Shown here in pieces: positions 1 to 64,000 of a stretch of 64,000 nt of DNA (its first letter is position 1; every line of letters starts with the position of its first letter). This DNA comes from Picochlorum sp. 'celeri' (lineage: Eukaryota > Chlorophyta > Trebouxiophyceae). The notes beneath the pieces were generated by a model that was given only the letters and a program-made list of their open reading frames with translations, ran no database searches and was not told the origin of the DNA. The position numbers and the translations under genes were made by a program. Location of the stretch: the NCBI GenBank assembly GCA_010909725.1, contig JAACMV010000006.1, positions 1 to 64,000 on the forward strand, in the 5' to 3' direction.

Positions 1-2
1 CT

Positions 3-20
3 CCCTATACCCTATACCCT
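3..20. repeat. Short CCCTATA tandem, possible telomere-like remnant
   Basis: Two full copies of CCCTATA followed by CCCT lie at the extreme left end. The unit is one base different from the plant-type telomere unit CCCTAAA. The array is too short to call a telomere. Confidence 0.3.
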
Positions 21-275
21 GTGCCTACCGTCGTTCTCCCGGGCCAAGGGTAATGAGGGTAAATAACAACATATTCACCCCAGTCCACTGCCGCTACTCC
101 ATTCCAAAATTAAATATTCAAAACAAAATAATAACCAATCCAAAAATATGAAAACATCCAAAAAAGACAAAATAAATCCAAAAAAACAACCCACAACAAG
201 ACCAAAATACCCTAACCAAAAAATACACCAACCAAAAAAAACACGACAAAACAACAAAATATGAAGAATTATTAT

Positions 276-598
276 TATTATTATGATAGTAAGCACCTAC
301 TACTATATATACAACAACAACAACGACAAAAGACACGGCACACCACAAGCACTGCTGCTGCTGCTGCTACTCCTACTACTCCTACTACTACAGCAAGAGA
401 CAACCAACAAAATCCAAAGAAAAAATCAACAAAAGAAAAAATCTAGTAGGGAGAGAATCATTATGACATGCACAACAATATATACGACGATGCTATGCTA
501 TGCTATACTATAAGTGGAGCAGGGTAGAGCTACGACGTCCCTGTGGGAGAGAAGGAGATCCCTCGTCAACATCCCTAAGAGAGAGAGAGAGAGAGAGA
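276..598. repeat. Microsatellite cluster
   Basis: Several simple arrays sit close together: ATT units near 276-292, CAA units near 313-327, CTG/CTA/CTC units near 349-392, and a GA array near 582-598. They explain the low-complexity open frames seen on both strands here. Confidence 0.85.
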
Positions 599-768
599 CA
601 TGCTGTTACAATCATGGTCAATTTGAGTAATGTAATTCATATACTGAGAAAACATGTATTCTCATATGTAACAACTTCCTTCACAACAATTCAAACTACT
701 ATCTTGTTGTGAAGGACGAGAGAACCCTCTGTACATTGGTTGGGATTCTACTCCATCCTCTTCTACTA

Positions 769-801
769 TCGAACCTCACTGCGTGTCAAGGTTGAACGCT
801 C
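769..801 (+). repeat. 33-bp dispersed repeat, copy A
   Basis: This 33-bp stretch recurs at 1412-1444 with a single C/G mismatch. Its two ends (GAACCTCAC and GTxAAGGTT) can pair as an imperfect hairpin. The copies are in direct orientation and 643 bp apart, with no coding sequence between them. Confidence 0.7.
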
Positions 802-1411
802 TGTGTTGTTTGGCAACGACACGAGAGTGACAAGGCAGTATGGACGCTGCCACAATAATAGCAATCAACCAATCAACATATGAGACAGAACTGAACAGAC
901 ATAAGAGTCTCATATGTTATTAGATACAGCACTATTAGCATGTGTGTGCTCGACGTGAACAGCCACCAGATTGTGTCCAAAGTGTTCTATTCATTGAACA
1001 TTCTGAAAAGGGATCTTCATGCTTTGCAAATGTGGGCAGGGCAAGAAGAGAATGAGTTTGCACAGCGAGTGATGATTGGATGCTTACCACCAACTTGATG
1101 CTGAATAGTCTGCTCTTTTAACAAGGAATGTTGCATTATGTCATCGAGAGATATATTCCAAATGAGGACATTTGGTTTGTTCTTGGCCGGGAGGAATTGT
1201 AGCAGAGAGCTACGTCCTTGCAGGAGTGGATTTCTAGGAAAATTCTAGGACGATGAGATCCTGGGAGAGATCTATCATCCTCGTCATAATCGCTGTCATT
1301 TCATATAATGAGGGTCATTATTACCTCTCATGTAACTTCTAATTCGAGTACTTTTAGTGAATATGAGAGATACCCACTGTATGATTAATTGCCATGCAAT
1401 CCACACTATAG

Positions 1412-1444
1412 TCGAACCTCACTGCGTGTGAAGGTTGAACGCTC
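1412..1444 (+). repeat. 33-bp dispersed repeat, copy B
   Basis: Second copy of the unit at 769-801, same orientation, one mismatch. Similarity falls off on both sides, so these are not long terminal repeats. Confidence 0.7.
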
Positions 1445-2880
1445 CCTGTCGGCAACGGCTGGCGAGCGCATGTTGGCAGCATGCCGTGTCACTCTGGAAG
1501 GAAGTCCAGAACCACACTGGCGACATGCTGTTACAAACACCCTGCTGCTGTCCTGACACGCGACTGCTTTCTGAGCAGTATTTCTAGTACTATGTCGTAT
1601 CCTTGTACAACAATACAAGAACAAAAGATATATAGCAGAATCAATCTGATTTTGATTGAAATGATAGGTGTTGTCTATCCAGCAGACACTAGGAATGAAT
1701 GTGGCCACCACAGGAGTTGCTCTGACCTGGATCAATGAATGTAGGAGCTACAACTACAGAAAAAAAAACAGCAAGGCTTCTCCGCTACACAACAACAATC
1801 AAAACGAAAACAAAGAACAAACAGAATGTATTCCCATGCGTTTGTATACCAGATTGGAACAACAATACAACAAGAGCCTGTGACAAAAGAAAGGAGGTGA
1901 GCTCGCCCTCAATAGGTTGTTGAATGGAGATCTACTAGTATTTGACACCGTGTCGAATAGTTGAGATTCAAAAGCCCGCCAAGCAACAAGAACCAAGAAA
2001 AGGAGTTGAGAAGATGATTGCAACAGCAGGCACAGCCCCAAACAGAGGCAAGAAAAAAAGAAGAAGCCACGCGCCAGGCTCGCAGGACAAATCGATCCAT
2101 CTGTTCGAAAAAGAAAACAAAAGAAAGCACAAAGCAAAAGGTGCAACGTTCGACGACAAAAAATGGGGTAGGTTCACCACAAGAGGCCCAGAGGTTGCAT
2201 TCCACAACCACAGGCCTACAACATGCACTGTCCATACTAGGGGCAAACTATCGCCTGATAAGATCTATGTACCGTCATAGAAGGAATAAAATATAATTCA
2301 ATGGCCCTCAATATTGCCGTCACTGCCCCCAACTGGGAGTGACCTCACAGGATGCGTCATCATACCTCGTGATGCGAAATCAGTCTGTGAATTTGGAACA
2401 AGCATGCGTCACCCATGCGTTATTGCCACCACTGTATCTGGGACCTCATCACGCAAGGGACCGCAACATTCGACTTATCAAAAGTTTGGCATAGTGACAT
2501 GAGCTGATGTTCTATGTTTCTACTATAGAATATCCTATACTGTTTCGTCGTCAATTCCACTCGCGTCACAGCATTTGGGAGTCGCTCCCCAGGGGTAAGA
2601 AGAAGAGCAGCCATGAATACGATTCATGTATTCATAATAGATCAATTTTGATAGTATAGCACCAGCGCATGGCTACAGAGGGAGAAAACTGTCCCCCCCA
2701 ACAACCATTCACGGCAAAGCCATGGCAACATGCCACGACGTCCAGGAACCTCTTCTCCTGGTGGGTTTGTGTCTTCTTTATCGTTGATTGTCAATCCACC
2801 ATCTAAAAATAGTATCGAATCAAGTCAAGGAGACGACAGAAGAAAGAAAACCAAGCAGGCGGGTGTATGGTTCTCTCATT

Positions 2881-3415
2881 GAACTGTGTCCGCTCCTGTC
2901 ATCCATTCGACCGGAGACAATTTCAACAACGCTCGTCGTGTATTAGGCCGTAAAAAGACACAATAAAAAAAAGACGACCACGCGACAAGTTTGACAAGTT
3001 TGGCAAGTTCACAATTTTTTATTGTGTTCAATTACAGCAGAAAAACACAGAGAAGTAGTAGTAGTGCTGCCCGGCAACAATACATGGGGCAGAGAAAAGA
3101 GAGCTTGCTTGCTATTTGGAGGTTGCTGGTTGAACCACGGTCACTAAAACTGAACTGTCCGCTCCTATCATCGACTCGACCGGAGACATCACGCCTGGTA
3201 CTACTCTCCTCGTCTCTCCGTCCGTAAAAAGACACAATAAAAAAAGACGACCACCGGCCAAAACTGGACAGATTGTTGACGGACCCTGGGGGGGTACTAC
3301 TAGGGTGTTCGGTCCATCGAATAGCTGGACCGGAGAGAGGAAAAGTCAGGTTGCTCTCTTTGTTTGTAAAAAGACACAATAAAAAAGGGCGACCGACGGA
3401 CAAGAAAACGACCTT
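2881..3415 (+). repeat. Three-copy imperfect direct repeat
   Basis: A conserved core of the form GTAAAAAGACACAATAAAAA followed by a GACGACC-like end occurs at about 2950, 3224 and 3368. Each core is preceded by a CGACCGGAGAC-like block (near 2908, 3177 and 3327). The first two copies also share a GAACTGT(GT)CCGCTCCT leader (2881 and 3152). Core spacing is 274 then 144 bp, so the copies are not a simple tandem array. Confidence 0.75.
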
Positions 3416-3558
3416 TTAGGGTAGGTTTTCGGTCCAAAAATATGACCGGACGACACCACTGCGGAAACGCACGATGGTCCGCTCTATACCAAAAGTTAAG
3501 GGTAGTTTGAGGTTATGGAGTCATTCATGGACTATTATTACGGCATATAATTACTACT

Positions 3559-3969
3559 ATGGACCCCCTCTTTATGATACCTAGACGATTTGTGGCGGGT
3601 TTTGTTTCTGCAGCGCTAGTTCCAATAAAAGTTTCTTTCGGCACCTGGACGAAATATAATGTTTCGTATCATTGTATCCATATCAATGGATGCAAATTAA
3701 ATCTATCTTTTGAGATTTTAAAACGTAAGAAGGGAGGCGTTTTGATCTATCAAATGCCAGGAAAATCATTTGACATGTTTAATGATGCTCCTATGAACAC
3801 TAACCTCACTGTGCTTGTAAGAGAGAACGCCATCGAGTTTTGGGACATCGGTATCAGCCATTGCGCGCAACCCAATACGGCCGTGGTCCCGCTTATAAGC
3901 GGGAATGCCTGTGTGCACATGTTATTGATCTCGTGCCTCCTGGAACAATGTCTAGAAACACACTGGTGA
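3559..3969 (+). CDS. Hypothetical protein, 136 aa (doubtful)
   Basis: An uninterrupted ATG-started frame of 136 codons. I do not recognise the product. It contains no clear domain, signal peptide or long membrane segment. It lies just past the 3' end of the ParA-like gene on the opposite strand, in a gene-poor stretch. It could be a real small gene, an exon of something larger or a chance frame; the last is quite possible. Confidence 0.2.
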   Translation: MDPLFMIPRRFVAGFVSAALVPIKVSFGTWTKYNVSYHCIHINGCKLNLSFEILKRKKGGVLIYQMPGKSFDMFNDAPMNTNLTVLVRENAIEFWDIGISHCAQPNTAVVPLISGNACVHMLLISCLLEQCLETHW

Positions 3970-4053
3970 CGCTCTGGAACAGAACACTACCCTGAAGGTC
4001 TTCACAAGTGAGACGATATGCTGCCAAGAGTTCAGTCTTTCCTGGGAAGATGC

Positions 4054-6034
4054 TTACTGATTTTTCTTCCGCTTTTTTTGTGCATGGCGAGGTTTAGCCT
4101 CCGAGATAGATATCACTATTTCAGCAAGCTTCTCAAACTTCTGCCGAAAATACTCGACAATGGCCACTGGAACAGAGAAATTATGTTGATTGTTTGTGCA
4201 ATCCTTATTGGATAGCATGACTGCTGGTACTCTCTTATGATGGCTGCACACTTTGGGAACACAGTTACTCGAGCTCTACAACATCAAGGAGAGACACTAG
4301 GTGAAAATAATTAAAGGTGGAACACACGCACCTCATTTGAATAACTTGAAAGGTATCCCTGACAAATGGAATTACCATGTCCTCCTTACTTGAAACAAAA
4401 CTTTCGTCAACAAAAACTCCATGGCGATTATTTCCGTATTCAAATGCTTTGGGATAAGACAGCTCTTTGATTAGCTTCTGCATGGATAAAACCCAACAGG
4501 ACGATGCTCTTGTGAGTTGAACTGCTCGTGGCGGCCCCAGGGGTGTCCCCTTCTTTTTTGTACGAATTCGATACTTGCTCACAAGAAATGGGCCCAACCT
4601 CGGAATTATCTCTGCCGGTGTCATTTGTAGAAGACCTTTTGAGCTGTGCTTGTATTCTCGGGCAGAAGGTATCATGAATCGATACCTTGACTTTAAAGAC
4701 TCCTCTGTTTCTTCGTCCCGTTTCAAGGCATTTGTCCATGCCTCATCTTTTGCCCTAAAATACTCATGTATCTGTAATTCATATAACCTCTCAATCATGA
4801 TTTAGAAATTTCGTATAAATCACTCTTTTTCTTACCGTGTTTGTCAAAGTTAAAAGTCTTTTCATTGTCGTCATGAGCATGGTTTCCATGGACCCATAAG
4901 AGTATAAATCGGCTCCACAAGGAGGAAGAATCAAGCATGAACTGCGAAGCATGTGAATAGAGTAGTTTGAATTCAGTAATGATGTTCCCGGAAAAATTGT
5001 ATAGTCTTGAGAACTGTTTTAACAAGTCACAAACCTTCGCATTATCAAGAGGTTGAAAATTGATGCAGAGGGGCTCAAGTCGAATATGATGAAATCGAAT
5101 GGTCTCCCCTTTCTTTTCATCTCATTATCATTCAAGGAATGTATCAAGTGATGTATTCTTCCGACAGACTTCTCCTCCACCCTGTCTGGAATCGATTGGA
5201 TTGTGATATTCTCGAGCAAGTCTTCTGATGTTGTACTAATCTGCAGAAGATGCATATAACATTCAGCAATTGACAGGAAAGTTCATGAGTAGCCATGTCT
5301 GTGCAATTTACCTGTGGAGAACCTGAAATCAGGTGAAAATTGCTTCCAAATGTTTTGTCATTATGACTTTCATAAGGCTTTAGAGGATCTGGCCATGTGT
5401 CTGGCTGGCAGCCATTTGGTCTGCTGTAATCAGCTAGATATGAATTAAAATTATATCCACTTGGGGCAGCAATTTTATCACAAAATGCTTGAATATTGCT
5501 GGAGGTTATACCAAAAAGTTTATCCTGTAAAGAGGGTAGATGTTAGTGAGGTTAAATGCACGGCTATTTTCAAGCTTCAATACGCACGCCCAAATCCAAA
5601 TTATGATTCGATGCATTGGGTACCATGATGCAGTCGCTGCCTTCTCCGTCTTCCTCAAAGTCCTCACCATCTTCCTCAAAGTCCTCACCGTCTTCCTCGA
5701 GGTCCTCTTCCTCAAAGTCTTCTTCTTCCTCGTCGACTCCATCTTCTTCGAGGTCTTCTTCCTCCAACTCCGCTGCTTTGACTACTTGTGTAGTCAGATT
5801 GCATTGCGGGTCTGCATCAATCAAGAGAACCTTTTTCCCCTTTTTCGCCAATGTCGCCCCGAGATTCAAGCACGCTGTTGTCTTTCCAACTCCTCCTTTT
5901 TGAAAATACAGCGAGATAACGAAAGGCATCGGCTTAGAATAGGGTTCCGCGAAAGCAGGGATCCTCTTGCGCCCCCCCTTTTCTTTTGGGATACCCCCCG
6001 TGTCTTCTGTGCTTTTTCCGATTTTCTTACGCAT
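4054..6034 (-). CDS. ParA/MinD-family (SIMIBI) ATPase with acidic insert, spliced
   Basis: Predicted exons 6034-5588, 5524-5312, 5240-4836, 4771-4328 and 4275-4054 (the last donor is the least certain); introns are about 52-71 nt with GT-AG ends. The first exon has a perfect deviant Walker A, KGGVGKTT (residues 46-53), then a LLIDADPQ motif. Next comes an acidic insert of about 45 residues (89-133), rich in EED repeats. Exon 2 ends in a HLISGSPQ segment, and exon 3 carries a Walker B-like [11 protein letters not shown]. An [15 protein letters not shown] segment and a C-terminal VAIVEYF segment follow. Such ATPases move plasmids, chromosomes or large complexes by ATP-driven dimerisation on DNA or membranes; the role here is unknown. 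Exon 3 carries an in-frame TAA (5021-5019), so the gene is either mis-spliced as I model it, using a very small intron, or damaged. Confidence 0.65.
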
Positions 6035-9000
6035 TTTACCTTCTGCAATTTATCACACAATTTTTTGCCGTTCTACTCGACATGCTTCCGGCCTTGATGT
6101 ATATCTTATTACTAGTCCCGACGTCTCCTTATACCCCCTTTGAGGCCGGTGCCCGACCGGCCAATGGGACTGATGATACATGGAGTGAGTCAGTTGTGTG
6201 TATTAATCGCCCATTATTAATGGTCTATTAAATAGAGCTACAGGAAAGAAGAAGAGACACTAGCCTGTCCATGACTGCCGTCTGAGATGTATGTGACCTC
6301 GTGCTCTTCAAAGCTGGCGTTCAAAGGATGATTGTAAGCCTGGTCATGTGGAACTCCAAACATGAGGAGGATGGAGACTTTCCTGTGAACTACAGGACCG
6401 AACGACGGATACGAAGACGTGCAGAATCAATCACGACAGGGAATCAAATCGAACATACGCCTGTAGAAACTCAAACAGCCAGAAGAAGACGTGCCACCAG
6501 GAGGACATGGAGATTACCTCCTCTTTGAAAATGGGGAAGGGGTAGATATCAAACACAGTTATGAGAAGAAGGTTACATCTTGTTACATCAATATTCCAAG
6601 CATCAAATATGTATTCCAGTCAATGTATTGTCTTTCTGTGAAGTGCCATCTGGTCAACTGGCCGCATCGTAGCACGTTGACTCTCCTGTCACCAGGTGGA
6701 GCTCAGTCAACCCTTCAGTCCAAGGTCGACTATCGCGAACATGAGTAGCAATATCTTCCTCGTCTTTGAACCTCTGCGTCCATATTTTGAAACTTCATTT
6801 ACACAGTTATACACTGATTTCTTTACGTTGAATAGAATAGGCTGTAGTTCCAACTCTTCGGGTTCGATTTTCGCCCAAATCACCGCATTTCCACCTTCCG
6901 CTCGTCCCCAGGAGGCGAGTTTTGGACCATTCGACGCAGAACAGGCTTCTAAGTCGGATTAGGCCCTCGGCGGGATTAATTAGGCAGGCACAGGCCCGGC
7001 AGGCGGCGAATTAGGCCACAGTGCAGATTCGGGATCTAAGGAGCCCCACTAAAGGAAACTCCAGAGTCGATCACACCACACCGATTCTTGCACAACAGCG
7101 TCGATGCATTGCTGTTTCTCGCATACTTTCAATATTTCAAATGTATATCGTTATTTGATAGCAATCCTTCTCGCTGCGGCGAAGGTTGAGGCCTTGGTTG
7201 GAAAGCAGGAGTGTGTCCATTTCTTTATTGGGGCCGTCTTCTGCAAGTGTGCACTGCGGACATTCTCCCTTCCAAACTCCTTCGAGAACTTTTCAGATGG
7301 AAATCTACCAGACGGTATCTGTGGTCGGTACGCTGATCACCCTGATTTCATCGTGTCATGGACTCTCTGTCTGAACTCCTTTTCGGTGGCTCTCAGACAA
7401 TTTATTACATCTGCTGTAGATCGATGGGAATGCATCTTTTCATTCTTATGTGTCCCATATATTGCACACTTTCTACTTTATCTGGGTTTTGGGAGACTCC
7501 ATACGCGAGCATGTTAATGCACGAGCCCAACTTGAAGAGCCACAGAATTCTTCATGTCGCCGAGGCGGCAGAACAGCTCGGAGACAGCGGGGTCTGGTCT
7601 GGAAGGCCCAGAACAACCAGTCGACGCCAAGGGGTTGGGTGATCCCATCCCGAGGTGTGGGAGTGAGTTTTTAGTGAGTGCAATCCTCACATGCCTGGAA
7701 TGGTATCTGGACACCCAGCTGGCGGCCACTGCTCTGTCTCCTGACAGGCACGGGCCACCAGGAAGGAACCACTTGCAACCTCAGTCGCACAGGCAGCCGG
7801 GTGCCCTCACGAGAAGGCCGCCCACGCAAGCAGCAACTTTGTGTCGGCCCAGATTTTCTCACTCTCTTGCTTCTTCAGCACACCAAGGGGCGGTCGGATC
7901 CGATGTCCAGAGCCTTGGCGTGCAGAAAACACGGCTCAAAAAAAAAAAGCAACTTCTCTGCCAGCAAGACAAAGTGAGACCTCCTCTTTTGCCATTCGGC
8001 CATCGAACTATTTGCTATTGCAGTCATTTCCATCAGTTGAATAGTCTTCAGATAAATGAGCATACAGAGTGATACATTTCTTGCGGATACCTTGGTTTTC
8101 GTCCTTATGCTTTCTGCGGATCTTCCTGATGAGACTCAGCTTCTCTCGCTCTCTACAGATGCCCTCAGTCTATCCTTTGCAGCATCTTTAGTCGCGAAGC
8201 AAGGGGTTACATTTTGCTCCATGTTTTGTGTCTACGATAATCTGTTTTGCGCGTATGCAAGTGGTGCATGGTACCTTAACCCACTCAGCGTTGGTTTGAT
8301 ACATACTGTGGTACGGCACTCTGGTCAGATGGCCCTATCTCTTGCTTGGCTCTCTCCAACGCCGCTTTAATGAGATATCACTTTGGTAACGTCGCTTCAG
8401 GAATATCTATGGTTAACAGATACTTTTTCTTCCTTTGTCTCTTGAGCATGCACCTGCGTATCCCTGAGGACCTGCCAGAAGTGGAGTTTTTATTTATAAG
8501 AGGGGAGCTGAAGCTGTTGTAAGCTCTTGAAGATTCTGTGTAGTGGTCTGGGCGTAATAGCGATGGTATCAAGCCAGCTCTGTAGGCGTTTTGCGATTTT
8601 GGCGAATGGTGCATATTTACTCGCGTGAACAAGCTGATCCTTGCTTCACTCTATATGTTTGTGATGTCAGATTGCATTTGGGATGCATCTGTCAGCCCAA
8701 TTCTCCTTGAAGGCCATTAAATTCAGGGTTGACCTTGTTTGTTGGGTTGAACCCAACGTTGGCATTGGGGGGTTATCAGACACTGCAGTGTCCACCAGCT
8801 GGTGGATCTGTCAAGTAATTAAGGCGGACGGGTAAATTAGCTAGTGGTCTTACGTGACACCGGTTCCATGCCTCTAGGACTATTATTACACGGGCGAGAA
8901 ATATGGCGAGTACATAGCACTGAGTGGGTTGAGTGAAATTAATAATGACAATGAAAAAACAACCGCTCGAGAAATCAAATTCGTCGCTGTACACTTCAAA

Positions 9001-10371
9001 CGCCTAATTCTGAAATTCGGCCAACTCTGAATTAATAAGACCAATCAGCTACCTGCTGCGTGTATGGTGCGATTCCGTTCCGACAATGTGCCACTGGCCT
9101 GTCAGTGAAGCTCACAAAATTTTGGAAGGCACCCAACACACAGAGGGAGTCATCACTAGCTTGGTAGGTGCCATGGTACTTTGCCACTAGCTTCTCTCAG
9201 CCCATTTAAACCACGTGTATCTTAATCCGATCTCTTTCAGACTTCTCAATTGAGTCCTGAGAAGCCGTCCCGCGCGGTTACAAGTTGTCAAAGGTCGTTT
9301 CTTAAATTTCAAATTTTGGCCGCTGGATTGGGCTTTGGTCGACCAAGATGCCTCGTGACATTGTACTACGGAGCCTGTATATATACAGAAAGTTTCACCT
9401 TGACAAACCGTTGATCGACTCCTTTTGTCGAGCTCTATCCCTTGGCGGCATGAAAATTTGCAAATTGTTACGGATTTTATTACAAATGCTAAAAGCAGTA
9501 GCCATTTTAAATAAATGCACAGATTGCATGCGTTTCTGTAAAGTAAAGCGTCGCAAAACAGATGCATTCGTAATTCTATACACGCGTTCCATCTGGTATT
9601 ACTGCATGCTTCAATATGACCACGATTCCATCCTGTATCATGTATTTTAGGGTATGATCGCCGAAAATCAGTCGGGTGGGATACAATAAGAATAAAATCG
9701 ATTAGGAATGGCCTGAAAGGAAAACCCTGGGGTAAAATTTTATTCCATACCTGGGTCGAATGATTGTTCATGACTGCCCCTGCGATGTATCGATGTCGTG
9801 CCATCGCACGGTCGATCGTAGATATACGACCCCTCTTGCTCTAAGGAAGGTAAAAATTTCACAACCTGGAGCAGTCGTCATATGGATGGTCGAGGAAATC
9901 TGTTTCATTCACTATGCTACACTGGCTCAAACAAAACACTACAGAGCAATATGTCCAATGGACAATGTACAGGTCAGGAGGTTTTGTATCCCTTAATAAA
10001 TCTCTTAACATTTTATTTAGGGATTTCCTCCTGTGGGGCTTGTATGATTTGGAAGATATTCGTCATATTTTTCGACTGTGTAATAATCCCCTTTAAAAAA
10101 AAAGGAAACGAAAAATGTCAACACTGGAATATCTATAGTTAATAATGAATAATATAATAATAATATATAATATTTAAGCATGCGAGCACAGAACACAATC
10201 ATGCTATCGATGGTGCTTGACTTACCATGCCAAAAATTTTACGCGCTTTGAAATATTTTAAAGCCTTGTATATATATATATGTATTGGTATAGGTGAATG
10301 ATAGTTTACTGGGATCAAATGTCTCTGTTAGATGATTGAATTGGTCAGAGCTAGATTTCCTCTGAACAAGT
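6035..10371. other. 4.3-kb stretch without a supported gene
   Basis: Open frames occur (for example 7104-7517, 7554-8072 and 8056-8370 on the plus strand, 9187-9804 on the minus strand) but none shows a recognisable domain, and several overlap on both strands with unusual Trp/Cys-rich translations. A cluster of perfect palindromes lies at 8741-8806. The part from about 9900 to 10370 is AT-rich. Confidence 0.5.
8741..8806. repeat. Cluster of three perfect palindromes
   Basis: GTTGGGTT-G-AACCCAAC (8741-8757), CACTGCAGTG (8781-8790) and TCCACCAGCTGGTGGA (8791-8806) lie within 66 bp, the last two directly abutting. Each is a perfect inverted repeat. No gene is recognised nearby, so a function as operator, hairpin or element end is only a possibility. 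Confidence 0.6.
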
Positions 10372-11982
10372 ATGCATCAAGACGAATCATCAATATCCTT
10401 GCTGTGTTTCAACACTGGCATCCGCAACAGGCTTTCAAGCGATGACATAAAACTGAGTAAGCTCGAACTGAAACGTGAAATCAATAATGCTAGCGTTCTC
10501 TTTTGGACAGAATTGAAAGGGCCAATTTTTCACAGCATTAACGAAGTATCGCTGTATCTTGAGGACCCCAGAAAGCAAGAGTCTTGGGAAGGTCTTGCTT
10601 CAATCAAAAGTATTTCTTGTATGAGAAAGAATTCAAGACAGCATATTCCGACATGGCTGACCACCCAGCAAGACGTCAGCTTGATGTGGAATACAAACAT
10701 ATGGGAGGAAGTCTTATTCACCATGTCTCACACTGATTCTGTAGATGGAACTTTAAATGCCCTCGGGAAACCACAGGTGCCTGGACAAATGAGCAAAATA
10801 ATGCACTATCCACCATCGTTTCCATCCGAAAGAGTTGCTTGGACATTGCTTCGACGAGTAGGAGAAAAGTTTGCGCATAGGCTCTATGCATTTGCTACAT
10901 TTCACGGAATCCAGAACAATGCCACCACCATGGAGAAGCAAAATCTAATACAGCAGCTGTTTTCGTTCTTTGACAAAAATGTATGCAGAAAAATGAAGAT
11001 TCCTGTCATCATCGGAGGAGACTTCAATGCTTCACCATCACAAATTGTGGATTGGACAAAAGAATTACAGATAAATATGGAGGTACGACCTATAATTTCA
11101 ATTTGAACATCAAGCATTGTCTCTATTATCAGGATGCGGCCTTAGGACGAATGAATGATTTTTTTCCGTACGCAGGGGATAATTCCAAATGCTAATGGGG
11201 ACGTACTTAATACAACTAGAGAAAAGTGTCTGGATCACATCTGGACTCTCAATCCCGGCATCACTGAAGGAAAGCCATCGATGCATGTGAAGTCAATAGA
11301 AAGTGAGCTTTCTCCATCATTCCACAAGCCTCCATGTAGCTTGGAACATTTGCCCTTCAGAGCCAGAATCCTTGGTTTCGATATGATACACCCAGGGACA
11401 CACATCATTGGTCAGAAAGATACTAAAAGATTTTTGAAGCATCTATCAGCATTTTGGGATCGTGAATCAGAATATCGGATGAATGCTTCAGACAGATTCT
11501 GCTTCTCCGGGAATGCCCAAGAACTATCAAACTTGATACTCCAAGGATTGCAGAAGCATTTAAAAGATTTGCAAGGGGCACCTCTTTGTCAGCACGAATG
11601 CCACGCAACATACGTAAAATACAATCGAAGTGATTTACCAGCACAAGAGGATCCTAAATCAGAGCATCCCAAAAAATTGCCAAAGAGTCTACGGGAAATT
11701 TTACTTGAAAGGGTTTTCTTCGTGGATTATCAAAATAATGGCACGAACTGGAAAATGGATTTTATAGATCATTTGCTTGCGACCCTGTCGCATCAAAAAA
11801 AGTCAATTTTGCTGAAAGCACTGGAGAACAACAAAGCTCTAGAAATAAAATGTGACTGGACAAAGAAAAACATAGAATTGCAGTGGCTCGTCTCATCCAA
11901 AAATGAGCGATGCACTGTGAAAGCCTTTTTAGATTCTCTACTCAGGGAAACTTCTATTGACGAAGCAAGGGCTGCAGACTAA
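10372..11982 (+). CDS. Endonuclease/exonuclease/phosphatase (EEP)-fold protein, spliced
   Basis: Exons 10372-11082 and 11176-11982, with a 93-nt GT-AG intron in phase 0 (505 aa). The N-terminal half follows the EEP pattern: an N-terminal LLCFNTG segment, a WTELKGP segment where the family has its catalytic Glu, an IIGGDFNASPS motif (about residues 218-228), and a CLDHIWTL segment after the intron. EEP enzymes cleave phosphodiesters in DNA, RNA or lipids. The C-terminal ~230 residues are not recognised. There is no reverse transcriptase nearby, so this is not an obvious LINE fragment. An alternative last intron (GT at about 11920, AG at 11968) would swap the tail for a ~100-residue extension ending at 12274 in another frame. 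The substrate cannot be told from the sequence. Confidence 0.6.
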
Positions 11983-12912
11983 ACTCAGTGATACTATTGA
12001 TCATGCAATACATGCCACAAACCGTCGTGGGGTGAAAACTGAGCATAATCCTCTCATGACTGGTCCTAAATGTGGGGTTCCATCGAACGTAGGCGTCGTA
12101 AATTTATGCGATCTCATAGGAATCACTGCACTGGGTGGCAACAAGTCATCCGCGCGTGTGGAACAACTGATACGCATGTTTCTCTCTGGGTCATGCACCC
12201 ATTTTCGGGTAACCAAGGCTCTTTTACGCGATTTTGATGTAATTCTAGTCGGTTACAAAAGTGATGAAAGATAGTGAGATGGCCACTTTCACGGAAACCA
12301 TGAAAATAAAACCATGAATATTGGTGGACTACAAATCCGAAGGCAATTCTAAACTAGCACCCACGCCAGGATGAATTCACTGCCTCATGATCCTATCTTG
12401 ATCATCGTGATCTACAGAAGAATAGAGTGGATTTCTTTTTTTTGTAAAAATCGCGTAGAAAGAGCACTCCAAAAATGCCAGGCGGACGGGGAAGAATGCT
12501 GGAAATGATATTTTCCATGGCACGAGGACCTCTGCATCGGTGTGGCACTGCCGTGCCAGGCAGCTGCCTGATAGAGCAGCCCATCTGTCTTGGTGTAGAG
12601 GGGCAGACTGGCTCCTGGAGTGGGTGCACTGCTTCTAGCAGCTTCCTCCTTCCTCTGGACCTGAAGTTCTAAACTTGTTAATGGGTGATCACGGGGTTGA
12701 ACGATGGCAATGAATCCCGGCTGCCTAGCGACAATGTCCAGTACCACCTTGTGAGATAGATATAGCATTCGATGATTGCCCATGGGCAATGGCCATCCAA
12801 GACGTGGCCCGGCCGGCCCATCACTTGGTACCTTCAACGCGTGTCCATCCCGATCTGTCTGATTATTATTGAAAACTAGCAAAATTTGCACACGTATAAG
12901 GTTCTATAAAAG
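11983..12912. other. Intergenic region, possible alternative 3' exon
   Basis: The open frame ending at 12274 could be an alternative last exon of the EEP-like gene. A minus-strand frame (12891-12412) has no ATG near its start and no recognised domain. Otherwise I see nothing firm between the EEP-like gene and GAPDH. Confidence 0.4.
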
Positions 12913-14286
<1,374 letters not shown>

Positions 14287-14502
14287 ATTTGATGGCTGTG
14301 TTTGCTTGCATGTCTCTTGCATATAAATGACTTCTTCCATGATGATATTTTTTGTTTCATCAATATGTAACAAAAAGACTTTTACAAGACCAGATGGTAG
14401 CTCAAACATTATTGATGAACACATTATTCATTGGAAATCATTTGCAACAGATAGCCTATTATTATTCGTCAGACAGGGTCCATACCTGTTAAGTTTTAGT
14501 TC

Positions 14503-16743
14503 TCAGCAGGATGTATACACCTTGGTTGAACTAATACTGAGTTCGGTAGCGTCTGCTTTCGTATCCTGATTAGCTGTCAGAGCTTGTGAGTGCCCACTGC
14601 CACCATTGGGGCCACTATCTAGAAAAACTGACATTTCCTTGAGTTCTTTGACGATTTCTGCAAACGAGGGACGGTCATATGGATTTTGAGACCAGCATAA
14701 AGTCATCAGAGTCACATATGCATCAAAATATGTGCACTCTTTCCCAGCACTATCACGGACCTCCCAAAAGTTTGGAACAGGTGGTCTTGCGCCATCACGC
14801 ACCAATGTGACAATATCCCAGTCTTTCACATCTGGCCATGGTGTTGACCGAGTAAGCATCTCCCACATCACGATGCCAAATGCATACACATCGGACTCTT
14901 TCGAATATCCCTCCCCTCCAAGAGTTTCTGGCGCCAGCCACCTGGGATTGTGGGCAGTGCCAAGACTACTTCCAGTTGTTCCTTCCACCAAACTGCTCAA
15001 ATTGAAATCACAAATTTTCACACGATAGTCCGCATCAACTAAAATATTGCTGCTTTTAAGATCACAGTGGACGATTGGCTTGGATCTAGAGTGAAGATAC
15101 AGTATTCCAGTTGCTGCATCAGTCATCATTTTCAAACACATCTCCCACGTTGGCAGAAACTTGTCCTCTACTCTGGCAGATTTAAGCAGATTGCATAGAC
15201 TTCCCCTTTCACAGAATTCTGACACAATACAGGAAGGTTCTGAGCATATTCCTATAAATTGTACAATGTTTGGATGCCGCAGTGATGATAAGATGTCTGC
15301 TTCAATTTCCAGCATGGATATTGTTGTTTCCTCGTTGTTCTCCTCGCTTTGTGACTCTAGCGCAACAGTAGATGAATCAGGATTCCAATTCTTCAGAAAT
15401 TTCACAGCAACAGGTGTCTCATTCCATACTGCTCTGTAAACCTTGCCAAATGCCCCCTGACCGATGCAGTCACAGATATCCATCGTGGAAAAGTCTATGT
15501 TGTATTCTGTTATCGTTGAACTTGATTCTTTCCTTGTTGATAAATCTCTTAGTAATACTTCTCTGTCTTCCATGTGAGGATAACTAGGTTTTTTATATAT
15601 CGACGAATGATCTGAGTCTTTCACTTTCCTACTCTCCTTGTTCTCTGAAACGACCTCCCTGGTCATTGAAATTGCCATTGGGCCAAGAGAAGCAGCAGCG
15701 GCAGTAGCCATGGGACCCATTGAATAAGTCGATACTTTATTTGTACCACTGTTGTTGGAAGAAAATCCTGGTTTCCATGAAGCCCCATGCTTGAGAATAT
15801 CTGATGTTGAGAGCACATTTTCATTTCTTGGTGCTTCTAATCTTCCTCTAGTATTCTCAGACATGTTGGCACTGTGGTTAGAACCTAGCTTGGTTCCAGA
15901 TCCTTTATATCGTTGTGTGGATGGACGCTGACTAATATCAGCCCGCGACCTCGACTGCATTCTACTTCTTCTTCCTGCTTCTACATCACCGCTGGAATCT
16001 GCAACGCCCCGTCTGCGGGACCCAGAGTACCAGCAGAATATCACGAGAGACGAAACAACTATTATCCCACCAACACTACATGCGACAGCAATAATGATTG
16101 CCGTGGTCCTGCTTGTTCCACTTCCTTCTGTCGAGTTCTCAGGGGATCCTTGGACATCTCCGGTATCAGGCACAAATATTGTGTTGGCTGGAGGGGCTGC
16201 AACGCCAATTGGCTCTACGATATCATTTGTATCAGGCACTGGAGGCGGTTCCTCAGTCTTTGGAGAGGGAGGCGGTGAGAGCACCAATGGAAATGGAGGA
16301 GGAGGAGAAGGAGGTGGTGGAGACAGTGCTGGTGAGACGGGTATGAAAATTGGCTGTGGCTCTGGTGGCTGCGGTGCCGCTATACTATCATCTATTGGAG
16401 TAAATGGAGGACTATCGCCCACAGGCTGTACATCGTACTCGTACTCTATTGGTATGATTGTCGGCTTGCTACCCTCCTGAGGACCTGGCTCGGAAGGTGC
16501 CGCTGGGGGACTGTCATTCGAGTCATTCCCCCCTCCAAATCCTACAGATATACATTAAATGTGTTTACAATGCTAATAAATTGCACAGCTCCGCGATGTG
16601 ACCACATCAAGCCCCATTTACAGTCCAACCAACCTACCTCCGAAGAAGAAGTCAACCACGTCGTCCAGGAAGCCTGCAGACGCGTTCCTTGCGCACAACA
16701 ATAATATGCAGCAAAGGAGCAATCTTTTTATCAGACCTCTCAT
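14503..16743 (-). CDS. Receptor-like TKL-family protein kinase
   Basis: Exons 16743-16638 and 16541-14503 (96-nt intron), 714 aa. Exon 1 encodes a signal peptide (MRGLIKRLLLCCILLL, then ASA). A Pro-rich ectodomain follows, then a membrane segment (about 182-206) and a basic juxtamembrane stretch. The kinase domain starts near residue 385: Gly loop GQGAFGKV (about 396-403), VAVK lysine (416), HCDLKSSN catalytic loop (527-534) and a WLAPE segment. Domain content matches tyrosine-kinase-like Ser/Thr kinases of plants and algae. The HRD motif reads HCD and DFG reads DFN. Similar variants are common in green-algal TKLs as far as I recall, so activity is likely but not assured. The short Pro-rich ectodomain suggests a cell-wall-facing sensor; the ligand is unknown. 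Confidence 0.88.
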
Positions 16744-16961
16744 ACTTTTCCAATTTTGGGTCTCACTCGAGCGTAAAACCCCACCCACACTTTCACGACC
16801 TCAACAGATGGCTAGGATCACAGCACACTGAGCACAGCAGTTGTGGATATCAACCAACTACTTGCAGGCACTCCAAGTGTCCTGTCATCGATTGAAACGA
16901 TTACCACTTGTGTTTACATGGTGAGTATGCATCCAATTATGTATATAATATCATCATATTG

Positions 16962-18002
16962 TTATCCAGTCTGCTGACTCTTTCTTGACACTGTTCTTGC
17001 TTGGAACCCAGCCTTGATTGCAGACACAGTCCTTGATGCACCACATTGCTGACACCTCAAAAACATGATTCTACTAGATGAATCCCTATCCAAAAGGGTA
17101 TCCGGAGATTTGCAACTATTGCAGAGCACATACTCGTTCATATATCTCCTCAAGCACCCCTCAAATGCTTTGGGCAGGAATCTGCCCTTCAAAATCAACC
17201 GCTGCTGCCCATCCAAGGACCCAGATGTACCCAACTCTGCCAAAAGATACGCCTGTAGATGCTCAGGATTTCTATTCATACTTCGTGCCAAATCCATGAA
17301 ATTCGAAAAGACAGTCTTCTTCGTCCCCTCCCTAGCAACCTGGGGAGGCTTGAGCGTTGTCCTCCGCCTCTCACCAGTCAACTCTGGATTATTCTCCTTC
17401 AATATTCCAAACACCCGATCTAACAACTCCTCATACTTGTAATCTCTATCCGACCCATCCCATGGAAGCCCCCCAGAAGACTTTCCCTGCTCCCCAGAAG
17501 CACCACCCTCTGGGCCAAATTCCTCATCTGTCCTCGTCTTTGACTTTTTCTTCTTCTTCTTCTTCCCCAGACTAAGATTCAAATCATCAAGCCCCAAGTC
17601 ATCGTCTCCTTCCTTGACGTCATCAGCAAACTTGATGGATTTCTTCTTCTTCTTCTTCTTACCAAACTCGAGAGATGCACCCACATCAACCTCCTCTTCC
17701 TCAGCTGCTTTCTGAGAATCATCCAGTCCCTTCTCATCCTCATTATTATTGTTAACTGCATGGTAAAATGTAATAATAATAAAATTGCCTAAAGAACTCC
17801 ACGGGTCTCTTCCCAGACTCCAAATTTGACAAATACGTACCCGTCAACTCTGCAACCTTGTCTGCAACCTGTTCCACTTCCTGCACAGATATAACATGTC
17901 AAGAAAATAGTATTCAATTGACTAATAATACCAACAACACAAGAGCAGATTCAGCATAAGAAAGAAGGAGAATTTCTGACCGACATGAGAACGCACCGCC
18001 AT
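16962..18002 (-). CDS. EIF2S2: Translation initiation factor eIF2 subunit beta
   Basis: Exons 18002-17997 (only ATG GCG), 17880-17841 (40 nt) and 17755-16962; 279 aa. The N-terminal half has two runs of seven lysines within an acidic context (animal and yeast proteins have three K-boxes, used to bind eIF5 and eIF2B-epsilon). The C-terminal domain carries the conserved core and a C2-C2 zinc ribbon (CNSC and CQQC). The protein is part of the eIF2 ternary complex that brings initiator Met-tRNA to the 40S ribosome. Exon 1 was placed because it gives an in-frame ATG with a GTGCGT donor and leads into the EVEQVADKV exon. Having one K-box fewer is the only oddity. Confidence 0.93.
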
Positions 18003-18360
18003 CCTACTCAAGCACTTTGAACAGACTCAAATGTATTCGTGAAGACCGATAACAGGGCCTTGAATAGATATTGTGTGTAATAAGACTATCCAGGTATACT
18101 AATATCGAATATACACTATATATTACGAGTATGGCAGTCCTATTCATTCCCATATTCCAGAGCTATTGTTGATCTATTAATCAGCATAGGTCCGATGAAG
18201 CGCATCCATTGATGGGTCTCTTGAGCATAAGACACAGGAGGAAGACGACGATTGTCAAAGACCATCTGTCTCTACTAGAGAATCATAATAGAGACAATGA
18301 GTGCCCCTATGTGCATGAGTGAACTTTAATAACATCTAAAACACCCAAGGAATATGACAA
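18003..18360. promoter_or_regulatory. Shared upstream region of eIF2-beta and UGGT
   Basis: These 358 bp lie between the divergent starts of eIF2-beta (minus) and UGGT (plus), so they must hold both promoters and 5' leaders. I see no clear TATA box or other named element. Confidence 0.4.
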
Positions 18361-21300
18361 ATGGCTGATCAACACCTCGATTGTGGCAGATCAATGCCAA
18401 TGAGCAGGATGAGGATGAGCTCAACATGTCCCATGGCCTTGGTGGTGTTGCTGCTTACTCTTCTCTTGGTGGTTGTGGATGCATCATCAGGATCCAAGGG
18501 AGTGGTTGTGGATCTGCAGGCTTCATGGGGATCTACATCACTGCTGCACGAGGCTGCAGAGTTTCTGGTAGGTGATGTACTTGGTATTATTGTCTTGCAC
18601 CCTGAAGCATTCTTTGGCTTTGAGATCTCATCCGAGTGTATAGATATGAATTAATGGTACATATGTATATGCAGGGCGATGGCTCAGGGGCGGATGGATT
18701 CTTCGACGTTGTTCGAGAGTGGAGGAGGAGGAGGACAAGTGCTGCTCACCAGCGAGGAACATCATCTTGCTCCGGTGCAGGTGATACACTGGATGGTGCC
18801 TGCTGCTCTTCCATGCTGCAAGAATGTCTCGGTGACATACTTTCTCATGGTCAGATGTATCACATGAGCATGGTGGCCCTTGCCTCCAGGCAGTATTCTC
18901 CCAGACTGGAGACCTTTCGGCAGTTGTCAGAGGGGTGGTTTGGTCCAGACAAGGCGTGCTGCTGGGTGGTCGTGAATGGGAAAACTGCAATTGCAACTGT
19001 GGATGAACTAGAAAAGAGTATTGATCTTGCATTGGAACATGGCAGTGAGACAAAGGAAAAGGTTCTGGACATTGATCATGTGTTCAGCAAAAGGGATGGC
19101 AAGGCTACTGTGACATTGTACGGCCCGCTGGATTCAGCATGTTCTCACACAATGCATGATTACATTGTGGATACTATTCTTGGCAAGAAACGTGGAGACG
19201 TATCGTACCTGTGGAGGCCTATTCCATACAGTGGTGTTGCTTGCCAAGAAGAGTTTTCATGCAGTCAGCTGGGAACGGACAAAAACATGTCCATTCCTGG
19301 ATACGGGGTGGATTTAGCGATAAAAAATATGGAGTACAATGCGAGAGATTCCTCGGAAGAAAAGGACTCCTCGGGTGGTTTGGACTCTTCACAGTCCACA
19401 CCTGGGTTTGACATGCAAACGTTGGTTGAGAGGTATCCCGAACATAGGATGGAACTGGAATCATTCGCGTCCCATCTGAGCAAATCATCGTCACAGAAAG
19501 AAAGCAGTGGTATAAAAGTGTGGGATTTGAATGATATTGGAATCCAGACTGTGGAAAAGGTCTTTAATGCCAAAGATGGGCTCTCTGTGCTTCGGGATGT
19601 CGCACAGAATTTTCCCAGCCTGGTTGAGATGATATCCAAGGTGCCCGTATCCAAAGATACGAGAAAACAGATGAAATCACTATCATCACATCTAGCTCCA
19701 GATGCAGAGGCATTATTTGTCAACGGATTGTCAATTTCTTTGGGTGATTTGAACTGGCATGCAATACTGGATGTGCTCCGCAGTGAATCTGAGTTTCTGC
19801 TCAAGCTGCACTCATTAGGCATCACTTCTGGAAATATCCCAAAAATTATTAAATTGAGAAATGGACACGGGGGGCAGGAGGATGAAGGACGAGGAGAGAG
19901 TTTCCGATTGGACTTTCAGCCAGAGAATCATGTCTTCTGGATGAGCAACGTCGAAGAGGATGAATCCTTCGAAGGTTTACCATCACGATTGAGCAACTTA
20001 CTACAACCTGCATTTATGGGGCAAGCTCCAGCAGTGAGGAGGAATATTTTTACCGCATTTTTCGTGGTGGATGTGGGCAGCAGGGGTGGTGCCATGTCAC
20101 TCTTGACTGCAAAAGGCCTTCTAGACCAAGGTCTTCCCGTAAGAATTGGCATTATTCCGGTGGGACACAAGGATAATGTAGAGGACAAGTCTCAGGATCT
20201 TACAAATATATTCACGGCTCTAGGATTGAATATGGGAGATCGTCAAGCATGCAGTCTGTTTGCTGCTTCGGCAGCAGCTATGGCGCAGAAAGGTTGGGAT
20301 ATGGAAGAGAATTACCCAGAAGCGATGTATAATGCTCTTATGAAGCAGTTAAAGCCAAAGTGGAAGAGTATATCGGATAAATTTGATGGTATTGCGCCAA
20401 AGGCTTTTGCAGGCTTCGTGAGAGAATCCAAGAATGCCGTAGCAGAATCTGTGGCATCCTTCTTGAAAGAGGCGAACGCGCAAGTCAAGGGGCTTGGGAT
20501 CCAAGATTTCCCTGAGGCAGGGGGCATTCTGATCTTGAATGGGGCACTGCATCATGTTGATTCGGCTCCAATGTGGCGCCCCGTGTTGATCAATGCCTGG
20601 CAGGCTGAAGTTGCTTCAATTCAACGGCTGGTCTATGAGAATCGATTATCTGATTCGTCTACGGATTTATTAGGCGACATACTTTTGATACATGGCGCTA
20701 TTCCTCGATTTAATTCGAGGATATTATCAAAACCCTCATTGCTTGGAGATGGCGAGGCAGACAACAATCCCCAGCGAGCTATTGACTTTGCCAATGTGTC
20801 AAGCACCTTGGATCTCATTGAGAGTATGGAACTAGCCTATTTCAGCCAAATGGCTCTCGTGAATGACAAGATTCAGAACTTCCCGATAACGCACTGGGTC
20901 ATTGTGAATCCATCAGCTGATGCTGGACGAGCACTGATGTCTGAAGCCCTGTCACATGAGTTTGCTGATTCCAGAATAGGTATCGTGGCCAATCTGGAGG
21001 ACCCATCTTGCTCGAATGACACAGTTTCAGAACTTGATGCTTTCTTGCTAGGGTTATCCCTCGGTCGTCCAGAGAAAGCCTCCGAAGCAGATTACTTTGA
21101 CATGTTGGCCTCGATATCTTCGGCATCAGCTGAGAATCTTGCGAATGGTAGATTGGCAGGTATAATCCCAGAAGGGGTTTTCCCAAACCCGGAAAGTCTA
21201 AACAACTTTTTGAAGGACGTAAGGCGATCAAAATATCTTGAAAAACATTGTCGATTCGTCAGAGACCATTTGGGCCTGCCCAAGGGCATTTCTGGTGTCC

Positions 21301-23556
21301 TAACCAATGGCAGATTTTTGGAACAAAGGTTTGCTGGGGATATTGTCGCAAAAGACTTTCGAATCCTTGATCAGGTTGCAGAGACCAAATTTTTCGCGAC
21401 CAGAAAGCTATTGAATATTTTGAAATCGACCTTGCATGCAGATGGTAGACTCAGCACTATTGCTGCTCTGTCATCGAGTGTCATCATGGCCCATACATCT
21501 GGAAAGGTGCGTTTGTATATGTATCAAGGTCTCCGGTGATTTGAAAACTAAAAGTCTTGTGTGTATGTTGTCATACAGGATGCATCACAGTCATCCCAAG
21601 TGCTGGAGCTGTTTGATAGGACGGCTGACAACATCAAAGTTGTTGAGAGGTCACTATTCGAATTCGATACTGCTCCATTGCAGGTGCAGGCAATCTTTGA
21701 TCCACTCAGTAAGGCATCTCAGCAAATATCTCCAATTCTCGTGTATTTGAAAGAATCCCTGCATGCGAATATTGAAGTCATTTTGCACCCGAAACAAGGC
21801 TACTCAGATTTGCCTCTGAAGAATTATTACAGATATGTCATGCCCAGTACTCATAGTATCAGCTCAGACAATTCTCCCAAGGCCATATTTTCGTCGTTGC
21901 CCCTCCATGATACTTTGACGCTAGGCATGGATGTTCCAGAAATGTGGTTGGTCAGTCCCGTGCACTGCAAGCATGATTTGGACAATATTCAGTTGGCCAG
22001 TCTCCCAGCAACAGAAAAGAACCTTGTTGCTACTTTTAAATTAGAGTCAATCCTCGTAACAGGGATGTGCGTGGATTTTTCTGCGTTAGAAAGTGGTAGA
22101 AATGCTCAGATACATCCACGAGGAGTCCAACTGACTCTTGGAACGCCTGAGAAGCCTGCAAAATCTGACACGCTGGTGATGAGTAATCTGGGCTATTTCC
22201 AACTCAAAGCAAGCCCAGGTATCTGGGACTTGCGTCTGGCTCCAGGGAGATCAGAGGAAATATACAACATCAAGAAAGTAACAGGAAGATCTGAATTCTC
22301 TCTGATGACAAGCTCAGCGGCCATGAGGGATAATGCAGCAATCATACCAGTGGCATCGTTTTCTGGAGAGCATCTGCTGCTTCTGCTACGCCCAAACAAG
22401 GGACACGAGGGAGAAGATGTCCTAGATGTCAAGGGTAGTCACTCAGTGTCTGCAGGAAATCAAGATGATAGAATACATGTTTTCACTGTGGCTTCTGGTC
22501 ATATGTACGAGCGATTGCAGAAAATAATGATACTCTCAGCCATCAAGAGATCCAGCAGGCGAATCAAATTTTGGTTCATTGAAAACTACATGAGCCCTCA
22601 AATGAAGGATTTTGTACCACACATGGCTCGCCAGTATGGCTTTGATTACGAGTGCGTTTTTTAATGTGTGAACCATCTTTCCTGGTGTATGTATATTATA
22701 CACATCAGATAGTGGATGGCTAGTGATGATGATCCGTGTGCTCCGCCTCACATTTTATTCCCATGTATGCAGGTTTGTGACATACAAATGGCCAACATGG
22801 CTCCACAAGCAGTCTGAGAAACAGCGCATCATATGGGCCTACAAAATCTTATTCTTAGACGTCTTGTTTCCGCTTGGACTGAAAAAGGTCATCTTTTGCG
22901 ACTCTGATCAAGTGATCAGGACAGATTTGGCAGAGCTCTGGGACTACAACCTCCATGGAGCTCCCTATGGATATACGCCGTTCTGCGACAATAACAAGGA
23001 CATGGACGGCTTTAGATTCTGGAAGCAAGGATTCTGGGAAAATCATCTCCAGGGAAAGCCATACCACATCTCAGCTCTCTATGTCGTCGACTTGGAGAGA
23101 TTCAGGTCCATGGCAGCAGGCGATCAATTGAGAGTCATCTATGACCAGCTCTCCAAGGACCCCAACTCGCTATCAAACCTGGACCAGGACCTTCCAAACT
23201 TTGCCCAGCACCAAGTGCCCATCGCCAGCCTCCCTCAAGAGTGGCTTTGGTGTGAAACATGGTGTGGCAATGCAACTAGAACAAGAGCCAAGACAATTGA
23301 TCTCTGCAACAACCCATTAACCAAAGAACCAAAACTTCAGAGTGCCAGGCGCATCATCGCAGAGTGGCCAGATCTCAATAGAGAAGCTGAAGAGTTCACA
23401 GCGAGAGTAGATGCATACCTCGACGGAGCAATGACGGAAGAAGAGCTCTCTTCGTCTGACAGCAGTCGTTTCATGGTCAATCTCAAGCCCATGGTTGAAG
23501 GATCTTTCCCAATCAAAAACGAGGCCCATCCGAGAATAGATCATTCTGAATTATAA
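18361..23556 (+). CDS. UGGT: UDP-glucose:glycoprotein glucosyltransferase
   Basis: Exons 18361-18567, 18675-21506, 21579-22651 and 22773-23556; about 1631 aa, the usual family length. A hydrophobic signal segment ([14 protein letters not shown]) follows a 24-residue leader; a later ATG at 18433 is possible. The long folding-sensor region has the [11 protein letters not shown] and CCWVVVNG landmarks. The C-terminal GT24 domain shows [25 protein letters not shown], the DSDQ metal site and the NLDQDLPN motif. The protein ends in HSEL, an HDEL/KDEL-like ER retrieval signal. In the ER lumen it re-glucosylates misfolded N-glycoproteins so that calnexin/calreticulin bind them again. Introns 2 and 3 both start GTGCGT. 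Very secure. Confidence 0.95.
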
Positions 23557-23592
23557 TTATTGATATTGTGAATAGATTCAGAAGTAGACAAG

Positions 23593-24260
23593 ATGCTGAA
23601 CGTATCAGTCAGTCGCACGCAGCCCAGGTTGTCCAATTTGACAATTGGAGCAAACAAACGATGCCATTGCATCATCAGATGCTCCATCCAGGACCAAGGA
23701 AAACAGGCGAGTAAAAAGTCCGCTGGGATTCTCTCTGTGCTCGGCCTTGGGGCATTAAAAGCCAAGGCAACTCTGACAACCATGGCCCTTCGTGCCTGCC
23801 AGGATACAGATGCGGATGCTATTAATGCCCAAATCAAAGAGAATGTGAAATCATTGAGGATGCTGGCTCTTGTCATGCCATTCGCTGCGGTCAGTGGAAG
23901 CACAGATACGTTTTTTATCATTACAAAGGCTGTTGCGTCGTTTATCAAGGTGCGTGGGTCTGTCGGTCTTTCTTTTGCTAACAATGGCATCATCAGATAT
24001 AGAGGAATGTTCTGCAGTTGTATCTGTTGCTCTTGTTTGTGAGAGTGTTGCTGAGTTGGTTCCCTACGTTTACCTGGTGGGAGCAGCAGCCTTGGCTTGC
24101 TCTTAGACAGGTGACGGATCCGTACTTGAAATTGTTCTCTGGGTTGGTGCCACCGTTGTTGGGAACGATTGATCTGACTCCATTGTTCGGGTTCTTCATC
24201 TTGCAATTCTTGGGAGGTGCATTGGATGTTGCTGATGATGAGACGAGGTTCTGGAGTTGA
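23593..24260 (+). CDS. YGGT/YlmG-family plastid membrane protein
   Basis: Exons 23593-23949 and 24018-24260 (68-nt intron), 199 aa. The N-terminal ~50 residues are basic and Ser-rich, consistent with a plastid transit peptide. The C-terminal ~85 residues match the YGGT family: a hydrophobic LYLLLLFVRVLLSWFP segment, a TDPYLKLF motif and a second hydrophobic PLFGFFILQFL segment. In cyanobacteria and plants YlmG/YGGT proteins act in cell or plastid division and nucleoid distribution or in thylakoid complex assembly; which applies here is not visible. The stop of UGGT is only 36 bp upstream on the same strand, so the genes are tightly packed. Confidence 0.85.
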
Positions 24261-24394
24261 TATGGGGCAGTTTTACATCATATCCACAAAAGTGGAGTGA
24301 CTTGTTACATTAATTTATATTAATATTATGGTTGGAACATGTGTATGTTATATTACATCAACGAGAGAGAGAGATACACGTGATGTGTCATGAT

Positions 24395-25082
24395 TTACAG
24401 AATCGAGCCTCTCATTTCAGAGAGATCATTGGTCCGCTCATTTGCATTCATGAGCATTGTGATGGCCTTCTCCTGGTCCATTGGAGTGTTCTGGGTGGAA
24501 TCAGTATCTTCCCATACCACTCTGGAGGTTTGAGCTGGGGATTCTCGGACGAGATATCCAGCTACGCTGTCACGCCGAGAACAGAACCTTGGCAACTGAT
24601 TCTTTTTCCATTCCCCAGTCAAGTCATACGGTGTGAGCTTTCCAAGTTTGCAGCGCTCCTTGGAGGAGCTGTATGCAAATGTCTTGCACGATCCATTTTC
24701 AACACACTTATTGAAACATTCTGCAAGACTTTGAATGCCTCTGAACTTTTTGAATGTCCCACGATTTACAGTGTACCCATCGAAAACCACAGCAAGCCCA
24801 TCTGCGCGAGTGTCTCCACCCAAAAGTTCTGGATTGGTATTTTTCATTGTGACAGAGCACTTTTTACCCAGTGGTCGAGCCATGGCAAGGCCTGTTGATT
24901 GTCCTGCATGTTACCAATGCATGAATTCAGAAAGATGTTGACTGATGGAAAATACTCCCATCTTCTCATGCAGAAGGCGTGTTTGCATTCTTCCTCGACT
25001 ACATACCTGGTCTCATGTCAGAATTGGATGCCATCATGGCGAGCAATAATGCTCCGACGAGGGGCAGTTTCAAAAAAGTCAT
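24395..25082 (-). CDS. Small secreted PAN/Apple-like domain protein
   Basis: Exons 25082-25007 and 24903-24395, 194 aa. Exon 1 encodes a typical signal peptide (MTFLKLPLVGALLLAMM). The mature part contains a PAN-like Cys pattern: AECFNKCVENGSCKTFAYSS followed by a further Cys in a RCKLG segment. PAN/Apple folds bind carbohydrate or protein outside the cell. The C-terminal ~60 residues are hydrophilic and unassigned. It converges with the YGGT gene. No enzymatic domain is present; a cell-surface or wall-binding role is an inference. Confidence 0.7.
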
Positions 25083-25372
25083 GTTCAACAAAAAGACAGC
25101 AAGGCTCGATGAGTGAACTGTCAGGTATTATTTGATGCTTCTCAGACTTTTATCTCAATAAAGCACGATTTATTCATGTATTTTTATTGTTTTTTACTAC
25201 AAATACACTGTATATATTGTGTGTGTAGCGCGTACAATCAAGAGAGACACTGAGCTGCCACTCTGGGTTCCAAGTCACATTCTGCTGCATGTATACTTGA
25301 AGGTGGAATTGGCCCACACTCCTACAGAAGGTACCGTCCGGATTGCAAACATCCATTTAATCCAGAATAAAT

Positions 25373-27876
25373 TCATAAAGAGGCTTTTCTGATTTCCATC
25401 TTTGCAATGGTTTCCAGGTGGACATTGTCTGGGCCATCGGCCAACCTTAGTGTTCTGGCAGCACTCCAAATGCTGGCGAGAGGAAACTTATCAGACACAC
25501 CTGCACCTCCAAATATCTGAATGATTCTATCGACAACACCAAGGACTACTGAGGGTGTATGGACCTTCGCGATGGAAATGGCGGAGCGCGCTGCTTTTGA
25601 CCCAACAGCATCAAGAGCCGTGGCAGCATTGTGGACAACAAGCCTCGCAGCATCCAAGTCAATCCTGCACCTTGCAAGATCTGCACGAATCAGCTGATGC
25701 TCATAAAACATCTTCCCAAAAGATTTTCTCTCCTGTATTCTATCCAAACAGAGAGAGATCGCTCGTTCTCCCATCCCCAGTAATCTCATGCAATGGTGCA
25801 AGCGGCCAGGACCCAAGCGGCCTTGAGCTATCTCAAAGCCACGACCTTCGCCCAAGATGATATTCTCTTTCGGCACTCGAACATTCTTAAAATTCATTTC
25901 TGCATGCCCATGTGGCGCGTCATCGTATCCAAAGACCGTCAATGGTTTGATATTGACAATGTTCTCATTCGGCATTGGCACAAGTACCATTGACTGCTGC
26001 TTATGCACTGGGCCGTTAAAGGTCGTCTTGCCCATGAAAATAGCCACTCTGCATCTTGGATCACAAGCACCTGATATCCACCACTTAAGTCCGTTTAAAA
26101 TGTACTCATTTGACCTTTGGTCAAAGCAAATGGATGATTGGATATTCGTAGCATCTGAAGATGCAACATTTTGCTCTGTCATGGCAAAACATGACCTCAT
26201 GTCACCTCTCAGAAGTGGAAGTAGCCATTCCTTCTGCTGCGTGATAATTCCATACCTCGCGAGTACTTCCATGTTGCCCGTGTCAGGGGCTGAGCAATTG
26301 AAGATCTCAGATGCCCACACAGAATGTCCCATCACCTCTGCAAATTTGGCATATGAAGCATTGGTCAACCTGGGACCACCCAAGAGGATTCGCTCCTCAT
26401 CAGATACTGGTATGGATCGTAAGAACGAATCAATTATCTCAGCCAAGTCTGGTGCAATCCACAGATTCCACAGTCCTTGCCTCTTGGCTTCCACTTTCAA
26501 CTCTTCCTGAACAGGATGAATGGACCATCTCTCATCTGATGCCGCATGCTCGATCAGTATAGATTCTACAGGAAGCACTTTAGCTCTCATAAATGTCATC
26601 AACTTGTCTAGTAAATGCGTCGCCTCTATTGATGACTTTCCCATGTAAATGGTGTCAGAATGAAACACGTAATCATCAAAGCAGGGCCCTCTATCGCCCA
26701 TCAATCTCAGGGCTATCCCGGCCAATGCGCTAATATTTTCCTCCGAAGCCAACACTGCTGCTTCACCGCTGGAAGCATTCCCTTGCTGGGCTCGAGCCCT
26801 CACCCCTGCCAGAATACTAGCCAGTCTGAAAAGAGACAGTGACACATAAAAATTCCAATCAGCATTTCCCGGACGCTGTATCCCTCTTTCATGACAATAT
26901 ACTTGTATATATTCATCAATTGAAGGAATACCAGCTGGGCGAGGATTCTTGGGCATCGATAGCTGTGGAATGGCATCATGGGGAATGTAGTATGGCAAGC
27001 AACTGTAGGCCAAGTCACACAAGGGGTCCCCCAACGTAGACAGCTCCCAATCGAGCACTGCGACTACCTTTCTTTTACTTTGATCAAATATGAGATTATC
27101 TAATCGAAAGTCACCGTGAGCGAGATGCGAGACCGATGGAGGTTGTCTACCCTTCATTGTAGCCTCATGCTGCCGAAGCAGATTACAGAGTTGCCTCATC
27201 ATCACTGCTATCGCGCCCCCTTGGCCCTCATCTCGCTGCGATTTCATAAATTGCCTATTCCAAACATCAATTTGTCTCCCTGTATACCCATCTGCACGCC
27301 CATACTGTTGCAGACCAACCCTAGAGGGATCAATCGAATGCAACCTTGCAAGAACCCTGGCCATCTCAAAATAAATCTCGCGGCGACCATGCTCATCCTC
27401 GACATCTCTCAGATCACTATACGTGTAAATCTTCCCCTTGACAAACGACATGAGGTAAAATGGTGTACCTAGCACATGCGACTCGTTGCAGAAAGCAATT
27501 GGCTCTGGAACAGGAAAACCAAGAGGAAACAAACAGCAGAGAACCTGATACTCTCTTTCGATAGCATGGGCTGATGGGAGAATGGGAGGGGGAGGCTTCT
27601 TACGTAGCACAAGGTGCCTCTCTCCGCCATTGATGCTCACAAAAAAGGTGGGGTTGGACTGCCCATGGTGAAATTTGGTGCATTCAATGTGCTCCACTTC
27701 AATGCCACCCAGGCTTCGCTCACTGATCGTCCTCAAATACCCCACCAATCGTTCCTATTTACGACAAATGAAGTACTTTTGTGAGAATAATAGACAGATA
27801 TTCGCCGTATTTTGTTGCCAAGGTCACCTACCGAGTCATGTCGGGATTTCGACAGCTCAACCAAATCCTCCTTCAT
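25373..27876 (-). CDS. ACAD10/11-like acyl-CoA dehydrogenase with N-terminal APH kinase-like domain
   Basis: Exons 27876-27832 and 27754-25373, 808 aa. The N-terminal half is an aminoglycoside-phosphotransferase-like kinase: HGQSNPTF, HGDFRLDNLIFD catalytic loop and VLDWELSTLGDP. The C-terminal half is an acyl-CoA dehydrogenase with the RGDMRSCFAMTEQ flavin/substrate region, the ISGACDPRC segment and the QIFGGAGVS C-terminal signature. The architecture matches ACAD11 and plant IBR3, peroxisomal enzymes acting on long-chain or hydroxylated acyl-CoAs and on indole-3-butyryl-CoA. The C-terminus ends in KASL, a weak match to a type 1 peroxisomal signal. Exon 1 was added because it supplies an ATG in frame with a good donor. 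Confidence 0.92.
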
Positions 27877-27961
27877 CTGAGCATCTTATTACCAATTGTT
27901 ACACAGTTTCATTTCAAATTAGTCTTATAAAATACGTTTTTAGCATTCTTCAGCTGATTAA

Positions 27962-29239
27962 TTAATGCCTATCCATTTGTCTCAGAGTCACAGCAGCTGC
28001 TGGGTCAATCTTGTTCAGTTCCACAAAGATCCAGTACTTGAACAATGAATCCAACACCACAGGGACAGTGGCGACAAACAAGTGAAGGCCATCTTGCTGT
28101 GCATGGAGTCCATAGTGGTGGCTCAGTAAGCTCAATGCAGCAGTCCATCCCTCTTCAGAATGGTATCCCAGGAGGGTATCTGTTACTAGAATGATGATGA
28201 AGGCCTTGGCAGTATCTGACAGTCCTGTGAACACTCTCCCTATTGTACGGAACAAAATGGCTCTAGGTGAATTGTCTCGAACCAAGAGTATGAAAAATAT
28301 CACCGCAGAGGTGCTGTCAGACACAACATTCAACAACGCCCTTTTATTCTCCTTCTTCTTCTGGTCTGCGAATGCAACAGCCTCTTGATGCAAGTGCTGC
28401 AAGAGATCCTCATCATTCAAATCTGGTGCCTGGCCCAAGGACGCTGCCATTCTCAATTTTATTTCTTCTCTATGCATCGCTTCCGCGCCTTCGACCTTTT
28501 GCTCTGCAGAAAGAGCAAATGCATTCGGATCAATGTCCTGGGCAAAACTCCACAGAGGTTGAGCCACCATACGACTGACAGCAAAGCCCACCGCCAGGGG
28601 AACACCGATCAAAACCCCAGCATATCGAAGTGACTCTCTAGACTCGTATTGATTCGTGATGGCTTCCACAAACACCCTCTCCTCTGCTTCCTTCTCCCCC
28701 AAGGCTACTCTATTATAAATACCAGTTGGATCCACAATCGGGCGGAGGTACTCATCCCTCACCTTGGACCTCTCCCCTCTCCTTGACCTCCGCCGTCTAA
28801 TCACCGCTTCTCGAAGCTCTGCGACTTCCTCACTATCATCCAAATCAGCTACCGCCGGATTGCCACTCCAGTCGTCCCAGTCCTCCTCCAGTCCTGCTGA
28901 CCACTCTTCGATTGCCTTTGCTCTCCTTCGATCAGTGTTCCCGTCCCCAGTTTTAGTATCTTTCGAACTCGTAGGAGAAGGCTGTACATCCTTGGGACCC
29001 TGTGTTAAGCCAAGCCATCGCCGAACGTCATCCTGAAATTCCCCTCCTTCTGGACCTCCACTCGCCCGACAATTCAATAGTTCTCCCCTTTGTCGTGATT
29101 GACATACGTCAATTGTTAAATATCTTGCAAAACCAGCCTTTGATAGGTTCAGATGGACCATAGTCCCTCGAACGTGTGTCTGCCCTGGTTGTCCATGCCA
29201 GGACTGAGGCGCACTCTGAACGGCCGATCTTGCCACCAT
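27962..29239 (-). CDS. DLDG1: Nuclear-encoded CemA/DLDG1-like plastid envelope protein
   Basis: A single exon of 425 aa. The start is the ATG at 29239; a TTG four codons upstream is not used. The N-terminal ~60 residues are basic and hydroxylated, like a transit peptide. Then come acidic linkers and a C-terminal CemA domain. That domain has membrane segments around GVLIGVPLAVGFAVS, TSAVIFFILLV and TAKAFIIILVTD, and ends in the family signature VVLDSLFKYWIFVELNKI. CemA and its nuclear paralogue DLDG1 affect proton exchange across the plastid envelope and non-photochemical quenching. The long N-terminal extension marks it as the DLDG1-type, nuclear copy. It lies head-to-tail with the ACAD10/11-like gene. 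Confidence 0.88.
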   Translation of the reverse strand: MVARSAVQSAPQSWHGQPGQTHVRGTMVHLNLSKAGFARYLTIDVCQSRQRGELLNCRASGGPEGGEFQDDVRRWLGLTQGPKDVQPSPTSSKDTKTGDGNTDRRRAKAIEEWSAGLEEDWDDWSGNPAVADLDDSEEVAELREAVIRRRRSRRGERSKVRDEYLRPIVDPTGIYNRVALGEKEAEERVFVEAITNQYESRESLRYAGVLIGVPLAVGFAVSRMVAQPLWSFAQDIDPNAFALSAEQKVEGAEAMHREEIKLRMAASLGQAPDLNDEDLLQHLHQEAVAFADQKKKENKRALLNVVSDSTSAVIFFILLVRDNSPRAILFRTIGRVFTGLSDTAKAFIIILVTDTLLGYHSEEGWTAALSLLSHHYGLHAQQDGLHLFVATVPVVLDSLFKYWIFVELNKIDPAAAVTLRQMDRH

Positions 29240-29831
29240 TTGTACAGTCAAAATAATGTAATTAAACTATTGCATCAGTTTATGAGGAAGAGACTGCTGA
29301 TGTAAATCCTCCTATGCTGGGGCTCTACTTCTGGGCATGGATGCCTCTCAGTATGCTTTTGAACCCTCAGTCTTTGCACAGTTAGCTGTGGACTTGCTGC
29401 AGGCTGATAGTGTTATTCGTGGGTGATCACGTGTCCATTGATGATGATATAGTCTTTGACATTATCGCATTTGAGTTGTTTAGGTATTTCATCGAGTCTT
29501 CTTTTTCCTCCTGGTGCTGTTCAACTGAGAACATGAATGAGACATCAATGCACCCATATAAATATATTCCATTCTCATGGCATGTATGGAACGATGCCCG
29601 CAAGAAATCACGCCATGTAGGTGCTTTGAAGGGGACATATCCGTAGATTTACGAGTGTGAAAATGGCAATGCGCAGATCCTGCATCTTCTCAGAAGAGTC
29701 TGCTGTGGGTTCCTTCAGTGAGGGAGGATGAGGTTGGATCACAAAATGAACACCACCGCCCTCGAGTACAATGAGGCTTCATGCAGGTCTGGATAGATAT
29801 TATTTGTATATTTTTAGAGACTTAATGAACC
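29240..29831. other. Intergenic region, nothing recognised
   Basis: 592 bp between divergent genes (DLDG1-like on minus, DUF1997 on plus), so both promoters should lie here. A 78-codon frame at 29410-29646 has no recognised domain. Confidence 0.5.
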
Positions 29832-30781
29832 ATGGGCGTACTGTGTGGATGGAATCCATGGATCCGAAAGGCTCCAGTCGAATGTACTGACAAGGTGGTC
29901 GCATCACAGCAACGCATGCCGATGCACTCTCGGTGTAGAATATCATATACCAGTAGTAAAAGTAGCATAGTATCAGGCTTGAACTCCAGGAAGAGGGGCA
30001 CATGGATTCCTTCTTCTGGGCTGTTGAGGGGAGTTGCAAGCAGTAGGCAAAAGCCTCGTCATCATGGGCTTGCTCGATCTGAGGCCACAGAAAGCGATAC
30101 AAGGCCTATAGACACTGATCTACAGCATCAAGAGACCCAGTCTGGTGAGGAAAAGGTCTCTCTTCAGCAGCAAGGCAAGAGGCTGGCCCTCCTCAAGGCA
30201 CAAAAGTCCTGTTCTGTTGCCATCGAGGAGCTTGATAAGCCAATTGGTATGTGGTTTTACATGATGGGATGTCGATAGTATATTTCATCTGACAATGCAA
30301 TGCAGGAACCTACATGACACTTCCTGCCAGTCAATACAGTGTCCTAGATGCAAGGAAAATTGAGAGAATAGATGAGGATACATTCAGGTGCTATGTCGGG
30401 GGATTTAAATTCATGAGTTTCATTGTAGAGCCCGTGCTGACGCTCTCTGTAGTGGTGGGAGATCGAGGGCCAACAGTCAGGCTGCTTGAGACAGAGCTGC
30501 AGGGATCCAAGGCAGCGCTGGAAGCAAATAAAAAGTTTACAGCCACCATGCAAAATATAGTTCAATGGCAAGAAGACGAAGAGGGCTCAAAATGCATCAG
30601 TAGTGACACAGCTTTAGAGGTCACCCTAGAGGTCCCTGGCTGGTTTGTGTTTCCAGTGTCAGTTGTGGAACGGTCTGGCAGTGCTGTGATGCGTAAAGTC
30701 CTCGAAACCGCCGTTCCCAGGTTTTTGAAGCAACTAGAGTCTGACTATGCTCTGTGGTCACAGGGAGAGGAGCGATTATAA
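29832..30781 (+). CDS. DUF1997 family protein, probably plastid
   Basis: Exons 29832-30246 and 30306-30781 (59-nt intron), 296 aa. The N-terminal ~90 residues are Ser/Arg-rich and suit a transit peptide. The domain begins at the exon junction with YMTLPASQYSVLDA and shows a GPTVRLLETELQGS block and a LEVPGWFVFPVSVVERSG block, as in the plant and cyanobacterial DUF1997 family, which has an SRPBCC-like lipid-binding fold. It ends in a conserved FLKQLESDYALW helix. The function of the family is unknown. The pattern of conservation with cyanobacteria fits a plastid protein. Confidence 0.85.
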
Positions 30782-30923
30782 TTCTGTTCTATGCTTGTAA
30801 TCATCTCAAGAATTCTTTCGAAAGAACTCTGTTCATTTTTTGAATCGCGAATTCCCAAAACCCAAGGCATTGTACTATGCGCTTTGTATTTCAAATACTA
30901 CTACATTCAATAATAGTATATTA

Positions 30924-31768
30924 ATGAGAGACGAGAGAATGAACGAGGACGCCATTCGCTGCATAGGACGAACGGCACGTGGACCAGTCTCGGCGGACGC
31001 CACGCAGTTGGAGTCTGGAACTCCCTTGGGAAATCCTGCTGATGGATGCCGGGTGTGTCGAATCTGTTGGGTTTCTCTAGAAAGGGATGATCCGGATGTG
31101 GTGAGCCCTTGTCGATGCAAAGGAAGCATGGTGCGCACTGTTGTTTCAAGAGCCCAGACTTCTACTGTCTGGATGTCTCATGCTATTGCCATTCACATTT
31201 GGATTGCGTGATGGTGCAGGAGTATATTCATACAGACTATTTGAAAGCATGGCAAGATCAACTGTGTCGTATGAAGGGGAAGAATCCCTTGTACTGTGAT
31301 GTATGCCACCAAGCATACACTGTGAATACAAGGCTACTGCACCATCGCGTTCGCCGGATAGTCATGTCGATGACGCACAGCCGAATTGCGCCGCTTATAG
31401 CCATCATATTTCGAGCAGCACAGCATTATGTTGTCTCCCTCTCATTGATGAATGGGTTGGAGACTGCTCTGACGAGCATGGCATCGAGTGCATCCTCTTG
31501 GAGCAGGGGTCTCTCTGGGGAACACTGCACAAATGTGCTCAAGGCCATTACTGGTATATCTGTGATCAATATAGTCGTGTCAAGGACACTGAATGGGGTA
31601 TTGGATCTCGTCTGTGCTCCATTCACGGCTATTAAACGGTTCTATGAGGGATTTGTGGCCTCCTGGCCAAGGAGGCTTGTGGTCGTCGGGGTAGGGCGGG
31701 AGATCTCGTCGTCCAGATCTCATCGGATCGAAAGTCAATCGAATTCGCCATCTTCAATTGAAAACTGA
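30924..31768 (+). CDS. RING-CH (MARCH-like) E3 ligase-type membrane protein
   Basis: Exons 30924-31130 and 31220-31768, 251 aa. The RING-CH domain lies at about 45-98: CRIC (45, 48), CRC (63, 65), His73 and a final CDVC (95, 98). The intron falls between the CRC and the His. A C-terminal half with two moderately hydrophobic stretches follows (near VIFRAAQHYVVSLSL and ITGISVINIVVS). RING-CH proteins are usually membrane-bound ubiquitin ligases. The position three residues after His73, normally the sixth zinc Cys, is Tyr76. The domain may therefore be altered or use another ligand such as Cys85. The ATG at 30924 is chosen; an upstream TTG is in frame but is not a likely start. Confidence 0.8.
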
Positions 31769-31883
31769 CGCATTATTGGATATAATATTACAACCTTGTT
31801 CTTTTGAAGGATATCGTATCCCTTGGATACGCGCAAGCTGCCTGCAATAGACCTGTGCTACAAAGTCTTGAATCATTTTTTGA

Positions 31884-32345
31884 ATGGTCTTTGAGCAGGC
31901 AAGAACGACACAGGGCCAGCGTCGCATGGCCCTGCCTATTCATAGTGCTGCTAGATATGCCAGAAGAACACGCTTGGTGTCTAGGAGATTTGGTCGGTGT
32001 GTGCAGGCTGGCTCTGAGCAGAAGAGAAACCTCCCAGTCAGTGGTGAACAGATGTCAAGAATGTCACGTGTCTGTAAACGATGCAAGCAGAGATATAAAC
32101 CAGATGAGAATAGCCCAAATGCATGTTCTTACCATCCTTTGAATTGGTCTGGGGGAGAAAAGGCAAAGGCGGTAGGATTCCTCAGGAAAAGCAGTGCGCC
32201 AGAGGACAGTTTGAGCCAGACACTAGGGACAGGCATGCTGTCCTTTTGGGATTGCTGTGGTGCAGATGACTACAATGCCCCGGGGTGCACTCGTGGATAC
32301 CATATTCCATTTGGTGAAGAAACAAGCGATGATGTATACCATTGA
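31884..32345 (+). CDS. CHORD-like zinc-binding protein, small
   Basis: A single 153-codon exon. The first ~55 residues are rich in Arg, Ala and Ser with few acids, consistent with an organellar targeting peptide; a second ATG at 31926 may be the true start. The rest follows a CHORD-like ligand pattern: Cys64, Cys67, an N-x3-C-x-YHP block (Cys81, His84), FWDCC (Cys124, Cys125) and PGCTRGYH (Cys135, His140). CHORD domains bind two zinc ions and act as chaperone-partner modules in RAR1-type proteins, but this protein has only one and no CS domain. The role is unknown. Confidence 0.6.
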   Translation: MVFEQARTTQGQRRMALPIHSAARYARRTRLVSRRFGRCVQAGSEQKRNLPVSGEQMSRMSRVCKRCKQRYKPDENSPNACSYHPLNWSGGEKAKAVGFLRKSSAPEDSLSQTLGTGMLSFWDCCGADDYNAPGCTRGYHIPFGEETSDDVYH

Positions 32346-32668
32346 TCGAGAAGACAGGCCCATGTCTTGCACTGTGGGAGCAGCATCCTTCACTATCAAA
32401 GGCCCTAGGCGATGGGAATCAACGGGCGAGCATTCATCGGTCCCATGCTCCCAATCATTCCTAACGGTCGACGGTATGACGCAGCCACCCTGGTGGGTAT
32501 ACCCATCATCACCAGACAGTCCGATCGAGAGATGCGGCAGACCGTTAGAAAAGGAGCAAATGCTGAGTCGACCCCAATCTGAAGATAAGGCGTCCAGAAC
32601 CTCCTGGCCACGCACTCTTAATATCCCAATTTTGACCAATCGAATACGTACATTTTCATTAAATCACA
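32346..32668. other. Intergenic region upstream of ferredoxin
   Basis: 323 bp with no gene I can support; the open frames here overlap on both strands and carry no domain. It should contain the ferredoxin promoter. Confidence 0.4.
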
Positions 32669-33396
<728 letters not shown>

Positions 33397-33560
33397 GCAG
33401 CTGAGGCTTTGGTGACAAGGATGAATCTTTCACATGTGTGCAGTTGTAATTGTTGGGCAGATCATCTCACATTGCTGTGTATTTGATAATATCCATCTTT
33501 CATTACAATTGTAAACATATCATAGTCCATGTTATATTCTTTTTTTTTCAGAAATGGCTT

Positions 33561-34205
33561 TCAATCATCAAGCTCATCATCAATGACAACATCCTCCCCA
33601 TCCTCAATATCCTCTGCTTCCATACTAGATTCCCGGATCTGTTGCTCGACGTTATAGACTACATCTAGTATACTTTTGAATTGCGCCTTGCGCTGCTCAT
33701 TTGCAGACGACAGGTGAGCCTGCTGTTGGAGCAACTCTTCTATTTCACTCTTGACAGCATCAATCTCCTTCAAAGTCACAGAGCATGCCGGCAGTGTGAC
33801 AATCTGCTCTTTTACCCTCTCACAATCCTGAGCCTGTGCCATCTCCAGGCGAGCCTGCTCAAGTTCAGACTTACATGCACGGATGTCCTCCACAGCCTTG
33901 TCTATAGAGCCCAACAAATCTTTGTGTGTCTCCTGATACACAGTCTGTTCCCTCAAATACGCCCCCATCATCGCTTCCAGCTTGTGTATATATGCCTGTA
34001 TGCTATATATATCCGCCAGAACAGCATCAGCCATGCTCTCGGCGTCATCCTGCGAGTCCAACACCGAATTGCAAAATGCCTGGTATGACAAGACAAGCTT
34101 TCGAAAAGGAGGCCCACCCCCGCTCGACGTCGCTACTGCTGTCTGTGTCGAAAATCGTTTTCTGATGATACTCTCCTCTTCTAGCAACGCTTCAGACTTT
34201 CCCAT
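33561..34205 (-). CDS. THOC7: THO complex subunit 7
   Basis: A single exon of 214 aa; the ATG at 34205 is used because the frame upstream has only a TTG. The N-terminus (EEESIIRKRF) and the following segment match THOC7, and the rest is an extended coiled coil rich in Glu, Gln and Leu, ending near ILDVVYNVEQQI. A strongly acidic tail closes the protein. THOC7 belongs to the THO/TREX complex, which couples transcription to mRNA export. Length agrees with the family. It converges with ferredoxin, the stops lying about 165 bp apart. Confidence 0.82.
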   Translation of the reverse strand: MGKSEALLEEESIIRKRFSTQTAVATSSGGGPPFRKLVLSYQAFCNSVLDSQDDAESMADAVLADIYSIQAYIHKLEAMMGAYLREQTVYQETHKDLLGSIDKAVEDIRACKSELEQARLEMAQAQDCERVKEQIVTLPACSVTLKEIDAVKSEIEELLQQQAHLSSANEQRKAQFKSILDVVYNVEQQIRESSMEAEDIEDGEDVVIDDELDD

Positions 34206-34697
34206 CGTGTGTGTGCAATTAGCCTTTGTTCTCAATTGGTTCTCGCTTTCTTTCCTGTTTCACGCCACATTTTCATCAAATGAGGCATTAAATAAATAAT
34301 ATATGTGGCAGTTTTGCTATTGAATACTTCAGGGTGGATCTTCTTCACTTGGATACGGAGCAGACAACAATGTTGTCACAACATGGCATCAATTTCTCTC
34401 TCGAGAGCAGAGCTCTGCAGCTAAAACAGGTCCACTTGATTGATCGGGACAGAGCACGCGGGCATGGCTGCATATATATATCAATGGAGCATCGTGGTTA
34501 CCATCATCATCATCATCATCGGAAAGCTGGGAGAGCGTGCACATATCAGGATGCCGAATAGCTGTACACAAGGGACTGATGATGCTTCCCATCAAGCAGT
34601 CTGCACTGATGCATTGATTGTTGCAATCATCTGACGAGATTGAAAGAGGCATCCCACTGATCACATAGTTAAATACGTAGCAAAAGCTTCGATAAGC
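34206..34697. other. Intergenic region with a CAT array
   Basis: A short CAT/ATC array lies at about 34500-34520. A minus-strand frame (34763-34389) begins with ATG and runs 124 codons but overlaps the next gene and encodes an Asp run from the CAT array; I cannot support it as a gene. Confidence 0.4.
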
Positions 34698-35536
34698 ATG
34701 GTATTGCAGTGCATCGATCACCGTCTGCTGTTCCTCAAGGCTCTTGTGCTCTTGACATGGCATGTGAAACAGAGTTCTTGTCAGGAAGACTCTGTTACTC
34801 CAATCGTGCCCAATGTCCCTTTACAAAATGAATTTTTGATCATTAATGGGCAGAGTAAGCGGTGCGTATGTGCCATTTTGGTAGCGGTGATGTATTCGAG
34901 TGTACAGGCCAACGACAGGAGACTCCTGTTCCTTGCACCTGCAGGTATTTACCCCGCAATCTAGACGCATTGTCCTCCTATGAACTCAGGGTATCCTACT
35001 CATCTACTGTATGTTCTGTGTTACGTGACTGATGAAAGCATGATATGAGCACATTCATCCTGTCTATGTGTGATATATAATATTGTTGTTGCAGAGCTCT
35101 GTGGTGATGCATTTTGGGTTTTCTTGCTCGGAATCGGTCGACGTGGCTCAGCAACGTCGTAGAAGCAACATCATGAGAAAGATGTTGAATGCAGAAAAGG
35201 TCATGTTCAGGACGGATGCAACTGGTCGAGTCATGATGCCAGAGCAGAGACACGACAACGAGGAAACGTGTGACCAGGTTGTCGTGACATTGAGCGCGAC
35301 TCCTTGGGGACATTTCGCGAGCAATCATCCACGAGATAGATTCTACTATGACATAGGTATGTCTCATGCATATCTGTATGCAGGATATCCATGGGTTTGG
35401 GAACCTTTTGTTGGAGCATCCCAGTCTGACATGTCATAATCTGTCTGCAGTTCTAGAGAAGAATTATGTCGGTATACCAGAGTCTGGAGGCTCTCTAGTC
35501 CTGATGACACTCTTCTTGTTGGTTGTAGTGCGTTGA
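34698..35536 (+). CDS. Orphan type I membrane protein
   Basis: Exons 34698-34861, 34908-34944 (37 nt), 35095-35356 and 35451-35536; 182 aa. Introns are 46, 150 and 94 nt. The four exons join without a frame problem, which supports the model. A hydrophobic N-terminal segment (LLFLKALVLLTW) looks like a signal peptide, and the C-terminus is a membrane segment (GGSLVLMTLFLLVVVR) with almost no cytoplasmic tail. The lumenal part has several Cys and a TPWGHFASNHPRDRF block. I do not recognise the family. The topology suggests an ER or surface protein, perhaps a small subunit of a membrane complex. Confidence 0.55.
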
Positions 35537-35725
35537 TATTCTGCACCCTGTACGACGCTTGCCGTCAAGGCTTGTTGTATGAAAGTGAAAATCCATCCCT
35601 GTGTTGTGTGCAGGTTGTAGGTGTCATTGTCCCCAAATGGATCACATATATGGACATTTCAGAACTGAAAAGTGATAAAAATAATAAATAAGGTTGATAT
35701 AAGAAGCATTGGTTGATTGTGATGG

Positions 35726-37270
35726 ATGAGTAGTTTTGAAAACCGGAAGAATCTCCCGCCTGAAGCCAATTTGCAGACGGATAAGGTATTTCTACACGTG
35801 GATGCTGACTGTTTTTATGCTCAGGTTGAAGAACTTCGGAATAAAGACCTAAAAGATGTGCCTCTCGGTGTAACGCAAAAGTACCTTGTTGTGACCTGCA
35901 ACTACCTTGCTAGGGAAAGGGGTGTTAGAAAACTCATGGGCATTGCTGACGCCAAGAGGATATGTCCTGAGATACGATTGGTCAATGGAGAGGACTTGAC
36001 TCCGTACCGAGAGTATTCTGATGCGGTTGCTGAGGTGCTACAGACATATGGACCGATCAAAAAGTTGGGGTGTGATGAAATGTTTGTGGATGTGACGGAT
36101 GAAGCAAAGAAAAGGCTTGCTGGGACGTCTGCTGCTGGGACGTCATGGAAAGGACATGTTTTCATTCCTTCTTGCGGAGCTGTGGTTGAATCCGAGTCGT
36201 CTCTGCGAATTATGGATTTGAGAGCCAAGCATGTTCCTGAGGGGCATGCACATGTGAGCACTGTAGCAGACATGGAAGCGCCATCGGCTCTCCTGCTGAA
36301 AGTAGGAAGTGAGATTGCATGGGAAGCGCGGCGGGCGATCAAGATTGCTGTCGGGGTGAGAACTAGTGCGGGCATTGCTCATTCGATGTTGATTGCAAAG
36401 CTCATCAGTGGCCTCCACAAACCAGATGACCAGACCATTTTGCTTGCCGAGCATGCAAGGGAATTTGTCGGCCCTTTGCCGGTGAGAGCACTGGTAAATG
36501 TTGGGTCTGTACTACAGAAAAAGCTCAAGGAGTATGGGATTGTGTACGTGTCAGATTTGTGGGATCCTCAGTGGACAAGGCAAAACTTGATCAATACGTT
36601 TGGTGAAAGACAAGGCAATCATTTGTATTTTGCCTCTCACGGTCAGGATCATGTCCAAAAGATTGAAACTCAACTATCTCCCAAGAGTATATCCGTCGAA
36701 GATTCTTTCAAGGAGTGCCGTGGGTTTCGTGATGCAACAAGGGTGGTTGAAAGGTTGTGCCCTGACCTGATATTGCGACTCAAGGTACACTTCCAAAAGC
36801 ATGGCCAAGCCCCCAAAACATTGACAGTTACCTGGAGGCGTAAGGAATCCGGCTTACTATCGAGAACCAGCGCGTCAACCGCGTTTCCCAGGTCCGGTAT
36901 GAGTAACAGGGGAGCTTTGTTACAAACCTGCATGCATGTTCTACAGCAGAACCTCAAGGAACCATTCCACCTCAGCCTGATCAGTCTAACAGCGAAACGA
37001 TTTCATCATGAAGATTCTTGCGGCAAGTCAATTGCTTCATACTTTGAAGCGAAGCCAGCGAATGATGTTGGCACACTAGCAAGTAAACATAGCATGAGGA
37101 GAGCAAGGGAAAGCTGTTCCAAGCAGAATTGTGGAACCATGGAGCCTGATAGAATAGACGGCGAATCTGAAGGCAATCAAGATGATAGATTTTGGGGAGA
37201 TTTGAAAGCATGTGATGTATACGCAGAAGGAAATTCCTCGTCAATCAGTAAGAGGCCTACGCCAGTCTAA
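35726..37270 (+). CDS. POLI: Y-family DNA polymerase, iota-like
   Basis: A single exon of 514 codons. Motifs are those of translesion polymerases: FLHVDADCFYAQVE (residues 23-36) with the first catalytic Asp pair, KYLVVTCNYLARERGVRKLM, LVNGEDLTPYREYS, and LGCDEMFVDVT with the catalytic Asp-Glu. LVVTCNYLAR, NGEDLT and SVEDSFKECR match polymerase iota better than eta or kappa. A KSIASYF segment near residue 430 resembles a PCNA-binding box. The frame stops at TAA 37268-37270, yet the same frame stays open to 37504 and encodes a ubiquitin-interacting-like helix (SIELAMKLQREEYEL) and a QKSILEFS PCNA-box-like end. The functional protein may include this tail through a short intron or readthrough. 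DDX11 follows on the same strand. Confidence 0.85.
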   Translation: MSSFENRKNLPPEANLQTDKVFLHVDADCFYAQVEELRNKDLKDVPLGVTQKYLVVTCNYLARERGVRKLMGIADAKRICPEIRLVNGEDLTPYREYSDAVAEVLQTYGPIKKLGCDEMFVDVTDEAKKRLAGTSAAGTSWKGHVFIPSCGAVVESESSLRIMDLRAKHVPEGHAHVSTVADMEAPSALLLKVGSEIAWEARRAIKIAVGVRTSAGIAHSMLIAKLISGLHKPDDQTILLAEHAREFVGPLPVRALVNVGSVLQKKLKEYGIVYVSDLWDPQWTRQNLINTFGERQGNHLYFASHGQDHVQKIETQLSPKSISVEDSFKECRGFRDATRVVERLCPDLILRLKVHFQKHGQAPKTLTVTWRRKESGLLSRTSASTAFPRSGMSNRGALLQTCMHVLQQNLKEPFHLSLISLTAKRFHHEDSCGKSIASYFEAKPANDVGTLASKHSMRRARESCSKQNCGTMEPDRIDGESEGNQDDRFWGDLKACDVYAEGNSSSISKRPTPV

Positions 37271-37650
37271 TACAGGAGTGAAGATGCTGCTGCAATTGTG
37301 AAAGCTTTTCAAACGGATGGCGGCATTGCATTGCATTCGACCGAAGGGGATCCCGAGTCTATAGAACTGGCCATGAAGTTGCAAAGAGAAGAGTACGAGC
37401 TGAGCACACGCAATGAAGCCCCACAGAAACGCCAGAGACGACATGGCAGAAAGTCATCAAAAAGCAAGCACCGTCAAAAGTCTATACTGGAGTTTTCCCA
37501 TTAATTATTTAATTTTCCATGTATTATATGAGAATAATTGCCTGATTCATCGAAGAGAGCTGTATCGGTGTGGCAGTAGCCGAGAGAAACCAATTGCAAT
37601 TTGGGTTTGTGCCTGCACTGGGGCCGGCGTGAGGGCCGGTTTTAAATCAA

Positions 37651-40203
37651 ATGAATGAATCCACTGGCTCCAAATACCAATTTGATGCCTTTCCATATGA
37701 GCCTTACGACATCCAGGTCGGGTTTATGCGGAAATTGTATGATACAGTCGACAGTGGTGGCATTGGCCTATTTGAAAGTCCCACAGGTGGGTTGATTAGC
37801 ATCAGACTTGAACAGATGAGTTTCTTTAATGCTATATTTAATATATATGTGTCTAATTCAGGGACGGGGAAAACCATGAGCCTAATTTGTGGGAGTCTTC
37901 ACTGGTTGGAGGACCACAGGAAGAAAAAGAATCAGGAGGATGCAATCACTCAAGAGAGTGATGATGAACCTGAATGGATGAAGGATTTCGCCAAAGATCT
38001 GGATAATGAAAAGAAGAAGCTAAAGGAGAAAGCTCGTCGCGAGCGGCTGGACAGGGGAAGGGAAATGCTGATGGCTCTCAAGAGAAATATGTCTCAACGG
38101 AATCATGACGGGAACAATGACGTCAACTTGGAGAGCGACGACGAGTTCTTGATCGGAAACAAGGAAAATAATAATGAAGATACAAATATTGGCAGCAAGA
38201 GGCTGCGAAAGTATATTGATGGGCATAGTTCAACTGATGAGGAGACTGAGAATGATTTGCTTGGCATGGAAAGTGAGGAAGAGGTTGAGAAGAGGACCCA
38301 AATTATATTTGTTAGTCGGACACATTCACAGTTGGTGCAGTTTGTTGGGGAATTGAAGAAGACTCGATTTTATCCCGATATTTCAGTTGTCTCTCTGGGG
38401 TCTAGGAAGCAGTTGTGCATAAATCCTGATGTCAAGAAATTTGCCTCTCCTGCCATCATTAATGAGAGGTGTATGGATCTGCAGAATTCAAGCGTACGAG
38501 TAGAGAAAGACAATGGGAAATCGGCGAAAAAAAAGACATGCAAGTGTGCGTACTTGAAAAGAGGTTCACAGGCAGATGACACCATGAAGGATATGATTTT
38601 GTCAGAACCAATGGACATTGAAGATCTAGCTGATTTGGGGCAGAAGCGACTCATTTGCCCCTACTATGCTTCTAGGGACGCAGCAGTAGAGGCTGATATC
38701 ATTCTGGCTCCTTATTCGTCCCTATTGGTGGCAGAGACACGGGAGGCACTGGGATTGAACATTCAGGACAATGTCATCATTGTTGATGAAGCTCACAACC
38801 TGGTAGATGCCATTAACAGCAGCCACTCCACTAGTTTGACTAGAGAGGACTTGGAGGTTGCTATTTGCCAAATAGAATTCTATTTCAACAGGTTCAAGAC
38901 GAGACTAGCATCTCGCAATGCTAAGACTGTCCAAATTCTTTTGCTTGCAGCACAAGCAATTCTCCAGTGGTTGAATGCAGTTAAGGGAAACGGCACTAGC
39001 CAGGCAGAGGCCTCGGGCAAAAGTGCCATGGATGTCAACAAATTTCTTCTCAATGTCGACCTAGACAATATAAATATGTTTCAGCTGAGGAGGGATATAC
39101 AAGAGAACAACCTGCTCTTCAAAATGGGTGGCTACTGGAAAAATACTCATGCATCAGCAGAAGGGCATCATGGAACAGGCAGTCTACAAGCTCTAGTCGA
39201 GTTCTTGAAGAAGCTCACATACAATAATGATGATGGAAGGATCATACTTGATACAAATTTATCGGAAATCAAGTACGTGATGCTAAATGCGTCAACGAGT
39301 TTTAGATCAATAGTGGGCGATGCTCGATCAGTAATCCTAGCATCTGGAACATTGTCCCCTGTAGAGACAGTTCTGCCCTTATTTCCTGGAAACGCCGAGA
39401 AAAGAATACAACAATTTAAATGCGGCCACGTCGTGGACGCCAAGCGGCTCCTGGCGTTGGCCATACCTTCTGGTCCAGGTGGTATCACATTTGATTTCCG
39501 ACATTCTACAAGAAGCCATCCTGGATTGATTGCTGATTTAGGAAGAACTGTCATTAATATCAGCAACGTGACACCAGGTGGTCTGGTGGTGTTTTTTCCT
39601 TCGTTTGCATACTGCGACCAGGTTGTTCAATCTTGGTCCCTGACAGGCATCATGGACCAAATGAAACGGCAAAAGGATGTTTACATTGAGCCAAGGTCAA
39701 CCACTGATGTTGATTCAGTTCTGTCGCAGTACGCAGAGAGCATAAAAAATGCTACAAAAAAGCATGGGGGAGCAATTATTTTAGCAGTGGTCGGAGCCAA
39801 GCTTGCCGAAGGGATAAATTTTGGAGATGATATGGGGCGATGCGTGATGATGGTGGGCTTGCCATACCCAAACCCATCTGATCCGGAGCTCATGGAAAGG
39901 ATGGAGTTCATGGATAGGCAGGCCAGTAATCTAGGATCGAGAGAATCCAAACCGAGCAAAGAATATTATACCAATCTCTGTATGAAGGCGGTGAATCAAT
40001 GCATTGGGAGAGTTATCAGGCACATTGACGACTATGCATGTATTCTTCTCCTGGACCAACGCTACTCAGGTATGAACAGTCAAGGGACCAACATTGTCAC
40101 AAAGCTGCCTGGCTGGATAATCAAGTCACTAGATTTAAGTTCTACTAGATTCGGTGAAGCTATGAGGAAAGTTGCTCAATTTTTCAAGTCAATGCAGGAG
40201 TGA
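37651..40203 (+). CDS. CHL1: DDX11/CHL1-type DEAH iron-sulfur helicase
   Basis: Exons 37651-37786 and 37862-40203, 825 aa after splicing. The 75-nt intron splits the Walker A (FESPTG|TGKT) and is itself open in frame. The XPD-like helicase core follows: an iron-sulfur domain with Cys residues in QLCIN, RCMDL, CKCAY and ICPYY, the DEAH box (VIIVDEAHN), VILASGTLSP, and the C-terminal QCIGRVIRH motif. An acidic insert (about 90-180) between motifs I and Ia is typical of DDX11/CHL1 and is not found in RTEL1 or XPD. The enzyme unwinds forks and G-quadruplexes and helps sister-chromatid cohesion. Very secure to the family. Confidence 0.92.
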   Translation: MNESTGSKYQFDAFPYEPYDIQVGFMRKLYDTVDSGGIGLFESPTGGLISIRLEQMSFFNAIFNIYVSNSGTGKTMSLICGSLHWLEDHRKKKNQEDAITQESDDEPEWMKDFAKDLDNEKKKLKEKARRERLDRGREMLMALKRNMSQRNHDGNNDVNLESDDEFLIGNKENNNEDTNIGSKRLRKYIDGHSSTDEETENDLLGMESEEEVEKRTQIIFVSRTHSQLVQFVGELKKTRFYPDISVVSLGSRKQLCINPDVKKFASPAIINERCMDLQNSSVRVEKDNGKSAKKKTCKCAYLKRGSQADDTMKDMILSEPMDIEDLADLGQKRLICPYYASRDAAVEADIILAPYSSLLVAETREALGLNIQDNVIIVDEAHNLVDAINSSHSTSLTREDLEVAICQIEFYFNRFKTRLASRNAKTVQILLLAAQAILQWLNAVKGNGTSQAEASGKSAMDVNKFLLNVDLDNINMFQLRRDIQENNLLFKMGGYWKNTHASAEGHHGTGSLQALVEFLKKLTYNNDDGRIILDTNLSEIKYVMLNASTSFRSIVGDARSVILASGTLSPVETVLPLFPGNAEKRIQQFKCGHVVDAKRLLALAIPSGPGGITFDFRHSTRSHPGLIADLGRTVINISNVTPGGLVVFFPSFAYCDQVVQSWSLTGIMDQMKRQKDVYIEPRSTTDVDSVLSQYAESIKNATKKHGGAIILAVVGAKLAEGINFGDDMGRCVMMVGLPYPNPSDPELMERMEFMDRQASNLGSRESKPSKEYYTNLCMKAVNQCIGRVIRHIDDYACILLLDQRYSGMNSQGTNIVTKLPGWIIKSLDLSSTRFGEAMRKVAQFFKSMQE

Positions 40204-40367
40204 GAAACCATGCATGTCTAGGATTCTCCAATGGCCACATGATTGCCATTCATGAGATTCATCCGCACATGCCCTCAAAAGTATATTGAACACAATTTTC
40301 ACTCACATAATTTAATCACATAATTCATTGCAACAAAGATTGAACACTTGCTGCGTGCTATCACTGC

Positions 40368-40848
40368 ATGTCCATGAAGGTCCTCACCTGTGTCCTTGGC
40401 TTGTGCCTTCTCCTGTTCCACGGGCAAGGCCTTGTTGCTTCCGCCGAGAACGTTCAGAGCACCAAGTCAGCCTTATGCGACGCTGATACAGGGGATTGGG
40501 ATCCATACGATATCAATTGCGACTTTGATTGCAATGGAACAGGGTGGGAGGTGCGAAGCATGTTGCACACGCTCTCTGTTCTGTACCAGTAGTGACTGTG
40601 TGAATCATGTGCTGTAGCTTGACTGTGAATGTGACGATAAGAGTGATGCATGTACCGATATTGAATGCAAAATAGACAGGGACGGTGCTCCAGACGATGA
40701 AGATATCTATCTCTCCTGCAGTGCAAACCTCGGTGAGGCTCCCCAATGTGATTTTGCCCCACTTGACCAGGCTGAATCTTCGATCGACGCCTGCGTCGTC
40801 GATACCGTCAAAACTGTTTTGAGCGAGTGGTTTGTCGGCTTCGAGTAA
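40368..40848 (+). CDS. Small secreted Cys- and Asp-rich protein
   Basis: Exons 40368-40550 and 40618-40848, 137 aa. The N-terminus is a clear signal peptide (KVLTCVLGLCLLLF, ending near VASA). The mature part holds about ten Cys and many Asp residues, including a CECDDKSDAC block, and ends in an amphipathic SEWFVGFE segment. I recognise no family. Paired Cys suggest disulfides outside the cell, and the Asp clusters could bind calcium. The next gene downstream is also a secreted surface protein on the same strand. Confidence 0.6.
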
Positions 40849-41036
40849 GCACTTGTCATTGATGCTCTCACATGGTGATTGCCGTGGTCGAGCGAAACCA
40901 TGCCAGATCACTCTAGCACTGGAGTGTTCCAAAAGATCTAGATCTGCACAGATCTCCATAGACGCAATGTCCCGACCGCCATGTCATGTGCCTGCCCCTT
41001 CAGTGGTCGATCAGTTTTATCATTTCTCCATATACG

Positions 41037-42146
41037 ATGGCTGTAACAAAAGTTTTAATCTTTTGCATGCTCTTGGGGTTTGTCCGAGCTCAAACCCTTG
41101 ATCCATTCACATCTATCGAAGTTTGCTCAGCTGGAGCTGTCGGAGTTCAGCCATCTTCGGATGGAACCTACTCTTATGAATTGCAAGGAAATTCAGATCT
41201 TTTCGATTCATATCAAGCAGGTACGCTTCATTTTTCGCACTGGTAGCTTTGGGTTTTCATGGCTGCTGGAGCGTCACAAATTGAAGGGGTCACTATCATG
41301 GCACAGTGATAAGCATCGTTGTATTCATTGAACATATTGAATTGCGCAGTTGTGTCTGATGGAACTTTGTACATCTCCAATTCGAAGAGTGGGAGTGGAA
41401 CAGGTGGAGTCGTCGTGTTGGTGAGCGCACCTTCCGATGCTATCAATAAAATCACCTTGGGTGGCCAAGGACAGTTCAGCATGGTTGAGGGTTTCACTGC
41501 AGACACGTTTGATATTGAATTCAGTGAACAAGGGGCCGCAGATATCTCTATTGATATTGATGGCGCACTGACTATCAACCGAGGGGGACAAGGAAAGTTG
41601 GCAGTCGTAGGGAAGTCTGGTTCCCTCTCTCTGAATGTCACTGGCCAAGGCGAGACAGCCGTCTTCGGGTTGCAGGGTGATGCAGAAGTGAATTTAAATG
41701 GTCAGGGCGATGCATTTGTCGGTGGATCTGCTTCCTCAACTATCACAGGAGAAACATCCATGTTTAGTCCCATGGGGTACACTGGAGCATCATGTGAGGT
41801 CAAGTCAACAAATGCATTTTCTGGTCCAGCTTGCAGGGAAGAAAACAGAAGGCCAGAAACAGTGTTCCTTCCCGAGCCATCAGATGGTGAGGTGCGCTTC
41901 TCAGCATCCACTTGTGGTCCAACCGTGACTCCTCAGTCTTCACCAGAGCCCACGCCAGAACCAGAACCAACACCAGAGCCAGCACCATCGCCAGAACCTA
42001 CACCATCACCAGAACCAAGACCATCGCCAGAGCCTACTCCATCACCAGAACCAACACCATCGCCAGAGCCTACGCCATCTCCCTCATCTCATGGCAAAAT
42101 GATGAAGTCCATCGTGGTCTTCTGTCTTGTTTGCATGCTCCTTTGA
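41037..42146 (+). CDS. GIN-domain (DUF2807) surface protein with Pro-rich stalk and probable GPI anchor
   Basis: Exons 41037-41220 and 41350-42146, 326 aa. A signal peptide (KVLIFCMLLGFVRA) leads into a head-GIN/DUF2807 beta-helix: repeated strands with GQGQF, SEQGAADI, GGQGKL, TGQGETAV and NGQGDAFV turns. A Cys-containing linker and a stalk of PEPTPSPEP-type repeats follow (about 41935-42084). The end is a short basic segment and a hydrophobic tail (SIVVFCLVCMLL), the layout of a GPI-anchor signal. GIN domains are known mainly from bacterial surface adhesins. A role in adhesion or wall attachment is inferred. Confidence 0.75.
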
Positions 42147-42420
42147 CAGGCGCAACCCTTCCCAATAATTTTCTGATGGTTTCTGGTATCCCTAGAGATA
42201 TCAGATATCATGCTTGATTGACATATCGACCATGAAGTAAACGATTAAGCTTTCATGTAAGCTCGATGTTGCTGTTTGTACCATGGAACATGTTGCCAAT
42301 TTGGCTTGCAAGCTGGTCTGGTCTTGTTCAAAGAGTCAGGGCAGTGTGCCTCATTAAATATCATATTCTTTACCTTGAAATCAATTATTTGTGGACAATA
42401 GTCACTCAACGATCGGAATC

Positions 42421-44433
42421 ATGTCCAATGAAGACAGTGCCGCCAGCAATTTCGTGCTCCCAGAGAAATGGAGCGACGACATCGTTGACGAAAATGGCAA
42501 CAAAATGAGCAAGAGGTGCGTGATACAGATCAAAAATGGGTAATAAAGACAATCAGGCTAATTATGATGCATATTATGGCCCTGTTGTGATGAGAAGAAT
42601 ATCTCACGTTGACTTGCATCCCTCTACTGCAGCCAGTTCAAGAAGCGGCACAAGATGCTTCTGAAGCAGAAAGAGCAAGCTGAGAAAAAGGTATGTTTAC
42701 AGGTTACATCACACGGATGGGCTTGCGAATGTATGATCTAATGAGTATGTTTCTATTGACCTATTCTGCAGGCAAGGCAAGCTGCAGAAGCTGCTGCACG
42801 AGCTGCTGAGAAAGCTGCTAAAGGAGACGATGTCAAGCTGGAGGACGACGCTTCAGAAGAGACAGATCCGACCAAGTATTACGAAAACAGAGTGAAGACT
42901 GTTCTGGCAGCAAAAGAGAAGGGGGAGAATCCATATCCGCACAAGTTTCATGCCTCAATGCAGTTGCCAGCTTTTGTGGAAAAGTACAGCGATCTCGATG
43001 CAGGATCCAAAGCGCAAGATGCAAAAGTTACGATTGCAGGGCGTATTATGAGAAAGGCAGCATCGGGTGCAAAGCTGATCTTCTTTGACCTGAGATCAGA
43101 AGGGGCCAAGGTGCAGATGATTTGTGATGCAAGGAGTTTTGAAGAGTCTGGCCTGGATGTGAAGGGCTTCCAATTACTAATGAATTCTGTAAAGCGAGGA
43201 GATATTGTTGGGGTAGAAGGATATCCAGGGAAATCAAAGAGAGGAGAATTGTCTGTCTTTCCAACATCACTGCAGGTGTTGGCCCCTTGTCTGCACATGG
43301 CTCCGGGTGCACATTTCGGGCTCAAAGACCAAGAGACACGGTATAGACAAAGGTATCTGGATTTAATTATGAATCCAAGAGTCGCTGATGTGTTTCGTGT
43401 TCGTTCAAGGGTGATTGAAGGGGTCAGGTCATTCTTGAATGAACGAGGCTTCCTTGAAGTTGAGACACCCATGATGAACATGATTCCAGGAGGTGCCACT
43501 GCCAAGCCATTCATCACATACCATAATGACTTGGATATGCAACTGTATATGCGCGTCGCCCCTGAATTGTATTTGAAAATGCTGGTTGTGGGTGGGATGG
43601 ACAGAGTGTATGAGATTGGCAAGCAATTCAGAAATGAGGGCATTGATATGACACACAATCCAGAGTTCACTACATGCGAATTCTATCAGGCATATGCAGA
43701 CTATAATGACTTGATGAAGATGACGGAGGAAATGATCTCTGGGATGGTCAAGAAGATCACGGGAGGTTACAAAGTCGTGTATCACCCAGAAGGACCAGAT
43801 GGACCTGTGAATGAGGTGGATTTCACTCCACCGTTTAGGAGAATTTCCATGTGTTCAGGACTTGAAGAAGCGCTTAACGTTACGCTTCCTAAAGACTTGG
43901 ATTCTGAAGAAGCAAGAGAGTTCCTGATTGAACTCTGCGAAAAGCACGAGATTGACTGTCCTCCTCCCAAGACAACCGCCAGACTCTTGGACAAATTGGT
44001 CGGGGAATACCTCGAATCCCAGTGCGTAAATCCAACCTTTATTTGTGACCACCCACAAATTATGTCACCTTTGGCGAAATGGCATCGCGATCTCCCAGGA
44101 ATGACCGAGAGATTCGAGTTGTTTGTCAACACAAAAGAGGTTGCCAATGCATACACAGAGTTGAATGACCCCATCCGGCAGCGAGAACTATTCTCCCAGC
44201 AGGCCGCTGCGAAAGCGGAGGGTGACGATGAGGCCATGTTTATTGATGAAAACTTTTGCACAGCGTTGGAGTATGGGCTTCCACCAACAGGAGGATGGGG
44301 ATTCGGTATTGACAGATTTACAATGTTCCTCACTGACAATAATAACATCAAGGAAGTGTTGTTATTCCCAGCAATGAAGCCTGAAGTCTCGCACGTCCCA
44401 AGCTCCTCGGATGTCGTCTCAATGGTACGATAG
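42421..44433 (+). CDS. KARS: Cytosolic lysyl-tRNA synthetase (class II)
   Basis: Exons 42421-42515, 42633-42690 and 42772-44433; 604 aa. A Lys/Ala-rich N-terminal helix ([17 protein letters not shown] onward) is typical of eukaryotic enzymes and binds tRNA. The OB-fold anticodon domain follows ([14 protein letters not shown]), then class II motif 1 near [10 protein letters not shown], motif 2 ([15 protein letters not shown]) and motif 3 ([14 protein letters not shown]). It charges tRNA-Lys for cytosolic translation; no targeting peptide is seen, though an alternative start could supply one. The first intron starts GTGCGT. Confidence 0.95.
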
Positions 44434-44549
44434 TAGTCTAGTCTACGATTTGTTCATGACCATGTTGACCTCACTCGTGTTTTCTGCTTGCAGTCCACTC
44501 AATAAAATATTTTATTCAGCATGTCAAGAACATAATTCATTATTATTGA

Positions 44550-45566
44550 CTAATTCTTGACATCAACGAGTTCAACCTCAAAGACGAGAGTGCTATTGGC
44601 AGGTATTGGACCCACTTTGCTGCCCCCATATCCCATTTGCGGTGGTACAACCAACTTTCTCTTATCACCCACTCGCATTCCCTCCACGCCTCTATCCCAT
44701 CCCTTGATAACCTCTCCAACACCAAGTCTAAACTGAAATGTCTTCTTCCCCTTGGTTTGATCAAATATTTTCCCGTTCAAAAGTTTACCTATATAGCGAA
44801 CAGACACACGTTTACCAGGCTTGGCAAGCTTGCCAGAACCACCTCCCTGATGAAGTTCGTGTATCTCGAATCCGTTGGGATACTTTTTCGACTTTGTCTT
44901 GGCAACAGGTTCCTCTTGCTTTGGCTTTTTCTGCGCCTCGCGCGTATCCTCCTTTGCCTTTCTCTTTGCCTTCTTGTCCTCAGCTGTTGCCTTTTCTTTC
45001 TTTGCCTTTTCTGCCGGCTTCTCATCAACATCATCATGATCCGTCACATCCTCAATAATCACCTTTTTGTTCTTCTTCTCTGGTACAATATCTTCATCAT
45101 CGTCTTCTTCTTCTTCCTCGTCGCTATCAATCTCATCAGAACCATCATCCATGTAAATTGGAAGCCCTTCGGCATCATAGCCTAACAATGCTGGATCCAT
45201 CGCCGCTTCTTCAAAAGCATCATCGAATTCATCGTCTTCGTCTTCATCAGAGAATCCTTCGACCCCGTCATCGTCTCTGGGCATGAGATATCCCGTCAAA
45301 TGAATGCTTGCCGACCCAATCACTGAGAACTCAGAGTAGTCCTCCAGAAGAAGATCCAGAGACACACTCTCTGTCCCTCCTTCCCGGAGTGAACAAACTG
45401 CATATGGTCCTTCATCGCTTGATTTCAACAGCAACACAGCTTTTGCTCCCTTCTTCGCCTCGGGATCCAAACAAGCCTGAGAGACATGCAACAGAATGTC
45501 GCCGTCTGCAGGAGGAACATAGGCTGATTCTTTCGATTTGGTCACTTTACAACCCCAAAATGTCAT
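44550..45566 (-). CDS. Nucleoplasmin-like FKBP peptidyl-prolyl isomerase
   Basis: A single exon of 338 aa from the ATG at 45566 (an upstream in-frame ATG at 45584 is possible). The N-terminal ~95 residues form a nucleoplasmin-like domain beginning MTFWGCKV. Long acidic stretches (DEDEDDEFDD; DSDEEEEEDDDED) and a Lys-rich region follow, then a C-terminal FKBP domain with VSVRYIGKLLNGKIFD and the QMGYGG loop. The layout is that of yeast Fpr3/Fpr4 and Arabidopsis FKBP53, nuclear histone chaperones with proline isomerase activity. It converges with lysyl-tRNA synthetase, stops 116 bp apart. Confidence 0.92.
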   Translation of the reverse strand: MTFWGCKVTKSKESAYVPPADGDILLHVSQACLDPEAKKGAKAVLLLKSSDEGPYAVCSLREGGTESVSLDLLLEDYSEFSVIGSASIHLTGYLMPRDDDGVEGFSDEDEDDEFDDAFEEAAMDPALLGYDAEGLPIYMDDGSDEIDSDEEEEEDDDEDIVPEKKNKKVIIEDVTDHDDVDEKPAEKAKKEKATAEDKKAKRKAKEDTREAQKKPKQEEPVAKTKSKKYPNGFEIHELHQGGGSGKLAKPGKRVSVRYIGKLLNGKIFDQTKGKKTFQFRLGVGEVIKGWDRGVEGMRVGDKRKLVVPPQMGYGGSKVGPIPANSTLVFEVELVDVKN

Positions 45567-45775
45567 GATCACAACTGCATACATATTTAATGAGCATTAT
45601 TTGGCAGCAATGTGGTATTTGGTCCGTCACATGGACATGCATGTGCAAACTTGTTCCAACTCTATTCTCGCAACGTACCCGTCAGGAGCGAATCTCTCTA
45701 TTCCTTTTTAAATTTTAAATATACATTTACTACTACCAATGCAGATTTCTCAATCACAGCGGAGAGAGATGCCAA

Positions 45776-46963
45776 TCACAGCTGCTCAAGCAACTTTTGT
45801 CCCATCTCTTTGCATCCAACCTGCTTGCACCCGTCCTGCATGATATCTCCAGTGCGATAACCAAGATCAAGGACTCCAGTCACTGCTGCCTCGAGATGGT
45901 CTGCAACCTTTGGAAGATCAAGGCCATATCGGCACATCATTGCAGCTGAGAGGACCATGGCCAGAGGATTTGCCAAATCCTGTCCAGCAATGTCAGGAGC
46001 TGATCCATGCACTGGCTCAAAGATACCTGGACCATCATCAGAAATGGATGCCGATGGAAGCATTCCCAAGGACCCAGTGAGCATGGATGCCTCATCAGAC
46101 AGAATATCTCCAAAAATATTTCCAGTGACAATGGTGTCAAACGACTTGGGATTACGAATGAGCTGCATAGCAGCATTATCAATGTACATGTGAGACAGGT
46201 CAACGTCTGGATACTCCTTCTCTCCAAGGGCAGTCACACTCTCTCTCCACAATCTGGACACCTCCAGAACATTGCTCTTATCCACCGAACACAATCTACT
46301 GTTTCTTTTTCTCGCAGCTTCGAAGGCTACTCGGGCAATCCTTTGGACTTCAGACTCGCTATATACATCTGTATTGTACCCTATCCTCTCCCCATTCCTC
46401 TCTTCAATACCTCGTGGCTCTCCAAAGTAGATTCCTCCAACCAATTCCCTCACAATGAGAATATCCACCCCCTCCACCACTTCTCTCTTCAACGTAGATG
46501 CATCAGCAAGCTGAGGAAGCACAATAGCAGGGCGCAGATTGGCGAATGCATTCAAAGACGCACGCAGCCTCAGCAAGCCCTTTTCTGGCTTCATATCATA
46601 TGGAAGATCGTCCCACTTGTATCCACCGATCGCCGCCAACAACACCGCATCACTCGCCTTGCAAAGATCCTCAGTTTCCTTTGGGTATGGATTATTGGCA
46701 GCATCAACCGCCGCACCCCCAATCAAAGCTTCAGTACACTCGAATGTCTCCCCTTCCTTCTTTCCAGCCTCTCTGAGAACCTCAAGGGCAACAGCCATGA
46801 TTTCAGGCCCGATTCCATCCCCAGGAAGAATAGTTATGTTATGAGTAGCATGCATTGGGGCTACAATCACTCGCCTCTGTGCATTCCAATGCCGCCGAGA
46901 CATGGCCTGACCCATGCCGACATGGCTCTTCGCTGTTGATTTCATCATCATTGCTTTCATCAT
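45776..46963 (-). CDS. LEU2: 3-isopropylmalate dehydrogenase, plastid precursor
   Basis: A single exon of 395 aa. The first ~40 residues (Met/Lys/Arg/Ala-rich) resemble a transit peptide and lead into [16 protein letters not shown]. Signature segments: [40 protein letters not shown], and [25 protein letters not shown], the last holding the metal-binding Asp residues. The enzyme oxidises and decarboxylates 3-isopropylmalate in leucine synthesis, in plants a plastid pathway. A 36-bp dyad lies about 120-155 bp upstream of the start and may be its operator. Confidence 0.95.
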
Positions 46964-47082
46964 TGGTTTCTTTGTTCGATTATTGAGGATTATTACACAT
47001 TAGAATTTGTTAGTATCGATGGAACTTCCATCATTGACAGTATTCATAGATGGGCATCATTGCTCCTGTATGGTGGCATTAT

Positions 47083-47118
47083 AATGAACCAATCTTGGTT
47101 CGAACCAGTTGGTTCATT
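47083..47118. promoter_or_regulatory. Nested palindrome upstream of LEU2
   Basis: Perfect 10-bp inverted arms (AATGAACCAA, 47083-47092; TTGGTTCATT, 47109-47118) enclose a perfect 12-bp palindrome TGGTTCGAACCA (47096-47107). The GAACC/GGTTC motif thus occurs four times with dyad symmetry. It lies 120-155 bp upstream of the LEU2 ATG and about 500 bp past the end of McrB-like copy 1. A dimeric regulator site is plausible; the sequence alone does not prove it. Confidence 0.45.
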
Positions 47119-47242
47119 GCAATGAATTCATTCCATGCCATCCATTGCTACATATAGCAGATGGATATCTACCTGTATGCATATGTCCATCTTGACCAAC
47201 CATGAAGGTTTTAATCACTCATTGCTGATTGCTCGTGGGTAC

Positions 47243-47509
47243 TCAATGAGAGCGAGAGAACTCACTACATTCAATTGAATGAATGTTCAGATGCTGATTT
47301 GATTTACAATCCTGTTGTAGTGCCCTAAACTCTGGAAACGAAGGTCTTTTTCCTTCAAGAGATTCCAGAAAAGTCATGAATACCTGTGTATATGGTAAGA
47401 GAGTACTGTACAGTCCTGGATCCTCGCGTAGCAAAGAGCAACACAATTCTTCATGCTTTGCCAAATTCGATTTTAAAAAGCTTGCACAGATTCCTCGTTG
47501 TACAACCAT
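47243..47509 (-). CDS. Small hypothetical ORF next to the McrBC-like cassette (doubtful)
   Basis: An 88-codon frame from an ATG at 47509, on the same strand as and just downstream of McrB-like copy 1. It is hydrophilic with several Cys and a YTQVFMTFLESLEGK helix. I recognise no domain and it has no counterpart beside copy 2. It could be a small gene or a chance frame. Confidence 0.2.
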   Translation of the reverse strand: MVVQRGICASFLKSNLAKHEELCCSLLREDPGLYSTLLPYTQVFMTFLESLEGKRPSFPEFRALQQDCKSNQHLNIHSIECSEFSRSH

Positions 47510-47621
47510 TCTTATATGTGCATTAAAAATGTATCTGACTTTAAAAATATGCGGTATAATTGAGGAACGTATCGCGATTGTTTGGTGCCTGATCACAGGG
47601 CCTCACTCATGAGTGAGATGA

Positions 47622-49439
47622 TCATCTATCAGTTATGTACTTGGACAATATATCCCTGATCGGGGTTCTGTTTTCGTCCCAAAGCTTCTTCAACTGTCGA
47701 GATACACCATCCTTTAAGAGAATTATTCTTGTTGGGGTATTGTTGAGCATAGTTGATCCAGTTTCTTCTCGGAACTGTTCTAAACTAAGGGCATTACCTG
47801 AAATGAAATTATGGAGGCTGTTGTGACCCTCCATCTGTCCCCAGAATGAAGAAAGCTTTATCCTGACCCTTTGCAATGTTTTCTCGGATTCAATATTTGA
47901 ATTCTCTTTCCAATGATTCAATCCATCATCAATTATCTGGGATGGTGGCGATGGACCTTCAATAATATGCCCTCTTGCAAATATTGTCTGGGCAACTGTT
48001 CTATCTCCACCAGTACGGCGGAAAAATACAGTATCGTGCGGCCTCATTATTTGATTATGTGCCTTGATACCAAATTGTATCACTGTATCTGCTTGCAGTC
48101 TTTCTTCCAGGTATGCCACAAAATTATAAATATCAGAGGATGTGTGGAACAGAAAAGTGTTTGGGGACACCTGTACTTCTAACTCTCTGATGCGACGTTT
48201 TACCACAGCCACCAGCTTTCCTGGCATGATCCCGCGCCGAAGAATTCTATTTCTGATTAGAGAGTCTGAATTGGTGTTTTGGTTGAAATTATTCTTTATA
48301 TCATCCAGTAAATTGTCAACAATTGCCTCAGTATGGCCCTGAAGAAGATTTAATCTTAAATTACTCTCCATTGAATCACAGGGATATTTCCCATTCTCTT
48401 CTAAGGAATATGTGCTGGCATCCAAGACCACACGTGCACCCACCAGCCGATTGGCATTCAGTGCGGGGTCAACCATGAAGTCTGCAGTCTCACCCATAAA
48501 GTCATCTCTGCATGGGTTGCCCGTCAAGATGATTCGAAAGTTGGATGGAATGAAGTATAGATCATCAGGTGTAGTCGCCTGCCCCACATTGCCTTGCAAG
48601 ATGTGAGGTCCCCAGTCATCCCTGTTATCCTCCATTTCCTGCCAGCTGTCTGGTCCATACGCCCTGAGCTCCTCCTCAAAGAAGTTTCCCAGCAGAGACA
48701 TGAAATCACTCACTCTATTCCATTCATGTAGAATAAACACGTATCGAGCGTCGGGATGCGCACGGGCGTCGCGGATTATCGTAGACACAGGCCCCAAGTA
48801 CTCCTGGCCATTGTGCATGTATCTGAACAGCCGTTGCTCTGTCAAGGTGTTGCACCCATTGGTCACGATCAGGTACCCACTATTGCTGTTGTTGGCTTCG
48901 GATATGTACATCATTGCTATTTGCTCCACCAGGGTCGTCTTACCGCTCCCTGCTCTTCCCTCAACGAGCATGATGCGATTATTCACCAGGTGATCAAAAT
49001 ATGCTTTCAGGAAGGTTCTGCACCTGAGTTTTTGCTCATCCAAGTCATCCTCTCTCAAATAAAAGAGTTTTTCTCCGATGAAATCGAATTTATCGTCTTC
49101 GTGAGTAAGGTCAAGCAAGGTTTGGCATGGTCGGCCCACTCTACAGAAGGAGTGAATATCTAGCAGGAAAGTTCTTGCATTCTGGTCACCATGTGGTGCA
49201 TGCGCATGTCCCTGTTGATGATGGGGCAAGCCCTCAATTTGGTCAGGCGTCACCACATTCGGCGGGTATCTCCCCTCTCTTGGAGGACCTTCATCAGTTC
49301 TTGGCCTCACGTTGCGTTCAGGACGATGATCCGCTGCACCATCATGAAGGTCATCATTCGCCTCTGGGGCAACCCTCGCAGGTCGCCTCTGCCCAGAAAC
49401 ACCTTGAGAAGTGCCTGAACTCGCTCCGTCGTTCATCAT
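47622..49439 (-). CDS. McrB-like AAA+ NTPase, copy 1
   Basis: An intronless 605-aa frame. Residues 1-85 are disordered and Pro/His/Arg-rich. The AAA+ module (about 130-337) has Walker A GRAGSGKT (161-168), a Walker B-like VFILHEWNR (234-242), where His-Glu-Trp-Asn-Arg stands for the McrB-type DExNR, and a sensor block YFIPSNFRIILTGNPCRDD (295-313), matching the McrB 'YIIGTMNxAD' element. A NANRLVGAR arginine segment (328-336) follows. The C-terminal ~268 residues (lid helix MPGKLVAVVKRR and beyond) differ sharply from copy 2. McrB uses GTP to translocate DNA for its partner McrC. The N-terminal DNA-binding domain of bacterial McrB is absent. Family membership is inferred from motif order and from the McrC-like neighbour. 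Confidence 0.75.
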   Translation of the reverse strand: MMNDGASSGTSQGVSGQRRPARVAPEANDDLHDGAADHRPERNVRPRTDEGPPREGRYPPNVVTPDQIEGLPHHQQGHAHAPHGDQNARTFLLDIHSFCRVGRPCQTLLDLTHEDDKFDFIGEKLFYLREDDLDEQKLRCRTFLKAYFDHLVNNRIMLVEGRAGSGKTTLVEQIAMMYISEANNSNSGYLIVTNGCNTLTEQRLFRYMHNGQEYLGPVSTIIRDARAHPDARYVFILHEWNRVSDFMSLLGNFFEEELRAYGPDSWQEMEDNRDDWGPHILQGNVGQATTPDDLYFIPSNFRIILTGNPCRDDFMGETADFMVDPALNANRLVGARVVLDASTYSLEENGKYPCDSMESNLRLNLLQGHTEAIVDNLLDDIKNNFNQNTNSDSLIRNRILRRGIMPGKLVAVVKRRIRELEVQVSPNTFLFHTSSDIYNFVAYLEERLQADTVIQFGIKAHNQIMRPHDTVFFRRTGGDRTVAQTIFARGHIIEGPSPPSQIIDDGLNHWKENSNIESEKTLQRVRIKLSSFWGQMEGHNSLHNFISGNALSLEQFREETGSTMLNNTPTRIILLKDGVSRQLKKLWDENRTPIRDILSKYITDR

Positions 49440-49928
49440 TACTTTTCCTCAAATATCTCTTACAAACTAGGATGTCTCGAAATATTTCTAGAATCGGTCC
49501 TCTCGAGACAGAGAAGAGGCCTTATTGTGGACCCCAGAAAATCACGACTGTATTCTCTCCGGGATCGTTGCTTTCCCTTCTTCAATGTAACCACCAATTG
49601 GTCCTTGCAATGAAAGGAAAAAAAGCAAGATACTTGCGACGTTGCTTTGAAGGGTGACGGAGTACAGTGGTATACCAAAATTCTATTTGATTCCGTTGCT
49701 GTGGGGTGCCTGATTTAAAGCCGCTCTTGCCCTGACGTCTTTCTGAATGTCCCATCAGACCTGGATTCAGTGGGTGGTTGGGACAAGCCGGTTTAGTCCC
49801 TCCCCGGTACCGGGTCTAATCCAGTGTGGCGTGTGGTCTTCTATAGAAGGTAGATATGAGAAAGCCCGCATCAACAATTCCCAAAGACGAAATTCCTGAT
49901 TTCTCGCTACATCTGGCTTGACTCCGTA
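49440..49928. promoter_or_regulatory. Divergent promoter region of McrBC-like copy 1
   Basis: 489 bp separate the divergent McrB-like and McrC-like starts. The region is largely shared with 54656-55129. It contains a perfect 12-bp palindrome, CCCGGTACCGGG, at 49803-49814, conserved in copy 2 and about 115 bp before McrC. Co-regulation of the two genes from this region is likely. Confidence 0.5.
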
Positions 49929-51266
49929 ATGGTCATCGTAAATTTTGAGGAGAGATTGAATAGACTATATTTGGCATACTCAAGCAGGTATGCTGCAGAC
50001 GAGGAGAGTCTGGAGAGGGATGATATGGAAAGGGATCTCGACATTGCAAGCAGAAATGATCCAAGGGCGAATCCAAATATTCCACCAAGAACCAGATGGT
50101 GCGGAGCGGTTTTTGATCCAACCTCCTTCACATACAGAAGCATTTTTGGAAATGCATATGATGGGTACATTCAGCAAGAAGTCATCAACAGCTGGGTGAG
50201 GCATTCTGATATTACACTGGGTATACAAGAGCTTGGAGTTGCTTCGTACAAGGATAGTATAGAGTCAATATGTGCAAATATCACAAACTCTGGGCCGCTT
50301 CCACGCTCAAGGCCTGAATATGTGCTTGGGGCTGCCAGGTATCCCCTCGGTGCCATCATCCACGGTCAAACTCTCCCAACCGGTGAGAACGTGCAGCTAA
50401 TACCTTCCATCAGAAGAAACACAAAATTATGGACGTGCATTCGTGGATGTCTGCAATTGCTGCGCAAAAGGCTATCTGACGAACACGCTGCCTGTCAGCT
50501 AGTACATGGTGGTCGATTGGAAGGGGGTGTAGAGGACACTTGGCGAAAGCTTCGAAATTTGGTTTCATCAACTGAGTATGGTTTACAATTACGGGGTGTT
50601 ACCAAAACGATAGGAGAAGAGAATGCTACCGAACTATTGAGTCAAATATTGCAGAGATGGCAGGGTGCTCATGCACAGAGAAGCATTTTGGAGGACTTGA
50701 AAATGGTCTTGTCCGGGGAACATGCATCTAATAGAATGTTAGATGTTGAAATCATTCCACCTCGTATCAATGCAGAGTACCTCGTATGGGGCCCTCATCT
50801 CTTTGAGAAAGCACTCAAAAGAGAAATCTCTGAGAAGCTCGCTACAAACAATAATGAATTCAGGGTGCGTGGTAGCCCTGTAAACTTTGACTGCGTGCAT
50901 GACAGTACCATTCGTCTTCGACCAGATATTGTGATAGAGTCAAACGAGACACAGGGAAGAATCTTAGGGTGTATCGATGCCAAATTGTACAGAGAGATAG
51001 ACAGATCAGACACCTTTGCATTTGGGTTGAAAATGGACGTGTACCTCTCAGCGTGCGAGCGACTGAATCGAAGCGAAAGAAAGCTTAAAGGCGTGACATT
51101 TGTGGGACTATATGGAGAATCTGACCAAGCAGATGGTTACCAAAATCGTAGAGGACATCACATGATTTGTTGCCTTCACTTGTATGATAGAGACTTACGA
51201 AAAGTTCAGAAGGAGTTCAATTACAAGGTTATCGACGCATTGCGGTTTTTACAAGTATTACAATAA
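49929..51266 (+). CDS. McrC-like protein with PD-(D/E)xK nuclease signature, copy 1
   Basis: An intronless 445-aa frame, divergent from the McrB-like gene. The N-terminal ~270 residues are mixed alpha/beta and unassigned. The C-terminal third has the McrC layout: YLVWGPHLFEKALKREIS helix, then TIRLRPDIVIES and GCIDAKLY, which give the PD-x(n)-(D/E)xK catalytic pattern with PD near residue 330 and DAK about 17 residues later, followed by a FAFGLKMDVYLSA helix as in other PD-(D/E)xK enzymes. McrC is the nuclease and NTPase activator of McrBC restriction complexes. Bacterial mcrB and mcrC are co-directional and often overlap; here they diverge. The McrC call rests on the motifs and the partner gene. 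Confidence 0.72.
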   Translation: MVIVNFEERLNRLYLAYSSRYAADEESLERDDMERDLDIASRNDPRANPNIPPRTRWCGAVFDPTSFTYRSIFGNAYDGYIQQEVINSWVRHSDITLGIQELGVASYKDSIESICANITNSGPLPRSRPEYVLGAARYPLGAIIHGQTLPTGENVQLIPSIRRNTKLWTCIRGCLQLLRKRLSDEHAACQLVHGGRLEGGVEDTWRKLRNLVSSTEYGLQLRGVTKTIGEENATELLSQILQRWQGAHAQRSILEDLKMVLSGEHASNRMLDVEIIPPRINAEYLVWGPHLFEKALKREISEKLATNNNEFRVRGSPVNFDCVHDSTIRLRPDIVIESNETQGRILGCIDAKLYREIDRSDTFAFGLKMDVYLSACERLNRSERKLKGVTFVGLYGESDQADGYQNRRGHHMICCLHLYDRDLRKVQKEFNYKVIDALRFLQVLQ

Positions 51267-51401
51267 TGGTACTAGAACTATGACAATAGAGGTCAACCAC
51301 CAGAAGCAGAAACACATTGCACTCTGCAGAGTCTCTATGAAGACTGGCAGATGGATATCTAGGGCATAAACCTTCAACTGAAAAACACAGAAGTACTACT
51401 A

Positions 51402-52496
51402 CTATAGTATCGATGCAGCCACATGGCGCATGAGATCAGCCATCCCTCGCATCGGATCATGGTACTCCAGTCCAGTATCCTGTGATATTCGGCCACCCTG
51501 GAAGGACATGGGCTTGTTCAGGCAGGATGCCACCAAATCCCACGGCACTTTATCAGTCATCTTTGATGCAATCCACAGCATCCATTTGGGGGCTCCTAGA
51601 CGAGGTAGTCGATGCTTTGGAAATTCCTGTCGAAGAGATTGGATCACATCCCTCATCCCCAGGCTATGCTGCCCATGGGCCAGAATATACCGACCATGAC
51701 AGTTGCTATTTATAGCAACCAAGATGTGCGCCGCCGCCACGTCATCCAAATCCACGTATGGAAAATGATAGTTGGGTATACATGGCCACAGCTTCCCTTT
51801 CATCAACAGCGTCGCAAACTCGACCAACTCGCTCTTCACCTGCGTGACTGGTGGCCCCACAACAAACCCTGGAAGAAGGACCACCAACCTCCATGGTTTT
51901 CTACTGCCACGATCCTTCTGACTCTCATTAAATAAATCCCACGCTCTCTTTTCCGCCAAGACTTTACTATACGCATACGGAAACTTGGACAGAGATGCCA
52001 CCTCGTCCCAATCCTCCTCTGTATACACATGATCAGCCCCTCGCTCCCAATTATCCCCATGCACCGCCGACAACGACCCCGTATACACCAATGTATCCAC
52101 TGTCCCTGATCTCTCTATAGCTCCAACCACATGCTCCACCCCCTCCACAGCAGGGCGAATCACCTCCTCCTCCACCTGCCCCCGAGCAACCCTCACCGTC
52201 ACCGGAGAGGCCACATGGATGACCACATCACACCCACGCACAGCCTCATCAAACGATCCCTTCTCTCTTAAATCTGCTTGAAATAGTTGTAATCGATCCT
52301 TGGCTCCATCCATCGCCCTCATGGTATCGTATCGGGTGTCTTTTGGATTGCTTCGAACGGTTCCATGAACCGTATGCCCAGCACGCAGTAATCTCTCAAC
52401 AATAGCCCCACCGATATACCCACTGGCACCAGTCACACAGAATACTCTTTTATGTGTTGTTGCACTGGATTCATCTGGATAGAGTGGAAGTCTCAT
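51402..52496 (-). CDS. Dihydroflavonol-reductase/cinnamoyl-CoA-reductase-like SDR
   Basis: A single exon of 364 aa. N-terminal VTGASGYIGGAIVERLL is the NAD(P)-binding glycine motif of extended short-chain dehydrogenases. YAYSKVLAEK is the catalytic Tyr-x3-Lys, and TGSLSAVHG supplies the Ser. The gene is related to dihydroflavonol 4-reductases and cinnamoyl-CoA reductases, but the substrate cannot be told. It lies intact between the two McrBC-like copies, convergent with McrC copy 1 (136 bp between stops). It shows no sign of being part of that system and may simply be trapped in the duplication. Confidence 0.88.
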   Translation of the reverse strand: MRLPLYPDESSATTHKRVFCVTGASGYIGGAIVERLLRAGHTVHGTVRSNPKDTRYDTMRAMDGAKDRLQLFQADLREKGSFDEAVRGCDVVIHVASPVTVRVARGQVEEEVIRPAVEGVEHVVGAIERSGTVDTLVYTGSLSAVHGDNWERGADHVYTEEDWDEVASLSKFPYAYSKVLAEKRAWDLFNESQKDRGSRKPWRLVVLLPGFVVGPPVTQVKSELVEFATLLMKGKLWPCIPNYHFPYVDLDDVAAAHILVAINSNCHGRYILAHGQHSLGMRDVIQSLRQEFPKHRLPRLGAPKWMLWIASKMTDKVPWDLVASCLNKPMSFQGGRISQDTGLEYHDPMRGMADLMRHVAASIL

Positions 52497-52912
52497 GGGG
52501 TTTTAGCATCAGAAGGAGAAAATGGATTCGCTTGGTTTTGAAACGCGATAGTGATAGACGATTGATATATTCTGATTTCTGATGCTCGTATCTTGTATAA
52601 GAACATAAATTAGATTTCTTACTCCTGGATTGCCATTCTAGTAGTACATAAATAGCACTATCCTGCATGCAGGTGTTACTGATGGAATTGGGGATAGCTG
52701 AAGGGCAAACTATACCGAGGAGAACTGTATGTTTTGGATCCTCTTGCAGTATTCTATGATTTGTTGAATAGTAATGGTTAGAAAGAAATAGGGCAACGCA
52801 GTCATATAGAGCCAAAAAATTCCAAGAAAGGGAATGGCCATTGTTGTACAAAGCTGAGACTTGCCATTTCTTCCTTCAGATGCTGTGAGGGATAAGCATG
52901 TGTAAATGACTT
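52497..52912. other. Intergenic region, nothing recognised
   Basis: 416 bp between the SDR start and the end of McrB-like copy 2. No similarity to the region flanking copy 1 was found, so the duplication does not extend past the McrB 3' end on this side. Confidence 0.5.
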
Positions 52913-54655
52913 TCACAGATCAGCAGCAGCAGTTGAAATCTTATCTTTAAAGTGCCTTATAATTCTTTGAAGTTTTTCTTTCCCATTGTCGTTTGCTACA
53001 TTATCTAATGTAATTATTGGCTGTTGGCCTGGCCCTCTAATGAATTTAGACACACCACCTGATGACGAGGTTATCTCCCTCATCTCATCGCTATCAATCT
53101 TATTTAAGTTACTTGCTATTTCTACGACAGGGTATATGGCCCTTCGTTGGTTGAATCGATCATTGTCGTAAACTGTAATGTTGCCCTCTTGTGGCTCTCC
53201 TGCCACCAAATATATTGCTCGCAGTGTGGTGCGATCAGTATCCTTATGGTAATCAAATATGAGATCTCTTCCTCTTCTCAATCTCCCATCTCTTCTTGGA
53301 TCTGCATAGCTATTTCGAGCCACAAATCTGTTTGGGGAAGTTCGTGTTTGGAATTGTTGATATGTTTCTTCATCATGCACTGACATGAGCACCCTGTAAT
53401 CCGGAAAAGGGAAAGTAGAATCAGTTTGATCAACGGGTCTTAAAATCAGATCCGCTACTCGGCGTTTCACCTCTGATACCACCTTCCCAGGCATGATTTC
53501 GTGTCTGCTGTTTTGGATACTGTTGATTAGATCATTTATGCTTGCTTCTGTATACCGCACGGAAAGAAACATGCGTAAGTTGTCCACAATGAAGTCAAAT
53601 GGAAATCTGCCGGGTTGATCAAGAGAAAACAGCGTTTCGTCGAGAGAAACACGTGCACCCACCAGCCGATTGGCATTCAGTGCAGGGTCAACCATGAAGT
53701 CTGCAGTCTCACCCATAAAGTCATCTCTGCATGGGTTGCCCGTCAAGATGATTCGAAAGTTGGATGGAATGAAGTATAGATCATCAGGTGTAGTCGCCTG
53801 CCCCACATTGCCTTGCAAGATGTGAGGTCCCCAGTCATCCCTGTTATCCTCCATTTCCTGCCAGCTGTCTGGTCCATACGCCCTGAGCTCCTCCTCAAAG
53901 AAGTTTCCCAGCAGAGACATGAAATCACTCACTCTATTCCATTCATGTAGAATAAACACGTATCGAGCGTCGGGATGCGCACGGGCGTCGCGGATTATCG
54001 TAGACACAGGCCCCAAGTACTCCTGGCCATTGTGCATGTATCTGAACAGCCGTTGCTCTGTCAAGGTGTTGCACCCATTGGTCACGATCAGGTACCCACT
54101 ATTGCTGTTGTTGGCTTCGGATATGTACATCATTGCTATTTGCTCCACCAGGGTCGTCTTACCGCTCCCTGCTCTTCCCTCAACGAGCATGATGCGATTA
54201 TTCACCAGGTGATCAAAATATGCTTTCAGGAAGGTTCTGCACCTGAGTTTTTGCTCATCCAAGTCATCCTCTCTCAAATAAAAGAGTTTTTCTCCGATGA
54301 AATCGAATTTATCGTCTTCGTGAGTAAGGTCAAGCAAGGTTTGGCATGGTCGGCCCACTCTACAGAAGGAGTGAATATCTAGCAGGAAAGTTCTTGCATT
54401 CTGGTCACCATGTGGTGCATGCGCATGTCCCTGTTGATGATGGGGCAAGCCCTCAATTTGGTCAGGCGTCACCACATTCGGCGGGTATCTCCCCTCTCTT
54501 GGAGGACCTTCATCAGTTCTTGGCCTCACGTTGCGTTCAGGACGATGATCCGCTGCACCATCATGAAGGTCATCATTCGCCTCTGGGGCAACCCTCGCAG
54601 GTCGCCTCTGCCCAGAAACACCTTGAGAAGTGCCTGAACTCGCTCCGTCGCTCAT
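52913..54655 (-). CDS. McrB-like AAA+ NTPase, copy 2
   Basis: An intronless 580-aa frame. Residues 1-336 equal copy 1 apart from the first few (MSDG against MMNDG) and carry the same Walker A, HEWNR and sensor motifs. From residue 337 on the sequences part. The first ~100 residues after the break are still recognisably homologous (for example MPGKVVSEVKRRV against MPGKLVAVVKRRI), but the tails differ in sequence and length, here with an Arg/Asp-rich segment (RRDGRLRRGRD) and a GGVSKFIRGPGQQ block. In a McrBC-type complex the motor would be constant and the tail variable. The tail could set target choice; this is inference. Confidence 0.75.
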   Translation of the reverse strand: MSDGASSGTSQGVSGQRRPARVAPEANDDLHDGAADHRPERNVRPRTDEGPPREGRYPPNVVTPDQIEGLPHHQQGHAHAPHGDQNARTFLLDIHSFCRVGRPCQTLLDLTHEDDKFDFIGEKLFYLREDDLDEQKLRCRTFLKAYFDHLVNNRIMLVEGRAGSGKTTLVEQIAMMYISEANNSNSGYLIVTNGCNTLTEQRLFRYMHNGQEYLGPVSTIIRDARAHPDARYVFILHEWNRVSDFMSLLGNFFEEELRAYGPDSWQEMEDNRDDWGPHILQGNVGQATTPDDLYFIPSNFRIILTGNPCRDDFMGETADFMVDPALNANRLVGARVSLDETLFSLDQPGRFPFDFIVDNLRMFLSVRYTEASINDLINSIQNSRHEIMPGKVVSEVKRRVADLILRPVDQTDSTFPFPDYRVLMSVHDEETYQQFQTRTSPNRFVARNSYADPRRDGRLRRGRDLIFDYHKDTDRTTLRAIYLVAGEPQEGNITVYDNDRFNQRRAIYPVVEIASNLNKIDSDEMREITSSSGGVSKFIRGPGQQPIITLDNVANDNGKEKLQRIIRHFKDKISTAAADL

Positions 54656-55129
54656 TATTACTTTTCCTCAGATATCTCTTTCAGACTCGGATGTCTCGAA
54701 ATATTTCTAGAATCGGTCCTCTCGAGACAGAGAAGAGGCCTTATTGTGGACCCCAGAAAATCACGACTGTATTCTCTCCGGGATCGTCGCTTTCCCTTCT
54801 TGTATGTAACCACCAAGGAAAGGAAAAAAAAAGCAAGATACTTGCGATGCTGCTTTGAAGGGTGACGAAGTACCGTGGTATACCAAAATTTTATTTGATT
54901 CCGTTGCTGTGGGGTGCCTGATTTAAAGCCGCTCTTGCCCCTACGTCTTTCTGAATGTCCCATCAGACCTAGATTCAGTGGGTGGTTGAGACAAGTCGGT
55001 ATAGTCCCCCCCGGTACCGGGTCTAATCCAGTGTGGCGTGTGGTCTTCTGTAGAAGGGGTAGATATGAGAAAGCCCGCATCAACAATTCCTAATCTCTCT
55101 CTACATCTGGCTTTACTTCATACTTCATA
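54656..55129. promoter_or_regulatory. Divergent promoter region of McrBC-like copy 2
   Basis: 474 bp between the divergent starts, alignable to copy 1 with scattered substitutions and small indels (for example a shorter stretch near 54815). The palindrome CCCGGTACCGGG is kept at 55010-55021. Confidence 0.5.
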
Positions 55130-56467
55130 ATGGTCATAGTAAATTTTGAGGAGAGATTAAACAGACTGTATTTGGCATACTCAAGCAGGTATGCTGCAGA
55201 CGAGGAGAGTCTGGAGAAGGATGATATGGAAAGGGATCTCGATATTGCAAGCAGAAATGATCCAAGGGCAAATCCAAATAATCCACCAAGAACCAGATGG
55301 TGCGGAGCGGTTTTTGATCCAACCTCCTTCACATACAGAAGCATTTTTGGAAATGCATATGATGGGTACATTCAGCAAGAAGTCATCAACAGCTGGGTGA
55401 GGCATTCTGATATTACACTGGGTATACAAGAGCTTGGAGTTGCTTCGTACAAGGATAGTATAGAGTCAATATGTGCAAATATCACAAACTCTGGGCCGCT
55501 TCCACGCTCAAGGCCTGAATATGTGCTTGGGGCTGCCAGGTATCCCCTCGGTGCCATCATCCACGGTCAAACTCTCCCAACCGGTGAGAACGTGCAGCTA
55601 ATACCTTCCATCAGAAGAAACACAAAATTATGGACGTGCATTCGTGGATGTCTGCAATTGCTGCGCAAAAGGCTATCTGACGAACACGCTGCCTGTCAGC
55701 TAGTACATGGTGGTCGATTGGAAGGGGGTGTAGAGGACACTTGGCAAAAGCTTCGAAATTTGGTTTCATCAACTGAGTATGGTTTACGATTGCGGGGTGT
55801 TACCAAAACGATAGGAGAAGAGAATGCTACCGAACTGTTGAGTCAAATATTACAGAGATGGCAGGGTGCTCATGCATTCAGAAGCATTTTGGAGGACTTG
55901 AAAATGGTCTTGTCCGGGGAACATGCATCTAACAGAATGGCGGTAGATATTGAAATCATTCCACCTCGTATCAATGCAGAGTACCTCGTATGGGGCCCTC
56001 ATCTCTTTGAGAAAGCACTCAAAAGAGAAATCTCTGACCAGATTGCTACAAACAATAATGAATTCAGGGTGCGTAGTAGGCCTGTAAACTTTGACTGCGT
56101 GCATGACAGTACCATTCGTCTTCGACCTGATATCGTGATAGAGTCAAACGAGACTCAAGGACAAATTGTAGGATGCATTGATGCAAAGTTGTACAGAGAG
56201 ATAGACAGGTCAGACACCTTTGCATTTGGGTTGAAAATGGATGTGTACCTCTCGTCGTGTGAGCGAATTAATCGAAGCGAACGAAAGCTTAGAGGCGTGA
56301 CATTTGTGGGCCTGTATGGAGAATCTGACCAGACAGATAATCACGCATGGGAAAGAGGACATCATATGATTTGTTGCCTTCACTTGTATGATAAAAGCTT
56401 ACGAGAAGTTCAGGAAGACTTTGTTGATACGGTTAGAAATGCATTGCGATTTTTACAAGTATTATAG
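55130..56467 (+). CDS. McrC-like protein with PD-(D/E)xK nuclease signature, copy 2
   Basis: An intronless 445-aa frame. The first ~215 residues differ from copy 1 at only about four positions. Differences then become frequent, for example around residues 272-295 (AVDIE, DQI, SRP), at QIVGCIDAK, in the TDNHAWE segment and in the last 25 residues. The catalytic pattern LRPDIVIES and IDAKLY is unchanged, so both copies should be active if either is. Keeping two intact frames with clustered replacements suggests both are under selection. Confidence 0.72.
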   Translation: MVIVNFEERLNRLYLAYSSRYAADEESLEKDDMERDLDIASRNDPRANPNNPPRTRWCGAVFDPTSFTYRSIFGNAYDGYIQQEVINSWVRHSDITLGIQELGVASYKDSIESICANITNSGPLPRSRPEYVLGAARYPLGAIIHGQTLPTGENVQLIPSIRRNTKLWTCIRGCLQLLRKRLSDEHAACQLVHGGRLEGGVEDTWQKLRNLVSSTEYGLRLRGVTKTIGEENATELLSQILQRWQGAHAFRSILEDLKMVLSGEHASNRMAVDIEIIPPRINAEYLVWGPHLFEKALKREISDQIATNNNEFRVRSRPVNFDCVHDSTIRLRPDIVIESNETQGQIVGCIDAKLYREIDRSDTFAFGLKMDVYLSSCERINRSERKLRGVTFVGLYGESDQTDNHAWERGHHMICCLHLYDKSLREVQEDFVDTVRNALRFLQVL

Positions 56468-56582
56468 CAATGTTCGCATTACAACTTTGACAAAAGAGGT
56501 CAGCCATCAGAAGCAGAAACACACTGCACTCTGCAGTCTTTATGAAGACTGACAGATATCTAGGGCATAAACCTTCAACTGA

Positions 56583-57118
56583 CCGGCCAGTCGTCTGGCC
56601 TGACTCAGGACATGGACGTCCATGGACACAGGGGACTGACAGGGTGACATCTAGCTCTTGCAACCATGGCTTGAACCCTTGAATTCTATTCTAAGGTATC
56701 AGATCTAGAAGAATATATGTCGGTATAGGGCTCTAGAGCACCAGATATCTGGATCTACATAACTATGTAGAGCCTCAAAGCGACCTTGCTGTCTCAGGGT
56801 CTCCCATTCTTTATGCTTACTTATCATTTCACTGTGAAATATTCAAACTGCAGTCTGACAATCATGCCCGATTGTGATTTGAATATTTACACCTATCAAA
56901 CAGACTCAAATCTATGCTACATGAAAGGCCAGGCATTGTGGCTCAAGATCACAGAGGAGGAGTTGACACACATCACTATGATGATGCCCTTACTATGACA
57001 TGGTGCTGCTAATCAAGTGATACGTGTGATTGCCAATCCATAGTAGCTTAGCTCCTCGCTAATTGAAAAATTATGAACATGTCTTGAACTCTTCAGATTA
57101 TCAGAAGCACAATTCAAC
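56583..57118. other. Intergenic region, nothing recognised
   Basis: 536 bp between McrC copy 2 and the protease gene. A 70-codon frame (56786-56998) has no recognisable content. Confidence 0.5.
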
Positions 57119-57970
57119 CTAGGTCCTCAATGCATCAAACTCGTAGTCCTCAATCGCTGAATCAATCCACTTTCTCCATCCCCTGATCTCTGTATACGCA
57201 CTGACTGAATTTCTGTCCCCGCACTTGAAATCACCAGGGCCATAGCTGACCACGCCAACGATAATATCCTCGGATGCTTTGGTACCTTCAGCCTTCCATC
57301 CCCTTCCAGGAATGATGATTGGTCCTCCAGAGTCGCCTTGGCAGTCAAGCTGCTCGTCTTCATCCAGTCCGGCTCCAAAGTGATCCTTTTCTAGATAATC
57401 GTCAAACTTATTCTCGGTCTCATAGTCTGACAGATGTGGCAGAGTGGCATACAGTAAGTCCTCTGAGTAATCATCTGACTCTGTCTCCCCATAACCTGCA
57501 ACGATGAGATCGCCCTTGACTTTAGTTCTGCTGCTCGCTATACGAGCTGGTTTGGTCTCCGCCAATTCTGTGAGGAAGAGGAGGGCAATGTCACCATACA
57601 TGCTTCCCCCCTTTTTATTTGGATTGTGTGCAGACGGTGCAATGACACCTTCAGCGATGAATGGGTCCACTTCTTCATCTTCTGAATAGTCTCTGAGGTA
57701 CACTTTGACTCTTCTTGCTGTCAACTTTCCATTGTCTCCATAGAAGCAATGAGCAGCACTGAGAACCACATCATCTCGAATGAGGCTACCACCACAAAGA
57801 AAGGACTCTCCCTTCTTATCCGTAATATCAAGTCGGGCAACATAGCGCATCAAATTTAAAGGTACTACATCGCCATATTGTATGCGAGAATTGGCCACAG
57901 CCTTTGGAAAAGACTGATTGCTTTCGAAATCACTGTTTGGTAAAGCATGTACATGTGCATACAATACCAT
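57119..57970 (-). CDS. Trypsin-like (S1) serine protease
   Basis: A 283-aa frame with the full S1 triad: His74 in LSAAHCF, Asp127 in YGDIALLFL and Ser214 in CQGDSGGP. A LCGGSLI segment precedes the His, and GVVSYGPGDFKCG follows the Ser as expected. S1 proteases are usually secreted and activated by cleavage; the N-terminus here (MVLYAHVHALPNS) is not a convincing signal peptide, so an upstream exon may be missing. The residue six before the catalytic Ser (position 208) is Leu rather than Asp, so trypsin-type cleavage after Arg/Lys is unlikely. Substrate unknown. Confidence 0.88.
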   Translation of the reverse strand: MVLYAHVHALPNSDFESNQSFPKAVANSRIQYGDVVPLNLMRYVARLDITDKKGESFLCGGSLIRDDVVLSAAHCFYGDNGKLTARRVKVYLRDYSEDEEVDPFIAEGVIAPSAHNPNKKGGSMYGDIALLFLTELAETKPARIASSRTKVKGDLIVAGYGETESDDYSEDLLYATLPHLSDYETENKFDDYLEKDHFGAGLDEDEQLDCQGDSGGPIIIPGRGWKAEGTKASEDIIVGVVSYGPGDFKCGDRNSVSAYTEIRGWRKWIDSAIEDYEFDALRT

Positions 57971-58325
57971 GTAGTATCAGGACTGCAAGGAAAGTCATCC
58001 TATACGATTGCAGAATTACAAGTTTTTTCACTGCAATTATTACATTTTTTTATATGTTCCAGCCTTACATGCCCGCGAGTACATGTTACAAGGGCCGGTT
58101 GTGATGCCAAGAAGTGGGTTCGCTTTTCTCGAGATCTCTAGAGATCTGGAGATCTGGCCAGATTCCATGGAATGACCCTGTCTAAAAAAATGAGGACATT
58201 CCTCTTTTGCGAATCGAGCAGATCGATTCCCTTGAAAGAGCCTTTACTCATCCCCTTTACTCGAGTAATGTAACGGATAATAAATACTGCATGCAGTGAA
58301 ACGAACAGTCGTGAAAACCAAGGAC
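57971..58325. other. Intergenic region with a 16-bp palindrome
   Basis: 355 bp between the divergent starts of the protease and SNase-like genes. A perfect palindrome AGATCTCTAGAGATCT lies at 58132-58147, followed by two more GAGATCTGG-like repeats. A missing signal-peptide exon of the protease could lie here too. Confidence 0.45.
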
Positions 58326-59027
58326 ATGAATGCCTTGTGGATTGGCTGCATTACAGTGTCATTAAGTGCCGTCGCTGCTGCATCTCCGATCAAGGTGATA
58401 CAGGGTTACCCAAGAATTATTGATGGAGATTCATTAGAGATCAATAAGACGAGCATTCGATTGGAGGCCATTGATGCTCCGGAAATGAGACAGACATGTT
58501 ACAAACGGTCAGGGACTCCATACGCCTGTGGCGTGGAATCAAGGACCCAATTAGTGAATAAGATTGATACTAGCAGCGTTAGGTGTAGTATAAACAGAAA
58601 GGATAGGTATGGGAGGTCTCTGGGATACTGTTGGTTGGGTCAACAGGGACAGGATCCTGCTGATTCTTTGAATGCCTGGATGGTCCGGTCGGGTCATGCC
58701 CTGGCGTATCGTCGATTCAGCACTGTGTTTGTACCTCAGGAAGAGAATGCGAGGATTCAACAAGTAGGTATCTGGTCTGGGGAATTTCTAGAGCCATGGG
58801 TGTGGAGGCAGAGGTATGGAAGGGGTAGCAATGGACAGAGCTCTGGTGATAGCTATAAGGCAGGCTGCGATATCAAGGGGAATATCTCTTCGAATGGAGA
58901 GAAGATATATCATCTTCCTGGTGGTCGATATTACGATCAAGTGAAGATTACGGAATCAAAGGGAGAGAGGTGGTTTTGCTCTGAAGAAGATGCTGTTTCT
59001 CTTGGGTGGAGAGCTTCGCGGGAGTAG
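58326..59027 (+). CDS. Secreted staphylococcal-nuclease-like (thermonuclease) protein
   Basis: A single exon of 233 aa from the ATG at 58326 (a GTG ten codons upstream is ignored). The N-terminus is a signal peptide (MNALWIGCITVSLSAVAAA). The SNase domain has the active-site pattern: IIDGDSLEI, IRLEAIDAPE and DRYGRSLGYC with the catalytic Arg. A C-terminal module follows (CDIKGNIS, KIYHLPGG, WFCSEEDAVSLGWRAS), the Cys-containing Excalibur-like tail seen with bacterial thermonucleases. It should cleave DNA or RNA outside the cell or in a secretory compartment. The bacterial-type architecture and lack of introns suggest transfer from bacteria, not proven. Confidence 0.88.
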   Translation: MNALWIGCITVSLSAVAAASPIKVIQGYPRIIDGDSLEINKTSIRLEAIDAPEMRQTCYKRSGTPYACGVESRTQLVNKIDTSSVRCSINRKDRYGRSLGYCWLGQQGQDPADSLNAWMVRSGHALAYRRFSTVFVPQEENARIQQVGIWSGEFLEPWVWRQRYGRGSNGQSSGDSYKAGCDIKGNISSNGEKIYHLPGGRYYDQVKITESKGERWFCSEEDAVSLGWRASRE

Positions 59028-59122
59028 ATGTGTCTTGCTTTTTTTTCTCTCGTAGCTCTTGGTCCGGTCTAGAATGATACGTTAAATAGAAATTGTTACT
59101 TCTTACTCTATCAGGAATCATT

Positions 59123-59659
59123 TCAACAGCGCTTTATGCGTACAAGATCTAGCAAACACGCTGCCATATCCACACAGACCTCTGCCACAAACACCACGAG
59201 GTAGATGGCAGCACATGCATGGGACACCATGCTGGCGACGGACATCCTACCAGTCTTCACATGATGATAATTGACTGGAGATTCTCCTTCTTCTTCATCA
59301 TCACCCGAGACAGTACTGCTAGCATCCATCCGATATTCGACATGTCCTGACAAGCATGGTAGTACCTTGCCATACCCAGGGGAAGAAGAATCTTCCTCGG
59401 CTCTGGAAGAAGTGGATTCTCTGTCTCTCGATGAAAATATCGAAGGACGCATCGCATGCTGCTCTGGAGTATCCACCGTATAGACCCTCCTCCTCCTCAC
59501 CCCACTCTTTCTTCTTCCTCCTCCATCATCATCATAATAAGGTCTCGAAGAAGAAGACCCATCACCAGTGTTGCTGCTAAACCACTTCTCCTCCAATAAT
59601 TCAAGCACTCGCCCTGCTTGTTGGTCTCCTTGATGATCCCTTGAGGGAAAATCCATCAT
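59123..59659 (-). CDS. Hypothetical tail-anchored protein
   Basis: A 178-aa frame from an ATG pair at 59659. The N-terminal two thirds are hydrophilic and disordered, rich in Ser, Asp and Arg, with runs such as SSSSRPYYDDDGGG. A hydrophobic helix near the C-terminus (AAIYLVVFVAEVCVDMAACLL) is followed by only a few residues. The layout suggests a tail-anchored membrane protein facing the cytosol. I recognise no family. Confidence 0.45.
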   Translation of the reverse strand: MMDFPSRDHQGDQQAGRVLELLEEKWFSSNTGDGSSSSRPYYDDDGGGRRKSGVRRRRVYTVDTPEQHAMRPSIFSSRDRESTSSRAEEDSSSPGYGKVLPCLSGHVEYRMDASSTVSGDDEEEGESPVNYHHVKTGRMSVASMVSHACAAIYLVVFVAEVCVDMAACLLDLVRIKRC

Positions 59660-60067
59660 ATTGCTATCATATATACAACGAACCCAATATCACTGCCTCG
59701 TCACTGAGTGATACCTAGAAAAGTCAATGGTGCAATATACTAGTAAGACCTGCACATATTATGCTGCCCTGGATACAGCTATTAAATATGCTCATATATA
59801 TACATATATTTTCTATATAAGGAATATCTATATGACAGTGACTTGCCATATGACACAGAGAGAGAGAGAGGTTTATGTCGTTGACCACATTTGTTTGTTT
59901 CTTAATGTTTTTTTATGGAATCCACTCTGGACCATGTGTGCCAATTCACCCATCAAAGCAAGTATTCGACCGAAGATGGCATTCAAATACAAGTGTTGGC
60001 GTCATCAGGCATCACTAACGCTCTTTCTTCACCCATGCCATTCTGAATTGATTTCATTGGTATCAAC
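59660..60067. other. Intergenic region, nothing recognised
   Basis: 408 bp between divergent genes. It is AT-rich with a TATATA-rich stretch near 59795-59835 and a GA array near 59858-59870; no gene is supported. Confidence 0.5.
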
Positions 60068-61365
60068 ATGGGAGTACTGCGGAGTTGGGTGTGCATTCTC
60101 TTGATAGCGTTGATTGGGACTGCGACGCTGATTCGAGGGTACGATCTGATTGCCTTGGTTGTCTTTAGATCCACCATTCTGTTCATGGATGGATATAAGT
60201 ATCTTTAAAAGATACAGTATACGCATGATTGGACTAGAAGAATGCCACCGTCAGGCGTGATACACTATGATCTTGTCACATGAACACACACAACACAACT
60301 CATCTCATCTCTCTCTATATATTATATATGTCATAACGCAGGAGCAAGGACTATTACGATGTGTTACATGTTCACCGATCGGCGGATGAGGCGACCATTA
60401 AGAGGGCGTATAGAAAGTTGGCATTGAAGATGCATCCTGACAAGGTGCAGGGGAGTGAGGAGGAGAAGAAGAAGGCTGCTGAGAAGTTTGCAGAGGTGGG
60501 CCATGCGTATGAAGTGTTGATGGATCCGAAGAAGAGGGAGATATATGACAGGTATGGGGAGGAGGGGCTGAAGAGTATGGGGGATCAAGGCGGAGGTGGA
60601 GGTATGGATCCGAATGATATCTTTTCTCAGTTCTTTGGCGGTGCGTTCAACTTTGGATTTGGAGGTGGCCCTCAAGAAGAAGAGGAAGTGAAAGGAGAAA
60701 CGGTGCATGTGGGGCTGGAAGTGACACTGGAGGAGCTGTATACTGGCAAGGAGTTCAAGGTGACGAGGGACAAGCATGTGCTCAAGCCTGCTCCAGGGAA
60801 GAGGGACTGTAATTGCAAGCAAAAGCTGGTGACAAAGTCTATTGGTCCAGGAATGTTCCAGCAGTTTACAAAAACAGAGTGTGAAAAGTGCGATAATGTC
60901 AAATTTGTGAGAGAGGCTGATGATTTGACAGTGACACTGGAGCCAGGCATGGTGGATGGGCAGGAAATAGTCTTCTTTGAAGAAGGAGAGCCGATTATTG
61001 ATGGCGAACCAGGTGATTTAATATTTGTGGTTCAGACAAGGCCGCATGGTCTATTTACAAGGAAAAATAAGATTGATTTGCATATGAATCTAGTGATTAG
61101 TCTCTTGGAGGCATTGGTTGGGTTTGAGAAAAAGATTACGCATCTCGATGGCCACAGCGTCACCATTGCATCAAAGGGTGTGGTGAGCCCCGGGGATGTC
61201 TTGACTTTAAAGAACGAAGGCATGCCCGTCTATGATAGTCCTGATAGGCGAGGATCGCTGTATGTCAAGATTACAGTCTCCTTCCCCAAGTCTGTCAGTG
61301 ATGCGGACAAGGCAGCATTGAACAAGCTGTTTGGCTCAGCAGCATGGATGCACGATGAGCTGTGA
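60068..61365 (+). CDS. ER-lumenal DnaJ, ERdj3/DNAJB11-like
   Basis: Exons 60068-60138 and 60342-61365, 364 aa. Exon 1 encodes a signal peptide ([19 protein letters not shown]). The J domain opens exon 2 ([14 protein letters not shown]) with the HPD triad in MHPDKVQ, then a Gly-rich segment. The substrate-binding region has the reduced four-Cys insert of DNAJB11 (DCNCKQK and ECEKCDN) rather than a full zinc finger, and the C-terminal beta domain follows. The protein should recruit BiP to unfolded clients in the ER. No KDEL-type end is present, as in DNAJB11. It complements the UGGT gene in the same window functionally. Confidence 0.9.
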
Positions 61366-61401
61366 AACTAATTTATATCATTATTTATACATAATAATAT
61401 G

Positions 61402-62046
61402 TTACAGAATGTCTGGTATGAGGAATCCTGTGATGGTGTGGAATACCGTGGGACAGCCCTGATTCAAGTCTGCCATATCAATCGTGGCATTGTTGTCAGA
61501 TGAGAGCACAACCATCTCTTTATCATCGGAACCAATCCGTATGCATTGCCCCTGTGCCATGGTTTCATAGCACGACCCAATCTGCATATCCCCCACAGCC
61601 ATGCTGTAGTATGGAATCACATGGTGCCTCACAAGAGCATGCAGTGTATCAAAGTCCTTGAACATGCGTGTCTCTACATCCTCCCCCATGGCCATGCTCT
61701 GTATCGTCTCCACAATCGCCTTGTTCGTAGGAATAAATACAGTCGCTCGCAATCGCACAGACCCATACACAGAGTCCATCCCAGTCTCGTGAATGGCATT
61801 CTTGAAGATACTGTACTCATCATTCCCAGAGATCATGGACAGTGCTGAATTGCATTCAGATGGTATCATGGGAGCCACCCGAGGTCTCATATCATCATCT
61901 TCTTCTTCTTCCCCACCATGAACAAGTTCCGACTTCTGAATCACCATCAAGGCCACGACGACGACGAAGAAGAGTATCCTCCAACTCCTCCATCTCTCAA
62001 AAGAGACAACAAAGAAGAAGAGGGTCTGTAGTAGTAGTAGTCTCAT
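61402..62046 (-). CDS. Secreted/membrane FAS1 (fasciclin) domain protein
   Basis: A single exon of 214 aa. The N-terminal ~40 residues hold one or two hydrophobic runs (LLLLQTLFFFVV and ILFFVVVVALMV) and act as a signal or anchor. The FAS1 domain shows an ATVFIPTNKAI box near the start and an HALVRHHVIPYYS box, and ends near VFHTITGFLIPDIL. FAS1 proteins mediate cell adhesion or wall binding. It converges with the DnaJ gene, stops about 37 bp apart. It is the third adhesin-like surface protein in the window, with the PAN and GIN-domain genes. Confidence 0.85.
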   Translation of the reverse strand: MRLLLLQTLFFFVVSFERWRSWRILFFVVVVALMVIQKSELVHGGEEEEDDDMRPRVAPMIPSECNSALSMISGNDEYSIFKNAIHETGMDSVYGSVRLRATVFIPTNKAIVETIQSMAMGEDVETRMFKDFDTLHALVRHHVIPYYSMAVGDMQIGSCYETMAQGQCIRIGSDDKEMVVLSSDNNATIDMADLNQGCPTVFHTITGFLIPDIL

Positions 62047-62251
62047 TCGTCATTCAATGCTCCTCCATTCTTATTGTGACCAATAATAATCCAAATTACT
62101 ATACGTATTAATTATAAAATGCATATAGAGAGTTGAGAAGAAATGAATCAGGGGTTTCGGTTCTGAGAACAAAACAAAAATAGGAGAGAGAGAGAGAGCA
62201 GAGTTCGACAGTCCCAGAGATATTTCTGATCGAGGTGGCTGCAGCATCAGG

Positions 62252-63828
62252 ATGGAGTCGTTCAAGGGAACATCTCGATCTGCACCAGTGTTACCATGGA
62301 TGAAGAAGCCAATTGCAGTCGAGGAACATGCATTGCATCCTGTCTCAAGCATGCGTGGACTGGACGATAGAATTAGAGGCTTTCTATCCGACAGGATGAA
62401 TATTAATGATCTATTCTCAATACAGATGGCTGTATGGGAGTTGATGTGCGGTGGAGAGTCGAGGCTACATGATGTATGCTTTTCTGCACCAACTGGGAGT
62501 GGGAAGACGTTGGCCTATGCACTGCCGATTGTGAATGCCTTGGCGGTTGCGCCCGGTGCTCTCAGGAGCTCATGCTTTGGGATGCAGTGCCTGATTGTGG
62601 TTCCGACAAGGGGTCTTGCGACGCAAGTGTATTCCGTGTTGCATCCTCTGGCAAGTGCTGTTGGGCTGGCAACTCTTGGTGTATGTGGCTCCATGACTGT
62701 GGCTGAGGAGGCGTCCTTGCTTGCTGAAAGGAGGCATGATATATGCATTTTTACGCCTGGAAGGTTGGTCTCTCATCTGGAGTCGACGGTAGGGTTCTCA
62801 GAGAGTTTGAAAAGGAATGTGTCATTTTTGGTGATTGATGAAGCTGATCGATTGCTGCGGCAGCGGTACAATGATTGGTTGCCAAAGTTATTAGATTGCA
62901 TAGATGGAGGATCGTTAGTCAAATATGTGGTGAGTGCAACATTGACGAGGGATCCTACCAAGCTTGATGTGTTGAGGCTTGTGGCACCGCGGTGTGTCAC
63001 ACATGTTCAAGGTACTAGAATAATAATGATGATGATTTTGTTTTCATCTGCTTTCTTTCTCATTTTCTGAGCTGTATTTTCTTTCTAAATTCATTTATAT
63101 CTTTGTGTTGTGCAGAGGAATTCAAGTACAAGCTGCCGTCAACGTTGGAAGAATCCAAAGTTGTGGTGGCAGAACAGGACAAGGCAGCAGCCCTGTGTAC
63201 CTTGCTGGCAAGCAATGGGCTGGGTCAGGACACCAAGAAATGTATCGTATTCGTGTCTTCGGTGGATGCGACATCAACTCTGGCAATGCTACTGATGGAG
63301 ATTGAGAAAGAACATTCGGTGATGGGCAATGTTGTGGAATATAGTGCTGCATCTTTGTCAAGAGACAGGCGCAAGGCTTTGGAATCTTTCAAGAATGGAG
63401 CATCCAGAATATTGGTGTGCTCGGATGCCATGACTCGAGGCATGGATATCGATGGCATCGATACCGTTATAAACTATGATGCCCCTGTGTATGCCAAGAC
63501 ATATGTTCACAGGGCTGGGAGAACAGCGAGGGCTGGTAGGAGCGGCAAGGTGATCACACTGCTGAAGAGAGAGGAGGTGAGACATTTTAAAGACATGCTG
63601 CGGAAAGCAGATAATAATTATGTGAAAGATGCGAAAATAGATTCAGAATTCTTTGTACACAAGGCACGTGCATGGGTGACGGATGCTCTTGACAGAATGC
63701 ATGCCATTGGAGATACTCCAACAGGTCAACACGATGATGATGCTTTAGATATATCTCAGGCTACTGAGACAAAGAAGAGAAAACGAACCATGATGCGAGC
63801 TGTTGCATTTCCAGAACTATCATTGTAA
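62252..63828 (+). CDS. DEAD-box RNA helicase, DDX51/Dbp6-like
   Basis: Exons 62252-63011 and 63116-63828, 490 aa. Motifs in order: Q motif (FSIQMAVWELM), motif I SAPTGSGKT, PTRGLATQV, TPGRL, VIDEADR (DEAD), SAT (VVSATLT), SDAMTRGMDIDGI, and HRAGRTARAG. The QMAVW and SDAMTRGMDI segments match the DDX51/Dbp6 and plant RH1 group, which acts in early 60S ribosome assembly in the nucleolus. The intron falls after APRCVTHVQ, in the linker between the two RecA domains. Length is typical of the plant form. DEAD-box membership is certain; the subgroup is probable. Confidence 0.9.
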
Positions 63829-64000
63829 GATTATTGAATACCTGTATCATCCTGTTCCATTTATCTACCTTGTTGTTTTGTCAGGATTTTTCGAATACGT
63901 GGGTCCATGGGATCCGCGCCTCCTGGGGGCGATGTGGAGACTCCCCAACGAGGTCCAGGCGGAATCTTATGCCCAGACCCGCTCTGAGCGCTCCACTCGC

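Follow-up and report, generated by a model that had tools for sequence, protein, structure and literature searches.

A duplicated McrBC-like gene pair with exchangeable C-terminal modules on one of two homologous chromosomes of the green alga Picochlorum celeri

Among the closest described systems to the locus reported here are McrBC, exemplified by McrB and McrC of E. coli, and CoCoNuT, whose members are McrB/McrC-derived sets according to the part of PMC11090510 used here. McrB carries the signature MNxxDR(S), and bacterial defence machineries such as McrBC lack eukaryotic homologues, both as stated in the portion of PMC7680126 that we draw on. A pair derived from McrBC and active in an alga would represent bacterial-style, nucleic-acid-cutting immunity in the algal nucleus. 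Here, we analyze two candidate pairs in a 64-kb window of Picochlorum sp. 'celeri' (the first 64,000 nucleotides of contig JAACMV010000006.1). Judged by their sequences, these pairs are McrBC-like and not proven members of McrBC, because they have HEWNR and NxxxD motifs, no PF10117 match, and no match to the McrC N-terminal domain.

Each of the two cassettes is a divergent gene pair encoding a P-loop NTPase and a PD-(D/E)xK-type protein. In the first cassette, NTPase 1 (47622..49439, minus strand, 605 aa, C-terminal type A) and nuclease 1 (49929..51266, plus strand, 445 aa) are separated by 489 bp between divergent start codons (49440..49928), presumably a two-way promoter. In the second, 474 bp (54656..55129) separate the divergent start codons of NTPase 2 (52913..54655, minus strand, 580 aa, C-terminal type B) and nuclease 2 (55130..56467, plus strand, 445 aa, sharing 93% identity with nuclease 1). 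NTPase 1 has GRAGSGKT at residue 161, HEWNR at 238, GNPCRD at 307, and NRLVG at 330, the first three of which are common to both NTPases; nuclease 1 has PHLFEK at 289, RPDIVIE at 331, and IDAK at 349, the last two being common to both nucleases. The first-pass annotation had described four open frames with conserved catalytic motifs. This description holds, as all four frames are intact, with coordinates unchanged, and the motifs could be placed in all four proteins. The probability of 445 stop-free codons at the local base composition is ~2e-11 per starting point, uncorrected for how many such points there are. Moreover, the nuclease frames are not due to chance, since these proteins share 85 to 87% identity with three others whose labels read Picochlorum BPE23 or Picre1. 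The dN/dS ratio of nuclease 1 versus nuclease 2 is 0.07 to 0.33 in the parts compared, and the two genes show purifying selection.

The same annotation had called the pair duplicated, which applies to the cassettes as units but only partially to the NTPases, as these are near-identical only up to approximately residue 336. The core is identical at 241/241 residues; beyond it, 31/73 and then 34/144 aligned positions agree. At the nucleotide level, positions 48430..49436 (minus strand) of NTPase 1 differ from 53649-54655 at 2 of 1007 sites, and this tract ends where the C-termini part. Similarly, a 462-nt tract of nuclease 1 (50082..50543, plus strand) has no codon differences from 55283-55744, while the rest of the nuclease genes has diverged. 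Overall, the two copies share an aligned repeat of 2.97 kb at 94% identity. The C-terminus of NTPase 1 is unrelated to that of NTPase 2 but shares 91.5% identity with a protein from a different contig; by sequence, NTPase 1 is a chimera. Two other family members follow the same pattern, P0009 and P0010, with 241/254 identical residues in the core and 65/155 in the C-terminus. Approximately five C-terminal types occur among the ten family members, some of them common to P. celeri and other records, and the alignments indicate that these modules have been exchanged between family members.

Both cassettes were found on only one homologous chromosome (C6, not C28), and the P. celeri genome, judging from its size and layout, fits a phased diploid, with many other genes present as allele pairs. 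The first C6-only stretch (46964..51411, 4448 bp) is replaced in C28 by 34 bp without alignment to C6; the second (52497..58303, 5807 bp) is replaced by 284 bp, likewise without alignment. The region missing from C28 is wider than the two pairs, as the second stretch contains, besides cassette 2, a trypsin gene (57119..57970, minus strand; PF00089, 97 bits) whose best other match in the genome has 39% identity. C28 is collinear with C6 on both flanks, which supports the earlier placement of the cassettes in an algal locus. In a ~50-kb block around them, haplotype divergence is 1.65 to 4.46% per 4-kb bin, compared with 0.18 to 1.97% outside. The GC3 of the four cassette genes (0.41 to 0.47) is near that of their neighbors (0.44 to 0.52), so base composition lends no support to a recent bacterial transfer. 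A transposon is not supported either: the genome search found only two copies of each cassette gene, adjacent to each other, and of the 11 and 18 inverted-repeat pairs none places its arms at the opposite ends of either C6-only stretch, as terminal inverted repeats would.

Profile comparisons support the proposal that the NTPase is McrB-like. The family profile matched a McrB profile, built from 12 of 13 McrBC records (L034, which lacks annotation, was left out), with an E value of 1.5e-8 and a probability of 95.5; none of 100 column-shuffled controls reached this score. The alignment covers 156 columns, beginning ahead of Walker A and reaching the arginine-finger region. Against single McrB sequences, the family gave E values of 7e-5 or lower for 11 of 12. 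The single-sequence controls gave 6e-4 (RecD), 0.007 (RavA), and 0.05 (HsdR), and proteins of the alga itself, named by eye, gave 9e-4 (ClpB-like) and 0.0014 and 0.085 (two MoxR-like). Compared with these AAA+ controls, which represent few groups by single sequences (three AAA_5 controls, L046, L048, and L052, were read in the wrong frame and are uninformative), McrB is the nearer to the family, and unsampled AAA+ groups might match it as well as McrB does. HMMER scores were low, at 4 to 13 bits with the McrB profile and at most 9 bits with the McrC profile. In a tree of AAA+ cores, the family lies on a very long branch; this tree cannot place it, as there are branches of 8.7 and 7.3 changes per column, and the MoxR sequences are nested within McrB.

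The motifs give a mixed picture. Walker A conforms to GxxGxGK[T/S], with GRAGSGKT at residues 161 and 160 of NTPases 1 and 2, respectively. At Walker B, all 12 McrB sequences have DEINR or EEINR, whereas HEWNR is found in 10/10 members of the algal family; the first acidic residue is replaced by His, and the Glu and NR are kept. Instead of the NxxD of the McrB signature, 9/10 members have GNPxxD (NxxxD), and P0012 has neither form. No Pfam domain, modified-base-binding or other, is listed at the NTPase N-terminus, which may still hold a domain of a novel kind; the exchangeable part is C-terminal. The McrB-like assignment therefore stands with regard to overall similarity but not with regard to the signature and the Walker B acid.

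For the partner, the evidence is confined to the C-terminal half. This half matched the McrC profile with an E value of 2.3e-4, which none of 1411 shuffles reached, and the LFE helix, P/T-D-I, D-A-K, and later elements are aligned, RPDIVI...IDAK being aligned with T-D-I...D-A-K of McrC. The match weakened to 0.001 to 0.15 in five draws of McrC profiles thinned to 7 of 12 sequences. Single McrC sequences gave 0.03 to 0.83, no better than other single nucleases (0.18 to 0.82). An Mrr profile (7 sequences; the cut gene L070 was left out) gave 0.35, although this control is weak because McrC itself matches Mrr with only 0.72. The N-terminal half, where McrC carries an McrB-binding domain with a basic finger, did not match McrC (E value of 0.1 over 21 columns). 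PF10117, the McrC model suggested earlier as a check, was absent both from the hmmscan of the proteins and from the genome scan. Of the earlier McrC-like label, a plausible but uncertain catalytic register remains, and the N-terminal half does not bear it out.

Scans with Pfam, NCBIfam, and PADLOC gave mainly P-loop-centered matches, with McrB and McrC models absent; the best PADLOC match was mad8 (E values of 2e-5 to 3e-5 over ~95 residues). For NTPase 1, a sequence search of solved structures returned two weak matches (E values of 0.4 and 0.84); nuclease 1 had none. Pattern searches gave 28 and 25 matches in viral contigs and 47 and 21 in GTDB contigs, none of them relatives, and tblastn against plasmids found no match at an E value of ≤1. 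When the nuclease alignment was used as a profile, the search, which scored the best 8000 candidates, recovered the same five proteins. An adjacent pair does occur in Picochlorum BPE23 (M9434_002744/002745), and the expectation that the two genes co-occur elsewhere is thereby borne out within Picochlorum. In another Picochlorum, relatives are carried by contigs of 2.29 and 0.83 Mb; the contig listed for P0004, like that for P0008, is 3665 bases long.

We propose, with a probability of roughly 0.47, that the product of each cassette is a two-protein nuclease driven by NTP, which works like McrBC, uses exchangeable recognition modules, and is likely defensive. The AAA+-type NTPase would form a ring, its C-terminal domain would steer it to a target, and it would use NTP to drive or license cleavage by the separate PD-(D/E)xK partner. 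The likeliest role would be intracellular defence against foreign nucleic acid (a virus or mobile DNA). Defence against methylated DNA, a putative role, is constrained because the alga has its own DNA-methylase and SRA-domain genes, each of them present as two alleles. Two cassettes with different C-terminal modules could provide two specificities, while gene conversion may keep the shared motor the same between the two NTPases. A broader reading, which we hold as possible but doubtful, is that this is the first eukaryotic McrBC-type system, a present-or-absent immune locus in which a gene-converted motor is combined with shuffled, unrelated specificity modules apparently older than their species. 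If so, specificity modules would be swapped, like the target-recognition domains of bacterial restriction systems, and held polymorphic. Cas9 editing is reported for P. celeri, and only one chromosome carries the locus; removing the cassettes would therefore be a small and direct experiment.

Other readings account for parts of these data. The genes could encode a STAND/NACHT (NLR-like) sensor pair, in which the NTPase is a switch, its variable C-terminus senses ligands, and the nuclease acts as the effector, killing the cell or degrading DNA. NTPase 1 exceeds the Pfam NACHT cut-off (28.5 versus 26.7 bits), with nSTAND3 and nSTAND_NTPase5 ranking next, P0012 is within 0.1 bit of the nSTAND3 cut-off, and this model would suit a variable C-terminal sensor, which in P0011 and P0013 looks ankyrin-like by eye. 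However, the NTPase 1 match is limited to the P-loop, and NTPase 2 is under the cut-off (21.7 bits). The matches do not extend over most of the domain, covering 33/167 positions in both window NTPases and at most 87/167, in P0008 (25.0 bits, under the cut-off). The McrB alignment, in contrast, takes in E-x-N-R and the P-x-N ... G-x-N strand within its 156 columns. We consider a sensor pair rather improbable. Genes of the Crinkler NTPase/REase type, or NTPase-nucleases domesticated from transposons, would make the system no relative of McrBC. Crinklers do combine REase-type and NTPase domains, and free-living eukaryotes are among their reported carriers (PMC6131194, in the part citing Zhang et al. 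2016), but here two separate genes encode the NTPase and the nuclease, the Pfam matches listed include neither a Crinkler nor an REase model, and the copy number and missing end repeats noted above speak against a transposon. This origin is unlikely.

The haplotype pattern raises two further explanations. A selfish one-haplotype pair, either a toxin with its antidote or a driver, would be kept by its own transmission advantage. Hemizygosity of both cassettes within the diverged ~50-kb block agrees with this, and the C-terminal types shared with other records are compatible with balancing selection. Yet the raised divergence could reflect normal heterozygosity flanked by tracts in which heterozygosity has been lost, nothing in the sequence points to an antidote logic, and relatives exist in other Picochlorum too; we regard such a pair as quite unlikely. 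Finally, the cassettes could be contaminants, wrongly joined, or assigned to the wrong haplotype. Copy placement could err given the 94% repeat of 2.97 kb and a published read N50 of 9,250 bp (in the data given in PMC7225527), but the neighbor-like GC3, the collinearity of C28 on both sides, the many allele pairs, and the relatives on 2.29- and 0.83-Mb contigs make an artifact highly improbable.

The reading as an McrBC-like nuclease can thus be set against the known systems. Like McrBC, the algal cassettes place an NTPase gene beside a separate gene for a PD-(D/E)xK-type nuclease, and the proteins share the P-loop, E-x-N-R, the sensor asparagine, an arginine at the finger position, and possibly the active-site register of McrC. 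Unlike McrBC, they have HEWNR rather than (D/E)EINR, NxxxD rather than NxxD, and one arginine (NRL) rather than the RR of ALRRRF; the exchangeable domain is C-terminal rather than N-terminal, the genes are divergent rather than in an operon, the McrC N-terminal domain finds no match, and the host is a eukaryote. The one-residue insertion in the signature is shared with the NxxxD branch of McrB GTPases, although that branch, compared here by description only, comes from a prokaryotic census and is methyltransferase-associated (PMC11090510, as far as the cited part goes). The same part of that source describes CoCoNuT as having an altered signature and added modules, as here, but with NxD and long coiled coils. 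STAND/NACHT NTPases share the P-loop match and the variable C-terminal part, but the curated models align over a short length, 33 to 37 positions in the window proteins and up to 87 in P0008. Crinkler effectors, as portrayed in the cited part of PMC6131194, likewise unite NTPase and REase-type domains in eukaryotes, whereas the algal system consists of two genes matching neither curated model.

The four long open frames of this region form two divergent pairs, as the first-pass annotation had proposed, and the NTPase and nuclease motifs it named fall within these frames. In cassette 1, NTPase 1 (47622-49439, minus strand) diverges from nuclease 1 (49929-51266, plus strand); in cassette 2, NTPase 2 (52913-54655, minus strand) diverges from nuclease 2 (55130-56467, plus strand). 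A NAD-dependent epimerase/dehydratase-family gene (PF01370; 51402-52496) lies between the two pairs. The strongest additions to the earlier annotation are the presence of the cassettes on one haplotype and the swapped C-terminal modules of the NTPases.

The assembly holding the window comprises 27.41 Mb in 30 contigs, and the published Picochlorum celeri genome is described as a phased diploid of 27.43 Mb in two sets of 15 scaffolds with 46% G+C (PMC7225527). The contig carrying the window (C6) is collinear throughout it with the contig of the homologous chromosome (C28), and many other genes come in pairs on two contigs, which fits the published diploid. A genome search with each cassette protein returned exactly two matches apiece, both inside the window. 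On C28, 34 bp separate an isopropylmalate-dehydrogenase-family gene (PF00180) from the epimerase-family gene, and 284 bp lie between the latter and an SNase-family gene (PF00565); two stretches of C6, 46964-51411 (4,448 bp) and 52497-58303 (5,807 bp), are missing. The alignment ends (46963, 51412, 52496, and 58304) lie within about 10 bases of the flanking genes' start or stop codons. With the breaks so placed, and with neither of the short spacers on C28 aligning to the window at an E value of 1e-3, the C6-only stretches are not a clean insertion. The second stretch also contains a trypsin gene (57119-57970; PF00089); the closest other match to it in the genome has 39% identity. Most of the genome's other trypsin-like matches are paired on two contigs, whereas this gene was seen on a single haplotype. 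Immediately before the SNase-family gene, positions 58186-58255 hold a short repeat that matches six other places in the genome.

Across the 84 kb compared, the alignments break at one further place, near 27.96 kb (window position 27960), where C28 is longer by 479 bases. In 4-kb bins, single-nucleotide divergence between C6 and C28 runs at 1.65-4.46% between 24 and 76 kb, a block of roughly 50 kb around the cassettes in which the bins covering the cassettes themselves contain little alignable sequence. Outside this block it is 0.18-0.9%, with two exceptions, the bins at 16 kb (1.97%) and 76 kb (1.06%); the genome-wide value given in the published account is 0.8% (PMC7225527). The block may be an old or introgressed haplotype, or it could represent normal heterozygosity beside tracts that have lost it.

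In a set of 5.8 billion proteins, the nuclease has five relatives: two proteins of Picochlorum BPE23, one of Picre1 (read as P. renovo), a jgi fragment, and P0004, which is 49% identical and sits on a contig of 3,665 bases. A profile search recovered the same five among its 8,000 best candidates, and at least eight NTPase relatives were found among as many. The Picre1 protein (P0003, from eukprot) is 336 residues long and ends at LRPDIV, the first active-site motif, so that the remainder of the active site is missing from it. Co-occurrence of the pair in other genomes, a check named in the first-pass annotation, is seen in another Picochlorum: nuclease relative P0001 and NTPase relative P0007 have adjacent locus tags in BPE23 and lie on a contig of the same size. 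For P0004 and the NTPase relative P0008, the listing gives one contig of 3,665 bases each, a hint that the two are neighbors. No relative was found in a search of plasmids, or in viral contigs and GTDB genomes, each scanned with two short conserved patterns, which distant kin can escape. The relatives with a named organism (P0001-P0003 and P0007) are all assigned to Picochlorum, and a eukaryotic host is indicated for these members of the family.

The C termini of the ten NTPases (the two window copies and relatives P0006-P0013) fall into five groups: NTPase 1 with P0006; NTPase 2 with P0007 and P0008; P0009 with P0010; P0011 with P0013; and P0012. Across groups, BLASTP aligned mostly just a common start of about 10-45 residues, the weak exceptions being NTPase 1 with P0008 (103 residues; E value of 0.036) and P0012 with P0013 (27 residues; E value of 0.36). 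Aligned from their shared start, the NTPase genes of the window differ at 2 positions in the first 1,007 nucleotides, after which similarity drops abruptly; their proteins are identical at 241/241 core positions, 31/73 in the next part, and 34/144 in the C-terminal part. In 40-residue windows, residues 1-320 of NTPase 1 share 95-100% identity with NTPase 2; with P0007 they share 70% in the first window and 92-100% in the following ones, whereas P0006 reaches only 31-60% over residues 1-120 and 80-95% after that. From residue 321 onward, P0006 is the nearer of the two, with 78-100% identity compared with no more than 68% for P0007. Judged from these alignments, NTPase 1 is a chimera with an NTPase 2/P0007-like front and a P0006-like remainder. 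The nucleases give no clear sign that their types follow those of the NTPases: residues 281-360 of nuclease 1 are nearest P0002, its residues 361-400 are nearer P0001 than P0002, and residues 361-440 of nuclease 2 are nearest P0001. Codons 52-205 of the two nucleases are identical in DNA; on either side, dS is about 0.24 and dN/dS is 0.07-0.33. Since allele dS is 0.03 and 0.06 in two flanking genes, the cassette duplication seems to predate the divergence of the haplotypes, and the identical or near-identical tracts within otherwise diverged copies make it look as though conversion re-homogenized the facing halves.

Kinship, modular diversity, and the presence/absence polymorphism lead us to infer a defensive role. 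By analogy with McrBC, the NTPase would form a ring, a separate module (here the exchangeable C-terminal one) would choose the target, and the partner protein would perform cleavage. The alga encodes a large cytosine-methylase-family protein (allele pair L058/L059 on C11 and C19) and an SRA-domain protein (L062/L063 on C14 and C18). An enzyme that did no more than cut 5mC DNA would be a danger to a host that marks its own DNA; in that case, the trigger would be a different modification or a structure, or there would be regulation of the activity, or the substrate would not be DNA. Among the best-ranked open-licence papers on McrB in eukaryotes, algae, or Picochlorum, no title or abstract opening reports such a pair (two diatom papers contain the word), and no open-licence paper combines Picochlorum with McrB.

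The McrBC assignment made from sequence by the first-pass annotation stands in part. No curated McrB or McrC model matched; NTPase matches were mainly P-loop-centered, including Pfam NACHT (28.5 bits for NTPase 1 against a cutoff of 26.7, and 21.7 bits for NTPase 2, over 33 positions; 87 positions in P0008, under the cutoff), PADLOC mad8 (E values of 2e-5 to 3e-5), and AAA_5 (0.06-0.08). McrB and McrC alignments were built from 12 of 13 systems (E. coli and 11 plasmids), one record without annotation being left out. Compared profile against profile, the NTPase family matched McrB with an E value of 1.5e-8. The match takes in 156 columns, starting ahead of Walker A and reaching the arginine-finger region, and its score was attained by 0/100 shuffles. 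Against single McrB sequences, E values were at most 7e-5 in 11 of 12 cases (0.013 in the twelfth), compared with 6e-4 for RecD, 9e-4 for a ClpB-like protein, 0.007 for RavA, 0.05 for HsdR, and 0.0014 and 0.085 for two MoxR-like proteins of the alga; three further controls, translated in the wrong frame, are disregarded. The nuclease match is weaker. Pfam and PADLOC gave none, and the single NCBIfam match (E value of 0.14) was judged meaningless. The whole nuclease alignment matched the McrC profile at 9e-4 (0/300 shuffles) and its C-terminal half at 2.3e-4 (0/1,411 shuffles), with 136 columns aligned and the catalytic residues placed in a plausible register; the N-terminal half had no match to McrC. 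In five draws thinning the profile to 7 of 12 McrC sequences, the C-half match weakened to 0.001-0.15; single McrC proteins gave 0.03-0.83, no better than other single nucleases, and HMMER gave at most 9 bits. The Mrr profile, at 0.35, says little as a control because McrC itself matches Mrr at only 0.72.

In a tree, the branch of the NTPase family is too long for its placement to be interpreted. All ten members carry HEWNR where the 12 McrB sequences have (D/E)EINR, and nine carry N-x-x-x-D in place of McrB's N-x-x-D, P0012 having neither. These changed motifs and the uninterpretable tree lead us to call the gene pairs McrBC-like rather than assign them to McrBC. MNxxDRS is given as the signature of McrB homologues in one study (PMC7680126); according to another, McrB also includes a small NxxxD branch (PMC11090510), which has N-x-x-x-D in common with nine of the ten NTPases.
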